From the NCBI GenBank assembly GCA_001632435.1, contig KV423920.1, positions 1-64,000 on the forward strand: 64,000 bases of DNA, given 5' to 3'. Below the pieces are notes generated by a model. The model was not told the DNA's origin. It made no database searches and saw only the letters and a list, made by a program, of their open reading frames with translations. Below are positions 1 through 64,000 of this stretch, in pieces. Both the position numbers and the translations under genes were made by a program. The DNA is from Calocera cornea HHB12733. Taxonomy: Eukaryota > Basidiomycota > Dacrymycetes > Dacrymycetales > Dacrymycetaceae. Within the stretch, counting starts at the first letter, position 1. The number at the start of each line of letters is the position of its first letter.

Positions 1-192
1 TCTGCAGCGTGCCCAAACATCCAATCAGCATGCCTGCCCGTCCACAGACACCCCCACGCCACAGCAGTCCCATGACCCTCCCACGCGCTGTCCACGAGCG
101 TAGGAGTCCAGCTCCAGCCCCGCCTCGACCCACTCAGGCGTACCACGGCCCAACCACACTTGGTACCCGCGTCGACAATCCCGGATATCTAG

Positions 193-1261
193 GTCTCTCA
201 GGCCATCTGGACCACGTACGACAGGATCAACGTCGGCATCAAGAAGATGAAGGCCGAAATGAGAGGGAGCGCCTTGCACGTCGATTCTCTGTGGTGGGGA
301 TCCAGCAGGTCAGTAGTGTGCCCCTTCGTGCAAGCTGTTTATAGAAATGCTCATGTACCTCTAGCAAGACAGCACTCGCCATGAGGGTATTGAAGGTACC
401 CTTAGTGCAAACGGTCTTACCACTTCCGTCAACAAATGGCCCGTGTACCTTCAAAAGATTCTTGCCCATGAATACCCGGGCGAAGACTTCTTAGAAGTTT
501 TCATTCCTTCAACTAAACGATGGGCTGTCTACCAACATGAAGCACCCATGTCGTTGAAGCGCGAAGAAGTCATCTTTTTTCGGCATGCTGGTGTTACCAA
601 AAATAACCCAGCAGTGGACGCAGCGATAACCGAGCACCGTCCCAATGGCCTTCCACAGGATCTTCGCCGTGGTACATCATTGAGCATATCAACACCACAG
701 AAGACTGCTTCAGCTCCTCCAGCAAGCCCTGGCTCGCCGCTCGAAGAAGGATCCGCCGCCTGTTGGGCAGCCGCAAAGGAGAAGAAGCGCAAGAAGAGGG
801 AGAGCAACAGTGGAAGTGAGCCGGACTTACTAGCGCCTGTTGTGTCAGACTCCAATGTCTCTCTGGACAAGCAGGCAGTCTCTGTTCTGAAGCCCGCCAT
901 AGGCCCCTCGAAACCATCCCCGAAGAAGCCGCGTGGCCGCCCATCCGCATGGCCTAGCATGCGCTCCTTCAGTCAGGTCAAGGAGGCCATAGAAGAGGTC
1001 ACGAGGAGGGTGGAGTTGAGAGAAACCTTAGCTTATGCCCAAACGGCCGTTATAGGATTCTCTATCCCTTCAACAACCTGGGCTGACAATGTGCACTGGC
1101 TTCATGTAGCCCACCCAAGCACTTTGGCTTCCTTCTCCAAGAAGGGAGATGACTCGTGGTCCTCATTTCGCCTGTTTGCCAAGATTGACGAGGAAGCTGC
1201 ACAGGCAATAGCGGCAAAGACATCCACGGCAGAGCCAGACGAGAACAAGGTAGTCTTGTAG
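193..1261 (+). CDS. Hypothetical protein, C-terminal part (5' end unresolved)
   Basis: Function not recognised. Two exons join in frame: 193-312, then a GTAGTG...CTCTAG intron to 364, then 365-1261. The first exon gives a run beginning VSQAIWTTYDRINV. The second is about 298 residues with a globular start (KWPVYLQKILAHEYPGEDF), a basic Lys/Arg/Ser-rich middle that could hold a nuclear localisation signal, and another folded-looking block near the end (SQVKEAIEEVTRRVELRETL). An AG at 191-192 precedes the first exon, so the gene should start in the first 190 bases or before the window; I found no convincing donor. The neighbour on the other strand ends 126 bp downstream. The relationship to KDZ-type elements is unknown. 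Confidence 0.45.
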
Positions 1262-1386
1262 TTCAGCACAAGCATCATGCAAGCCAAGTAGATACTCTTA
1301 CAAGTACATTTCTTAATCGACGAGGTTACAACATTAATTCCTGCTTTGCACTGGAGTTTCCACATTTCTGGAGAGAACATATAGAT

Positions 1387-3549
1387 TCACTGTAACAGAA
1401 GCTGCCTATCAATAATGTATGGATCCTCTTTGTTCCGTCGCAGCTCTTCAACAAGGAAGCGGTTCCGCGCCTTGATGACTTCGTCTAAGAAGAACTCATA
1501 CCTCACAGGCAGCATCTCTCGGACTATTCCATGAAAGTTGTTCAACCAAGCATTGGCTTGCTCACAAGCCGAGGAGTTGAAGGTCCATTGGTTGGCTTTG
1601 GAATCGTAGAGCTCCGGGAATGCCATTGGATTGCAGTGCGTCGTGCAATAGATATCCTTTGTAGAGTGATGGTTCTTGAAATGGAAAACATCTACCACCA
1701 GGGCTGTTTTGCTGAAATGCTCCTGGAGTGGGCCACGTCCCGCAAGGTATTGGTGGAGTCGGCAGTTGTTATCGTAAAAGAGGACGTCGGGCATTGATTT
1801 CTGCGTGGGGAAGACCCCACAGAGAAACTCCTATTATGTGCATTAGTAAGTGATATTGTAGCAGGTGGGGGCGCTTACAGCCACAGATGAAAGTGATTCA
1901 GCACCATAGAATGTTCCTCTAGCTATAATGATGCCACATGGGCGTACAACAAGCTGCTCATTGTGTGTACTTCTTCTTCCAAACTTGGCTTTGATGTCGG
2001 TGTCCGTTTTCCGGGGCCGGCGAGTTCCAATGGGCAGGGAAAGGTCGGGGGTATCGCCTTCTCGAGAGTATGACTTTGCTCTGTCTAAGCGGTCGCGTAG
2101 AATAAGAGCAGACTGGCCAGCAGCATAGTAGTTGTCTTCCAGTCGGCGATGCTCAGGAGAGGTGCAAGTCTTCCGGCCAGGTTCTACAGCCAGGTTGCAC
2201 CCCTCCACGGCGCAGATTGTCTCCATCCTGGAGTGTGGGAGACAATATCTTGCTCGATTGGTTGAGAGTGGAGTTGTGCAGTTGTGAACAGCACAACAGG
2301 GACGGCCAATTGCAACGCCGTCGGTTACAGCACATGATAACATGTCTAATGAAATGTTCAGGGGAAGTTTATTCTTTAGGTTGGGAACTACTTACATTGC
2401 TCGCCATCTTTGTTGAAGAATTTCCGACACCCCTGGCATGAATGAGCCCATTGCTCTTGCCCATTAGCAGCCATGAAGTGATTGCGGAGCAGCATGGCTG
2501 CTGTAAGGCGTTCACTTTGGCTCTCTGCAGAGTCTGGAAGGACCAGCTGGCTCTTTTGCTCAGAGTGGTGAAGCAGCAGCGAATACAGGTCGAAGAGATC
2601 AGAGATATATTCGCTGCGAAGCCGGGGGATGGGATAGCTGCCACTGTTGGGGGCTCTATTGTTGGCCAATGTGTCGTGGTAAAACTGGGCAGTTGCAGTC
2701 GCCGAGGCACTGAGAGGAAGTGAGCTCTTTAGTTAACCCAAGCTAATGTAGAAACTTGTACTGAGCAAGGACTGTGTAGGACCGGAAGACTTGACAAAGC
2801 TTGTCCTCAAAGAAGAGATGCTTCTCCGATTGAAGAATCGTTGGCATGCCTGGATAGTACAGGCGATAGAAACGCTTGTCTGCACCTTGTTGCCGAGCGT
2901 AGTTGATGTAATATCGAGTATTACAAGACCGACACTTGAGGGAGGTTGTGGAAATTGGAAATGCACCATTGTTGAGAGTGTAGAATGCGCCAGTGTATCG
3001 CTGGGGATCATACAGTGCTGCTTGTTGGCTGGTATGAACAAAGTATGGGCAGTGGAGATTTGTGCAGCATCGAGTTGGCGGGTAGAATTCTTCTGCAGCT
3101 AAAAAACAAAGTAAATATTCTCTTGTAGGAAGCTGCAAGGATAAGTACTGACCGAGCTCTGTGAGATGGGCATATGTCTGGAACGGTGTGAAGTCTTCAA
3201 TTAAGGGCTGAGTGACACCTGTGAGATCCCTAGCAGGATCCCAGAGAATGTGACGGAGAAGGCCCCACAAAGCCATGATTTGGGTGTCTTGCAAGCCCAT
3301 TGCCTCGCTCATAAAGGCGACAACAGTGTGGGGAAGTGTTGAGGGTGCAACAGCCACTGTGGAGAGAGAACGGTCTTCTTGCCATGCAATTCGAGGCTGG
3401 AGACGGCGAGCTAGCCCAAGAAATGAAAGCAGCTGTGCAACAGATACCCCAGCAAGGTCCTCTTGCAGCAGAGTAAGCTGGGTGGCAAGCTCAGATAGCT
3501 GCATGGTTGCTGGAGAAAGGAATAAGGTGCCGAGGCACATAATCTTCAT
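1387..3549 (-). CDS. CxC5/CxC6 cysteine-cluster protein associated with KDZ transposons
   Basis: A five-exon model stays open for 652 aa: 3549-3153, 3098-2762, 2709-2396, 2345-1879 and 1830-1387, all with GT-AG introns of 48-55 nt. The middle holds two cysteine clusters: one around CCTNLHC and CRSC (CxC5-like), and a later one around CCAVHNC, CLPH, CAVEGC and CTSPEH (CxC6-like). The C-terminal part (DVLFYDNNCRLHQYL, then a CEQANAWL block) looks like the transposase-derived tail that accompanies these clusters in agaricomycete proteins. Family knowledge: such genes are abundant in mushroom genomes beside Kyakuja-Dileera-Zisupton elements; their job is not established. The reading frame is intact, so this copy may be expressed. 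The start could also be the Met at 3504. No element ends were found around it. Confidence 0.75.
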
Positions 3550-3679
3550 TGTCGTGATGCTATGTGTACATGCGGTTTCCGCGTGTAGAAGCACAACAGT
3601 CACGTGCGACGGAATTTATTAAGGTATCTACCTTAACTAAGCCCCCCGGGGGCAGAATGCACAGCCCCGGCCGGAATCC

Positions 3680-3705
3680 GGAATCCGGAATTGATTCCGG
3701 ATTCC
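3680..3705. repeat. Perfect 12-bp inverted repeat with 2-nt loop
   Basis: GGAATCCGGAAT at 3680-3691 is followed by TG and its exact reverse complement at 3694-3705. A related GGAATCC copy lies just upstream. It sits in the 0.9-kb region between the CxC5/CxC6 gene and the transporter gene. The rest of 3606-4456 is C-rich and shows no coding signal. Confidence 0.7.
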
Positions 3706-4456
3706 GCGCGCGGGAACCCGGATGTACTGCGCGGGACATGACGACCGAGACCAGCGGCGGTCGGGGTTGCTCCCGCACCAGAAGCAGCCCCGCCCAGCGG
3801 CCACGCTCTCATCATCCCGGGCTGCAGGGGAGAAACGGGGAGGGCGGCTGCAGCTCCCCTCTTTCTCCCCTTGGCCCTCGCCCGCTCGCTGTCTCGCATC
3901 GCTTCATCCTCAACCAGCCGGCACTAGCGGCTCAAGACACCGCTGCATCCGACGCTCATTCCCCCACTCCCACTCCCACTCCCGCTCCCACTCCCGCTTC
4001 AGCGCATTCACTTGCGCTCAGCAGCAAAGACACTCGAGACCCGGCCTCCCTGCCGCTCCCAGCTGCCCCATCCAGCCCATCAATTTTCACCCCCCCCCGG
4101 TTCCAGCTGCTAGTGTTGGTGGCAGAGCGGTATTCGCCCCGGCATCATCCATCCGCCCTTGGCGCGCGTGTGTGCGTGCCGTCCCTGATCCACTGTTGGG
4201 TGCGTGACCGCGTCCTCTCCTAGGCTCGCACGCCTTCTAGCGTCTGACGCACCCCTCCGCGCACGCACAGCACACGCCCATCGGCCAGCCTCGCCCGCCC
4301 AGCCCGCCCAATCCGGCCAGCAGTCCCGTCCCTGACCACCGTTGTCCAGCGCCGCGTTGCAGCGCATTCCAGGATCATCGGACGCCCGCACCGCCCCTCC
4401 TCACCCTCGACGATCCATCGCCCTCCCTCCCGCACCCGGACCCGCACCCGCACGAG

Positions 4457-5840
4457 ATGGTGTCTCGCCCCTCGGACCGCAGGGCGGCGGCGTATAACAT
4501 GCTTCGCAGCCCCGGGCGGCTCGCGCCCTCCTCCTCCCCTCGCCTCCTCCACACAATGTCGACCCCAAACGAGAAATCGAGAGAGACGCCGCCGTACCCG
4601 GCCCACTTCTCCGCCGCCCCGCCACACCCGGCGCACCACTCCCGCGCATCCTCCGCCTCCTCCGCCCTCTCCTCCTCCAGCCAGACACCCCTCTTCGCAG
4701 CATCCACCAATGCCTACACCGGCGAGGAGACCTACTCCAAGCTCCAGGTCACCGCAGTCGTCTCCTTCTACATGATGGCAGCCCTGGTGGTGCGTCCCCC
4801 TCGCGAATACCTGGTTTCGACCTTTGGACTGACACCGCGCAGATGGTATTTGTCAACAAGATCATCCTGAACGACACCCCCAGCCTGGTCGTCACGACCG
4901 TGTTCATCCAAGTGCGTTTCCCTCCCTCCTTGCACACCGCCCACTCACCGGTCCCCAGGCACTCGTAACCGTGCTCCTGGTGCACGTCACCGCCCTCGCG
5001 CGACCCTCCAAAGTGCAAATCCCGCACTTCTCCCTCCAGACCGCCATCTCCCTCACCCCGGTGATACTCGGCGACGTGCTCGGGTTCACGCTGAACGCGT
5101 TCTGCCTGCGCGAGGTCGACGCGACCCTGTACCAGGTCGCGCGCGGCCTCGCCCTCCCGTTCACCATCCTCGTCTCCTCCGTGTCCACCCGCTCAGCCCC
5201 GACCCGCCCCGTCCTCCTCTGCGCGTTCGCCGTCACCCTCGGCTTCCTGCTCGGCGTGACCCCGCCGCTCCCCGACCCGCTCACCGGCGCGCGCACACTC
5301 AACATCACCCCGCTCGGCGTGCTCTACGGGCTCGCCGCCTCCCTCACCGTAGCAGTCCAAGCAGTGCTGATCAAGCGCTCCCTCCCGCACGTCAAGGGCT
5401 CCGCGCTCCAGCTCGCCTACTGGCGCAACCTCGGCTCCGCCCTCCTCCTCCTCCTCTTCATGCTCGCGCGGGGCGAGCTGCGCACCCTGCACACGCTCGC
5501 CACCTCGGGAACCTGGGACTGGACGACCTTCGCCTGGGGCAACCTCGTCACCGGCATCGTCGGCTTCCTCATCTGCGTCGCCGGCACCCTGAGCGTCAAA
5601 GTCACCTCCCCCGTCACGCACATGTTCTCCAGCGCAGCCCGCTCCGTCCTCCAGCTCCTCATCGCCGTCCACCTCTTCGCCGACTCACTCACCCCGCACA
5701 AGCTCGCAAGCATCGCAATCATCCTCGCGGGCACCCTCGCGTACAGCCACGTCCAGGCCCAGGCAGCCCGCGACAGGGACAGCGCGGACATGCTCAAGCT
5801 GCCCGCAGCGCACGACGAGAAGGATGTCGAGAAACAGTGA
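4457..5840 (+). CDS. Nucleotide-sugar transporter (GDP-fucose transporter-like, DMT/TPT family)
   Basis: Three exons, 4457-4789, 4843-4911 and 4959-5840, give 427 aa. An N-terminal Ser/Pro-rich cytosolic region of about 95 residues is followed by some ten hydrophobic segments. The second exon supplies the family signature MVFVNKIILNDTPSLVVTT, which resembles the first membrane helix of SLC35C-type GDP-fucose transporters. Later features that fit the family are a Lys-containing helix (QAVLIKRSLPHVKGSALQLAYW) and a final helix preceding a polar tail ending DEKDVEKQ. The expected role is antiport of a nucleotide-sugar into the Golgi lumen for glycosylation; the exact substrate cannot be read from sequence. 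The start could be the later in-frame Met at 4499 or 4556. Confidence 0.8.
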
Positions 5841-7857
5841 CTGCTCCCCCGCCCCACGGCTGCCCTGCTTCTGCTTCCCTGCTTCCTTGCATCCTCTGTT
5901 CCTGCGTGCTCCAAAACTCGCTACTATCCCGCAAAAATAACATCATCGGACTCTCACCCACTCATCCCACCCACCCCCACCCACTCTCACCCCACCCACA
6001 TGCTACGACAGCCCGCTCTCCCGCGCGCGGGGGCAACCCCCGGACACTCACACTCTGGACACTCACGCTCATTGCCCCGTCTGCTCCCCTCCAATTCCAA
6101 TTCCAATCCCCTTGCCACTGCCACTGCCACTCTGCAACGCCCCGTTTTTTCTTGACTACGCAACCCCGGGACAGTCTCGACCACGCTCTGAGGACCGTGT
6201 ACTGTACAACATGTATCATTATCACTAGGCTGTGCAATGCCGTCGCTCGTTACGGCGTAAGTTAATACATAGATGGACCATTTCTGCCTCTGCATCAGAA
6301 CAGTGCTACTCAAGGAATGCCGCTTCCGCTGGCGTTGGACTCGGTGGCCAGGAGCCCACCGAGTGGGTCTGTGTAAACACTCGGTGGAATATCATTCTGC
6401 ACTGCGATTGAACGCTGTTTCGTCACTCGTGAGCTACGACGAACAGTCGATTCATAGATACCCGCTGCAGAACATTCCACAACTCATTACGGTCTGCGTG
6501 CGACGCGTGCGCGCTCTGCCGGTCAGAAGTCCGGAACGGTCCAGAACAGAATCACGCCCGTGGGATGAATTGGGGTGTGTGGTGTGTCAGAGGAGAGGGG
6601 CGGGGGAGTGCACCAGGAAGCAGAGCGTTTGAACATTATATTGGGACCGATAGAACATTCCGCGATGAGGAACTCTCAGCGTGCCGCTTTGCACAGAATG
6701 ACTGGGCGCTGCCGGGTCAGAGCTGTAACGAGTCACACATCGGTTATCAGAAGTCCTCCATGTTGTATGGCCATCGCTGTAACGTCTTCGGAGCGTGGGA
6801 TGCCGTTGGAATGGCGGACACAGCGGCATGACGTGTCAGAGGAGCTTGATGGGCACGTTTGATCCGCGTTGGAAGAAACATTTTGTTCTACGGATCAGCC
6901 ACGTCGTCGTTGAAACCGCCAAAAGCCGCCACAGACTTCCTCGAAACGTCTTCGCCGGTTTGACTGAACATCAAAAAAAAATCACGAAGCTTCCCCTTGC
7001 GCTCGCGTACCTTGACCAAACGGCCTCCATCCTTCCGCCGAACATTCGCAAGCGCAAGCTCGGGCTCCCATTCCGCTTGATGCTCTTCCCGAAGTGCCCA
7101 AGCATCTATTCCATCCGGCCTATGATAGAATAGTCATGCCCGAGGTGGCGCACTTCATAATGGTCAAGGCGTTCCGCGGAATATTCGTCGATGTATTCCG
7201 CGCTGCCCAAATGCCGTGCGATTGTGGAAGAAGAAAGCGCACGCATCGGAAGCTCCTTCCTTGGACGCGTTTTAAATTTCATCAACAGCTCAATTTCCCA
7301 TGGCAGGGCCCGGTCCTTTCCAGGCTTGGGCCATAGAATACAAGAGCGGCACAAAGCGGAAGAGTGCAGGCTTCTCGAAGCAAAGCAAAACTGTATTCGT
7401 GTCCCGCTTCTACTCAGAACACGAGCGCGCCGCGTCGTTAAGGCCAATGTACGTCAGAAGCGAGGGAAGCGGACACGGAGGGATATGGAAGCTCGACGCC
7501 GTCAGGGCCGTCAGGGCGGGCGCTGTCCCTGGGAATGTATTGGTTCGACGTGCGCCTATTTCTGCTCCCTTTAGCCGTCGTGACGGGTTTAATTAGCCCC
7601 GGCAGCGCGGAGCGGAACAATCCGCGCGGTCTTGTTGCTTATTTCTGTTGTGGCGACTCACATGGGTGTTATTGTGTCGGCCAGATGACGCCGTAATGCC
7701 ACCGCGAGCAGAGGAATGCTGTCAAAATGAGTTCTGTCATAACAGTCTGTTATTCCCGTGGAACATGGGATTACTAGATATCATATTGCGCGATTATTAC
7801 AATGCCGGGAATAGTAACTTAATGTACTGCTAATGTCGAGGTCTCCGATCGCACTGC
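5841..7857. other. Intergenic region without recognisable genes
   Basis: About 2 kb between the transporter and the acyltransferase gene. No open frame here joins into a plausible protein through splice sites. The stretch 6300-7600 repeatedly shows short TTCCGC/GCGGAA words and may be an old decayed insertion, but I found no terminal repeats or recognisable protein remnants. The 3' ends of both neighbouring genes point into it. Confidence 0.5.
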
Positions 7858-10054
7858 CTACTTCCCGATTAAGACTGCATCGGAGGCCTTGCCCACCTCC
7901 TCCCAGAACCGCTCCATGCTACCCGGTGCGAAGCCATTTTCGTCGTAGGCCATGTGCAGCCACATCCGGCCCGCAAACGTGTGCGCCAGGAATAAGATGC
8001 CGCCTGCCTTCTGGCGCGAGGCGGTGGCCACATCCAGTAGCTCGATGTCCGGATATTGGTCTGCGAGGTAGACCTTGTCCAAGTTACCCATTAGGGAGAT
8101 ACCCATCAGCGCCTTACTAGGCACAGCTTCTTTCCGGGGCGAGATGGCCGCTAGCGCGTCCGAAGGCGGTGGGAGCAGCTGACTCGCCGGCGCCGGCGAG
8201 TCCTCCGACTCCATCGGCACAGCCGAACCTACCGGAACGCGCGCCTTCCCGGCTCGCTCGGCGCGCTGTGCGCCCATGATCCGGGCGCGATGGACTAGGA
8301 ATCGCGAGCGGGTGATGCGCCCGATCTGGTCTCGCGCCGAACGCGCTCGTTCCCAGAGGGTGCTTTCGGGGAATTGGTGTTGGGCGCACGTGACGCGCGG
8401 GAGAAACGAGGGCAGGACGATGTTGAAGTAGGTGAGGGCGACGAACCAGTAGGACATGTTCTTCTCCGCTTCTGCGCTCGGGTAGGTCAGGTACGGCCGC
8501 AGGCTGAGCGCGGTGTAGTTCATGCTGCGAGCGCGTCAGCAGGTCGAAGCACATGCAAAGAAGAGCGGGAAATACATCGGCAAGTCAAACCCGCTTTCCA
8601 GCATGTTCGCCCACGCCACGTCGACGAGCGCGAACACGGCGTGATTGGCGCTGACGCGCTCCTTCTTGCATAGCGCGAGGATCGCCGTCGTCTCCGCCCT
8701 CGAGAAGCCCCGTTCGAGCAGGACAGTCTTCATGGGCCCGCGCTGCTGGCGGGGGAGCACGTGCCCGCCTACCTCGCGCTCCTGGCTCTGCAGGTAGTTG
8801 ACCTGCGCCGCGGCGCGCGCGAGCCTGCTAGTCGGCGCGGGCGGCAGGAGCGCCTCAACGGAGCGCGGCAGCCTTTCGTCCTGCACACGTTCATCAGCGC
8901 ACGCTCCTGACCCAGAGCACGCGCAATGAGCAAAAGATGACGTACCCATCTCCCGGCCAGCTGGTCCAGCTCGTGCTGCAGGTCAGCCACAGACCGCGGC
9001 TCGGCGAGGAGCGCGAGCAGGTCGTGCGCCGACTGGTGCAGCGGGAGCGCGTCCCCCGAGAAATGCGGTGCGCACAGGTAGAGGTCGTACGATTCCTTCC
9101 GGGCGTGTTCCTCAGACTGCTGGCTAGCGCCGGGCGAGACCCCACTAGGCAAGAGGGGTTGCCGGTTCGGGAGGCTGCCGCCCGCAGGGGCTGCGAGGGC
9201 TGATGGCCCTGCTTCGCGCCGGGAGTCTCCGTCCGCTCCCCCGGCCGCAACCGCAGGCAATCCCTCTTCTGCCAAGGCTGATGGCCCTGGTGATTGGGCA
9301 ATCGTCAGCAGGCAGATCTTCCGATCGCCCACCGACCGCGGCTCGCCATTCATGTACCGGTGCACGAATTCCGCTTTCGTACACCTGGCGAACGTGAGGC
9401 GTTCGCGGGCGGCAGCGAGCAGTTCTGCCGCATTCGCGGGCGGGGCGAACCTACTCACGCGAGGCGGAAGAACGTGCCTGGTCAGCTGCGCTGCTCATGC
9501 GTACACCGAAGGAACACGGCGGGAAAACGTACCTGAACACGGGTTCTGCCAGCACATCATCGGTACCAGCAGCATTGTCAGGCACGACCACGCTAGACAG
9601 CAGCAAGGGGTGCCGCAAGAGCAGGGTAGCCCAGGCGAGCTGGACGCGCTCTGGCGCTAGCAGGTCCGGGGGAGCGAGGAAGGAGAGGTGGAGGAACCTA
9701 GCACCCGGGAGGGAGGTTGGTGTTCGAGATTTGGGATTTGGAGGCGAGGAATACGAGGAAATCCCGGAATGTCGGGGAATCCGCATGTCAGGGTGTTCGT
9801 CAATCAGGGTAGGGTCGTAGATCAGCAACACACAAATCGGAGCGTGCGACAGTTATCGAGAGGGCAAAAGCAAGCAAGATCGGCGGTCAGCCCAGCCCTA
9901 TGCTTCCGCGAGAAGAAGAAGAAAAGAAAAAGACGCACATGTCCCCTACGCCCGTGTGCGAGAACGAGTGGAAGGCGAACTCGGAGTCGCCCAGTGGGCG
10001 CTGCCAGGTCTCCGTTCCCTTTCCCTCTGGCCCGGGGAGGCGTGTCCAGGCCAT
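7858..10054 (-). CDS. Condensation/acetyltransferase-like (CAT-fold) enzyme
   Basis: Five exons (10054-9939, 9697-9533, 9450-8949, 8880-8576, 8524-7858) join in frame to 584 aa. The start MAWTRLPGPEG is followed by the WxRPLGDSEF block seen at the N-terminus of fungal condensation-like acyltransferases. The active-site type motif HxxxD appears as HFSGD near residues 223-227, followed by ALPLHQSAHD. The C-terminal half has the paired-domain layout of CAT-like enzymes. A low-complexity insert rich in Gly/Ala/Ser just before the HxxxD motif contains a short direct repeat. Such enzymes transfer acyl groups to alcohols or amines; substrate unknown. It is transcribed away from the adenylation gene 3 kb downstream on the plus strand. 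Intron 1 (about 240 nt) is long for this window, so that join is the least certain. Confidence 0.7.
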
Positions 10055-13000
10055 GCTACGCGTGCCGGGTGGAATAGGGTGGGTATGGACTGTTGATGGG
10101 TAGAGTTGCAAGGGAGTATATTCGACAGCGGGTGTTCGGTGGGAGGCGTGTGAAAGCTTGAATGCGTGATCGGGCGGTGGTGTAAGGGTAGCTGGGTCCT
10201 CCCGGGCGCGTAGGTATCACGATCGGTGGATGAGGGTGAGGAGCACTGTAACAGGCAGCTCCTTGGGATATGGATCGGAGGATACCGGAAGATTTTCCTT
10301 CTTTGGGCGCCAAGAGATGTCGGGAGTAGGAGTTGTGGTGGTTCGGATGATTCTGGGCGCTGGACGAATGCGACGAAATTGGCCTGAAGCGGGCTGGCGC
10401 GCTAGTTCCAGCACAATACCGTGCAGTAGGATGAGTCTCGAGCGCTGGACGCGTAGAGTGCCGGTAGACAATGGGTCGGCAGGAACGGCACGCGCGGGGG
10501 AGGAACAAGGAGGGCTGTCTGAGCTTATTCAGGCGGGGTTTGTCCGCCGCGCTGCCAAGCTGGTGAAGGTAGGTGATGATGCAGCGGGTGATGAGGCGAC
10601 GGTGTTTGGGGCGACTGTTGGTGGGAAATGGGGTGCTTGCAAGTCCAGTCAGGTGCGGATGGCAAGAGGTAAGAATTGCAAGGAGTGAGTGTGGCAGGTC
10701 CAGTTCCTCGTCCAGTCAATTGAACAGGAACAGGTTGTTTCGGACGGGGGACCCTACTGACGCGGGCGCGAATGTGGCCTCTGGGTTGCTTTTCTTGGGG
10801 GTGGGTTGGGGCGTGCCTGGCTGCGTTGGGTGCGTGCGTATGCTGGAGCGCCTTTTCGAGAGCGTTGGAAGCGAGGAGTGGATGATATGGTTGCGCCCGG
10901 TTGCGTACGAGAACGGGCGCTAAGGCGGGCGATGGACGATGTGAGAACGTGACCATCACCCGGCCTCGCACCCAGCAGCGGTCCCCGGAGCACCGCCGCT
11001 GGACCCTTATCCGGTCCTTAACCGCCGCACACGGGACGGGTGGGCGATGATAGACCGTGTCTCGCGCCGTGTTCAGGCGTCAAGGCGCAGGCGGGACAGC
11101 CGACTGCACGGCGTTGACCATCCGGGACCGACCCGAGCGGCCGGCGCTTCCGCATCGGCGCCACTGACCGCGCTGTCTCACCATCTCCGTTCCGTCTGTA
11201 TTTGCCTCCGGGGCGGTGACCCTTTCTGGACGGAACGGGAACGGGACGGAGGCAGAGCGGTCGTCGCTGGCCGGCCGCGTGGGCCGCACGCGAGACAGAA
11301 TGGCGGGAAAAACGGGAGGCCTGGGAACGCGCATGAGGATGGCAACGACGGTGACAGGCTTGGGGAAGCCGCGACAACCACCCACCCGCCTAACCTACTG
11401 TATGCTGCTTCTTTATTCGTCTCGAACGAAGGCGAGTGCCTGGGCGAGGCATAACGGCACGGCATGCCGAGACGCGCTGGAATGGACGCGAATACATGCG
11501 ACGCTCGACGCTTGGACTGGACGAAAATGAGGCATGGCAACAACAACCGCGCGAGTGCGGCCGGCTGAATGCATCTGGGCTCGCTGCTGGAAAGGGAAGT
11601 GTCGACGAAGCTCGGGGTGGCGCAGAAGCACACACCACTGGCAACAGGGCGCTATTTGCCGTTCACCAGTCCGATTTGGTATAGGCGGGCGCGAACAAGC
11701 ATGCAACGATTGTTGGGAAGGGGAGGGACGCACCGCCCGCGAGATGCACATCAGCAATCAATCGTCCTGCAGCCTCGGACACCCCTTGCCCTCCTTCTCG
11801 AGTCTCGAAGAACAACACGCTTCTGGTGCGGTCCATCACCCCCGGCGGGCACCGCTCCCCCTCCCAATCCCCCTCCTCTCGCTATAACATACCGCGCACC
11901 GCACCCCCCTGGCGGACAACACCCAACATTCCAGTCCATCCCCCCCCCCATTCCTCACTCTTGAGCGTCTGACCAGCCTGACCCGGCCCCGTCGGCCAAC
12001 CACAGTCCGCATCGCCCACCTGCCCACCGCCCAGCCCGGGGAGAGAGACATTCCAGCGTCGGGCTCCGTTCCTGTCGCACTCCCGTCCAGCCCCCCGCCG
12101 ACGTTGGGATCAGGTTCACCCGCCTACCTCACACCGGCATAGGCGTTCAAGCATTCAGCCGTCCAAGTCAAGTCAGGCACCTAGCCATTTCATTGGACTA
12201 ATTCATTGTTGTCACAAACGGTATGTCACCCCGGTCTCGTGCCCTGTCTCGTATGTAGCTCACCTGGATCAGGATCAGGATCATCAGCCCGGCAGCGCGA
12301 CCCGTGTCCGTGTCTCGCGAGCGAGCCCTTAGCGCCCTCCCACCCCATTCCCAGGCTGTGGGCGCAAGACTTGCTACCCGGTACAGTACTACCCCCATTG
12401 CGGCTGTAGTGAGAGAATCTGCATTCCCTCCCATTCCACACCCATTCCAGGCATCAGCATCGGACCCGACTCAGCCCAGCCGTTCCGCGCCAGCGAGTCA
12501 ACAGCGACAGCAACAGCAGAGACAAGACACACCTGACTGACCAGCCCCCTCCCCGCACCCGCGTGCCGCGTCAGCGACTCACATTCCCCAAACCACATTC
12601 TTGGGATTCCCGTCCGACTGGCACGGGTCTGGAATTTTATCGCATTCCGCTTCGCGTGCTGGGCACTGCTCCCCTCCTGTGCTGCTGCTGCTGGGACGGC
12701 TGTGCCTGTGCTAAGGCTGCTGCTACACCCGCTCCCGCTCAAACCGAACCAGGGTCGTTGCCTCGCTACGCTTGGCACGAATCGCGAGGGACGGAGAAGG
12801 ACGGGAAATTGAGGGCACTGGCACTGGACTTCATTGCATCTGGATCACTGGACCGGTGGATCAGGATCTCACTGCTAGTGTGGTGTGGGAAAGTAGAGTT
12901 GGGCCCGTGCATACTTATTGCGCTGCTCTTTTGAGGAAGAGGAGCGACTCTATCCCCGCCCCTGCCCCCGGCCTTCACTTCGAGATAGATTCCTGCCCCC

Positions 13001-13087
13001 TTCTGCCGCTCGCTCTCTCGTCTTGCTGGTTGACGCACACACACGAATACGCTAGACCGTAGCCGCAACCACCGCTACGAAACAAGA
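10055..13087. other. Long divergent intergenic region
   Basis: Three kilobases between the divergently transcribed acyltransferase (-) and adenylation (+) genes. No supported coding exon was found on either strand. The region probably holds both promoters and 5' leaders, but I could not assign specific elements. Confidence 0.5.
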
Positions 13088-14985
13088 ATGGCAACAGCGA
13101 CGATGACTACCACCACCTTCTCCTCCTCTTTCACCCTGGCGCCGCCGCCGTCGCTCACCCTCCCGACGCTCACGGGCTCCCTCCTCCCCCCTTCCCAGCC
13201 CTGCGCACCCTCATGCTCCAGCCCCTCCACCCCACGCTCGCGCATCAACCCCCACTCCCTGTCCTCCCTCCCCGCCGCCGACCAAGCCCTGTTCGAGCAA
13301 TACGGCCTAGGCGCACAGCGGCCCGTCCCCCAGCCATTCGTGCACCGCGCATTCGAGGCGCACGCTGCGAAGCAGCCGCAAGCAATTGCCGTGGAGCACA
13401 CCAGCAAAGCGGAGCGCATCACCTACTCCGAGCTGGAGGTGCGCGCGAACCGTCTCGCACGGCGATTGCGCGCCGCGGGCGTGCGGCCAGGCAAGCGGGT
13501 CGTGGTGCTCTGCAGGAGGAGCATCAGCTACGTCCTTGCCATCCTCGCGACGCTCAAGGCGGGCGGGCAGTACGTCCCACTCGACGCGCAGAGCATCACG
13601 GATGAGATGCTCGCGCACGTCCTGGGCGACTGCCAGCCCCAGGTCGTCCTCTGCATGGCGGAGTACGCGGAGCGCGCGCCCCTCGTCACTGAGGAGGTGA
13701 TGGGGAGGAAGATGGTCGTGGAGGATGTTGTGAGGGAGGATGAGGAGCGCCAAGCGGACTCGACAAGGGTCAGGGATCTGAGCAGGGTGGATGATGGCAT
13801 TTATGTTATTTATACGAGTGGGACGACGGGCATGCCGAAGGGGGTCGATGTGCGGCATCGGGGTGTTGGGAATGGTGAGTCTTCCGGATGTGGGATGTGG
13901 GATGGTGTTGATGCTTTGATGCAGTCATTTCCGGCCACCCTGGCAACGTCGGCATGAAGCCCGGGATGCGCGTCGCGCAGCTGCTCAACATCGCCTTCGA
14001 CATGTGCGCCTGGGAGGTCCTCGCCTCGCTCTACAACGGCTGCACGCTCTGCCTGCGCGGCGACAGGTACGCGGACTGGGTCGCCGTCCTCCGCACAGTC
14101 GACATCGTCATCTCCACGCCCTCCATCCTCCTCCGGCACGACCCGGCCGCGTACCCGCAGATAAAGCACGTCATCGTCGGAGGCGAGCCGTGTCCGCAGT
14201 CCTTGGCCGACAACTGGGCCAAGCACACGCAGTTCAACAACTGCTGCGGGCCCACAGAGATCAGCATCGCCAACACCGTCCAGCCGCACACGCCTGGCTA
14301 CCCGCTTTCCATTGGCACGCCTATGCCGAACACGAACGTCTATGTACTTGGGCGGGATCCTACCGACCTCGCACCGGCGCGCATTGGCGAGATAGGCTGC
14401 ATGTGGGTCGGCGGCGTCGGCGTCTCCCGCGGGTACCTCAACCTCCCCGAGAAAACCGCCGAGCGCCTCCGTCCCGACCCGTTCGTGCGGTGGGACGGCC
14501 GCTCTCCTAGGCCGATGATGTTCAACACGAATGACCTCGGCCGATGGCGCCCCGATGGCCAGCTCGACCACTGCGGCCGCGCGGATGACCAGGTCAAGAT
14601 CCGCGGATTCAGGATCGAGCTCGACGGCGTAGCGAGCGCCATGACGAGCTGCCCATCGGTGCGCACCGCCGTCGCGCTCAAGGTGGGCGACCAGCTCTGG
14701 GGGTTCTACGCCCCAGCGGATGTTGCCCATGCGGACGTGCGCAAGGCTACGGCGACGGTGCTCCCGGACTACGCCGTGCCGACCCAGTGGTTGGCGCTCG
14801 ACAAGCTTCCCCTGACGCCGAGGGGTAAGGTCGACAAGCACCTCCTAAGGGGCATGGCCCGTCCTGAGATGCCGACCAGCACTAGCTTGCCAGACTTGAG
14901 GGCGGCCAAGGAGGGACGGGTTGAGGCGCCTCTAGGCAGCCCAACCCTCAGCGACAGCTCGCAGGAGAGCGCAGCATCGCGGTAA
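13088..14985 (+). CDS. Free-standing NRPS-like adenylation protein
   Basis: Exons 13088-13874 and 13925-14985 give 615 aa. Adenylation core motifs appear in order: ITYSELEVRANRLARRL (A1), LKAGGQYVPLD (A2), IYTSGTTGMPKG (A3, ATP-binding loop), FDMCAWEV (A4), NNCCGPTEIS (A5), a GEIGCMWVGG block (A6), NDLGRWRPDG (A7), GRADDQVKIRGFRIEL (A8) and LTPRGKVDK, whose lysine matches the catalytic A10 lysine. The protein ends about 45 residues later with a Ser-rich tail, so there is no thiolation domain with its GGxS site and no reductase or condensation domain. It should activate a carboxylic or amino acid as an adenylate; the acceptor must be another protein or a small thiol. Both genomic neighbours are biosynthetic-type enzymes, which suggests a small cluster. 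Confidence 0.85.
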
Positions 14986-15482
14986 CGGATTATTTGGACA
15001 GTGACTGGACAGTTATTTTCTTGGTTTTCGTTTCGTTCTCTCTGTTGCGACCTAATTGGCTTTCTCCCTCTCATCCGCTCGAACTCTCATTGTATCACTC
15101 ACACTCGCTCACGCTCATTAATTCCCACGCACTCGGACTATTCCCCTCACTCTGTACTGTATAATCCCTCACAATTCCCCAACACCACGCCGCACGCTCC
15201 CTCATCTCGCACCCCATCCTCCCGCTTCTCTTTTCCTCTCCTGTATAATCTCATTCGCGTAAAAACTCTTAGCATTATTGGGTATTCGGGTAGATAGTAT
15301 CTATGGACTCGAGAGGAGTAATGAATTGTTATTGAACTCATCTGCTTGCTGCTATGCGCTGGGAAGGGGCGTCGGTAGAATGTCCCGGCGATAGGATACC
15401 TCCGGTGTGGAGGTGCGCGTACTGGAGGTGAGGTCGCTGGCAATTGCAAACATGGACTGAACTATCTCTCGACCTATCGAAG

Positions 15483-16044
15483 ATGAGTGATCCCCGAGTA
15501 GTTGTCATTGCCAAGGTAGGCTATCCGTGACAAAAGAGCCGTCGATAGAGAGCCGTCCAGGCTGTTGCTCACGCCGTTTTTGTGCCGCAGGTGGTCATCA
15601 AGCCTGAAAAGCTCGCGACTTTTGAGCCCGCCTGGGCCGAGTTCATGGCCGGCGTGAAGACGGAGCCGAACTGCATCTACTTCAACGTTGCCGTCTCGCA
15701 GGACAAGCTAACGTATTGGATGTATGAGGAGTGAGGTTGTTTCTTAAGCGGCATTGCCCCGCAGCGTCAGAGTAGCAAGCTAACGCGGAGAACAATTAGG
15801 TACAAGAGCCAGACTGGCCTTGATGAGTGGGTATTTCGTATGAATGGGAAACCGGGCGATAATAATTATGAATAGGCACGAATCAAGCGACCATTACCGC
15901 AAGTGGAACGTGATTGCCGGCGGCGAATCATTCTTTGCTGAGGTGACGAGTCTCTATCAAGCTGATGCTACACCATATTCTGACATGTCGCGCATGCAAT
16001 GATAGGCACCAGACGTTACCAAGACGTGGAAGCCGTATTTCTGA
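15483..16044 (+). CDS. Antibiotic biosynthesis monooxygenase (ABM) domain protein, five exons
   Basis: No single frame shows this gene. Exons 15483-15515, 15591-15730, 15800-15826, 15876-15942 and 16006-16044 splice in frame through GT-AG introns into 101 aa. The product begins MSDPRVVVIAK, continues VVIKPEKLATFEPAWAEF, then has the NCIYFNVAVSQDKLTYWMYEEY core and an H-x(n)-HYRKW helix, and ends APDVTKTWKPYF. Length and pattern match the dimeric alpha+beta barrel ABM family (about 100 aa), some of which are cofactor-independent monooxygenases and others stress or quinone-handling proteins. The CACTA element begins 85 bp after its stop codon, so its 3' UTR or terminator may be affected. Confidence 0.8.
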
Positions 16045-16128
16045 CGGAGGCGGCTTCCAGATGATTGGAGAGATGGATGCGGGCTGCCAGGGCGATGGAA
16101 CCGATAAGCGGCGGTCGCGGGGCATATT

Positions 16129-16184
16129 CACTGCATGTCAGGGCCCGTTTGGCTGGGTTCAGTCCAGCCTCATCAGGTGACCTG
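16129..16184 (+). repeat. Left terminal inverted repeat of the CACTA element
   Basis: About 56 bp starting CACTG and ending CATCAGGTGACCTG. It pairs with 26593-26648. A second weaker similarity (GAGGTGACCTGTTCT at 16210-16224 against GAGGTCGCCTGCTCT read inward on the right side) suggests subterminal repeats. Confidence 0.88.
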
Positions 16185-16413
16185 CGACGACCCGGAATGA
16201 GAACGGGTCGAGGTGACCTGTTCTACAATGCCTTTTCAGGCAATTTGAGATACCCTAGTTAGCCTCTGCCGTTAGTATAGCTGATATAAGTTGTTTTACC
16301 TGCTGTCCAGGCAATTCCAGGAGGAATCCCGCGCGCTGGGCAAGTTCCCCGGCGCCCGCGTCGATAGCAGAGGGCTTTCGAGCCCGTCTTAGATATAACC
16401 TGCGTCAGGCAGG

Positions 16414-16455
16414 TTGGTATGTAATCGATCTGGTCATGAAGACCAGATCAATGTA
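16414..16455 (-). repeat. Palindromic element motif, copy 1
   Basis: TTGGTATGTAATCGATCTGG followed by TC, a short loop and the partial reverse complement GACCAGATCAATGTA (16441-16455). It lies between the left end of the CACTA element and the 3' end of the first element gene. Confidence 0.8.
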
Positions 16456-16583
16456 TTTTATTACTATCTATTCGTAATGACCGCTGCAGGCCAGCCAATA
16501 AGTTAATTGCATTGCTCACAATGCATCGGTCTGTAAAGAAACGCATGACGCCGCCGCAGTATCCAGCAAATCTCCTTCCCCGC

Positions 16584-17932
16584 CTAAGCCGCTGCGAGGA
16601 AGTGTACGACAATGAGAACTGTAGATCGATTTAGCTAAAAAGTTAATAGACTACAAGTAAAAACTCACCGATGGCAAAGACCGCCTTGAGGATCTTGTCC
16701 CCGTTCGCCCAGATCCACTTCGCCGCGATGACGACGGCCTTGCCCACCACCTTCGCAGCTTGCAGCGGGCGCTTCTCGAGCCACGCCTTCACCATGTCCT
16801 TGCGGTAGGACAGGAGGTCCTTCGCCTGCTGCAGGCGCTCCTTGGCGGTGCGCGGGTGCAGCGCCTGGTATGCCTGGTCACCCTCCTTCTTGCCCTTCTT
16901 GAACTCGGGCTCGAGCTTGCGCTCGCTGCGCCTGCGCTGGGCGATCTTGATGCGCGACTCGCGCTCGATAGCGCGAGCCTCCGCCTGGGCGAAGCCGACT
17001 TTGCGCCCCAGGTGACGCCAGCGGACGCCCTCGGCAGCCATCTCGGTCGGGCGGCAGTCGGGGTCGACCTGCAGCTTCTTGGCCGCGAGGGCCTCGGCGA
17101 CGTCGGGGTTGACGTCCTCGTCGTCGTCGTCGTCGAGGTCGGGGGCGGCGGGCTGCTGGGGCTGCTGGGGCTGCTGCTGGGGCTGCTGCTGGGGCTGGGG
17201 CTGGGCGGGCTGCTCGGGCGCGTGAGGCTGCGCCTGCTCGGGCTCGTGCGCCTGCTGTTGCTGCTGTTGCGCCTGGGGCGCCGTATCGACTTGCTGCTGC
17301 TGCTGCTGGTGCTGGTGCTGCGCCTGCTGCTGATGCTGATGCTGCTGCGGCAGCGCGGGCTCGTCGTCGTCGTCATCAAGCTCGTTTGGGTCCCCAGCTG
17401 CATGCCTGGGGGCCTGGGGGACAATCTGGAGAGGGGTCAGTATGACTCCACTCGATTCGGTCTTCGGCGACCGGATCGATTACATACCAACTGCCTTACG
17501 GCAGCTGTATGCGCTCGTCCGGTCGCCGATACTCACCTGGGGATCCCCCTCCACCACGACTACCATCTCCTCGAGGTCCACGGCCGTGAGCGAGGCCGTG
17601 ACCGAGCCCTTCTGCGCGGCGGCCTCGGCGAGGAAGGCCTTGACGAGCGTGACTTGCTCGGGCGTCAGGGCGATCTTGCCGTCGACAATCTTGAGGACGG
17701 GCGACGCTTTGCCCTTGCCCTTGGCTGCGGTCGTGTTGGCGGTGGCGAGCGCGTTGTCGGGGGAGGGGGAGGGGGAGGGGCCGGGGACGGATGAACCGGT
17801 CTGCTCGGCGGGGCGCCAGATGTCGACGAACTTCTCGGCAGCCTCGACACAGTCGACGAGGCCGCCATCGTCAGAGGCGGAGGAGGAGGAGGGCGATCCA
17901 GAGCCAGCGAGAGCGGAGAGCAAAGAGGCCAT
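16584..17932 (-). CDS. CACTA accessory protein 1 (Gln/Asp-rich, unknown)
   Basis: Exons 17932-17537, 17425-16669 and 16618-16584 give 395 aa. The first exon encodes a folded-looking block (GGLVDCVEAAEKFVDIWRPAEQ, later KIALTPEQVTLVKAFLAEAA). Next comes an acidic run, a long Gln/His/Pro-rich low-complexity linker and a second acidic run. A basic helical domain follows (EGVRWRHLGRKVGFAQAEAR, then YQALHPRTAKERLQQAKDLL) and a hydrophobic C-terminus ending VVHFLAAA. The last two exons are joined by a GTGAGT...CTACAG intron. The first intron contains a copy of the element's palindromic motif. No known domain was recognised. Position in the element suggests a TnpA-like DNA-binding or regulatory role, which is inference only. 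Confidence 0.65.
17469..17528 (+). repeat. Palindromic element motif, copy 2 (in intron 1 of accessory gene 1)
   Basis: GACCGGATCGATTACATACC starts at 17469. An apex hairpin (CTGCC TTAC GGCAG) and a degenerate reverse complement reading GTATGCGC...GTCCGGTCGCCG to 17528 follow, so the whole is one long imperfect foldback. It lies wholly inside the intron 17536-17426 and runs opposite to the gene. Confidence 0.85.
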
Positions 17933-18170
17933 TGTCGATGGCCGGGAGCGGTGAGTCGAGGTGATGGAGGAGAAGAGAGGGAGAAGGAGAAGTCGTACGC
18001 CTGTATGCACAAGTGCATACAGGGGTTACCGGATTTGGCTCCGCCGGGTTTAGGGGCAAGTCTTCGAGAACCTGGGCCAGCAACAATGCCTCGAGGCTCC
18101 AGCGAGGCTCAGTGGCAAGGAAGAGTCGGGGAGAAGATGCGATGCGATAATTGGCATCGCATCGCCGTGC

Positions 18171-18195
18171 TTGGTGGTATGTAATCGATTCGGTC
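18171..18195 (-). repeat. Palindromic element motif, copy 3
   Basis: GGTATGTAATCGATTCGGTC on the plus strand, in the gap between the two divergent element genes. It is followed by a hairpin GTCGCC...GGCGAC. Confidence 0.8.
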
Positions 18196-18601
18196 GTCGC
18201 CTTGGGGGCGACGATATCCAGGCATTGCAAATCGTCAGTGGCAGCGCGGGAGAGGGGATACGGTCGCCTAGAGACCATTGTAGAGAAGCGTAGCCAGCAA
18301 GAAAGATAAAAAAGGATCGAAAGACGACCATTGTCCAACAATGTGGACAATGACGACCCTGAAATCGGCCTTAGCAAATCGGGACGTCGGCGACGGATGC
18401 AAAGTGGCGTAAAGGGGCGAGCTCATCGCCTCAAGGCCCCTGCTCATCGTCTCTGACTACAACGACCACGTAACTCACTCAAACTGACTGTCAACACCTC
18501 AAACACCAACCAAATTACTGTTTTGTAAGTTATTTTCATTTTCTGATCTATTATTGTGATGTCTAACTATGATATTCAGGTACAACTCGACATCCAAGAA
18601 G

Positions 18602-19749
18602 ATGGACGAGAGTGCGATTCCAAGGGACGATCCAGGGGGTGGATCGCTGTTGCTGCGATATGGGGAGGGGGAGTTAGCCATCCCAGGTGAGTACATTTTG
18701 GACAGCAGCTGTATGCGGCTCGCTGACATTGTTTGCAGATGAAAGGCTCCCCACGATAAGCCAAGAAGGGGTCAGCCCTGAGCAGCGCGTCGAGGCCGAT
18801 GCTCAGGGCGAAGCTACGATTGCGCAAGTCGCGAGCCTCGACAACGACCGGATCGATTACATACCAATTGCTCTCCGCCTGCGGGAGAGCACCCCCGCCG
18901 CCTGCCTGAGGGGCAGCGGGTTCGCCCACACGGAGACGACGACGAGCTCGCACCTCGACATCGCCTCTGTGTCCCCCACCACCCCCGAAGCCGAGAACTC
19001 CCCCTCTGCCAACACAGCGGCCGCTGTGGCAGAAGCCGATGTGGTATCGGCCTCGGGCTCTTCCCCTGCTCTCGTCTCTGGCAGCCATGACGACAGCGCC
19101 GACAGCGTCAACACCATCAGCGCCGACGTCGAGACCGAGCAGGCCAAAGCCAACACACTCCCCAACGCCAACAGCATCGACTCCGTCCTTGAGCTGCTGC
19201 TGGGTCACGACAGCGACGCAACCGACGAACCGCTGCCGAGCTACCAAGAATCACAACTTCTGTCCCCTGTCTACAAGCCCAGGATGAGACGCGTAACGAC
19301 ACCTTCTCCTCCTCCTTCCCCTCCTCCTTCTCCTCCTCCCTCCCTCTCTGCGTCCCCTGCTCCCGCCCCCAAATACGACGCAGGGCTCGAGTGGGCAAGG
19401 AAGCGCGCGCAGAAGAAGATTGCGCGCGAACTCGGCCTTCCTGTNNNNNNNNNNNNNNNNNNNNNNNNNNNNNNNNNNNNNNNNNNNNNNNNNNNNNNNN
19501 NNNNNNNNNNNNNNNNNNNNNNNNNNNNNNNNNNNNNNNNNNNNCACCGCCAACACCTCCCATCCCACCAACACCACCGCCAACACCTCCCATCCCACCA
19601 ACACCACCGCCAACACCTCCCATCCCACCAACACCTCCCATCCCACCAACACGTCGACCCAGCCGTGCGGGCTGTCGACCACGCGTCCCTTCAAGAAGCA
19701 TCGCTCCCTGCTGGGGAGCGCTGTGCGCCTCGTCACTGGCAGGGCCTGA
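18602..19749 (+). CDS. CACTA accessory protein 2 (unknown, contains assembly gap)
   Basis: Exon 1 is 18602-18686 (MDESAIPRDDPGGGSLLLRY), then a GTGAGT...TTGCAG intron, then exon 2 from 18739. The protein is acidic and Ser/Thr/Ala-rich with a Pro/Ser repeat (SPPPSPPPS), then a basic segment (WARKRAQKKIARELGLP) just before a run of 100 Ns at 19445-19544. After the gap a 10-residue tandem repeat (TANTSHPTNT-like) leads to FKKHRSLLGSAVRLVTGRA and a stop at 19749. The true frame across the gap cannot be known; a second frame would end at 19853. A copy of the palindromic motif at 18846 reads through in frame as DRIDYIPI, or lies in an intron I did not detect. Confidence 0.5.
18846..18890 (+). repeat. 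Palindromic element motif, copy 4
   Basis: GACCGGATCGATTACATACC at 18846, followed by a hairpin GCTCTCC...GGGAGAGC (18870-18890). It is inside the open frame of accessory gene 2. Confidence 0.8.
19445..19544. other. Assembly gap (100 N)
   Basis: Exactly 100 Ns, the usual placeholder for a gap of unknown size. It abuts a 30-bp tandem repeat, which probably caused the assembly break. Confidence 0.98.
19545..19655 (+). repeat. 30-bp minisatellite in accessory gene 2
   Basis: Three full units and one shortened unit of CACCGCCAACACCTCCCATC plus CCACCAACAC follow the gap. The period is a multiple of three and stays open in more than one frame, so it encodes a 10-residue protein repeat. More copies probably lie in the gap. 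Confidence 0.85.
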
Positions 19750-20362
19750 GCCCTTCGTCCTATGCTCATCTCCAGATAGTCTTATGCTGGCTTGCCTCCA
19801 TTTCTCCGTTTCCTTCCCTCCCTCCTCGTCACTGCGCTCCCCTGAGGGGGTAGCTCCCACTTTCTCTGATTGAAGCGAGCACGATGTATTAGGCCTTTAG
19901 GGCCGTATCTAACTTTGAATCCACTCGTTCAAAAAACGGTCCCTAGCCCTCCTCGCCTGGCCTCGCCTGGACTGACATCGAGCACAGACGTCCCCCCTTT
20001 CCCCAAAGCCCCACCGCGCCTGTCTCAGCGCATACACGCGCCCCTCTCCACCTCGCGTCCACCTTGTGGGCGTGCTCGCTGCTTCAGACGACGAGCAACG
20101 CGCTGAGGGTCGATGCGGTCATCGACCCTGATCAACACCATCGTCTTGCGCGTCGACCGCACCTCCAACCCCTCCAGCACAACCAGCAACGCAGCGACAC
20201 GGGACGCGCCCCACCCAAGACGCTCTCCAGGACCGACAGTGACGAACGAGAGCGGTGGTAGCGACTGAGGAGCAGAGACGGGCGAGATAATCGCAGCTCG
20301 AGTGCTCAGGTGCGCCCTTGTTGATCAGCCTCCTCTCGTGCGCATACTGACCGCTTCTCAGC

Positions 20363-23300
20363 ATGCCTGCCCGCAAATCCAAGGCGAAGAAGAGACCTCA
20401 GAGTCTCCCAAGATGCCTCTGTGATACGTGCAAGACCGACTCGAGACCCCACGGTCGGATGTGGTCGCCGGACGCACTACGCCAGCATCTCCGGCAGAGG
20501 GACGCCTTCGCCGTCTACTCGGCTACCGTGAAGGCAATCGTACCGAGCGCAACCGCTTCCCAAGACGTCGAAATGGATCCAGAAGGATCAGGATGGGGTC
20601 TAGAGGAGGGCGGGATGCAGGTGGATGAGGATATGGCGCTGTACGACCAGCAGGAGCCTGCCGAACCGTTCATCCAGGCCTCCCCATCGCCTCTCCTACC
20701 CCCCCTCCTCCCTCCTACCACCCCACCCGCTACAGCACCACCATCACCAGCACCACCGTCAGCAGCACCGCCAGCACCGCCAGCACCATCCCAGGCACTT
20801 GAAGAGGCTGCGCGCCCTATTGGGACGACCGTATCGATTACATACCTCCTCGAAGGAGGTATGGCCGGGCCTATCGACGACCTACCCTTTCCCCCTCCTC
20901 CCCTCTCCCCTTCCCCCTCCTCCCCTCCCACCTCACCCATCCTGGCACCCTCTGCTCTTCTCATGGACCTGGATGCACTTCCCCCAACGCAAGCTACTAC
21001 CGACGACGATCAAGGCATTGCTGTCGACGAGCTGGAGATCCCTCTCGGTCTCCCTCCTGCGCCCTACGACTTCAACAGGCCCACGCAGGGCCTGTTGAAA
21101 TCTTTCCTGGAGATGCATGCATATTTTGCAGTGCGGGCTATATGCCTTGTGCTGCTCTATATGCATGCGCGCTGGCAAATGCCCCATGCGGCTTGCGCTA
21201 CTCTGGCGACTCTGGCGTACGAAGTCCTCGAGCACATCTCTGTGCTCCCCGCTCTGGCAACTTTCTCGCCGCAGTCTGCTCCTCCTCGTACGCTGAGGAC
21301 GATATATCGGCGTCTGGGGCTCTGGGATCGATTCGATGTGCGGACACTGTGCCCAAAGTGCTGGAGCTTTGAGGATTTCGATCACGCTGAGTTGGACGCA
21401 GATTTGCAAGAGGAACTCGGGCTTCTAGACGGTGACGCTGGGACTGACGTGCGCTCTGACTGGCAGCGCAATTGCCCGAGACCTGAATGCGCAGAGCCCC
21501 TCTATACTGATGCAACGCGCTCTGGAATACCTCGGGCTATACGATCTGCGCCTTACGACCTTCTCTCGATGCAGCTCGCCGACTTTCTTGGGCAGCCTGG
21601 CTTTGAGGACGCCTGCGAGTCCTATCTCGACGCCAAGGAGAGCCTTTCAGGCGTTTATGCGCGCCTTCAAGATGGCAGCGTATGGCAGGACATGCCAGCG
21701 CCAGACCAGAGCCGCTTCTTTCCCCGCTGTCGCACCGAAGCCGCAGAACAAGCAGAGCTGCGCCTGGGTGTCATGATTTCGATGGACTGGTGAGTCCATC
21801 GGTCTCGCTGCCTCCACAACTAACGCCCTTGGCAGGTTCAATCCCAGCCAGTCCAGCGTCGCCGAGAGTCACTCCACGGGCCCCCTCTCCGTCTGCATCG
21901 CGAACCTCCCCCCGGAGCTGCGATATCGAGTGCAGAACCTCTGCCTCGTTGGAATCCTACCCGGTCCCAACGAACCAAACGCAGACCAGCTGCAGCGATT
22001 CCTTCGACCGCTGGTGGATGATCTGATCCGCCTCTGGGAGGATGGCATCATCATTCGAACTCCTAAGAGTCCTACAGGTGCGTCTGAACGACCGGTCGAT
22101 TACATACCAAGTCGCTCACCGCTTTCCTCTCCCTCAAGGCCGCAGAGTCCGCGTAACCCTGCTGGGCATCGTCTGCGATCACCCGGCACTCTGCAAGATG
22201 GTTGGCTTCGCCGACCAACGACATAATCGGCACCCGTGTACACAGTGCCACATCACCCGCGAGCAGGCTGCCGAAAGCGCTTGGGACAACGAAGGTGTCG
22301 AGCCTCGAGATGGGCAACTTCACAAGCGCCGAGCCGCACAAATGCACCGCTACGCGATGCAGAACACACCCGCCAAGAAGATCGACAAGTACTTCAACCA
22401 GCACGGGGCGCGCTGGTCCGAATTCAATCGACTGAAGTACTTCGACCCCGTCATCATGGGTGTCATCGATCCGATGCACACTTTCCTTCAAGGCTTGACG
22501 AAGACGCAGTGGTATGGGCAATGGGTCAAGGGAGGGAAAGACAAGGTGAAGGTCCTCAGAGCTGGTACAGGCGCGGGCAGGGAGCGAGAGCTCGACGAGA
22601 TTCATGCCAGATTGGCCACGGTGCGTTTCTCAGCCCGCAGTTCTCCAAACCCAGCTGACTTCGAACAGTTTGAGATGCCAACCTGGTTTGCCAGGCTGCC
22701 AACCCAGGTTGGAGAACCTGCTGGAGGCAGCTTGACTTCGGACGAATGGAGAGCCCTCGCCGTGCTCTATGGCCCCGCCGCGGTAAGCACCCTCCTCCTC
22801 CTCCTCCTCCTCCCCAGCTGACGATCTTGCAGATCCCGCCTGTGCTGCTCAAGGCGTCAAGGGAGGATCCAACGACGAGAACGCGCGACGACGCCAAGGA
22901 ATCGGACGAAGACCCGAGGCCGCGCGTGCACCCAGATGCCGCCCGCAACTACCTCAAGCTGGCCACCTACCTCAAGATCATGATGCGGAGGGAACTCACA
23001 GAGGGAGAAGTGGTCCGAGCCACTGAGGTGTACGTTGACTACGTCAAGGAATATCGCAAGGTGCGCCTTTGGACCAGATCGATTACATACCAACAGGGCT
23101 TGCCCTGTTGGCGCTTCCCTCCCTCCCTCCCTCCCTCCCTCCCTCCCTTGGAGTATCGACTGGTCGTTTAGACGACCAGATCGATTACATACCAACAGGG
23201 CAAGCCCTGCTGGCGCTTCTCTCCGTCCCTCCCTCCCTCCCTCCCTCACCTCTCGCTCTCACCTTTGCCCAGATCTACGGCACCGCGAATGTCACCCCAA

Positions 23301-24322
23301 CATTCCATTGGGTGATGCACATGCCAGCTCAAGTGCGAAGATACGGGCCCGTCCATGGGTTTTGGACGTTCTTATTCGAACGCCTCAACAAGGTCCTGAA
23401 GACCTTCGAAACCAACGGGCACAAGGGCGGCGCAGTGGAGCTCACCTTTGCCCGCGAGTTCAAGCGAGAGATGGCTATCTCGCGCATGGTAAGCCATCTT
23501 CTACATTGATGTTCATACTAACTACTGTGCAGCACACTGTGCTAGCCAACCAATGGCGGGACCCCCTCGCCCGCCTCATTGCCACCCGGCTGCTCGTCAG
23601 TCCTCGAGACCTCGCCCGCGCCGGCACTTTGACTGCGCTCGCCGCCGAGGCTCAGGACTCTGCACAAGCGCAGCTCTCGCAGCGGTCTCTCCCGCTTGGC
23701 AGCGGCACGCCGCGCCCGGTCGACGACAAGCTTCAACAGCAGCTCCTGCGCTGGTATCGACGCACGTACCCGCAGCTGGCGCTCCATCTCCCCAGCGATG
23801 CCAGAGCTCCGCGCCTATGCCGATTCCTCAGCTGTAAGGCGACGTGGTATCGGCAGTTCCAGCTCGATGGCAAGCGCATCTCAACCAGCCCCGAGGAGAA
23901 GAAGAACAAGGGCAACTCGCTTGTCCTTGCCAAAATTCGACGGCGGTTGCAGTGGGTTGGCGAGCTGCGAGAGATCTTCGAGCACCGCCAGCCAGGCATC
24001 GCTGGCAAGCATACTTTCGCCGTCGTCGCCTGGCTCGTCCCTCTCTCAGATCCTCCCGCGCACGCCGAGCTCTACCAGGACTTCCCTGAGCTCGAGGTCG
24101 AGTTCTGGCAACATCGGCAGTACCACCATGGCGACGATGAGTTCGCGCCCGATTCTCTCGTGCTCGCGGACAACATCGCGGGAGTCGCATCAAGATGCGA
24201 GCTGGAGGTTGAGGGCAGGAAGGTGTGGGTGACCACGGGCATGAGCAAGGTGAGTACTGTTGACTGTATCCATTCACAGAAGGCATGCTAACACTATTGT
24301 ACAGAACGGGCGATCCTTCTAA
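20363..24322 (+). CDS. tnp2: Tnp2-family CACTA transposase
   Basis: Eight exons (20363-21789, 21836-22077, 22139-22620, 22669-22782, 22833-23060, 23273-23488, 23533-24249, 24305-24322) give 1147 aa without a stop. The N-terminus is basic with a CLCDTCKTDSRPHGRMW zinc-binding-like segment and a Pro-rich linker. The Tnp2 core starts with MISMDWFNPSQSS, where the Asp fits the first catalytic acid. It continues LSVCIANLPPELRYR and GILPGPNEPNADQ, then GFADQRHNRHPCTQCHITRE. VIDPMHTFLQG has an Asp that fits the second acid, and GPVHGFWTFLFERLNKVLK has a Glu that fits the third. The enzyme would cut and join the element ends in the nucleus. Introns 2 and 5 carry palindromic motif copies. Confidence 0.88.
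20827..20862 (+). repeat. Palindromic element motif, copy 5 (in transposase exon 1)
   Basis: GACCGTATCGATTACATACC with the hairpin ATACCTCCT CGA AGGAGGTAT (20842-20862). It lies in the Pro-rich linker coding part of exon 1 and keeps the frame open. Confidence 0.75.
22090..22110 (+). repeat. Palindromic element motif, copy 6 (transposase intron 2)
   Basis: GACCGGTCGATTACATACCA, one base shorter than the consensus. It occupies most of the 61-nt intron 22078-22138. Confidence 0.85.
23072..23110 (+). repeat. Palindromic element motif, copy 7 (transposase intron 5)
   Basis: GACCAGATCGATTACATACC followed by the perfect hairpin CAACAGGGC TT GCCCTGTTG (23091-23110). It is in intron 23061-23272 and is followed by a CTCCC tract. 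Confidence 0.88.
23174..23214 (+). repeat. Palindromic element motif, copy 8 (transposase intron 5)
   Basis: A second copy in the same intron, 102 bp after copy 7, again followed by CAACAGGGC...GCCCTGCTGG and a CTCCC tract. It is preceded by its own hairpin TGGTCGTTTAGACGACCA. The two copies make intron 5 (212 nt) much longer than its neighbours, which suggests local duplication of a motif-bearing unit. Confidence 0.88.
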
Positions 24323-24493
24323 CGAATTAGCTATGCAGGCAAGCCTCGTCTTCGTCTTTGTGCCTTTTTCTTTTTTTTTTTGAGTTTTCTTGCTGATCTT
24401 TTCTTGGGTAGGGACTTTCCATAGTACAATCTTAATGATAAGGTAAGTTTCGTGCTCACAATGGTATTTGGGACTGACCTTGATTTCACAGAG

Positions 24494-24526
24494 TTGTAAT
24501 CGTTCGGACCGGAACGATTACATACC
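24494..24526 (+). repeat. Palindromic element motif, copy 9 (overlaps stop of accessory gene 3)
   Basis: TGTAATCGTTC and GAACGATTACA form 11-bp arms around a short centre. Read on the minus strand, the TAA inside TATGTAATCG is the stop codon of accessory protein 3 at 24518-24520. Confidence 0.8.
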
Positions 24527-26230
24527 ACCCTCCTCATCCTCCCCGATCATCTCCAAGCAGACCGCCTCGGGCAGGCCCTCAGGGAAGCCCTCCTTCGTCG
24601 CCCAGTGCTTCCACTTGCGCGCTTCGGTCTTCGCCCATTCGGGGTCGACCATAAAATCGTAAGGCTTCGACTCGGACCTTGGCATCCAGTTCGTGGTATG
24701 CCCGCAATCGATCCTTCTTGTAGGTTCGCGCGGTGTCGCCTTCCCTGCACCGCTGGCATCCATCTCCACAGGGCGCGTGCGGATGTAGTCTTTGACGAGG
24801 CCGTTGATGGTCTCCCAATACTGCTCCAGGTGAGTACTGGATCATTTCGCAAACCAAGGACTCACCTTCTGATTCATCCAAACAGGGCGACGGCGCTCCC
24901 ACACGTTGAGGTGGGGGTTGTCCCTCTCCTCCTCGGTAATCTTGCGGGTTGCGTAGAGCGCATCGCGCCATTCCTGAGTCTTCGCGCCGTCCTCGTCCCC
25001 GCTCCAGTCGTCCCCCATCCAATCTCCGTGCACGAGCGCCTTCTTCACCGCATCTTTGTCCAGGCCGCGCTCCTTGCAGAATGGTTCAAGCGCCTTGGCA
25101 AGCAGGCCGGCATGCTGTGCATTGGTGAGTTCGACATCTGCAGAGACAGCACAACCGACTCACAGTTTTGCGACGCTCAACCCTCCTCGCTGCGCTCTTT
25201 TCCTTCCTCTTCTTCTCGCCGTGATCCTCCACCTCCTTCTGCTGATCTTTGTAGATCTTCGCCAGCCCAGGCCACACAGCACGCGCAAGGTCAAGCAACG
25301 TAGCCTTCGTCAGCCAAGCTTCGCGACACTCTGTGGCGACTTGAGAGTCGTCATTGTCCTGGAAGGGAGTTGGTATGTGATCGATCCGGTCCTGATAACC
25401 CCTTGCTACTCACCAACTCTGCTTCCAGGACAACCTTGGCCGCCCTGGTCATGATCGCCAGATTCGCCTTGGCCTTCATGTTCTTGGAGAAGTCCGGCAG
25501 CATGCGCACGGGCTGCAGAGCTGCAGAGCTGTCCGAGTCTTCGGCCGCTTCGACCTCCTCTTGCTCCAGCTGCGGCCCTCCTTTGGAGGGCATGATGCCT
25601 CCCGTCTTGAAGCCGATGATCGTGTGAATGGCCTCGCGGACCTGGGTCTGCTCGCGGTGAGTGTCCATCCCCTCGGCGAGCAGCAACTGACACTCACGAG
25701 CAGGTACGTGCGTGCCTCGACCTCAGCTTCGCTGAGCAACTTGCGCTTCTTGCGCCCCACGCGAGTGCTTTGGGGCGTGGGCTGATCGCTGTCGGCATCG
25801 CTGGCGTCGGGGACATCGGGCATCCTGGTCGGCCTCGTCCTTCTCTTGATCGTGCCGCCTTCGGACGCCTGCTCGAGAGAGTCGACGCGATTCTCGAGGC
25901 GCAAGATATGGTCGACGATGGGGCTGGGAGGCAGCGAGATCGTGCCGCTATTGGGGGAGTCGTTGGGCGTTCCCATGAAGGAGCTGCTGAGGGATACGGC
26001 GGAGGACGAGGGAGGGCTGCAGGGAGGGGAAAGGATCGATTACATCTGTTGGTATGTAATCGATCCGGTCGTGCGCACAAGACTGACCTTCCGTTGCCAG
26101 CGAGCCCCGCCGCAGTGATGAAGAGCTGCCTGAAGCTCTCAAGCTTCTCCACCGACCAGTGCTGCATGCCGAGACTTTCGCACAAGCGCACCATCTGCTC
26201 CGAGGGCGAAGAAACATTCGCGATCGACAT
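24518..26230 (-). CDS. CACTA accessory protein 3 (unknown)
   Basis: Six exons (26230-26088, 26016-25698, 25647-25414, 25358-25164, 25114-24866, 24820-24518) give 480 aa with every join in frame. The N-terminus MSIANVSSPSEQMVRLCESL is followed by a coiled-coil-like stretch (IVDHILRLENRVDSLEQ) and a basic run (RRTRPTRMP, then VGRKKRKLL) that could be a nuclear localisation signal. A helical middle comes next, with Lys/Arg-rich KKRKEKSAARRVERRKT, and the end has Trp-rich segments (DYIRTRPVEMD, KWKHWATKEGFPEGL). No named domain recognised. It is convergent with the transposase gene (195 bp apart). Introns 1 and 3 carry palindromic motif copies, and the stop codon lies in another. Confidence 0.68.
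25370..25391 (-). repeat. Palindromic element motif, copy 10 (intron 3 of accessory gene 3)
   Basis: TTGGTATGTGATCGATCCGG plus TC on the plus strand, wholly inside the 55-nt intron 25413-25359. It is the same orientation as the gene. Confidence 0.88.
26033..26070. repeat. Palindromic element motif, copies 11 and 12 as an inverted pair
   Basis: GGATCGATTACAT (26033-26045) faces its exact reverse complement ATGTAATCGATCC, part of a full minus-strand copy at 26049-26070. The pair forms a clean hairpin inside intron 1 (26087-26017) of accessory gene 3. Confidence 0.88.
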
Positions 26231-26592
26231 CTTGAAGAAGAGGAGAACGAACCGAGGAGAGGAGAGGGGAAAGAGGCGTCTGTATGCGCAGAGGATGGGG
26301 GGCGAGTTTATTATAGGTGGGAGCAGGCGATCTGCTCTTGTCTGTGATATGGGGCCGCAATACCGGTTTAGCTACTGTAATTCCAGAACGGGACAGCATG
26401 ATCGGCAGGGGCTGAACAGCGCGCGTTACAAGCTACCTGGGCTGCACTGAGCAATAATGGATAATATTATCTATTCTAAAAGTACTAGAGACAGCCTGAT
26501 CTACAATATAGAACAGACCAATAAGGTCGTATAGAAAATAATCTACTACAATCAGAGCAGGCGACCTCAACATCGCTGCCCTGACCTCACAT

Positions 26593-26648
26593 CAGGTGAC
26601 CTGATGTGGCTGAGCTGGCCTCAGCCAATCAGTCCCTGACACGCAGTG
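26593..26648 (-). repeat. Right terminal inverted repeat of the CACTA element
   Basis: Reverse complement of the left terminus with about 11 mismatches in 56 bp. It ends in CAGTG and is followed by the ATT target-site duplication. Confidence 0.88.
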
Positions 26649-26651
26649 ATT

Positions 26652-27174
26652 GATGTCTCAGGTGTGGCGAAGGCACAAAGGCTCAGCATGGTTGCGCAGA
26701 TCAGTGTATGTTGTCGATACAATTGAAAGAATGAATCTGGATGATGCAGTTTGTGTATTCATTGTGTTTTTGACTCGAAAGACTCTTGTAGAGCGCCCGT
26801 GCCGGTAGCGAGTCATCGTTACGGAGCAAGGGCGCTTAGGACGCACCCGGCAAAAGCCGGCCCTGAAACAGACTTTTGCCTCCGTGACGGTTAATGCCGC
26901 GCCATTCGCGCGACGCTCAGCTCGTCGTCGTTGGCCTGCGCCCACCATCACGCCGTCGCTCCCGTATACCTCTTTGTTGTCCTGGGACTGTCGAACTCAT
27001 CTGTAGTGGCTCACATTGACCTCCTGCACGTTCAGACAGTTCCTTTGGCCCGACTTCGAGGCCAGTTCGGCGACCGCAAGCGACGAACGTCGCTAGACAA
27101 AGTTCTGTTGTCAACAAGCCCGTCTAATCGATCACTCGTTTTCCCTCATTGTTCATATCCGAAAAGCCGCCAAG
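26652..27174. other. Upstream region of RPB1
   Basis: About 520 bp between the right end of the CACTA element and the RPB1 start codon. No gene was seen. It should contain the RPB1 promoter and 5' leader, so the transposon lies only about half a kilobase from an essential gene's start. Confidence 0.5.
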
Positions 27175-30100
27175 ATGTCGATGTTCGCCCAGACCGTCAC
27201 GTACTCGGCTGCACCGGTGCACAAAGTGCGCGAGGTGCAGTTCGGGATCATGAGTCCTGAGGAGATCGTACGTAACCTAGTCATCTTTAGGTTTGCCACC
27301 CTCTGACGTGTCCTGTTCTACGCTCCCTTTCACTTCCAACCACCCTTCTTCAATGCGCGGGAACACATTTACCCGTCAATAGAAAGCGTACTCTATGGCG
27401 AAGATCGAGCATTCGGAGGTGATGGACGAGTCGGGGTATCGGCCGCGGGTGGGAGGCTTGATGGATCCTCGCCTGGGGACGATCGACCGCAACTTCAAGT
27501 GCCAGACGTGTGGAGAGGGACCGGGGGATTGTCCTGGACACTTTGGGCATATCGAGTTGGCGAGGCCAGTGTACCATGCAGGTACGTCGATGGATGTCAA
27601 GCATTTCGCCTTCACTTACTAATTTTCGTGGCAGGTTTCCTTGTCAAAGTCAAGAAGATCCTCGAGTGCATCTGCGTCAATTGTGGCAAGCTCAAGGCTG
27701 ATCTTGGCGATGATGTATTCCGCAATATGGTCAAGCGCGCTGACAACCCGAAGCGGCGCTTGCAAGTCGTGTGGGAGTACTGCAAGGGGAAGATGTTGTG
27801 CGAGTCGGATGATATGAAGGAAGAGGAAGAGGACCCGGAGAAGCCGCAGCGCCCATCGCACGGTGGCTGCGGTCATATCCAGCCGTTGATTCGGAAGGAC
27901 GGACTGAAGCTGTTCTTGGTCTACAAGAAGCGGAAGGGTGATGATGACGATGAGGTGCGTGCTTGCAGTATGGATGGCCAAACGCGTCTGACGCCGTGTC
28001 TAGGACGTTAAGATGGCTCAGCCAGAGAAGCGCCTTCTGACGGCTGCTGACGCGCACGTCATTCTTCGCAAGATCCCAGCGAGCGATCTTCGCCTCATGG
28101 GCTTGTCCGAGCGATATGCCCGTCCTGAATGGATGATCCTCTCCGTTATCCCTGTCCCTCCTCCCCAAGTCCGACCGTCAATCATGTCCGACTCCCTGCG
28201 CAGCGAGGACGACTTGACGTACAAGCTGGCGGATATCCTGAAAACGAGCGCGACGTTGAGGAAGCATGATGCCGAGGGTGCACCAGCACATGTGGTATCC
28301 GAGATTGAGCAGCTCCTCCAGGTTAGTATTGGCTAGACGCTTGCTGTCTAGCTGTGTTAAACTCGCACAGTTCCACGTTGCAACATACATGGACAACGAG
28401 ATTGCTGGGCAACCTCGTGCTATGCAAAAGAGCGGTCGTCCGGTAAAGGCAATTCGCTCACGGTTAAAAGGAAAGGAAGGTCGTCTCCGTGGTAATCTTA
28501 TGGGAAAGCGTGTCGACTTCTCCGCGCGTACTGTCATTACGGGTGATCCTAATATTGCGCTGGATGAGGTCGGAGTGCCGAGGAGCATTGCCATGACGCT
28601 GACATATCCTGAACGAGGTCAGTCCTATCCCCGTTATCCTCCCATACGGCTTGATCTAATCCCCGCTACAGTCACGAAGTATAATATCGAGCGCCTGACG
28701 GAGCTCATACGGAACGGACCATTAGACTATCCCGGTGCTCGGTATATCATTCGCGACACCGGCGAGCGTATAGATTTGAGGTATAAGCGTGGGGATGTTA
28801 GTCTGCAGATCGGGTGGGTTGTCGAGAGACATCTAAGGGATGGAGAGTGCGTATTCCTTCGCTCAGACCTGGAGATGGAGACTGACGGAGATCCAGCTAT
28901 GTCTTGTTCAACCGACAGCCGTCGTTGCACAAGATGTCGATGATGTCCCATCGTGTGAGGGTCATGCCATATTCAAGTGAGCTATGTGTCTCTTCTCATC
29001 AGTGTGACAAGCGCTGATCATGCTCCCAGCTTTCCGACTTAATCTTTCTGTGTAAGTATAGCTATGGCCAGACATCTGGCTATGCTGACCTCCCCCAGCA
29101 CATCTCCTTACAATGCCGATTTCGACGGCGACGAGATGAACCTGCACGTTCCCCAGAGCGAGGAAACGCGTGCGGAGCTCAAGGAGATAGCCTGGGTGCC
29201 TCGCCAGGCATGTGCATGTGCGAACGTCCTTCCATACGGATGACTCATTTTCTCGCAGATCGTGTCACCGCAAGCGAACAAGCCCGTCATGGGTATCGTG
29301 CAGGATACTCTGGCCGGCATTTACAAGATGACACAGCGCGACATCTTCCTGGACTGGCCTCTCGTACAGAACATCCTCCTATGGGCGCCTGGCTGGGATG
29401 GTTCGATCCCGCACCCGTGCATTATCAAGCCGAAGCCCTTGTGGTCGGGCAAACAGATCGTTGCGCTTGCAGTTCCTCAAGGTATCAACTTGGCGAACGG
29501 CAACATGTCAATTGGGAACCCTATCAACGATGACGCCCTCCTCATCGAGAACGGCGAGGTCATAATGGGTATCTTCAACAAGGGCGCTGTGGGCTCATCT
29601 GCAGGAGGTCTCATCCACATTGTCTTCCGAGAGCGTGGCCCTGAGGTGACTCGGGATATGATCGGTGGAATCCAAACCGTCGTCAACTACTGGCTCTTCC
29701 ACAATGGATTCTCTATCGGTATCGGCGACACCGTCCCGGACAAGCCGACGGAAAAGTCCATCATGGCAAACATCGAACAGGCCAAGGATGACGTGAGAAA
29801 GGTCGTCGAAGAAGCGACGAAGGGCTTGCTCAAGCCGAGGCCAGGTATGACCATTCGCGAATCGTTCGAGGCGACCGTCAACGGCATTCTCAACCAAGTC
29901 CGTGATAAGTCTGGCAAGTCCGCTCAACAGAGCTTGAAGCGTGACAACAGCGTCAAGACGATGACCACTGCTGGATCCAAGGGCTCCTTCATCAACATTT
30001 CTCAGATGTCGGCGATGGTGGGTCAGCAGAACGTCGAGGGCCAGCGTATTCCGTTCGGCTTCAAGCACCGCACACTGCCTCACTTCACCCAGGACGATTT

Positions 30101-33100
30101 CAGTCCCGAGTCGCGCGGCTTCGTTGAGAACTCGTACCTTCGCGGCCTCACTCCCCAAGAGTTCTTCTTCCACGCCATGGCTGGTCGTGAGGGTCTCATC
30201 GACACGGCGGTCAAGACCGCTGAAACCGGTTACATCCAGCGCCGGTTGGTCAAGGCGATGGAGGACGTCATGGTGGCGTACGATGGCACCGTCCGCAACT
30301 CGCTCGGCGACGTGCTGCAATGGACCTACGGGGAGGATGGTATGGACGGCGCCCACGTGGAAGAGCAGAAGATGTCTCTGCTTACGATCAGCGATAAGTT
30401 GTTCCAACGGAACTTCCGGGTGGATATCTTGGCTGGCGCCGGCGCCGGGTTCTCGCGAAACGCACTACAAGTTGGCATCATTGACCCGAAGAAAGAGTTC
30501 GAGGTCCAGAAGCGACTCGATGAAGAGTTTGCCCAGCTGGAATCGGATCGTCACAGACTGCGCACCTTCATCTTCCCGTACGGCCCACCCAAACGTCTCG
30601 TTCTACCCGTCCCCATCTCGCGTATCATCCAGAATGCAAAGACGGCATTCGAGATTGACCGCCGGCGCCCGAGCGACCTGGATCCCGTGTACATCATCGA
30701 CGAAGTGAAGATCCTGTGCACGAAGCTACTGGTCGTCCCTGGCACTGATCCCCTTGCTCGGGCCATGCAGGAGGATGCCACCCTGCTCTTCCAGATCATG
30801 CTGCGCGAGCAACTCGCTGTCCGACGTGTCATCGAGGAGCACAGGCTGCAGAAGGTGGCGTTTGACTTCATCGTCGGTGAGATTGAGCAGCAGTTCCTGC
30901 GTGCCCGCGCGCACGCTGGAGAGATGTGTGGTGTCTTGGCGGCGCAGTCTATCGGCGAGCCGGCGACGCAGATGACGTTGAACACGTTCCACTATGCCGG
31001 TGTCTCTAGCAAGAACGTCACTCTCGGTGTGCCGCGATTGAAGGAGATCATCAACGTTGCCACGAACCTGAAGACGCCGCGTCTCAAGGTGTATCTGGAC
31101 CCCGAGATTGCCATCTCGCCGGAGGCGTCCAAGGCGGTCCTGACCGAGCTCGCCCATGCGACGCTGCGCACGATCACAAAGTCGACGGAGATATACTACG
31201 ATCCCAAGCCGAGCACGACTTGCATCGAGGAAGATCGTGACTTTGTCGAAGCGTTCTTCTCCATTCCTGACGAGGAAGTCGAGCAGAAGATGCACCTTCA
31301 ATCGCCCTGGCTGCTCCGCCTCGAGCTTGATCGTGCACAGATGCTCGACAAGAAGCTTGAGATGAGCTACGTCGCGAGCAAGATCTCCGAAGCGTTTCAG
31401 TCGGACATCTTCGTCATCTGGTCCGAAGACAACGCAGAGAAGCTCGTCATTCGTTGCCGTGTCATCAACAACCAGGCCGACAAGGACGAGACTGGCAACG
31501 TCGAGGAGGACGTGTTCCTGCGCAAGTTGGAGAACACGATGCTCAACTCGATCAGTCTTCGCGGTGTCGACGGCATCTCGCGTGCGTTCATGGTGCAGGA
31601 CAGCAAGACTGTTCTGTCGGCCGAGGGCGACTACCGCACGGACAAGGATGACTGGATGCTGGAAACCGAGGGCCTTAACCTGAAGAAGGTTCTCAGCGTT
31701 GAAGGTGTCGATGCTACGCGCACGACCACCAACTCGCTGTTGGAAGCCTTCGAGGTGCTCGGCATTGAGGCTGCCCGTGCCGTGCTCATGACGGAGATGC
31801 GTGAAGTGCTCGAGTTCGACGGTTCCTACGTGAACTTCCGCCATCTTGCGTTGCTGTGCGACATCATGACGTACCGCGGTACCTTGATGTCGATCACCCG
31901 TCACGGTATCAACCGTACGGATGCCGGTGCACTGATGCGCTGCTCGTTTGAGGAGACGGTCGAGATCCTGTTCGAGGCCGCTGCTATGGGCGAGAAAGAT
32001 GACTGCCGCGGTATTGCGCAGAATATCATGTTCGGCCAAGTCGCGCCTCTCGGTACCGGCTCGTTCGATGTCTACCTGGACATGGACATGTTGAAGGATG
32101 TCCCGATCGATGAGGCGATCACCGCAGCCGAGTTTGCCATGGACGGTGGAATGACTCCTGCTGCCGGGTCCATGACCCCTTACGACCGCTCGCCGTCGTA
32201 TGAGGGCGGGTTCAGAGCCGAGGCCGCCGCGTTCTCCCCGCTCGTCATGGCCGGTGCAGACGAGACTTCCCAATTCTCATATCGCGCCGGTCTCGGGCAG
32301 AGTCCTCTCGGTGCTGGCATGGGTGCCGCGTCTCCGGGGTACGCCCCATCGTCTCCGACTTACTCGCCTACATCGCCCTTCGTGCCGACGTCACCGTTCA
32401 ATACCGGTGCTACTTCGCCGTTCATCACCTCGCCTCTTGGCGCTGGCGCAACCTCGCCTTTCTATGTTCCTGGTCGCCCGGGTGCAATGGTCACGTCGCC
32501 GACGTACTCGCCGACGTCGCCAGGGCTCCAGATGACGTCGCCTGCCTATACTCCTACGAGTCCGGCTTATACCCCGACGTCACCTAACTACTCTCCCTCG
32601 TCGCCGACGTTCTCGCCGACGTCGCCCAATCCTCGTGCTCGCGGTGCCGCCGGTTACTCGCCGACGAGCCCGCAGTACTCCCCCACTTCTCCGCAATACA
32701 CCCCGACGAGTCCTCAATACTCGCCCACCTCCCCACACTTCTCTCCTGCGAGTCCGCGCTTCAGCCCCACCTCGCCGCGGTACTCGCCCACGAGCCCGAT
32801 GCAGACGAGCCCGACGTCTCCGCGCTACTCGCCGACGTCCCCGGCGCGTGCATCACCCGCGTACTCGCCGACTTCACCGGCGATGATGTCTCCTGCCTCC
32901 CCGAGCTATTCGCCGGCTTCCCCTGCTTATTGTGAGTCATCCGTCCTCTCCTGTAGAATCAATGGCTGACCATACTTCAGCGCCGACGTCGCCGACGTAC
33001 GGCGGAAACCTGAGCCCTGTTCGGGGCACGCAGCAGAACGGGCAGAGCGGGACGTCCGCCTCGGGGTACAAGCAGACGTACCAGTCATCTCCGTCGTGGG

Positions 33101-33105
33101 AGTGA
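27175..33105 (+). CDS. RPB1: DNA-directed RNA polymerase II largest subunit RPB1
   Basis: Eleven exons give 1786 aa: 27175-27267, 27383-27581, 27635-27954, 28004-28321, 28371-28617, 28672-28846, 28897-28976, 29030-29051, 29099-29207, 29259-32931, 32981-33105. The clamp head holds the zinc-binding run [20 protein letters not shown]. Catalytic [10 protein letters not shown] is at residues 490-499, with the three Mg-binding aspartates present. The bridge helix/trigger loop region ([20 protein letters not shown]) is intact. The CTD starts around 32340 with about 20 YSPTSPx-like heptads, many with Phe, Ala, Asn, Gln or Arg substitutions and non-heptad spacers. All introns are GT-AG except that after 29207, which starts GC. 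It transcribes all mRNA in the nucleus. Confidence 0.97.
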
Positions 33106-33686
33106 GCGCGGGAGCTGCAGACTCTGCCTTCTACCATCTATGCCCATCCATGCGATTCTTGTTGACTCTGTTGTTGAGAAAACCCCACATCCACCACATC
33201 CACCATCACGTCCTTAGCGACCGGCTTCCCTAACGCGCCTTGTCCACTGCGTACACTTCTTCCTGTCACACACAATCCTGTAGCTCCTTGCAATGGTATC
33301 AGTCCCCAGGCGGACTCTTTGTATAACCCGCGTGTGTGCGCATCAGCGTCTCCTAACTAACTACCAAAATGCGGGCAGTGCTGGACAGTACCGCGTTGCC
33401 GGGAAGAACCAGCCCGCGACATACCCCACCCGTCCCTCCTCCGTCCTGCTCATCAAGCGCCGTCGAAAGCCTCGGAAGATGTCCCGAGCTTGAGCACATG
33501 TTGCCACTTGGCATGCGGCGCGGCGGTCACGTGGGCTGGCAGAAGCCTGGGCAGGTCATCGGCCCCTCGAGCCATACAAGACCAGGCAAGGGCCAGTGGG
33601 CCATCACAGTACAGCATTGACCGAAGAAAGAATGACGCGGCTGGGCTCGAGGCAGGTGAGGATCGTGCACTGCACACTGCGTGCTG

Positions 33687-33776
33687 GGTGTCGAGTGTCG
33701 AGAGTCGAGAGTCGAGAGTCGAGAGTCGAGCATCGAGTGTCGAGCATCGAGTGTCGAGTCGAGTGTCGAGCATCGA
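33687..33776. repeat. Minisatellite of GTCGAGAGTCGAG-type units
   Basis: Repeats of a 7-bp unit (GTCGAGA, with GTCGAGC/ATCGAGT variants) fill the space between the convergent RPB1 and GET1 genes. The rest of 33106-33857 shows no coding signal. Confidence 0.85.
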
Positions 33777-33857
33777 AAGCAACAGCCCCAAACAGGCACA
33801 AAGACAGATGCAGCAGACCTCCTAGTGATAGTGATAGCTACTGTACATCGCCGGAGA

Positions 33858-35026
33858 CTACTGCGACTTCTTCACCCCCGCCGGCTGCCGTCTCCCCCCC
33901 GCCCCCGCCCCCGCCCCAGCAGCAGCACTACCAGCAGCAGCAGCAGGCTTCTCCCCCCCTCCCCCTCCCCCTCCCGGCCCGGACGCGGGAACACCAACGG
34001 GCGCAGGCACGGCCATGCCCGCTGTCCTGTTCATCAGGAGCGCTAGAGTGCAGTGTCAGTGAGGTCCTGGAAGGGAGGAGGGGTGGGACGGAAGTGCGGA
34101 ATGCGCGGGAGGCGGATGGAAGGCAGGAAGGAAGGAGGGAGGGAGGGAGGGAGGGACGGAGGGAGGGACGGAGGGAAGAGACGTACAGACGATCTCGCGC
34201 ACGAGCGATTCGGAGAGCTTGAGCACTCGGCGGCAGGCGAACTGCCACATGCCGCAGCTGACGCTTCCTACGGAACCCGGCGCGGAGAGTTAGCGCTCGC
34301 TCGCTTGAGGGGGGGGGGGATGGCTGGCGCGGCTATGCCTGTGCTTGGGGAGAGGGGCGCTCGGATCCCGTATCCCGTATCCCGCACCAGCTGCAGGAGG
34401 AGGAGGAGGAGCAGCCGCCGCTCGCCCCCCCAGAGCCCAGAAACAGCAACCCGACTGCACTGCACTCACCAGCAGGCGCGAACGGCAAGCTTAGCCACCA
34501 GGCGATGGGCCCGAGCCAGCCGGGGGGCAGGTAGAAGACGGGGGCGGCGCGGTAGTACCATACCAGGGCCCACTGGGCGCCGGACGTGAGGAGGAAGAGG
34601 AGGGCCTTGAACCGGAGGGAGAAGGCGCTGCGGGCGGAGGAGAGTTGGGCGTCTGCGGAGGGGAAGGGGGGGGGGTCAGTGGCGGGAGCAGGGGAGGGCG
34701 GGGACGCACTGAGTTTGTCCAGGTCGGCCAGGCCCTTGTCGACCCGCCTGCGCAGCCGCGCCCACTTTGCAAACTCGTCCTGGGCACTCGTCCGCGCCAG
34801 CTCCTGCTTCTCCCTGAACACGTCTCGCTTCAGCGCGCGCTGCTGCCGGGCCGGGCCGGAGATGAGGAGGCGGGAGTAGAGGGCGAAGGCCTGGAGTGGG
34901 TTCGGTGTGAGGAGGATAGGGGGGGAGCGGGGGACGCACCCAGTCCTCGAGCAGGCTCTTTCCTACCCAGTCGATGAGCTGGGTCAGCAGCACCAGGAGG
35001 AATATCGTCAGTGCGAGCGAGGCCAT
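33858..35026 (-). CDS. GET1: GET complex subunit GET1 (WRB/CHD5-like)
   Basis: Five exons (35026-34940, 34890-34710, 34652-34470, 34267-34187, 34042-33858) give 238 aa. An N-terminal membrane helix (LALTIFLLVLLTQLIDWVG) is followed by a basic coiled coil (RQQRALKRDVFREKQELART, then FAKWARLRRRVDKGLADLDK). Two more helices follow around FKALLFLLTSGAQWALVWYY and the GWLGPIAWWLSLPFAPAG/SVSCGMWQFACRRVL block. This is the layout of GET1, which with GET2 forms the ER receptor that receives tail-anchored proteins from GET3. The last exon adds an unusual Gly/Ala/Pro-rich tail ending KKSQ, longer than in yeast. It is divergent from the mL38 gene with 257 bp between starts. Confidence 0.85.
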
Positions 35027-35283
35027 CCTTCCCTTTGTGGTATGCAGCAGTGCCGGGGTGAGCGTCTGTCTGTCCGTCTGTCCGTGCACTGTGCACTGTG
35101 CAGGCGCGCAACGTCCCGCGGAACCGGAATTGGGTGGTGACTGCATTGGGAAAGTGAAGACCCTGGCTGGGCCCACCTCACTTTTCTGTGCGCGATTGAA
35201 CGCCCCGCTCGTCCCCTGCACTGACGTCGTTGGCGCTCGTATCTTGTCCCTTCCTGGGCTCGCGCTCGTTGCGGATCACGAGC

Positions 35284-37019
35284 ATGCCCATCCCCGTCCC
35301 CGCCGTGCACCGCGCAGTGCGCTCCCTCTGCGCTCGCACACTGCTCAGCCGGCCGTACGCTACCAACCACTCCACACCCTCCCCCCCCTCCGCCCCCACC
35401 CCGACCCCGACCCCGACCCCGCCGGAGGAATACACGCCCCCGCTCCCCCCCGGCCAGCTCGACATCTACGACCTCTCCCTCGCCCTCCTCGCCCGGGACA
35501 AGCAGGCCAAGCTCGCCCTCCTCGCCCACCTGCGCGCCGCCCTGCCCGCCCTGCCCGACGGCGGCGAGGAGCACACAAAGACGACGGCGAGGATAAGGAA
35601 GCTCGAGATCGACGCGGAGATCAACGATCCGGCGGTCAGGTGGACGTTCAGGCAGGGCAAGGGTGCGTTCTCTCCCTGCTTGCTGCTGCTGCTGCTGCTG
35701 CTGCTGGGAAGGAGGGCTGACGCGCGGTGTGGTTGATGCAGGCGACCTGGCTCTGCCGATCTACAGACACCTCACAGAGCATAAATGGAGGCACGAAGGC
35801 GCGCTCGACCTCCTCGTACGTCCCTCCCCCGTCCCGTTGCGTTGCGCTGCACCCGTCATCGGCGGTCCTGATTGTCCCCCCCCCCCCGCAGATGGAGACC
35901 CTCTGGCAGATGAACGTCATCCCCGACCTGCTCCCTTGGGTCGACCCGACAGTGGACATGCGCCTTCGCTTCCCCGCCCCGCCCGGACAAGCCAGCCAAG
36001 CAACCCAGCCAGCCGAAAGCAGCGAAACCCGCGAGTCCAGCCCGCCAGAGCCAGTAAAGCCCGGGACGTTCCTCCTCCCCTCCCAGGTGCGTTCTCTTCT
36101 CGGCTCGCTCGGCTGGGCGCCGCCTTGCCGTTTGGGGAAAGGGACATGCTGACTGACGTGCGGCGCGCGCTGCGTAGACTACTGAGCCGCCACTCGTGGA
36201 GGTCACAGCGTTCCACGAGGAGGAGCGGTGGTACACGCTTGTGATGGTTGACCCTGGTCCGTCCTTCTCCTCCCCTCCCTCCTCCCTCCTCCCAGCGCAC
36301 TGCACATGCGCCCCCCCGACCCATCCCACCCGCTAACCCACCCCCGCAGACGTGCCCAACCCCGCCACCCAGTCATACACGACCTTCCTGCACTGGCTAG
36401 TGCCGAACATCAGCTTCACCTGCCTGACCCGCTCGCCGCTGCCCCTCCCGCCCGCCCTCCTCCCCTGGATCCCCCCGCACCCCCAATCCGGCGGCCCCTA
36501 CCACCGCTACAGCACCTTCCTCCTCCCGCAGCGCGGCCCGCTCCCGGCGGGGGCAATGAAAGCCCCGCTCCGGCGCGGCTTCTCCCTGCGCGAGTTCGTC
36601 CTCGCCCACGACCTCACCGGCGCACCCGCCGTCCCAGGTGCACCGAAGCGCGAGCTGATAGGGGCGCACAAGGGGAACAGGAAGGGCCCCAAGGTGCAGG
36701 TCAACACGGGCGCCGAGGTGGGCGGCGGGGGCGCACACATGTTCCGCGAGAAATGGGACGAGTCAGTCGGGCCGATACATCACGCCGTCTTTGGTGAGTC
36801 TCGGCCTTGCTTCCACCTCTTCATCCGCTTCGGCCCATGCCGTCTTCCCCGGGAGCGGGCAGCGGAAGACGGAGGATGGGCTGTGGGCCGTGGGAACGCG
36901 TATGGGACAGCGCTGACAACGAACGACCTCTAGGCACATCAGAGCTCAAGTACGGCAAGCCCAAGAGGCCCGATCTGTACCTCGACGAGGCGGGCAGCAA
37001 GCCGAAGCGGTACTATTGA
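35284..37019 (+). CDS. Mitochondrial large-subunit ribosomal protein mL38 (PEBP fold)
   Basis: Six exons (35284-35662, 35742-35815, 35892-36086, 36178-36256, 36350-36793, 36934-37019) give 418 aa. The Arg/Ser-rich, acid-free N-terminus (VHRAVRSLCARTLLSRPYAT) fits a mitochondrial presequence. A helical region follows (IYDLSLALLARDKQAKLALL), then WTFRQGKGDLALPIYRHLTE and METLWQMNVIPDLLP. The PEBP-like core has YTLVMVDPDVPNPATQSYTT and FLHWLVPNI, and the end is PKRPDLYLDEAGSKPKRYY. Yeast calls the ortholog MRPL35. The protein is structural in the mitoribosome, and the PEBP fold there is not thought to act as a kinase inhibitor. A CTG repeat sits in intron 1. Confidence 0.88.
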
Positions 37020-37395
37020 GCGGGCCGCCCGTCAGGTCCGGTACGGGCCGGGCCGGGCCAGTATCCCAGTACAGTACAGGAGGTGTAGAAGCCCAGCCGT
37101 TAGCGCACAGTAATCAATGTCGTCGACCTTCCCATGCTCTGGGCTCTGCCTGCCTTGGGCGTGCATGCCCGCTGGCCGTGTGTATGTGTGTGTGCAGCTG
37201 GACTGGACATGGGTGTACTTGACACTTGCTGCGATCGCCCGCGTGAGAAGACGGGATTTGGATTCGGATTCGGATTCGGATTGCATTGCACGACATGGTT
37301 CTAAGACATTGATATGCGTCTACGGATATTCGACTCGTCCCCATCACTCCAACCCAGACGGCCCCTCCGCACTGCCCACACCGCCCCACACCCGC

Positions 37396-39080
37396 TCAAT
37401 CCCCCCTCTTCCGCTCCACCCTCCCCTCGCACTTCTTCGGGAGCCACCTGAGCAGCACGAGATACCCCAGCGCGACGGCGATGACGAGGACCCAGGCGAG
37501 GTGTCCCCGGAGCAGCTGGTACCGCACGCCCACCGCGTACAGGCTCGTGATCGCCGCCGGGCCGACGGCGCGGATCGCGCACGAGAGGGAGAGGGCGATG
37601 CCGTTCAGCGTGCCGAGGGCGAGGGGCGAGGGCGAGATGTCGTTTATCACTAGCTGGACGGCGGCTGCGAGAGCGAGAGCGAGACGATGCTGCTGTTAGA
37701 GAGGGCACGGAGCAGGGAGGGACATGGACGCACTGAACGACATGCTCACGCTGCTGCTCCAGATCGCCGTGATCGGCAGCAGCACCCAGAACGCCGTGCC
37801 CTTGCCCGCGCGGAGCAGCTCGTTCAGTGCCGGGAGGGCCACGAGCCCGATCGGCCGTGCGAGCGCCGTGATGCGCAGCACGTTTCCCGTGCCGATCCTG
37901 TGCTGCAGGGGGGGGAAGACGAGGAGGATCCAGAATGCCTGGCCTGCGCCGCCCGCGGCGAGGTAGAGCGAGATCTGGGGCGCGGAGAAGGACCAGCCGC
38001 CGAGCGCTATGGGCGTGTACGCGAAGAGCGGCAGCAGCGCCGTGAACGTTACGCTGATGAGCATCACGTATTCGAAGATTAGCAGGGCGGGGATGACCCC
38101 GGGCGTCGTGAGGAGCTCGCGCGCGCTCGGGGGCTTGGCCGCGGTCGCGGACTTGTCTTTGTGTGATACGCCGGTCTGCCGAGTGTTACTACTGGTGTTG
38201 AGCGGCAGACAGGAACGGGGAGCGCACCTCCTTCAGCCAAAGCGCATTGGCCAAACACGACAGTGCCGTACACGCGCCGCTGACGATACATGGCGCGAGG
38301 TACGGGTACTTCTCGAGCACCCACACCCCGCCGAACACGCTCGGGTACTGCGTCGCGGGCTTGGAGAGCGCGCCGCCGATGATGGGGCCGATGAAGATGC
38401 CGAGGTTGCCGGCGAACATGAAGAAGCTGAAGGCGCGCGCTTGGTTGCGCGCCGTGGAGTTCTCCGATATCATCGTTCGGACTGTGCTGCATAGAGTGTG
38501 TTGGTGGGAGGGAAGGAGACAGGGAGAGAAGGACGTACACAAGCGTGCCGGAGAAGATCCCCGCAATGCTCCGGAGGGCGATCATCTGCCAGACGTTCCC
38601 CGCCAGGCCGAAAGCCACGCTCCCCACTGCGACGCCCGCCAAGCTGACGACCAGCACTGGCTTCCTCCCCCAGCGATCCGCGGCCCTGCCCCAGAAGAGC
38701 ATGCTCACGGTCTGCATGAGGGAGAAGACGGACTCGATCCAGCCGGACCAGTATCCGACGGACTCGGTCGGGATCCCGCCTAGGTCGTGGATCATCTCGT
38801 TTACAAAGGGGAAGATGGAGAAGAAGGCGATGGGCTCGACGAAGCGCGCTAGGCAGAGGAGGAAGATCTGGGTGCGCGGGAGGGGGCGGTCGAGCGGGTC
38901 GGGGTCATCTGCCGGCTTGGGAGGGCCATCGGTCGGGGAGGGCGGGGACGTGGGGTACGCGGTGGTGCTAGGCGAGGGCGGCTCGACGACGAGCTCGGTG
39001 CTCGGCTTGTGCGCACTGTCGCGCGCGGCGATGAGCGGCGTGGACTCGGTGATGGGCTCCTCGGCCGTAGCGGTCGCCAT
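37396..39080 (-). CDS. MFS transporter (DHA1, ZIF1-like)
   Basis: Four exons (39080-38539, 38486-38228, 38175-37734, 37664-37396) give 503 aa. A 70-residue Pro/Ser-rich cytosolic N-terminus precedes twelve hydrophobic segments. The first starts at TQIFLLCLARFVEPIAFFSI and is followed by MFS motif A as GRAADRWGRKPVLV. Helices 4-6 are in exon 2 (FSFFMFAGNLGIFIGPIIGG) and the C-terminal bundle is in exons 3-4. The sequence resembles the fungal relatives of plant ZINC-INDUCED FACILITATOR-like proteins, drug:proton antiporters; the substrate is unknown. A decayed partial copy lies at 42437-42957. Confidence 0.85.
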
Positions 39081-39340
39081 TTTCGCTGGTTCCTAGTACG
39101 GCGGAGAGCAGCTCGCGGCCGGAGCAGAGGTATGAGCAGTGGTGGAGAGGAGCAGGAATGCAGAATGCGTGAGACTGTCGTCGAGGTGTTGCCTAGTATC
39201 CTCCACGGGGAATCCGCCAAGGACCCGGTCGTGCATCTCGGGCCGCGGCCGAATCACCGGCCGTATGCGATACCGTCCACCCCAAACGCCAGTAATATAG
39301 TTCAACCTTGTACTCATTACAGTACTCAGGCAAGCAGGGG

Positions 39341-39490
39341 TTGGGATCCAGACCGTTCTCCAACAAGCACAGAGGGTGATTGCGAGCTGAGCACGTCAGG
39401 TGGGAGGATCGGCCAGGACGGTGATTGGTGGAGCGCCGGCAGGGGGAAGAAGCGCCCGTGGGCGGGGGCAGAAAAGTAGGCCAGGGTCTG
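39341..39490. repeat. Duplicated intergenic block, copy A
   Basis: Shares TTGGGATCCAGACCG, a GTGGGAGGATC segment and an AAGCGCCCG...GGGGGCA segment in the same order and spacing with 43002-43135, which lies just upstream of the intact UTP18. It therefore represents the former UTP18 upstream region of the relic that follows. Confidence 0.8.
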
Positions 39491-39586
39491 TGGCTGGAGA
39501 TGAGAGCGACTGGAACAGGACTGCAGCGGCTTGTCTATGATTACCCACTGGTGCTAGGCGACTGAACATGGATATCTCGAGCTGCT

Positions 39587-41055
39587 ACGCTGAGATCTAC
39601 TGAACGACTGTGCAGCTCTTCGCCCATCCCTGCCGGATTGCCCGCGGCGGCCATAGCGAGCGAGACCTCACTCTAGCTTCGTCGACCTTGGCATGGTCAG
39701 TGTTCGACTCGGAGAGGACATGCGGAACTCAACTTGTTGAATGCCTCGTCATTCAAACCTAGGTTTTACAGAGTGACATCCTTCATTGATTCGACGGTTC
39801 TATGTCGACTTCGGGGAGGCGGGAGGACTAACCCTTCTGCTGTGCTGTGCTTGCCTCATCTACGAAAAACAGCTGCTAGGCATCAGCACTACGATATGTG
39901 GAACAAGGGGAGAAGGACACATCTGCATCCGCCAGATGCTCGAGCAGCAGATGTGTGCATCCTGGACTGTCGGACTGGGATGGGGTGGGGGGAGGCAGGC
40001 AGCTGATGGGGAGAATGGGGCTCAATGCTGGTGTGAAAGTGCTCGCCCGGGCGCCAGGGGTCAAGGGACTGTTTGCGCTAGCGAAGGTGTACCTTGGTGC
40101 ACAAAGGTGCATCAGGAGATGGAGGGATGACAGCACTTTGCTTGGGTGCATCGGCATCTGGTACTCGCTGAGCTGGGATGCTGAGTGGCTTGCGTTGGGC
40201 CTAAGCGTGACTGTGATGAGCCTATACGCCGCCTCAGTGCTGCATGCTCTTCAGGTCTGCCTGCCCCTCATTACCCTGGGATGCCTGTGCTGATGATTGC
40301 CACAGATCATTATTCACTTCCCTCTCACACTTGGCTCAGTATATGAACCCAATGACTTCTGCTGAGTCGGAAGCAGCAAAGGTTGTCGAACTCGTACTTA
40401 AGTGTATTTAGAAGATGGCTCGCTCAATGGTGAGGTACGGCAAGCTTGAGCAGGGCAACCCTGTGCTGGTCAAGAAGTCTCTGAACCTAATGGTGCGGAT
40501 CATGGTGCCACTGTTTTATCATAGCATGGAGAATGTGTGCTTTGTGTTGAAGGAGCGGGAGGGCCAGCAGAGGCGGAGGATGGTGCGTACTTTGCTTTGC
40601 AGCATTGAGTTGATTGGGATTGACAATGTGCAGATACACATGCCGAGCGACATTGTTTTCTACAACAGCGGCTGATGTCGGCACACCGCTTGGGCACATC
40701 ACAACTGTCGACTTCTCCACAGACAGCAAGCATACTACAATTGCAATTTCAATTATGATTGCAAACAGCAAGGGGATGGCACTGCTTAGTATAACGTGGG
40801 GGATCAGAGACCGGGTCAGATCAGGGACCGGGTCACTCACCTATTTTTTGCTCTTTCCCTAATTTTGAACCTCTCCAGCGCGTGGGACCGTATCCAGTTC
40901 ACCGTGTGTCAATGCGAATTCAGGAAATATGATGTTTTGGTTGAGTTGCAGCACGCCTAAGTTCACCAGAAAGGGAGAACTGAATAGGATGACCCGGTCC
41001 CTGATATGACCCGGTCTCTGATCTCCCACGTTACCAGTGTTCACATTGTCCACAT
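39587..41055 (+). pseudogene. Decayed UTP18 copy, interrupted by a MITE
   Basis: Colinear matches to UTP18 are visible: AGCTCTTCGCCCATCCCTGCC (39617) against the start of the gene, 39960-40250 against the WD-repeat part at 44655-44940, 40435-40580 against 44945-45085, and 40625-40795 against the last exon. About 1 kb of the middle is missing and there are frame breaks. Differences are mostly CpG to TpG or CpA: GCGGGCGTGAAAGCGCTCGC in the gene reads GCTGGTGTGAAAGTGCTCGC here. The 3' end is split by the 238-bp MITE at 40794-41031, after which the match resumes with CCAG. Confidence 0.88.
40794..41031. mobile_element. 238-bp MITE with 42-bp terminal inverted repeats, TA target
   Basis: Ends start ACGTGGGGGATCAGAGACCG and ACGTGGGAGATCAGAGACCG (right end read inward), with about 40 of 42 bases paired. 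Each terminus holds two near-copies of GATCAGRGACCGGGTCA in tandem. TA flanks both sides (40792-40793 and 41032-41033), as for Tc1/mariner-type elements. The interior has no coding capacity. Removal of the element with one TA restores a sequence colinear with UTP18 around 45290-45300. Confidence 0.9.
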
Positions 41056-41418
41056 TTCGCCTCCGTATGTGCATTTTGACCTGGTTCATAATTGATTATA
41101 TGTTTGATATTGCAGGCGCTTAGGGCTCTCTGCGCCCCAGCACTCTGGCCTACGTAAATCCACATTGGACCGCAATGTTCCATGCAACATTGCACTTTGG
41201 CCTGCAACATCCTGCATGAGCCTCCAGGTGTACGGCCTAAGACACGCAACAACAGCAAACTCATTGTTGTCACTTTGCAACTCCGACTTGTCATGCGCGG
41301 GCTTGCAAACATTTGTTAGGTAGCATTTTATTAATCAACCAATTCATGTATTCCTCTGATCCCTTTCCCGTCCTTACATGCACAGCTTATGTGCATGTAT
41401 TGAGATTGTCCTGCAATC

Positions 41419-41955
41419 TCAATCCTCCTCACCATCCTCTCCCACCTCATCATCACCCTCATAACCTTCCTCCTCACTGCCATTGCCATTGTCATTGTTG
41501 TTCTCCTCCTTCTCCTCTGCCCCCTCTGCCCCATCCTCTCCATCCTCTCTAGGCTCAAGCCCACTCTCTTCCTCTCCAACAATCAATGGTGAGCCAATAT
41601 GGCAATCCGAGATATCGACATCACTATTGGAGGCTGAGGTGGTGGACTTGGTGAGGTTCCCAAGCATATTGGCAATTGCACTGGCCATAGCTTGATGGTT
41701 GTCAGTAGATGCATAGGCCAATGGAAAGTGGTGATGCTCACCAGCGGAGAGAGTAGGAACTGTGGGAGGTGAACCACTGGGAGAGCTAGAGTTGATCTAC
41801 AATAATCAATCAGTTTCTGAAGTATCGGCCTATATACAGACATTCCGGAAGGTATCACCGTAGATAGGTGTCTTCCGCAACATACAGGTACATATAAGAA
41901 GAAGTATGTAGCTTACCGTTTTATTAAAGGTGGAGCAGTCATTTGGGTTGGACAT
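41419..41955 (-). CDS. Small acidic hypothetical protein
   Basis: Exons 41955-41917 and 41796-41419 give 138 aa, starting MSNPNDCSTFNKT and ending in a long Glu/Asp/Gly-rich tail. The middle (ASAIANMLGNLTKSTTSASN) is unremarkable. It lies in an AT-richer zone between the two relics of the duplicated MFS-UTP18 pair, so it may be a late insertion. No domain or family recognised. It may not be a real gene; the single in-frame splice and the continuous acidic frame are the only support. Confidence 0.35.
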
Positions 41956-42436
41956 CTTAAGGTTGAGGTTTGAGTGGGGATGATGTGATGGTATTGAGTG
42001 TTGCCGGAGAGGGTAAGACGTTGGTAAAAGGGGTAAGAGCGGTGTATGCAAGCGTAAACGGATGAAAAGACTGCTCTGACAGGACATCCACAGTTGAATA
42101 GAATAGTCAGATCATGTCAGAATATTGAGGTAGAAAAAGCAGTGCACCTGGAGCTCTTTGCTTCTTTTTCGGGACCCTGGTTCACGCTTGTTGCAGCCTT
42201 GTTGCGGCCTTGTTCTACCCTTGTGGTCTCTTATTCTGAGTCTTTGAGCATGGTGATGGTGCACAGAATATTTTGCGCACAGATGAATATGATTTCATAT
42301 CATTCTTCGAACGCATGCCGTGTTTCATACAGACATGCAGAAGTTACATAGAATGTTTCTAAATCGGCCGTTCACCCACACATGTTCCGTGGGCGGAGAG
42401 GACATGCGGGATGCTGGGGGGACTTGGTATTATGGG

Positions 42437-42957
42437 ATATGCCAGTCTGCAAAGTGATCAGGACCAGTGTCAATGTACAGCGCAGGCCACTTGGGGGGGG
42501 GACACACCTCTTTCAACTGCAGCGAATGGGCCAAACACGATAAGACAAGGCCAAGAACGGCCCTGACACAACATACAGCGCCAAATGCGGGTACTCTTTG
42601 AGCACTCGCAACCATCCTAGCTTGCCAGGGTACTGCACTGAGGGACTGTCATGCACTCAGCCAATGATGGGCCCAATGATAGGGCCGACACAGATCCTCA
42701 TTTAGTGGGCGAACATGCAGAAGATGAAGGTGTGCGCTTGGGCCTGAGTGGCATGGAGCTGGGTTTTCGAAGATCCTCGGCATCCACATTGGGACTGTGC
42801 TGTAGATAGAAGGCCAGAGCTTGTGTCGGAGGGTTGGGAATCAAGGTGGGAGAATGCACGAGCAACAAAGGTGCACTGGAGAAGATGCCTTATGGTCTTC
42901 CAGATGATCATCCACTGTGCTCCACACTGCCTGCCAAGCTGCGAGCCGCACTCCAAA
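42437..42957 (-). pseudogene. Decayed MFS transporter fragment
   Basis: Matches the 3' part of exon 1, all of exon 2 and the start of exon 3 of the neighbouring MFS gene (about 38160-38625) in the same orientation. For example, GCGAATGGGCCAAACACGA here matches GCGCATTGGCCAAACACGA, and TGATGGGCCCAATGATAGGG matches TGATGGGGCCGATGAAGATG. CpG sites of the gene mostly read TpG/CpA here. The first 450 bp and the last exons are absent, and stop codons interrupt every frame. Confidence 0.85.
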
Positions 42958-43001
42958 TGAAGAACCCAGCTACTTATCCATTATCCCAGTCCATGGCAGG
43001 T

Positions 43002-43135
43002 ATTGGGATCCAGACCGATATTCAGGTAGCATAGGGAGGACGGAGATAGATTGCAAGCTGCGCACCGGAGGTAGTGGGAGGATCTGGCCAGGGGAAGGAA
43101 GCGCCCGAGCGGGGGCAAAAAGTTAGGACAGGGTT
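43002..43135. repeat. Duplicated intergenic block, copy B (UTP18 upstream region)
   Basis: Pairs with 39341-39490. It lies between the MFS relic and the UTP18 start and probably contains part of the UTP18 promoter. Confidence 0.8.
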
Positions 43136-43230
43136 CACTGGACAGTTGCAAGACGAATTTCAGCAGGACAACGACCTCGTCTGCTACTACTCAAGCACTG
43201 CAAATTGGGCTTGGATATCTGCTTGGGACA

Positions 43231-45319
43231 ATGGCGAGAACTAAGAAACGACCGCGCGCCTCTTCGCCCGTGCCTGCCGCTTTTCCATCCTCGAGCACAT
43301 CTCAACCCACCCGCAACCTCGACCCCGAGCACACCGCAGCACCCGCACCTACGTCGCCCTCGGCACCACCAACCAAAAAGCCCAGACGAAAACGCACTAA
43401 GCACGCACACCTCTCCACCTCCGCCCCCGCTGCAGGCGGCGAACTCCTCTTCTCCGAAGAAGCGCGCAGAAGGCTTGAGGATGAGGGGGCGAAGGACGAG
43501 GAAGAGCGGAGGTTGGAGGAGATGCTTTTTGGGAGGAGGAGGAAGCCGAGAGGCAAACCTGATGGGATGGAGCTTGCGGGAGGGGACGATGAGGCTCGAG
43601 AGAGCGGACTGGGGCATTTGGAGGATGCGGATGTACGTCCTTCTACTCCCTCCCTCTACCTCGATTGTGCTGGATGCTGAGATGTGTGCAGCTGTTCTTC
43701 GTAGACGATGCTGCGGAAGCTCTTGATCTCCCACCAGTCGACATAGAGGCATCTATGGAGGATGCCTTCCTCGAGCTCCCAGGCTCGGGCGACGAGGCGT
43801 TCGAAGAGTTTGGCGGGTTCAGTGCCTCCAACTCCGACCACACCGATGCCGACACGGCTGAAGACTCCCTCGCCGTCGCGCCCCCTACCGTAGCAGCCCA
43901 CCCCCTCTCCTCGTCCGCCAAGAAGAAGCCCGCATGGACCGACCCGTCCGACGCCACCCTCAACATCTCCCTCTCCACCTCCAACCGCCTCCGGAAGCTA
44001 CGCACCTCCGCGGATGAAGACACCGTCAGTGGACGGGAGTACGAGCTCCGGCTCAGGAGGCAGTTCGAGAGCCTTGTGCCTGCGCCTGAGTGGGCGAAGA
44101 GCTCGAAGAGGTCTGTGCGTTTGGCAGGGGATGGGGCTGACGGCGCGGGGGACGTGGAGGAGGGGCTGGAGGACCTCCTGCACGACACGGGCTCCCTCGT
44201 GCAGTCCTCCTCCTCTCGCGCTCTCCCCCCAAGCGAGTTGCTCGTAACCCGCCTCGCGGACGCCAACCTCGCCTCCCCCTCCCCCGGCGGCATCTCCAGC
44301 ACATCCTTCCACCCCACGCTCCCCGTGCTCCTTACCGCCGGCACGAAGGACAGGCGGCTCAAGCTCTTCTCCATCGACGGCGCGCACAACCCCCTCCTCG
44401 CCTCGCTGCACCTGCCCAGCCTGCCGATAACCAAGGCGGTGTTCAATCCCCAGGGAACGAGCGTGTTCCTCGCGGGGCCGAGGCCATATTACTACACCTA
44501 TGACCTGCAGACGGGGGCGGTTGCTCAGTCTCCGCGGGGGCTGTGGGGGTCCAAAGGCGCACAGAACCCCGAGGAAGGCGAACGGAGCTTGGAGATCTCC
44601 TCGTTTTCACCGGACGGGGCGACGCTCGCGGTCGGCGGGAGGAGGGGGAACGTCTACCTGCTTGACTGCCGGGCGGGTGGGGCGAGCGGGCAGGTGACGG
44701 GCAGCGTGAAGCTCAACGCGGGCGTGAAAGCGCTCGCCTGGGCGCCGGGAGGGAAGGAGCTCGTTGCGCTTGGGGAGGACGCAGAGGTGTACCTCTTTGA
44801 CGTGGGCGCCCGGCGGTGCGTCAGGAGGTGGAGGGACGAGGGCGCTTTCGGTGCGTCTGCGCTCGAGCTGAGCGCGGATGGCCAGCGGCTCGCCTTAGGC
44901 GCCAGCACGGGCGTGGTGAGTCTGTACGACGCCTCGGCCCTCCTGTATGGCAAGCTGGAGCAGGGCAACCCGCGCGTGGTCAAGAGCGTTATGAACCTTA
45001 CTACGCGGATTACCGCGCTACGGTTTAATCATACCACCGAGATACTGTGCTTGGCCTCGAAGGAGCGGAAGGACCAGATGAGAATGGTGAGTACTTTGTT
45101 TCTATGCGTCGTGGTGTGGTGTGGTGCGGTGTGATCGTGGCTGACGACAATGGGCAGATGCACGTGCCGAGCAATACTGTCTTCTTCAACTGGCCGACGT
45201 CGGGCACGCCGCTTGGGCACGTCACGGCCGTTGACTTCTCTGCGGGCAGCGAGTACGCCGCGATCGCGAACAGCAAGGGCAAGGTGCTGCTATACCAGCT
45301 TCGACATTACGCACATTAG
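43231..45319 (+). CDS. UTP18: U3 snoRNA-associated WD40 protein UTP18
   Basis: Exons 43231-43632, 43692-45086 and 45158-45319 give 652 aa. The N-terminus is basic (TKKRPRASS, then KKPRRKRTKHAH), followed by acidic and helical parts (GELLFSEEARRRLEDEGAKD, LEEMLFGRRRK). A YELRLRRQFESLVPAPEWAK block precedes the WD40 propeller (SSTSFHPTLPVLLTAGTKDR, LEISSFSPDGATLAVGGRRG, ALAWAPGGKELVALGEDAEV, ALRFNHTTEILCLASKE, AVDFSAGSEYAAIANSKGKV). This order matches UTP18 of the small-subunit processome, which acts in 18S rRNA maturation in the nucleolus. A broken paralog lies at 39587-41055. Confidence 0.92.
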
Positions 45320-45335
45320 GCATTGTATCATCTAG

Positions 45336-48300
45336 TCATACAGTAATCGATCGTCGGTACAGCTGAGCAATGGGATATCGGGATATCACGGCTCTGCCCA
45401 AGGTATGCAACAAGCGGATCCACACTAGATAAGGGAGGCCTGTCGGAGAGTGGACAGCATCATACTCGCTCAGCGCCTCGATTTGAATCTGGCCGTCAGG
45501 TCACTGCAACCAGTGTCAGTGCCCATGGTCAGGATTGCTCGTGCGCTGTCGTACCTATGTATCCGGTTGACCTGTTACTGCGTTGGCAAATCCCTTTGAG
45601 CGAAATAGAACCACTCACCTTGGCACGCTGCACCTGTCCATTGGGCACGAAGTTGCAGAAGATGCTGGCTAATGAAAGCCATTCGCTTCCCTCATCGGTG
45701 ATCGACAAGCGAAAGTCGTCGATGCCTGTGTTATACGCCATAGAGAGCAGCCATTGGCGTTCGTCGATGGGATATACCTGTGAATCAGATTGTTAGAGCA
45801 TGTACTGGGCAGTGCCGATAAGCCTGGACCTCGTCAAAGTCAAGGCGGTCTCTCCATGATTGCAACACGTCCGCTGCTTGCTTGAAGTACTGCAGTGCTT
45901 TCGTTCGATCACTTGACTTCCCCCCCTTGAGGAGGATGTCGCATAGGGCTCTGAGCCATCTACAGAACTTTGCCTCAGGGAGTCGGCTGCACTCTAAGCT
46001 GGTGCGTAGTATCGCCTGCGCATTCCGTCAGACAGAAGTTTGCATCTTACGATCTTCTTACCTCCAGCGCCTCGTACAGAACTGGTGTTGTCAGCCATGG
46101 ATCGGCGCGCTGGACAAGGCTCTCACCATCCGAGGGGCAATCGGTATCCCGCCAAAGGATGTCGGCGATCATTTGAAGCCCATCCATTGTCGGAGCAGGT
46201 ATAAGAGCGGTCTCCTGACAAATAAATGAGCGTTTAGCCGAGGACAACAGCAGCTTTCCTCACCTTGATTAGCTGTATGATTGGAGTCCATTGCTTGAGG
46301 CAGCTGAGCTGCTCGACCTCGTAAACCAAACACGTCTGAAGCATTTTGGCCACTCGTTCTTCCTGATCCCCTGTGGCCATTTGCTGACGAGCTTCTCTCA
46401 GGTGTGCTTTGAGTGCTGCAATATCCTGCAAGACATTTCTGTGTAGAGCTTCTCTTTTTTCTGAATCTGGTGTTCCACGCGCCAAAAACACTGTCGTGCC
46501 AGACTTCAGTATTCATACATCTCGGGCGAGGGATCTTATACCTTTCCCAGAGACCACTATAAAGCTAGCGGATGCTCTATATGCGATGATATGGCTGTCT
46601 CTTCCACCGAGATTGGTCTTTTCGCAGGCATCCATGAGCTATGTAAGACTTGAACATGGCATCAAGCTGTGCTACGGAAAAACGTACCAGTATAGCATGT
46701 CGAAACACTTCGGATATCACGTCATCCTCCCAGGCAAGGCACCCGTAGACTCCTACGTTATACACAGTTCGCCAAAGTCCTTGCAGATCGCTCGTTATGG
46801 AGACTGGGGTAATCTTCGGAAGGGTTTCCGCCAGATATCCCTGCACTTGTGTTGCATGTCAGCGACTGATCTTGAGGTATGGCAAGTGTGCCTACGACTG
46901 CTCAAGTGCTCGAACAATGCAGCCAGTATATCCTCCCTTGATTGTCTATAAGTGCATGTCCACATGTGAGTTGATATCCCATAACGCACGTCTCGGCTCC
47001 TGGTTCCTCTAATCGATCGGCGAGCAGTCGTATAATACACCTTTGGAGAGCTCAGTTACAATCTCATCAGCACGCGCATCGGGCTAACCGATACAGGAGC
47101 AGTACGCTGACGTCGCCAGGAGGTTCCCCACGCTCTCTGAAGACGTACAAAAGTGCTTCCAAGACCGATTGCACCAGGGCTCTCATACTCTCATCTCGCG
47201 CGAGTTGCATGACCAGCCCTAATTGGGAACGCTCAAGGCCCGATGCATTGACCATGTTGCTCACAGCTGTTATGGCTGTGTCCAAGTCAGAGAGGCAGGA
47301 GGATGTCGTATGGCTCGTCGGCGTACCATCTTCTTCTCGTCCTTTTGAACGTATCAGAATGAGTACGCTAGTTTAGGATTGGAACGCGTAGATACCTTGT
47401 TTGACTGCCACCATCAGATGCAAATAGTGCGTTCTCGCATCCTGAATCGGGCACTGCCTAGCGATATGGGATGCTTGGTCAAGCTCCCCTCCATTGATCA
47501 AGGACAAAGCAGCCTTCATCATTACCCTGGGAAAACTCGTCTTCTCTGTTACGATGAATGCTTGATGTGCGGCAAGCATGTAGAACGCAGCGGCCTTGGT
47601 CCACTTCCGAGAGCTAAAAAACAGATCTCCGAATCCAACGATCATCTGGCAATCAATTCAGTGGATCCGCTGTACGCTTAGAGAGCTCGGGATACCGTTT
47701 GGCATGCCAAGCTTGACGTCTTGTCCAGAGTGAACCCGCTATGTTCAGTCACCTCTGGTAGTCCAATCAAGGCCGAGCCTTCAACATGGAATCAAGACAT
47801 ACCATTGAGAGCCGTCTCGATATTTCGGTACGTGATGTCGTCATCAAGGTTCTTCTTGCAGTAAAAAAGCAGTGTGAGGAGGGTTCGACAGACCGCATCC
47901 TTATTCGAGACTTCGAGACATCGAGTGAGTAGGAAGCGTGAAACAGTGATCTTGAGAGCCGAGCTGAGCGGATCTGTGAGCCCGTTGTTGACCTTGCATG
48001 GCAGGCGAGAGCTGCTCACCGCTCGTCGCCCAGGGAGTTCATTCCAACTAGCACACTTGGGGCAGAGTCAGCTTTGCTTCCTTGAGAATTTGGCAACGAA
48101 CTTGGTAACCTCGCTTTCGGTCAATTCCATGACATCGATCAGGGTGCCAAATGCTACGCGTGTGAGAAGATGAAACACGGTGCGATATTGTGCATTCACC
48201 ATCGAGTAGTTCTTTATCATCACCTTTCCGCTTCTTGACAACCTCCAGTTTCATCCAGAGGAGCTTCAGATGTTCGCTCGAACCCTAGATATTGTCATAT

Positions 48301-49891
48301 CAGATGCCATGTCTTTGAGTCATGACCGGAGGCGACAGACCGTTTCGTCATTCAACATGCACAAAAGTTCATGGATGGTCTCCTCTGAACTTGTGAGGCT
48401 GTCTGGGTTTATATCAGCTGCAGCAAATAATGCGCGGGCTGCAGAAGAGAATCAGTTCAAGTCTTATCCTAGTCGATGCTGATATGTGCTGACCAAGGCT
48501 CCTCAGTGTTGCCCGCTATCAACGCATGAGGGGGATGAACGCAAAAGGAGAATGGCAGTCTCACCTTCAAGTCACGCACTCCCAGTGACTCTCGCTCACT
48601 AACTCGATCAATCACCTGTAGCGACGCTCGAAACCACTTAGTAGCAGAGAGAGCTCTGGTGGGATTGATGTCTTGCTTCTCATCAGGGTTTGTGTCAGGA
48701 TCCCAAGTACCCTTCATGATTTTCTTGCCGAGATTGAGGACTTTGGTCGCCAGAAACTCGATCTATTTGCTGGTGCTAAGCTATATGATCGGGCCGAGGC
48801 GCGAGCATGCCTCACGTCGGACAGTGGAAGTAGAGAGAGCCGTGTCTCGTCTTCGCAGCTCAGCAGCGGAATGGGAAACGAGATTGCAAATGTCGGCTCA
48901 CCCATGCTTTGCTGCATCATAAAGAAGGCCACTGACTCGTTGTTTGCCTGCGCCGCCTGATCATGTATCAGCGTTGAAACCAGGAGACTGTTCGCTGTTC
49001 TGCGCACGGATTCCATGCGCTCGCAATAGTAGGCAGTGAGTGCTTCTGCGCACTTCTGAGGCTCTGCAGCACGGCGGAATTCCATGTTCTTCAGCTGTCC
49101 TTCCATCTAATGAAGGTTAAACAGAGTGTCCTGCCATCCGCACATAAGATGTAGACCTTTGCGGCGGTTTCGAGAATGTTGTTCGCGGCTTCCACCTCTT
49201 GTATCCCTAGTGGATCCGTGAGTAAAGTGCGTCCACTGTGTGCAGTGGTCACACCTGATAATGCGTTGGCAGTCTTACTGGCTAAATGGATCATCTGCAC
49301 AATGCCTGATTTGACGTCAAACAAGTAGTCTGTGTGAGTTCGAAAATCTCTTTTCACCATTGGCCGTTGGCTCCGACTCCATCCCAGCCTCAAGCAGCCT
49401 ATATGCCGTAAGCCGGACTTGGCCTGTGTTAGAGGAACGAATGCTTTGCAGGATACAACTCACGCTTGGCGTATATGCGGATCTGCATGCTTTCATTCTC
49501 AAACTCGAGACTTCGAAGATAAGTTGAGGCATTCCAGAGTTCAACACCTGCGCTTTGCGGTCAGTCAGACTACGCAGAGAGATATTGAACTGCCCACCTC
49601 GCTTGTCCAACTTGTCAGCCAATGCCGTCCAATCCGACTTCACTTTTCCTTTGAGCGAATTGAATGACATCGCCCAGAGTACCAGGTCGTCGAGATCCTG
49701 GGACACGGCTGACGATGAAGAGTCATCCGAGGTATTGAGACAAGGGAGGATTCTGTAAAGCACGTCTGGGGGGTCGTCAAAGCAAGATATATGCGCACAT
49801 ATATGCGGGCCTACTCTCGATCTTGCTGACCAAAGACTGCATTTCTGAGGTCGGGAGAGTTCTTCTTCGCTTTGGAGTTTGTTCATCGTCC
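45336..49891 (-). CDS. ZIP4: Meiosis protein SPO22/ZIP4
   Basis: A many-exon gene of which I resolved the ends and several joins. The start at 49891 reads MDDEQTPKRRRTLPTSEMQS, and a GTAGGC...CCCCAG intron joins it to ENVLYRILPCLNTSDD. A later join gives the family signature GVELWNASTYLRSLEFEN, close to the G-x-x-LWN motif of ZIP4 proteins. Middle exons hold TPR-like helices (FSSRKWTKAAAFYMLAAHQAF, TDPLGIQEVEAANNILETAA), and the C-terminal exon has YPIDERQWLLSMAYNTGIDD and LASIFCNFVPNG. ZIP4 is a scaffold for class I crossovers in meiotic prophase, so expression is expected in basidia. The last exon is uncertain: the stop is 45336 if the acceptor at 45489 is used, or 45516 otherwise. Confidence 0.82.
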
Positions 49892-50089
49892 ATAAGACTG
49901 GAAGTCCGTTCGTATTCCATGGAGTGTGGTAGACGTGGTCGTTTCGTACACAGCGGAAGCGAGTGGCAAGCGACGCGTCAGCCGCCCGTCACGCCGATCA
50001 GAGCAAGCTTTCCGTCACATGACCAGTGCGAATATGCGGTTCATCCGCCCTATATCCATTGAAGATCACGAATGTTACAGAGAAACGTG

Positions 50090-53000
50090 CTACTTTCCTC
50101 CACCCAACATCTTCCTAAACTCATCTTGGCTCTTGGTAGAACTACTACCGTTGACGGGTGCAGCAGTTGCCCCATTACTGGTCGTAGTTGAGATTGCGCC
50201 GCCAGCAATAAACGATACTCGAGCTCCTCCTCGACCCCCAGCGCCCTTATGACCAAGGCCAGCCTTCGGTTTCGGTCCTGCTCTGCGGGGTGCGAACATG
50301 CCTGAAGATGTCGCACCAGCTGCGGGTCTCGCAGTCTGAGCGGCGGCCTCCTCAATCACTTCCAAGGGTTGACCATTCACCACAACGCGGTCAGCCGCGA
50401 GAACGAGCTTGCTCGCATCCTGTACCTCCATCAGTCAACTGCCCTGGTAGAGCATGGTGAATTACTAACCGCGACGGTTTCGCATTCAACTACAGCTTCG
50501 TCGGTCCCGGTCTTCATCACCACTTTCCGTACAGCCGCGAGCTTCTCGAGAGTTTGCTGGATGATCGCTTCCTGCGTCCCAGGCGGAATTTTCCTCAGCC
50601 GAACACTTCTGTTTCGAAGCTCTGCTTGGTGTCCTTGACCCGTCCCAGGTGGCTCTCTGGGTATTTGTCAGCCGGAGGGAAGCGATCAGAGAAACGAGAC
50701 ACGTACCTCTTCGTGGGGGCACGAGCGTCCGCTAAAGTCACGGCTAGTCGGCGCTTCTTGAATTCCTTATTGTTTAGGGACAGCGCCGCTTCGGCACCCT
50801 CCTGCAGTCAAGATGTATGTCAGATATTAGGGTGCGCTCCGGAAGAGTGTATGTTCGAACCTCATCTTCGAACTCCACAAAGCCGAAGCCCTTGCACAAG
50901 CCGTCCGGTCCACGCGCCAGCCGCACTTCTTTTACTCTACCCTTCGCGCCAAACAGCTGTTCCAGCTCCTCGTTCTTAACACCTCTCGCCAGTCCCGCAA
51001 CATATACCTCACGTTTGTCCGCACCGGCATCTGTTCGCTGTTTCTTGCGACCAGGATCAGAAATATGGACGCTAATGCGGCGCTCAGGCTCAAGCTCTTC
51101 GTCGTTCAGCGCCAGCGCGTCGTTTGCGGCGTTCTGTTATCTCGTCAGCTTACATCCAATGCGACGAGGTTCGACGAACTGGAGATATGTATTGGACATA
51201 ACAGAACCTTCGAGTCGTGTTGATCCGTTTGCTGGGCCAACGAACGTCGAATATTGTTCCAAACTGGAGACTTCTCAGAGGCTTTTATGAGGATGACTAT
51301 ATGGTACTCACAGGAGTGAACAGTTCCCTAATTGCAGCATCATCGTACTTCTCCGGGAAGTTGGTCACAAACAAGGTGGATTTCCAAGCCAAGTTGACCG
51401 CAACTTCTTCCCCATTGATTCGCTTTTTGTCCTTGGTGAGCGCAGCTGGTACGCTGTCCTACAGTTCATCACCTTATTCATTTGCTTCACTGTGGGCGAG
51501 AAACGGTCTTACCTTTGTCATGAACTCCACCGTGGCGACGTAATTCCCAGATACCTGACTCATTTTTACTTCGCGCAAATCACCACACTGAAGGATCATC
51601 AGCACGAGCGCCCCCGATTCACAGTTACTACTCACATCATGGAAAAGCAGCCGCAGGTCCTCTTCGGTGATGTCCGCCGACAAGCCAGACACGAACACAG
51701 AAGAATTCTCGCGATCGCTGGTCAGATATAATCAGGAAGTACTTAAGACCAAGCTAAGCTGATTCTCACCGCTTAAGAGGTTGAGTTGACGCTGAAGTCG
51801 AAGCCTCTGGTGCTTGGACAGACTGTGGCTGAGCATCCAGTTCCTCACCACGCATCCTCTTCGGTGCATGGCCTTCGCCGTCATCTTCTGCCTTCCGCTT
51901 TTTTGTAGCATCTCCTTGACTTTGAGGTACTGGCTCTACCTCCATCGGTACAGCTGGTTGAGACAGATCCTCCACAGGGTGCAGTGCTTCTTGCTCTGCC
52001 ATCACCTGCGCATTATGGGCCTGATACGCGGCGGCCTCCTGAATAATACTTAACTTTCAAACAGGGCTATCGAGGAACTAACCTACCTGCTGCCTTTTGA
52101 CCGCCAGCTTCTCCGACAGCTGTTTCACGCGTATCATCGCGGTCTCCACCTCGTCCACCGTGCCGAATCGATGCTCGAAGTCGATCCAGGCGTCGAAGAT
52201 GGCTTCCGGCCAGTCAAGTTGATTCCTGGCTGCTGCTTCCTTATAGATTCGGCGAGCACGGTCTGGATCGCGAAGGTCTTGCCTGAGAACACGGAGTCAG
52301 AGTCAATGTCACTTTACAAACATTGTGTCTCACCAGATGAATTGGGCGTATAAAGACCAGGCAATATATGAGTTGGCGTATTGCTTAACCGCGCCGCCCC
52401 AAACTTTGCGAGCGGTCTCCATGATCTCTTCGCTCGGCTCTTGCAAGTCGACGTACTGCGGTGAGAGTCAGTTGAGCGTTCACAGGGTGAATCAGTAGTA
52501 CGCACAATACTGCTCCAGAACTTCTCAAGGCGCAATCGGGGATCTGCACCTTCCAGGGAGCGAACTTTCTCCACAGCATTCTTAAGGAGAGTGGACAAGG
52601 TTTCGAACAGTTCTTCATCTGGTTCTTGAATATTGTTGGTTCTGCTCTATGCGGTATACTGATGCGACTCACCAGGAGTCTCAGAACCCATGAGCAGTCG
52701 CTTGAGTTGCGCCCCATATGCGAGGGTAATCTCAACCACATCGGATGCCGACAATAGGTTTGTTGCCAACGCGCCAGCATAGACGTCTGTGGAAGCCAAA
52801 GTGAGTGAAAACAGATCCCATCTATGTTAGTGCGTGCGCACCAGGAATCTGTTCCAGAAGGCCATGACGCTCCTGAAGGGATGCGTCAGGGGTCAGAGCA
52901 ATGGGTTACGGTAATGGACGTACGAGAGCTCGTATGTATGCCGCCCACACCGCGCCGTTCTCTGGCACGGACCGTATGGCACGCGAGAATATGGACATCT

Positions 53001-54376
53001 CGAGCTGCTCATCCCCGGCGTGTTCGATCTGCTGCAGCAATGAGTGAGGGCTTGAACAACACGGAAGAGACCGCACGATGAACTGGATCAGGCCCACCCA
53101 GAATAGCCCTTCCCACTTGCTGGCCGCGATACCCGCCTCCCCTTCTGTAGACCGTCGGTTGGCAGCATCGGCTATGGCCCGCTCATACAGACATCTGACA
53201 CGCTCCGTGACCAGCTTCTTCGGGTTCTTCTCCCAGCTAAGGTAGGCATCGTATGCAGGTGGCCCATTCACCTGTAACATATTGAGTGCCAGGCAGGAAC
53301 AGCAGGGCGAGCAACACACCAGACCAGCTTCGTGATCGGCTCTGAACGACCACTGCTTCAATGCAGACTGTCTTGCAGAAGAGGCTTGGACCATGGTCTC
53401 CTCGTAGACTGAAGGTGGCAAGTAGGTAGAGACAAAGGTCGAGTATGCCTGGAACGTTTCGTCATTTGCTATAGAACGATGTCAGACACTGCTCGTTCAT
53501 TGACGTAAATGCACTGACTGGCATGCGGAAACTGGATCCTCTCCAAGAATGTCTGATGCAAGGCATCGACTCGCTGCTGCTTCTCCCGTCCCGCCCGCTT
53601 GTCTAGCCTGGAGAGCTCCCACTGCATCCACAGGTCCCAGACCTCGGAGCCCCGGGACATATCTCCTTCAGCACGATTGACGATCTCCTGCAGCTTTTCC
53701 CGAATGCCTTCCTCATCGTAACCGTCCATCGAGATACCGTCCTCGGACAGGGTGATTTCGGACACGGTCGTGAGGAATGTCGCATGGCGCTTGAGAATTT
53801 CGATAGCTGCGTAGAGGTCAGCCACTGGATCGCATAGATACAAGTCAGCTTACAAAAGTAATCTCCCTCTGCCTTGACGAAGAGGTCGTGCATAGCAGCG
53901 ACACTATCCAATTCGGCGATCGAGGTCTCCGCTGTCTTTTCCTCCAGAATTGGTATCCAAACATCTACAAGCGAAATGAGCAAGATTCCCCGAAACATTA
54001 CTGCGTGCATACTTTCAGGGACGGCTAACAACGACGTATACATGTCCTGGGCAGTGGATAACTGAGCGGCGAGTGCCGGTGTCGCCTGGCATAGCGCGAG
54101 ATGTGCGATGTGCAGAGACCGATTCAGAGGCGCAGCAGTGATCGAGTCGAGCAGATTAGACAGTGCAACGAACGCATCCGCATCGCCGGACGACATCTGC
54201 GCATCTTCTGTTGCGTCGCTGACCATCGCTTCCTCTGTCGTACCGACAGTGTCGACGTCCGCCATGGTGCTGTTGCAGAGCCGTGTGTATGCGCGACGCA
54301 GCGACTCACGAGCGTCGCGCTCAAACGGAACCTTTTTGGGGTCGTGACTTCCGCTGGGGGCCGCGGAACCCTTCAT
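50090..54376 (-). CDS. U6 snRNP assembly factor PRP24/SART3-like
   Basis: A many-exon gene; only the outer limits and domains are given. It starts MKGSAAPSGSHDPKKVPFER at 54376. The N-terminal two thirds (54.3-51.9 kb) is helical with HAT-type repeats (WDLWMQWELSRLDKRAGREK, AIADAANRRSTEGEAGI, FSRAIRSVPENGAVWAAYIR). A charged nuclear-localisation-like run (KKRKAEDDGEGHAPKRMR) follows. There are three RRMs: SVFVSGLSADITEEDLRLLF, TLFVTNFPEKYDDAAIRELF and EVYVAGLARGVKNEELEQLF, and a possible fourth, degenerate one. The protein ends SQDEFRKMLGGGK, matching the C-terminal motif that contacts the LSm ring. It anneals U6 to U4 during spliceosome recycling. Confidence 0.85.
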
Positions 54377-54913
54377 AATGCGGGGCAACGACTGTTCGTA
54401 TGTCCATTATTCTCTCTGACATTCCGTTCCATGGTACCGAGCGATTAAAGCTCTGAAGGAAATTCCCGCTCTTTGAAAATGCAGAATCACCTTGCTACAA
54501 TCTAGGCCGATTCTAAGAAGTACCACATCGAGAAGCATACATCGAACTCCTGGCACAGCTCTGCGGCCCCGAGTGCCATAACACATTCCAGCTCGGTCTG
54601 CAACTGAACGAGCCTGAGTAACCGGTGCCGACATATGAGCTCTCAGGGAAGTGAGCGGATTGCGGGTCTCCCTTAATACGGCAGTTACGTGATAGCGGCG
54701 ACATCAGACCTCCACGACGCCGCGGCGGGTAAACGATTGCAGAACATAAGAAACGGATTGTCTTGATGGGGTTGCTTGGTTGTAAAAGGCAGTGATCAAA
54801 CCTAAGCTCGATACAGAATTAGGGCAAAGTTGATTCTGATCGGAGATCTCCGCCGGTCGCAACAATGGACGAGCTTGCGCTAGAAGCTGTCCTTCCCAGC
54901 CAATGTGGGTGAG

Positions 54914-55276
54914 TCACATCCCGCTCGCCGGTTCTTGCACCCGTCGTTGAAGCAGCTTGACGGCTTGTGCGACAGCGATCATGATCCCCACGATAACGGA
55001 AGGCAGGTGGAGCGCCGCCAGTACATGTTTAGGTAGGAGGCCGAAGAGGTACGGAAGTACCCTGATGCACCAGCGTTTAGGCGCTTCGCTGGATTGGCAG
55101 CGTCCGAACACGTTGCCGCCGTGTCGATCAATGAGACTCCAGACATTGCGAGCGATTTCTCCGCATCTTCTGAGAAGCTGAAAGGCTGACGAACGATCTT
55201 CCGAGTGATCAGAAGCACTGGCAGCACGCAAACATGCGGACAGCGCCGCTGGACCAGTAGCGTGCCTGGTGCTCAT
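54914..55276 (-). CDS. Hypothetical membrane-like protein (model incomplete)
   Basis: A 120-codon frame starting MSTRHATGPAALSACLRAA and ending VQEPASGM. Two hydrophobic stretches (LPYLFGLLPKHVLAALHLPS and VIVGIMIAVAQAVKLL) suggest a membrane protein. An upstream exon at about 55360-55440 with another hydrophobic segment could join it by a GTAGAA donor, but two alternatives keep the frame, so I leave it out. No family recognised. The rest of 54377-54913 and 55277-56294 shows no further supported gene. Confidence 0.35.
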   Translation of the reverse strand: MSTRHATGPAALSACLRAASASDHSEDRSSAFQLLRRCGEIARNVWSLIDRHGGNVFGRCQSSEAPKRWCIRVLPYLFGLLPKHVLAALHLPSVIVGIMIAVAQAVKLLQRRVQEPASGM

Positions 55277-56294
55277 CAGCGCCTAGCAGTGAGAGACAGT
55301 ACAAGACAGCAAATAGGAGGAGAATCAAGATGGTTGTGCCAGCAGACCTTCTACATGATCCGGCGGTAGGGTCTTAAGGGTAGGAAGGCGAGCAGCGCGA
55401 ATCCACTCGCGGGGCCGAAAACTCCCGAGAAAGAGACCAGCGAGGACCAAATAAGTGCAAGAGCAGGGGCTGCACAGTCACCACTGCAAAAGGGACTGGG
55501 CGGAAAAACGGACGATCTTCTACAGGAGGCTAAAGCGGAATGAAAGCCTGTTAATCACCGCCCACGATCTGGTTGCCTGTAATCTGCCTTTCAACGGGAG
55601 CAGGTCCCCCGGCTTTTACCGTGGCCGAAATGTGGAGGTGGGCAATACAATCCAGGTTAATCCAGGGTCTATTTCTGCAGAATGATAGATCATATGCAGA
55701 TCAGGAACGTGAAAAGACGGGACAAGATCTCTCGGCGGTGCCCAATGAAGCTTTCTCTCCACGAAGTCAAATATGTCTTTGTTGCCACCGACTAGACCAC
55801 ACGGTCGAGCTGCAGTCCCGCAATGGTCATAGACCAGTCCACCATCTCCATGGACAATAGACTGCGAGTCTTTGTGTCAGGGCTGCTAAACCTCGGTCCC
55901 ATCTCTGCTATCTCCGGTCGTTCCGCCGGCCACTCGTCCACGTGCAGGGGGGAACGGAAGCTATTTCCTCGGGGCCTGGGGGGTTCCTCTTCGCCCACTT
56001 CACAGTTCCCCCTTGGATCAAATTCCCCTCCTTCCCTCTCTTCTGCCGCACGGAGATGAGAAGGCGATACACGCTCATTTGCTGCCAGTATATATTCTAA
56101 GCCTCTTCCAATTCGCATCATCATCATCGTCCTCATCGATTCCCCTCATCAACGGCGAACATCTCGCCGGTTAACGCGCACCTTGGCATCGCGCCCGTGA
56201 GCCAGTGGTTCCTCAGATATCCGAATTTGCTCGAACTTCGGGACTCCCGCCCCCTTTAAGGGACAAAGCACTTCGCGGCTCCCCCCCTCCTTCC

Positions 56295-56301
56295 TATATA
56301 A
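56295..56301 (+). promoter_or_regulatory. TATA box of the PAS-protein gene
   Basis: TATATAA, 98 bp before the start codon and followed by a C-rich stretch. The spacing suits a core promoter. Confidence 0.55.
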
Positions 56302-56398
56302 CCCCCACCTGTTGAGCCGCCACCGGCTACCAGGACTCTTTCCCTCCCAAGGCACACATACTTGACCACGACGACTCCTACTTCACTCGTGCACGGCT

Positions 56399-57826
56399 AT
56401 GGAGAAGCTCGAGGGTCTCGGTTGGAGTACGCGCGCATGTTCACCCTCTGACAGACATCCCCTAACATTCTGTACCAATCTCGCAGTCTCCATCCTCAAT
56501 GTAGACTATAATCCCCGCGTACTCTACGTCTCAGATTCCCTCCTGTTCATCCTTGGTAAGCCTTCCACTTCATTCTATACAGCGCCAAATTAAGCTGTCC
56601 CAGGATGGACGCCAGAGGAGATGGTCGGTAATCCTATTCTGGACTACATCCACCCCAATGAGAACGAGAAAGCTCGGGCACTCATCATGTGCGTCCGCAG
56701 TCCGTAGTCGGGAGCTCCATCTCCCGACTGCTGTCGCGTTTCAAGACTGACAATCGCCCATCTTCGGGTATCTCCGCACAGCCACGCTATCATGCACGAT
56801 TCTGTGGCGGCGTTAACTTATCTGACAATGCGCCACAAAGACGGACACGAGGTTGTCGTTGTAAGCTCTTATAATTGCGTGTACGATGTAAGTCAGCCCT
56901 GTGTAGCGTCCATGATCTGACCTATGGCTCACCACGATACAGCGAGTCATATGCTCTGGATCCGTAGCTGTGCCCGGCCAAAAGGCGCGACGTAAGTCCC
57001 GCGCTACTGTGTTCTGGAATCCAGCGTTCTGATAGCCGCACTCAGTCCGCTCCTTGACCGCGAGTGAGTTCGTGCCTGTGACAGATATCCCACGCTCCCG
57101 TTATCAAGCCATGGTAGGCAACTATTTTTGACCCGGATCGCTCGGCTCACTCCACCTCACCAGCGCTGGGGGAAGCCCATCCACGGAGACCCCCTTCCAG
57201 CGGCGATGGCCATGCTGAAGAACCCTCCACCCTTTCCGCAGATGGAGAAGCGCACCTGCCTTCTCGTCAATCGGTTCACACGCGACAGCACCATCTACCA
57301 TTGCACCAACGACTTGTATCTGAATATCGATGAAGTTTGCGACCATTCTTTTTTCCATTACGTCCACCCCGATGACGATGAGAAAGTCCGCGAGATCATC
57401 AACTCTGCAAAGTCTTGGAATCGGCACGGCGACAGCGCGACTGACGGAGGCTTTGAATACTGCGTGTTCCGCCTTTTCCCGCAGGGCCGGCCCCTCATCA
57501 CTGAGCCACCCCGTCCAGTCAGAACGAACAAACGGTATGGATATCTTCGCTCGGATAATCAGATTTGGCTGACTCTGGGGAGCAGTCGTCGTTCCCGGTC
57601 TCCACCCGATGATCGCAAGAAGGGCGGAGGCGGAGCGTCCACCACCTCTCCTTCCAAGGGACGCACGGCGACGGATACGAAGCCTGTCAAAGACACTGCG
57701 CCGCAACTGCCAGAAGCCCCTCCTGAGTGCTTCACGATGGAAGGCGTCTTCTCGGCATGTTCCGACGGACTGATTATCGTTCTGCGTGAAGTCGACGGGG
57801 AGCCGGTCCCACCTGTAACCCTGTAA
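56399..57826 (+). CDS. Two-PAS-domain protein
   Basis: Seven exons (56399-56426, 56487-56555, 56604-56688, 56782-56887, 56943-56991, 57046-57113, 57164-57826) give 355 aa. PAS 1 covers roughly residues 10-95: ILNVDYNPRVLYVSDSLLFI, GWTPEEMVGNPILDYIHPNE, then MRHKDGHEVVVVSSYNCVYD. PAS 2 starts near residue 180: FTRDSTIYHCTNDLYLNIDE, CDHSFFHYVHPDDDEKVREI, then GGFEYCVFRLF. The C-terminus is Ser/Pro/Lys-rich without a GATA zinc finger, kinase or other output domain. PAS 1 lacks the GRNCRFLQ motif of LOV photoreceptors. A signalling or transcription co-regulator role is inferred from the fold only. Confidence 0.72.
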
Positions 57827-58761
57827 CTGCCCCTGAGACAACATATATACCCGCATGCAGACATGTATTCCCAGACCGCTGAATTTTGACCCGACACCAT
57901 TGATGTACACTAGTGTTGAATTTGCCCAATGTGACATCGTTCTGCCCGTGTAGCTGCCCACACGGACACCAGCGAGGCGGTGCCCGAAGTGCCCCTTTCC
58001 ATGCCCCTTTCCACGTACTTGCCGCCGGCTAGACCTCCGCTCTCACACTGGGATTTTGGTAGTCGAAGTCATGACGCGACACGCTTTGACAAAGACACTC
58101 GGTTCCCGTTGCGCGGGGAGTTGGCAAGCTAAAATTTAGCCGTATCAGTTTCGCTTCCGCTCGCGTTTGTGAGGAGGTGATCTGCCCGATATGGCAAGTC
58201 TCTTTGCCATATCAAGCCCGATTGATCCGCTGAAGGGCTGCGGTTACCAGCAACCGGGGAGCGAGTCTCATCGCCGGGTCACTCAAAGGCCAGTTGCCGT
58301 GTGGGATAAGTTTCCTGTCAGGACTCTTGTTCACTTTCCCGAACCTCCAGGGGCATTCCAAGCATCCGTTTGCACCAGGCTCAACGGAGCAGGATGACGG
58401 TACCGCTGGTTAGTCTGACGTCAGAAGTGCTGTCAGAGCTAGGAAGGGACAGCCTTCAAACGAGCCTTACAGGGATATCGGCACACTCTCCACAATCGAG
58501 ATTCACATCGATCCCTGTACGCAGCCGCACAGGGTGAATGATGCACTGCCTCGGACACAATTTCCCATATCCTTGCGCCGGCCATCTCAACGATTGTGTG
58601 GAATGTTCCCTAAAGTAAGGCGGCTGATGAGATAAAGACGAGCTCTATCAAGCCTCGGCAGCTCGTTTTCAGCCATGGGAGAGTGATGCCATGTTCAAAT
58701 TTCTTTCTTGCCTTGCGTCGTCTCAACCACATTAGAGTACACAGACCGGCGTCTAGCCATT
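57827..58761. other. Intergenic region between convergent genes
   Basis: About 0.9 kb between the 3' ends of the PAS-protein gene and the DPP III gene. No supported coding or repeat feature was seen. Confidence 0.5.
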
Positions 58762-61224
58762 TCAAATAGCTCTCTCGATAAAGCTCTGGATGACCCCCTC
58801 CGCACTAAGCGCATACTCCTTCAAAATGGCCTTCCCATTCTCAAGGAACGTGTTCGGCTGCACAAAGATCTTGCGTGGCTATCGCAATTCGTTGTCAGCT
58901 GGGAAGGTACAGACCACATCGTAATCCGCTCACCATCTTCTTGCTGATCACCAAGTCCCGCACGTCACCCAGCCAGGTGGAAGGAGGATTTGTCAGCTTC
59001 TCGTAAAACGCCCGGGCACCCTCGCCGTCAGCAATGCTCTTCCGGATTTGCAAATCGACGAGAAGCTTTCCGAACACGTCCTTCCCCTTACTCAAGACCG
59101 CATGTCGGTCGACCTAATCAGACGAGAAGCGTCAGCTCCGTCTCTACGCGGCCGGCACGGACATACCCGAAGAACAAGGTCTTCCAGGGTCCCATCAGCG
59201 GACCGTATCTCTTCCAATCGAGCAATACCCCCTTCGACCATGCAAAGTAACAAGCCCATACGAGCCTGCATGTGCGCCTGGAGATGCTTCTTGGCCGCTA
59301 CGTCATAGAATTCGAGACCACGGAGACCCGCATAGGCCATGGTGTGGTAAGTGATGTACTGCAGGTCTTGAATATCTTGCTCCTCAGTGTGGCCAAACAG
59401 TCTGAGAATGTCGCGGTCGAAAACGAGATACATGGCGGCTGCTTCGGCCCTGCACTCCTCGTGCGAGGATGAGCATGTGCCAAAGATCTGACCGTAGGTC
59501 TGGCCCGGCTTGTACCAAGTATCAACTGGCTTCCCGGTAAGGGGATTGATGGTTTTCTCCGGGTTAAAGTTCTTTGTTCCGTCCTCATTCTCCTTCATGA
59601 GCTTCCCCGAACCATGTCCGAGGAGTTCATGGTTCGCGACCTGGATGTTGAAGGCTTCGTCTTCGTACTTCTCCCGGAGTGGTTTGTCTTCTGGGGCTAC
59701 GAAGAAGTAAGGGTTGTTGGGTGTCTTTGCAGCCAGAATGTTCGCCAGAGAGACATTCTTAAAGCCGTACTTCTCCCGCACCTCGTAGTAGTTCTAAAGC
59801 AGGGACAGCTGATAAGGCTCGAACACCGTGGTCCGCAGGACGGGCACTTACCGGGATGTTGATGCCGGCGGGAATGCCACCAGTGGCGAAGTTCAGAACC
59901 TCGAGTGCGGTAAAGTCCGGCTTCTTGAATACATCCACCTCAAACGCCTCGCCCCACGGTAGTGTCGGCAGAATGCTAGGCGCCATTGCGACGAGCTTCT
60001 CATATTTTGCGCTCATCTCCTTGTTGACAATGGCCGTGAAACCCTCCCACTCGGCGCGTGCCGCAAAAGGGTCGACGTAGGCCTCGATGAAACCGATGTA
60101 CGATTCGACGACTGGGCCAATGTCTTTCACCCACTCGATAGAACCATCGATATGAGCCTTCATATCTCCAGTCTCCATGGACTTGATGTATCCGTCAAGC
60201 ATGCCCTCCTGATGCGCATTCGCAGCATACTTCTTCGCTTCTTTGAGCGCTGCTGCGACTCGGCTCATCTCCCCCGAAAAGTCACCGTACTGCACCGTGA
60301 CGCTGAGCTTCGTATTGCCAACGTCAACTGCGTGGGACTCGGACTTCTTCTCAGCGCTTGCGACCAGAATGATGTATTCCGAGGAGGAAATCTTCTTTAC
60401 ACGCGTGTTCAAGGCGTTGATGTCCAGCTTTTCGCACAGCTTTCCAACTTCATCGACCTCCTCGTCTGAAATGGTTTCCCCAAGGTAGTAGTTCGAGATA
60501 TGACCGGCCTGGCGTAGTTCAAGCACTATTCAAAGAACAGCTGGTATGGCGGGGACTTACTGAGGGTTTGCCGATCAGAAGCTGGGGCTCCGGCTCCAGC
60601 GACCAAACAAGGTCCTTGACCTAGCACAACCATGAGCCACGGGATCGGAAGCATGTACCAATTGCGCACCTCGCCCCACAACTTTGACACCAGACCAGCA
60701 TTGGGAGATGCCTTGATGATCTTCTCGAATGTCTGTACGGGGATCCGGGGGATGAACTTAGAGCCACCGAAACTGTACGGCATCAGCGGTTGTTCACTAT
60801 CTGGAGCAAAATGGCATACCTCTTGTAGTTAACGAGGTTCGAGAGCACCTGGCTGGTGTACTCCATGAACGCGGTCCAGTCGGCATCACTGACACCGCTC
60901 GCTTCCTTGATCTTCCCCAGGTCCCCAATCTTCGTCTTGTCCCCTGGCGTGGACAGCGACAGCACGAACAAATCATACAGCTTCTCCGCGTACGGTGTCC
61001 ATTGATTCATGATGACGCGGGTCCCCTCCCAGGATGCTACGGCCACATGTTAGTGTGGTTCACTGGATCAGGGACGGAAGGCACGCACCGCGGTTCAGCC
61101 AATGCGCGTACAGCTTCTCCTTCTCTGTCAGCATGCTATAAGCATGCCCGATAGACATTCCCGCGTAAGGCGGCTCCTGGTCCGCCAGGAAGCGACTCGC
61201 ATTGACACTTGCAGCGGTAGACAT
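58762..61224 (-). CDS. Dipeptidyl peptidase III (M49)
   Basis: Eight exons (61224-61089, 61036-60820, 60772-60670, 60620-60561, 60508-59852, 59793-59167, 59113-58934, 58878-58762) give 698 aa, close to the usual 680-740. The zinc motif HELLGH is at residues 446-451 and the second metal/active motif EECRAE at 503-508, the pair that defines peptidase family M49. The start MSTAASVNASRFLADQEPPY leads into SIGHAYSMLTEKEKLYAHWL. The enzyme removes N-terminal dipeptides from short peptides in the cytosol. All introns are 42-59 nt. The exon 4-5 join was chosen because the nearer acceptor at 60532 breaks the frame. Confidence 0.93.
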
Positions 61225-61706
61225 CGTGGCTTTCGCGAGTATTGGAGCTCGGTGTTCAATTGACGGTTGTTTCAAGTGGGTGGCAGGTCGTTTTCTATGC
61301 ACCGGTGCTTTGAGATAGTAGGACAATGGTCGATTTGTGTGACCGCTCGAGCTACGGATAATGCGCGCTGTACTCGTACGTGATACGAAGTCGACAAGGC
61401 AGAGCAGCATATACAACGCTGGAGTCTGCGCGTGGGCCGCCTGGTGACTGGAGGGCGATCGTGTGCAACCCTGACAGATCAGGGCGCGGGGACGTGTGTT
61501 ACTCCGGCACTGCCGGGCTGCGACAATCGTATAGAATTTATGTATTTGTGCTGTCAGAGCTGCGTAGAAAGATAGCATCGCATGGCGCAACACCAGCTAC
61601 CGGTGGATCGAGTACTTGTTTGGTTCGGATGTGAATGGCGGATCTAACGCCGTTATCGTGCCGGTCGCCTGGGTTATGCGAACTCTCTACTATAGCATTA
61701 CACAAG

Positions 61707-62780
61707 CTATGCTCCGGCTGAAGGAGGTGGATACTCCCTCTCCAGTGCTGTCACCACATCCTGAAATCGGCTGGCCTCGAACAGCATGACTCTTCCCCCC
61801 ATATCGAGACCAAACTCACCGCCTTCTCGTGGCAGGGCGTTCGTAAATGCATAGTCGTGTGCATATGATGATGCCTAGTCCGAATGTCAATGCAAACCAG
61901 AGAGGGAGGGGGCATGCTACCAACTTGTGAAATTAGGGTATCTTCTTCGTGATATGGGTATGTGAGGGATGCCCCTGCCGCAGCGGCAGCAGACTTTTTT
62001 TTGACCATCTTTGACTTTTTGGATGGAGGCGCAGGCTCGCCGTCCATAGGATCATCGCGGTCGGATGGTGCTCGGTATGTTCGTGATACAACGAGGAAAT
62101 GCGAGAACTTGAAGGGCTGCCCCTGCGTGAGTCTCGTCAGTACCTGCGAACACCGGCCCTGTGCAAAAGGGCGTACCTCGCCTGCTGCTGCTTGGATCTC
62201 CTGCCCAAGCATCTTCCACATTGGAGGAACAATTTGCACTGGCATGTTGATCAACCGCTCGCTGAATATCAGCCCCACATCGTGCCCTTCCCCTGCGGAC
62301 AGCAGCCCTTGTAATGTCTTGTGGAAGGTTGCATCGGCGGATGTTTTGGATAGTACATATTCTCCGATAGCTCGCACTGCTGGATTTGCCTGTAGTATTG
62401 TCAAATTCGGTATCAAGAGTGGCAGGGTAGCTAGACGTACCGCATGTACTCGCATGTTGACCACGCTTAGCACAGCTAGAGGGTCGCTCTCCTCGCCATC
62501 GAGCTTGACGGTGCTCCCCACATGCCCCTGAGATATTATGAGATCCGCCAGGTCTCTCAAGTTTAGTGGTTCAGCATCGGACTGGAAGAGTTGGATGAGG
62601 AGGCGATGAAATGCTTGGAAGTCGATCGGCTGAGGCGAGAAGAAGTCGAAGTCCAGCTGGATGATGCTCTGCAAACTATCGTGAGCTGGGGCCCGGATGG
62701 TCGGCTAGGAGGACTCGCACTTCAGCTGATGAGTCTCCGCTCTCATCGTCCGACATATGCTGCTCCTTTCTCTTAGGCAT
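61707..62780 (-). CDS. BCP1: BCP1/BCCIP family protein
   Basis: Five exons (62780-62721, 62668-62441, 62389-62177, 62122-61925, 61874-61707) give 288 aa, near the 283 aa of yeast Bcp1. It starts MPKRKEQHMSDDESGDSSAE, then has IIQLDFDFFSPQPIDFQAFH. The core contains LILISQGHVGSTVKLDG-like and GLIFSERLINMPVQIVPPMW segments and KFSHFLVVSRTY, and it ends in YAHDYAFTN and VMLFEASRFQDVVTAL. Introns 2 and 3 are multiples of three without stops, so they could be missed by simple ORF calling. Yeast Bcp1 acts in nuclear export of Mss4 and as a chaperone of ribosomal protein uL14 (Rpl23). Confidence 0.87.
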
Positions 62781-62863
62781 GTTGAGATAGTTGTATATTT
62801 GCAGCGAGCGCTCGAAATTTCGGCCCGGTTATGAAAACAAGCGCCTTCTTTGTGAAAGCTTCC

Positions 62864-63586
62864 GGCTTCGCGAAGGGGTAGGGATATTTTGCTGCATCCG
62901 AGCTGCACGCAGCTGCATCAAACTGCATGCCCATGTTACACCCCCTAATACTTCATTGTTCACTATTGCTGCAATAAATAATATTCAAGATGGGACTGTC
63001 AGGGATAGGTTCTCTCTGTATGAAACAGTGAATAATGCAATATTGCAATCTGCAGGGAGGCTTTAAGTTGTGCTCACCAATTCTTAGTGGCTGTATGTGC
63101 AGCTGCATCAATGCAGCTTCGACGCAGTTGGATGCAGCTGCATCCAGCTGCATCCAGCTGCATCCCCCTACTTCCAGGGTCCTAGTCCCACTCATTGGCA
63201 TGCACCTTCATCATCTTGCCATTGGCTCTCTAAAAGACACACTCTTTGATGGTAAAATATGTAAATAGAGCACAATACAGCACATATCCAAATAAATCCC
63301 AGTTCCTGCTGATATTACTTGTTGTACTGGCAGAACAAGTCACTTTCACTCACAATTCTGGGCTGTACTGAGAAAATCTTAGCACTGCCAAGGCAAAAGT
63401 GTTCTTTTCTTTAGGGTATTAGGCAGTAAGCTTGGGGTTTGGCATACTCAGACTATTTCTCAGAATGTGGCATAACTATATTTGGTGTCATTGTAAGAAA
63501 CCATGAAATGGCTGTGGGACTCGACGCAGCTGCATGCAGCTGCATGGACCCTGATGCAGCAATTCCTCCCAGCCCTTCGCGAAGCC
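62864..63586. mobile_element. Candidate non-autonomous element with TGCAGCTGCATC repeats
   Basis: Left end GGCTTCGCGAAGGGGTAGGG and right end, read inward, GGCTTCGCGAAGGGCTGGGA match in inverted orientation. Both are followed within 25 bp by GCTGCATC and a cluster of TGCAGCTGCATC words, including three in tandem at 63141-63167. The AT-rich interior has no coding capacity. I could not define a target-site duplication. It occupies the space between the divergent BCP1 and ARL starts. Confidence 0.6.
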
Positions 63587-63700
63587 AAGGAGCGAGGCGC
63601 GCGTCCCCTACGGTGACGTGCATACATTCGCCGCCACGGTCTCGTGCCGCATCTGACCCCGACAGAGAAGTGATCAACGTCGAAGTGACCATTCGATAAC

Positions 63701-64000
63701 ATGGGATGTGAGTGTATCCAATATGCTCTATCGATGGAGTTGAGTCTAATAGATCGAGCTAGTGACGTTCTCATCCCTGTGGGCACGTCTCTTCGGGGGT
63801 CCGGAGCTCAAGATCCTCATTCTGGGACTGGACAATGCTGGGAAGACAACCATCCTGGTACGCATGGAAGAGCTGCCCTGTTATTTCTCGAGCTGACCGA
63901 TGCTTCTAGTATCGAGTTACAGTATGTTTTCTTATTGCCTGAGCGATGCCCGTCCCTCAGTGCTCTCTGTAGATGGGCCAGGCTATCGAGACCGCACCGA
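63701..64000 (+). CDS. ARF-like small GTPase (ARL), 5' part
   Basis: Exons 63701-63707, 63763-63857, 63910-63921 and 63973-64000 (cut by the window end) encode [13 protein letters not shown], then [20 protein letters not shown] with the G1/P-loop GLDNAGKT, then [13 protein letters not shown]. Gly2 after the start Met fits N-myristoylation. The ETAP stretch leads toward the switch 1 region, which is outside the window. The sequence is ARL1/ARL5-like; the subtype cannot be fixed from this part. It would act in Golgi/endosome trafficking. Exon 1 encodes only two and a third codons. Confidence 0.85.

Follow-up and report, generated by a model that had tools for sequence, protein, structure and literature searches.

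TNPA is reported to keep or restore the active state of the Spm element. The subterminal repeats of the soybean CACTA element Tgm are, in the available part of the description, 17-20 bp long, have GC-rich and AT-rich halves and form stem-loop pairs (PMC2613891). In Arabidopsis VANDAL elements, VANC anti-silencing acts with family-specific motifs that lie element-wide in introns, spacers and terminal non-coding regions, and from one related family to the next the motif changes in step with its reader, according to the accessible sections of two reports (PMC5735166, PMC10398659). Fungal EnSpm/Plavaka elements carrying a TET/JBP dioxygenase are related to CACTA elements and, in the excerpted account, are thought to escape methylation with this protein of their own (PMC12730594). 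The searched literature, largely without subscription papers, listed nothing recognisable as a body-wide array of motifs in CACTA elements of fungi or in elements of dacrymycetes.

The element, its ends and its genes

The first 64,000 nucleotides of contig KV423920.1 of Calocera cornea HHB12733 (the window) harbor a 10.5-kb CACTA-like element, C7 (16129-26648). By TIR comparison, its left terminal inverted repeat is CACTGCATGTCAGGG (16129-16143, + strand) and its right one CACTGCGTGTCAGGG (26634-26648, - strand), flanked by a putative target-site duplication, ATT, at 16126-16128 and 26649-26651. As in CACTA/EnSpm elements, the TIRs start with CAC; CACTGC[AG]TGTCAGGG was found at both ends of C7 and of C26, the only other two-ended copy, whose 3-bp flanks are ACT and AAT, versus ATT and ATT in C7. 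Genome-wide, 26 TIR matches were obtained (18 exact, 8 with one mismatch; 11 for the reversed control), and both ends were visible only in C7 and C26. Short non-autonomous copies, which were sought to learn which sites movement needs, were absent among the 26 matches. A short palindrome, AGGTSACCT, is present in three copies at the C7 ends and in none in the body; C26 shows it only partly. Membership of Plavaka (PlavakaA/B) was rejected, since the termini are CACTGC..GCAGTG and not the TGT..ACA or CATCA..TGATG required by the definition in the section consulted (PMC12730594).

Four genes were predicted. The transposase gene (20363-24324, + strand, 8 exons) has the Transposase_21 (tnp2) domain of CACTA/EnSpm elements (PF02992, E 9.1e-18, 64.7 bits against a cut-off of 28.6), and removal of the predicted introns 22078-22138, 23061-23272 and five others yields an uninterrupted product of 1147 aa; these introns recur in relatives at identical codon and phase. 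Gene A (16670-17932, - strand) has exons 17932-17537 and 17425 to about 16670, with an uncertain 3' end. Gene B (18602-19749, + strand) has its first intron at 18687-18738, a divergent product and an uncertain end, and gene C (24518-26230, - strand, 6 exons) encodes 480 aa. The predicted introns 17536-17426 of gene A and 26087-26017 and 25413-25359 of gene C preserve the frame. A Pfam scan of the spliced products of genes A and C gave no match, hence no recognised DNA-binding domain, and for the element proteins other than the transposase Pfam returned sub-threshold matches only; a TET/JBP match was not obtained for any element protein scanned. For gene A, none of 236 candidates in the protein collection was a relative at E 0.01, and its structure predicted from the single sequence is all helix (pTM 0.28).

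A body-wide array of a family-specific motif

The first-pass annotation had described about 12 copies of a palindromic motif confined to the element. A search of the window with the 20-mer at up to 3 mismatches gave 10 matches, all between 16416 and 26070, and no copy in the other 53 kb; the 12-base core CGATTACATACC added one shortened copy of 19 nt, and with an inverted arm the tally of 11 rises to 12. Number and confinement were thus borne out, and the 20-mer itself turned out not to be a palindrome. The sole other core match in the window (11882, 2 mismatches) is no more than chance would give (2.4 expected). A chance origin of the array is ruled out, as 100 dinucleotide shuffles of the window gave 0 matches to the 20-mer and all 14 control windows were without an array.

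Of the 11 copies, six fall in predicted introns, two in protein-coding exons and two in spacers, and one overlaps a stop codon, in agreement with the claim of six or more intronic copies in three genes and two in open exons. Copy 1 (16416-16435, -) lies 3' of the coding part of gene A and is accompanied by foldbacks, copy 2 (17469-17488, +) is in the gene A intron, antisense to the gene, and copy 3 (18176-18195, -) is in the spacer between genes A and B. Copies 4 (18846-18865, +; gene B exon) and 5 (20827-20846, +; transposase exon 1) are read in different frames, as DRIDYIP and TVSITYL, which rules out a protein-level signal; selection on the motif acts at the level of nucleic acid. Transposase intron 22078-22138 contains the one-base-short copy 6 (22090-22108, +; core search), and intron 23061-23272 contains copy 7 (23072-23091, +) and its tandem duplicate 102 bp apart, copy 8 (23174-23193, +). 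Copy 9 (24507-24526, +) is 3' of the transposase gene, its complement holding the gene C stop codon (24520-24518). Copies 10 (25372-25391, -) and 11 (26051-26070, -) are in the gene C introns 25413-25359 and 26087-26017, and the inverted arm (26033-26045, +) stands opposite copy 11. The array spans 9.7 kb, its outermost copies being 287 and 578 bp inside the element ends, and the copies are spaced more evenly than expected at random (P 0.0037 counting the doublet as one, 0.019 counting it as two). Apart from the 102-bp duplicate, the flanks of the copies are unalike.

The genome was searched with the 20-mer, as the first-pass annotation had proposed. All 34 matches fell on eight contigs that also bear a C7-type TIR. 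Transposase-bearing elements were found at 16 places in the genome, and each of the 12 that were scanned carried a body-wide array, with seven different motifs among them. The layout without an end cluster, which had been singled out as unlike usual CACTA elements, is therefore real but not peculiar to C7. The sites are conserved in place: between C7 and C26, 164 of 179 motif columns are identical, against 383 of 566 in the flanks, and the sites of C26 and C249 match in place and orientation. Just before the core, T stands in 10/11 copies of C7 and A in 10/11 of C26 and 5/6 of C249, so that base variants of the motif run element-wide. As the places are inherited and the motif alone is common to the copies, recent spread of a repeat is ruled out.

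Between families the motif is replaced, and homologous introns hold each family's own version. Transposases of families 1-4 are 61-67% identical; the gene A product diverges fastest, its C-termini being 18-27% identical between families 1, 2 and 4. Sequence comparison shows conserved TIRs (families 1, 2, 5 and 7) and a conserved transposase alongside turnover of the motif and the gene A protein. CpG observed/expected was 0.91-0.96 in the elements, and flanks and further stretches gave 0.93-1.03; with neither a clear difference nor a sign of protection, the idea that methylation had left its mark as CpG depletion was discarded.

Possible functions of the array

We favour, with an even chance of being right, the interpretation that the array consists of DNA recognition sites for an element-encoded protein of TNPA/VANC type, most likely serving anti-silencing. 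The antisense copy in the gene A intron and the two spacer copies are what DNA-level sites would lead one to expect. The sites are spread along the whole element, and introns, spacers and poorly conserved exon stretches would be the places that tolerate them. Such a protein would cover the full length of its own element and maintain or restore an active chromatin state there; when reader specificity shifts, the roughly 20 bp sites of that family would shift together. The strongest candidate for the reader is the gene A product; the fast-diverging product of gene B could fill this role instead. The earlier suggestion of a dispersed binding or silencing-related signal is supported by an array that is element-confined, better conserved than its flanks and exchanged wholesale in sister families.

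Two observations sit less well with plain DNA sites. Many sites carry foldbacks, and in the transposase introns of nine genes all 33 motif copies (32 without one doubtful intron) are in sense orientation, which DNA sites alone do not need. Because of this uniform orientation, some weight is left to an RNA-level signal, in which motif and hairpins would be bound in transcripts by an element-encoded RNA-binding protein acting in splicing, export or translation; we regard it as unlikely. Of nine elements tested, eight show foldback enrichment, and where copies 1 and 9 differ between C7 and C26, the partner arm carries compensating changes, as an RNA signal would have it. In C7, strong foldbacks (z below -2) lie beside 6 of 10 folded copies, which corrects the claim that each copy is half or all of a foldback. 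However, C183 has an array with only 1 of 14 sites below z -2, and because this array has almost no extra structure, foldbacks are not essential. Evidence against an RNA signal also comes from the copy in the gene A intron, which runs antisense in C7 and C26 and, judged by ORF placement, in C51, C30 and C74, and from the spacer copies. In addition, GGTATGT or GGTGAGT in the complement of the motif resembles a splice donor, and this alone could keep antisense copies out of introns.

It is improbable that the copies are body-wide TNPA-type sites of the transposition machinery, which would unite the ends or compact the element before excision. In its design (17-20 bp, a GC-rich part followed by an AT-rich one, stem-loop pairs, family specificity) the motif is similar to the soybean CACTA subterminal repeats in the portion of the source considered (PMC2613891), but the copies stay clear of the ends, where C7 has its own palindrome. 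Still further from plausible are tags by which a host factor silences or marks the element: the motif is confined to elements, yet a harmful tag should be erased by selection on the element, and this one is conserved in place and family-specific.

Seven transposase intron slots hold the motif in some family: aa831 in 9/9 elements, aa946, whose boundary is uncertain, in a single family, and aa504, 556, 717, 755 and 1086, which exist motif-free at the same codon and phase in another family. The weakest proposal, a small foldback or introner unit whose insertion would give rise to introns, could draw on the frequently intronic copies beside foldbacks and on a C183 motif-bearing intron absent from C7, but is barely credible and largely refuted by the comparison of intron positions among relatives that the first-pass annotation had suggested, since five of the seven slots, including the C183 one (aa504 in C51, C19 and C91), occur without the motif and the copies share no flanks outside the duplicate in 23061-23272.

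Relation to described systems

The seven natural versions of a tag and its presumed reader in this one genome bear on the open question of how a transposon family comes to activate itself alone, and because positions are inherited and the seven versions sit on a common scaffold, the specificity switch is testable by sequence swaps. If the anti-silencing interpretation is true, sequence-specific anti-silencing would extend from plant Mutator-like to fungal CACTA elements. A dispersed complex 10-mer is a simple signature with which to scan for more such systems.

The EnSpm/Plavaka elements differ from C7 in their TET/JBP protein, which was not found among the element proteins scanned, and no body-wide motif is described for them in the available part of the source (PMC12730594). 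Like En/Spm and soybean Tgm with their TNPA-type repeats, C7 combines a Transposase_21 element, conserved TIRs and a family-specific motif with a presumed reader that evolves fast; unlike those repeats, which cluster by the TIRs, its sites lie in the body, in introns and exons, leaving the terminal 287 and 578 bp free (PMC2613891, sections consulted). VANDAL elements are Mutator-like and have a motif of about 9 bp in tandem repeats, as far as the cited excerpts describe them (PMC5735166, PMC10398659). The C7 motif is in contrast about 20 bp long, occurs mostly as solitary copies at inherited positions spaced by about 1 kb and is often accompanied by foldbacks, and Pfam recognised no VANC-like protein in genes A and C. 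As with VANC, a family-specific motif runs across the non-coding parts of the element, with two C7 copies in coding exons. Taken together, we tentatively propose, with somewhat less than even confidence, that at least seven families of one CACTA-like group in one fungus carry private body-wide tags of about 20 bp and their own fast-evolving reader for whole-element anti-silencing, tag and reader being exchanged jointly against a constant background of positions, termini and transposase. Such a system would be the VANC equivalent of fungi, assembled out of the TNPA system.

Distribution of the motif in the window's element and in the genome

The CACTA-like element of the window (16129-26648, contig C7) is 10,520 bp long and ends in 15-bp terminal inverted repeats (TIRs) with a one-base difference, with ATT flanks on each side. 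It encodes a Transposase_21 protein of 1147 aa in an uninterrupted frame with seven introns, together with genes A (with an intron), B and C (six exons). The 20-mer GACCGGATCGATTACATACC was found ten times in the window at up to three mismatches, always within 16416-26070, and never in 100 shuffles of the window sequence. A shortened copy at 22090-22108 brings the total to 11, numbered from left to right, and an inverted motif arm is located at 26033-26045, all inside the element, in line with the roughly 12 confined copies reported in the first-pass annotation. In gene models based on reading frame and recurrence in relatives, six of the 11 copies are placed in predicted introns, two in exons, one on the stop codon of gene C and two in spacers; the earlier count of at least six intronic and two exonic copies holds. 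Counting copies 7 and 8, a tandem duplicate, once, the gaps measure 670-1981 bp. Under random placement a smallest gap of this size has a P of 0.00012 with the doublet merged, and the evenness of the gaps a P of 0.0037 (merged) or 0.019 (doublet kept), the merging having been chosen post hoc, after the data were seen.

The first-pass annotation had also proposed a genome-wide search for the 20-mer. In 32 Mb, 34 matches to GACCGGATCGATTACATACC were obtained (reversed pattern: one), all on contigs carrying the element's TIR: 33 on C7, C26, C114, C143, C149, C239 and C249, and one on C13, with an exact TIR match on each of the eight contigs. The C13 match lies 297 bp inward of a TIR, and copy 1 of the window 287 bp inward of the left end. 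A k-mer scan of the C13 piece (L016) detected no array of its own; this piece and trimmed pieces of C114, C143 and C239 served as control windows in the dispersed-10-mer test. A minisatellite of 28-29 bp (L016:2865-3052) adjoins the C13 end fragment. Three protein relatives were found, from Calocera and Dacryopinax; for one of them, annotated as Calocera cornea HHB12733, exact 8-mers of locus L025 account for all 612 residues.

Further features of the window were noted. Three copies of the short palindrome AGGTSACCT lie no more than 100 bp from the element ends (16172-16220, 26590-26606) and none in the body; in C26 it is only partial. It may be a genuine subterminal site. Long open frames at 13034-14985, adjoining the left end, presumably resemble an adenylation-domain protein (ANL or NRPS-like). 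Two 17-bp tandem pairs of GATCAGAGACCGGGTCA and its near complement (40802-40835 and 40989-41022) face each other 150 bp apart and may mark the termini of a further small element.

Conservation and turnover among related elements

The body-wide array is a real, maintained and group-wide feature. Within family 1, the transposases of C26 and C249 are 75-76% identical to that of the window, and their motif copies match those of C7 in position and orientation to the contig limits, C26 having one additional copy at the left and lacking copy 8. At eight sites, C7 and C26 are identical in 164 of 179 motif columns, compared with 383 of 566 in the surroundings and 139 of 204 in four introns without motif. 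The motif variant is element-wide; the base preceding the core is T in 10/11 copies of C7 and A in 10/11 of C26 and 5/6 of C249.

By a blind count of dispersed 10-mers, different motifs were obtained in related transposons: GTCCGACACCAACACATC in family 2 (C51, C19, C30), GTCGGTACGACTTCACAAC in family 3 (C91), CCAGCACTATTACACGA in family 4 (C74), ACACCCCTTACGATGACATTTCAC in family 5 (C183), GACCGTACGATTTCAACAC in family 6 (C13:316-326 kb) and CAGCAGGATGATATTACACC in family 7 (C88). With the spacing filter on, the top count was 6-14 in 10/10 elements versus 2-3 in 14/14 control windows, ten of which overlap within one 53 kb stretch; C88 and C149 were outside this test. Twelve of the 16 transposase places in the genome were scanned for arrays, C149 being represented by a fragment that holds five copies. 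Beyond these, C30:1-5 kb and C232 match a variant of the family 3 motif, C19:54-64 kb the family 6 motif and C180 the family 2 motif. The genome-wide searches covered the motifs of families 1-6; motifs 2-6 gave some lone matches elsewhere, mostly at the maximum allowed mismatches (reversed-pattern controls: 3, 6, 5, 0 and 3). Near-identical element copies, at equal (G000 C30:1-5190 and C232:1-5189) or offset coordinates (C26:77968-80428 and C149:75311-77771), are either recent copies or haplotype duplicates of the assembly.

The TIR is common to families 1, 2, 5 and 7, and no element ends were identified in families 3, 4 and 6. Among families 1-4 the transposases share 61-67% identity; comparisons with families 5 and 6 give 50-54%. 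In an alignment covering families 1, 2 and 4, the C-terminal part of gene A shows 56% identity between C7 and C26 (family 1) and 88% between C51 and C30 (family 2), against 18-27% across families; outside family 1, gene A was barely detected by sequence search (best E 0.008, C74). Gene B also diverges fast (69% identity to C26, 30% to C74). The pattern of divergence points to the gene A product as candidate motif reader.

Orientation, foldbacks and intron slots

In genes A, B and C, motif order and orientation, judged by eye, correspond across families 1-6, with varying copy number and additional and inverted copies in family 2. A possible action of the motif at the RNA level is best supported by the transposase introns, in which all 33 copies are sense to the gene (32 if the doubtful C183 intron at aa235 is excluded; degenerate inverted arms were left out of the tally). 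The splice-donor-like GGTATGT or GGTGAGT on the complement provides a competing reason for sense-only intron copies. A strict RNA role is also at odds with the antisense orientation of the gene A intron copy, seen in C7 and C26 and deduced from ORF placement for C51, C30 and C74.

Folding was compared between motif sites, with 10 of the 11 window copies among them, and random sites from the element concerned. In 8/9 elements the motif sites gave the stronger folds (mean z -1.36 to -3.96; random sites -0.34 to 0.34), with hardly any excess in C183 (mean z -0.59; 1/14 below -2). Sense and antisense strands fold about equally, but sense folds better in C249 and C91. Where copies 1 and 9 differ between C7 and C26, the partner arm carries compensating changes. 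Foldbacks are thus frequent and in part maintained, but not essential, and the same pattern would be expected of inverted half-sites bound by a protein dimer.

Across nine transposase genes aligned in spliced form, slot aa831 contains a motif in 9/9, regardless of which motif, and slot aa946 is known from C13 alone. Since slots aa504, 556, 717, 755 and 1086 hold the motif in some families and an intron without it in others, the motif enters already existing introns, contrary to the earlier proposal that the unit creates them.

In gene B the motif-bearing coding unit is single in family 1, occurs twice in C51 and C91 and three times in C74 and C13, and reaches five copies, with a 102-bp period, in C183 (repeats at L026:3038-3264, L027:8914-9341, L021:2945-3237, L025:2155-2300 and L028:3159-3445), as if the motif site itself may drive the expansion.

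Comparison with known systems

Subterminal motifs of soybean CACTA elements are described as 17-20 bp long, with GC-rich and AT-rich parts and stem-loop pairs, differing among families while the TIR is conserved (PMC2613891); the present motif is similar in design and different in location. Spm is activated by TNPA, and activation correlates with demethylation (PMC10398659, PMC1636069). VANC proteins bind motifs specific to each family, which lie in introns and in the intergenic and terminal non-coding parts of the protein's own element, and lower methylation along that element (PMC5735166). Judged by its anatomy, from which we also infer its function, the array looks like TNPA sites deployed in the manner of VANC.
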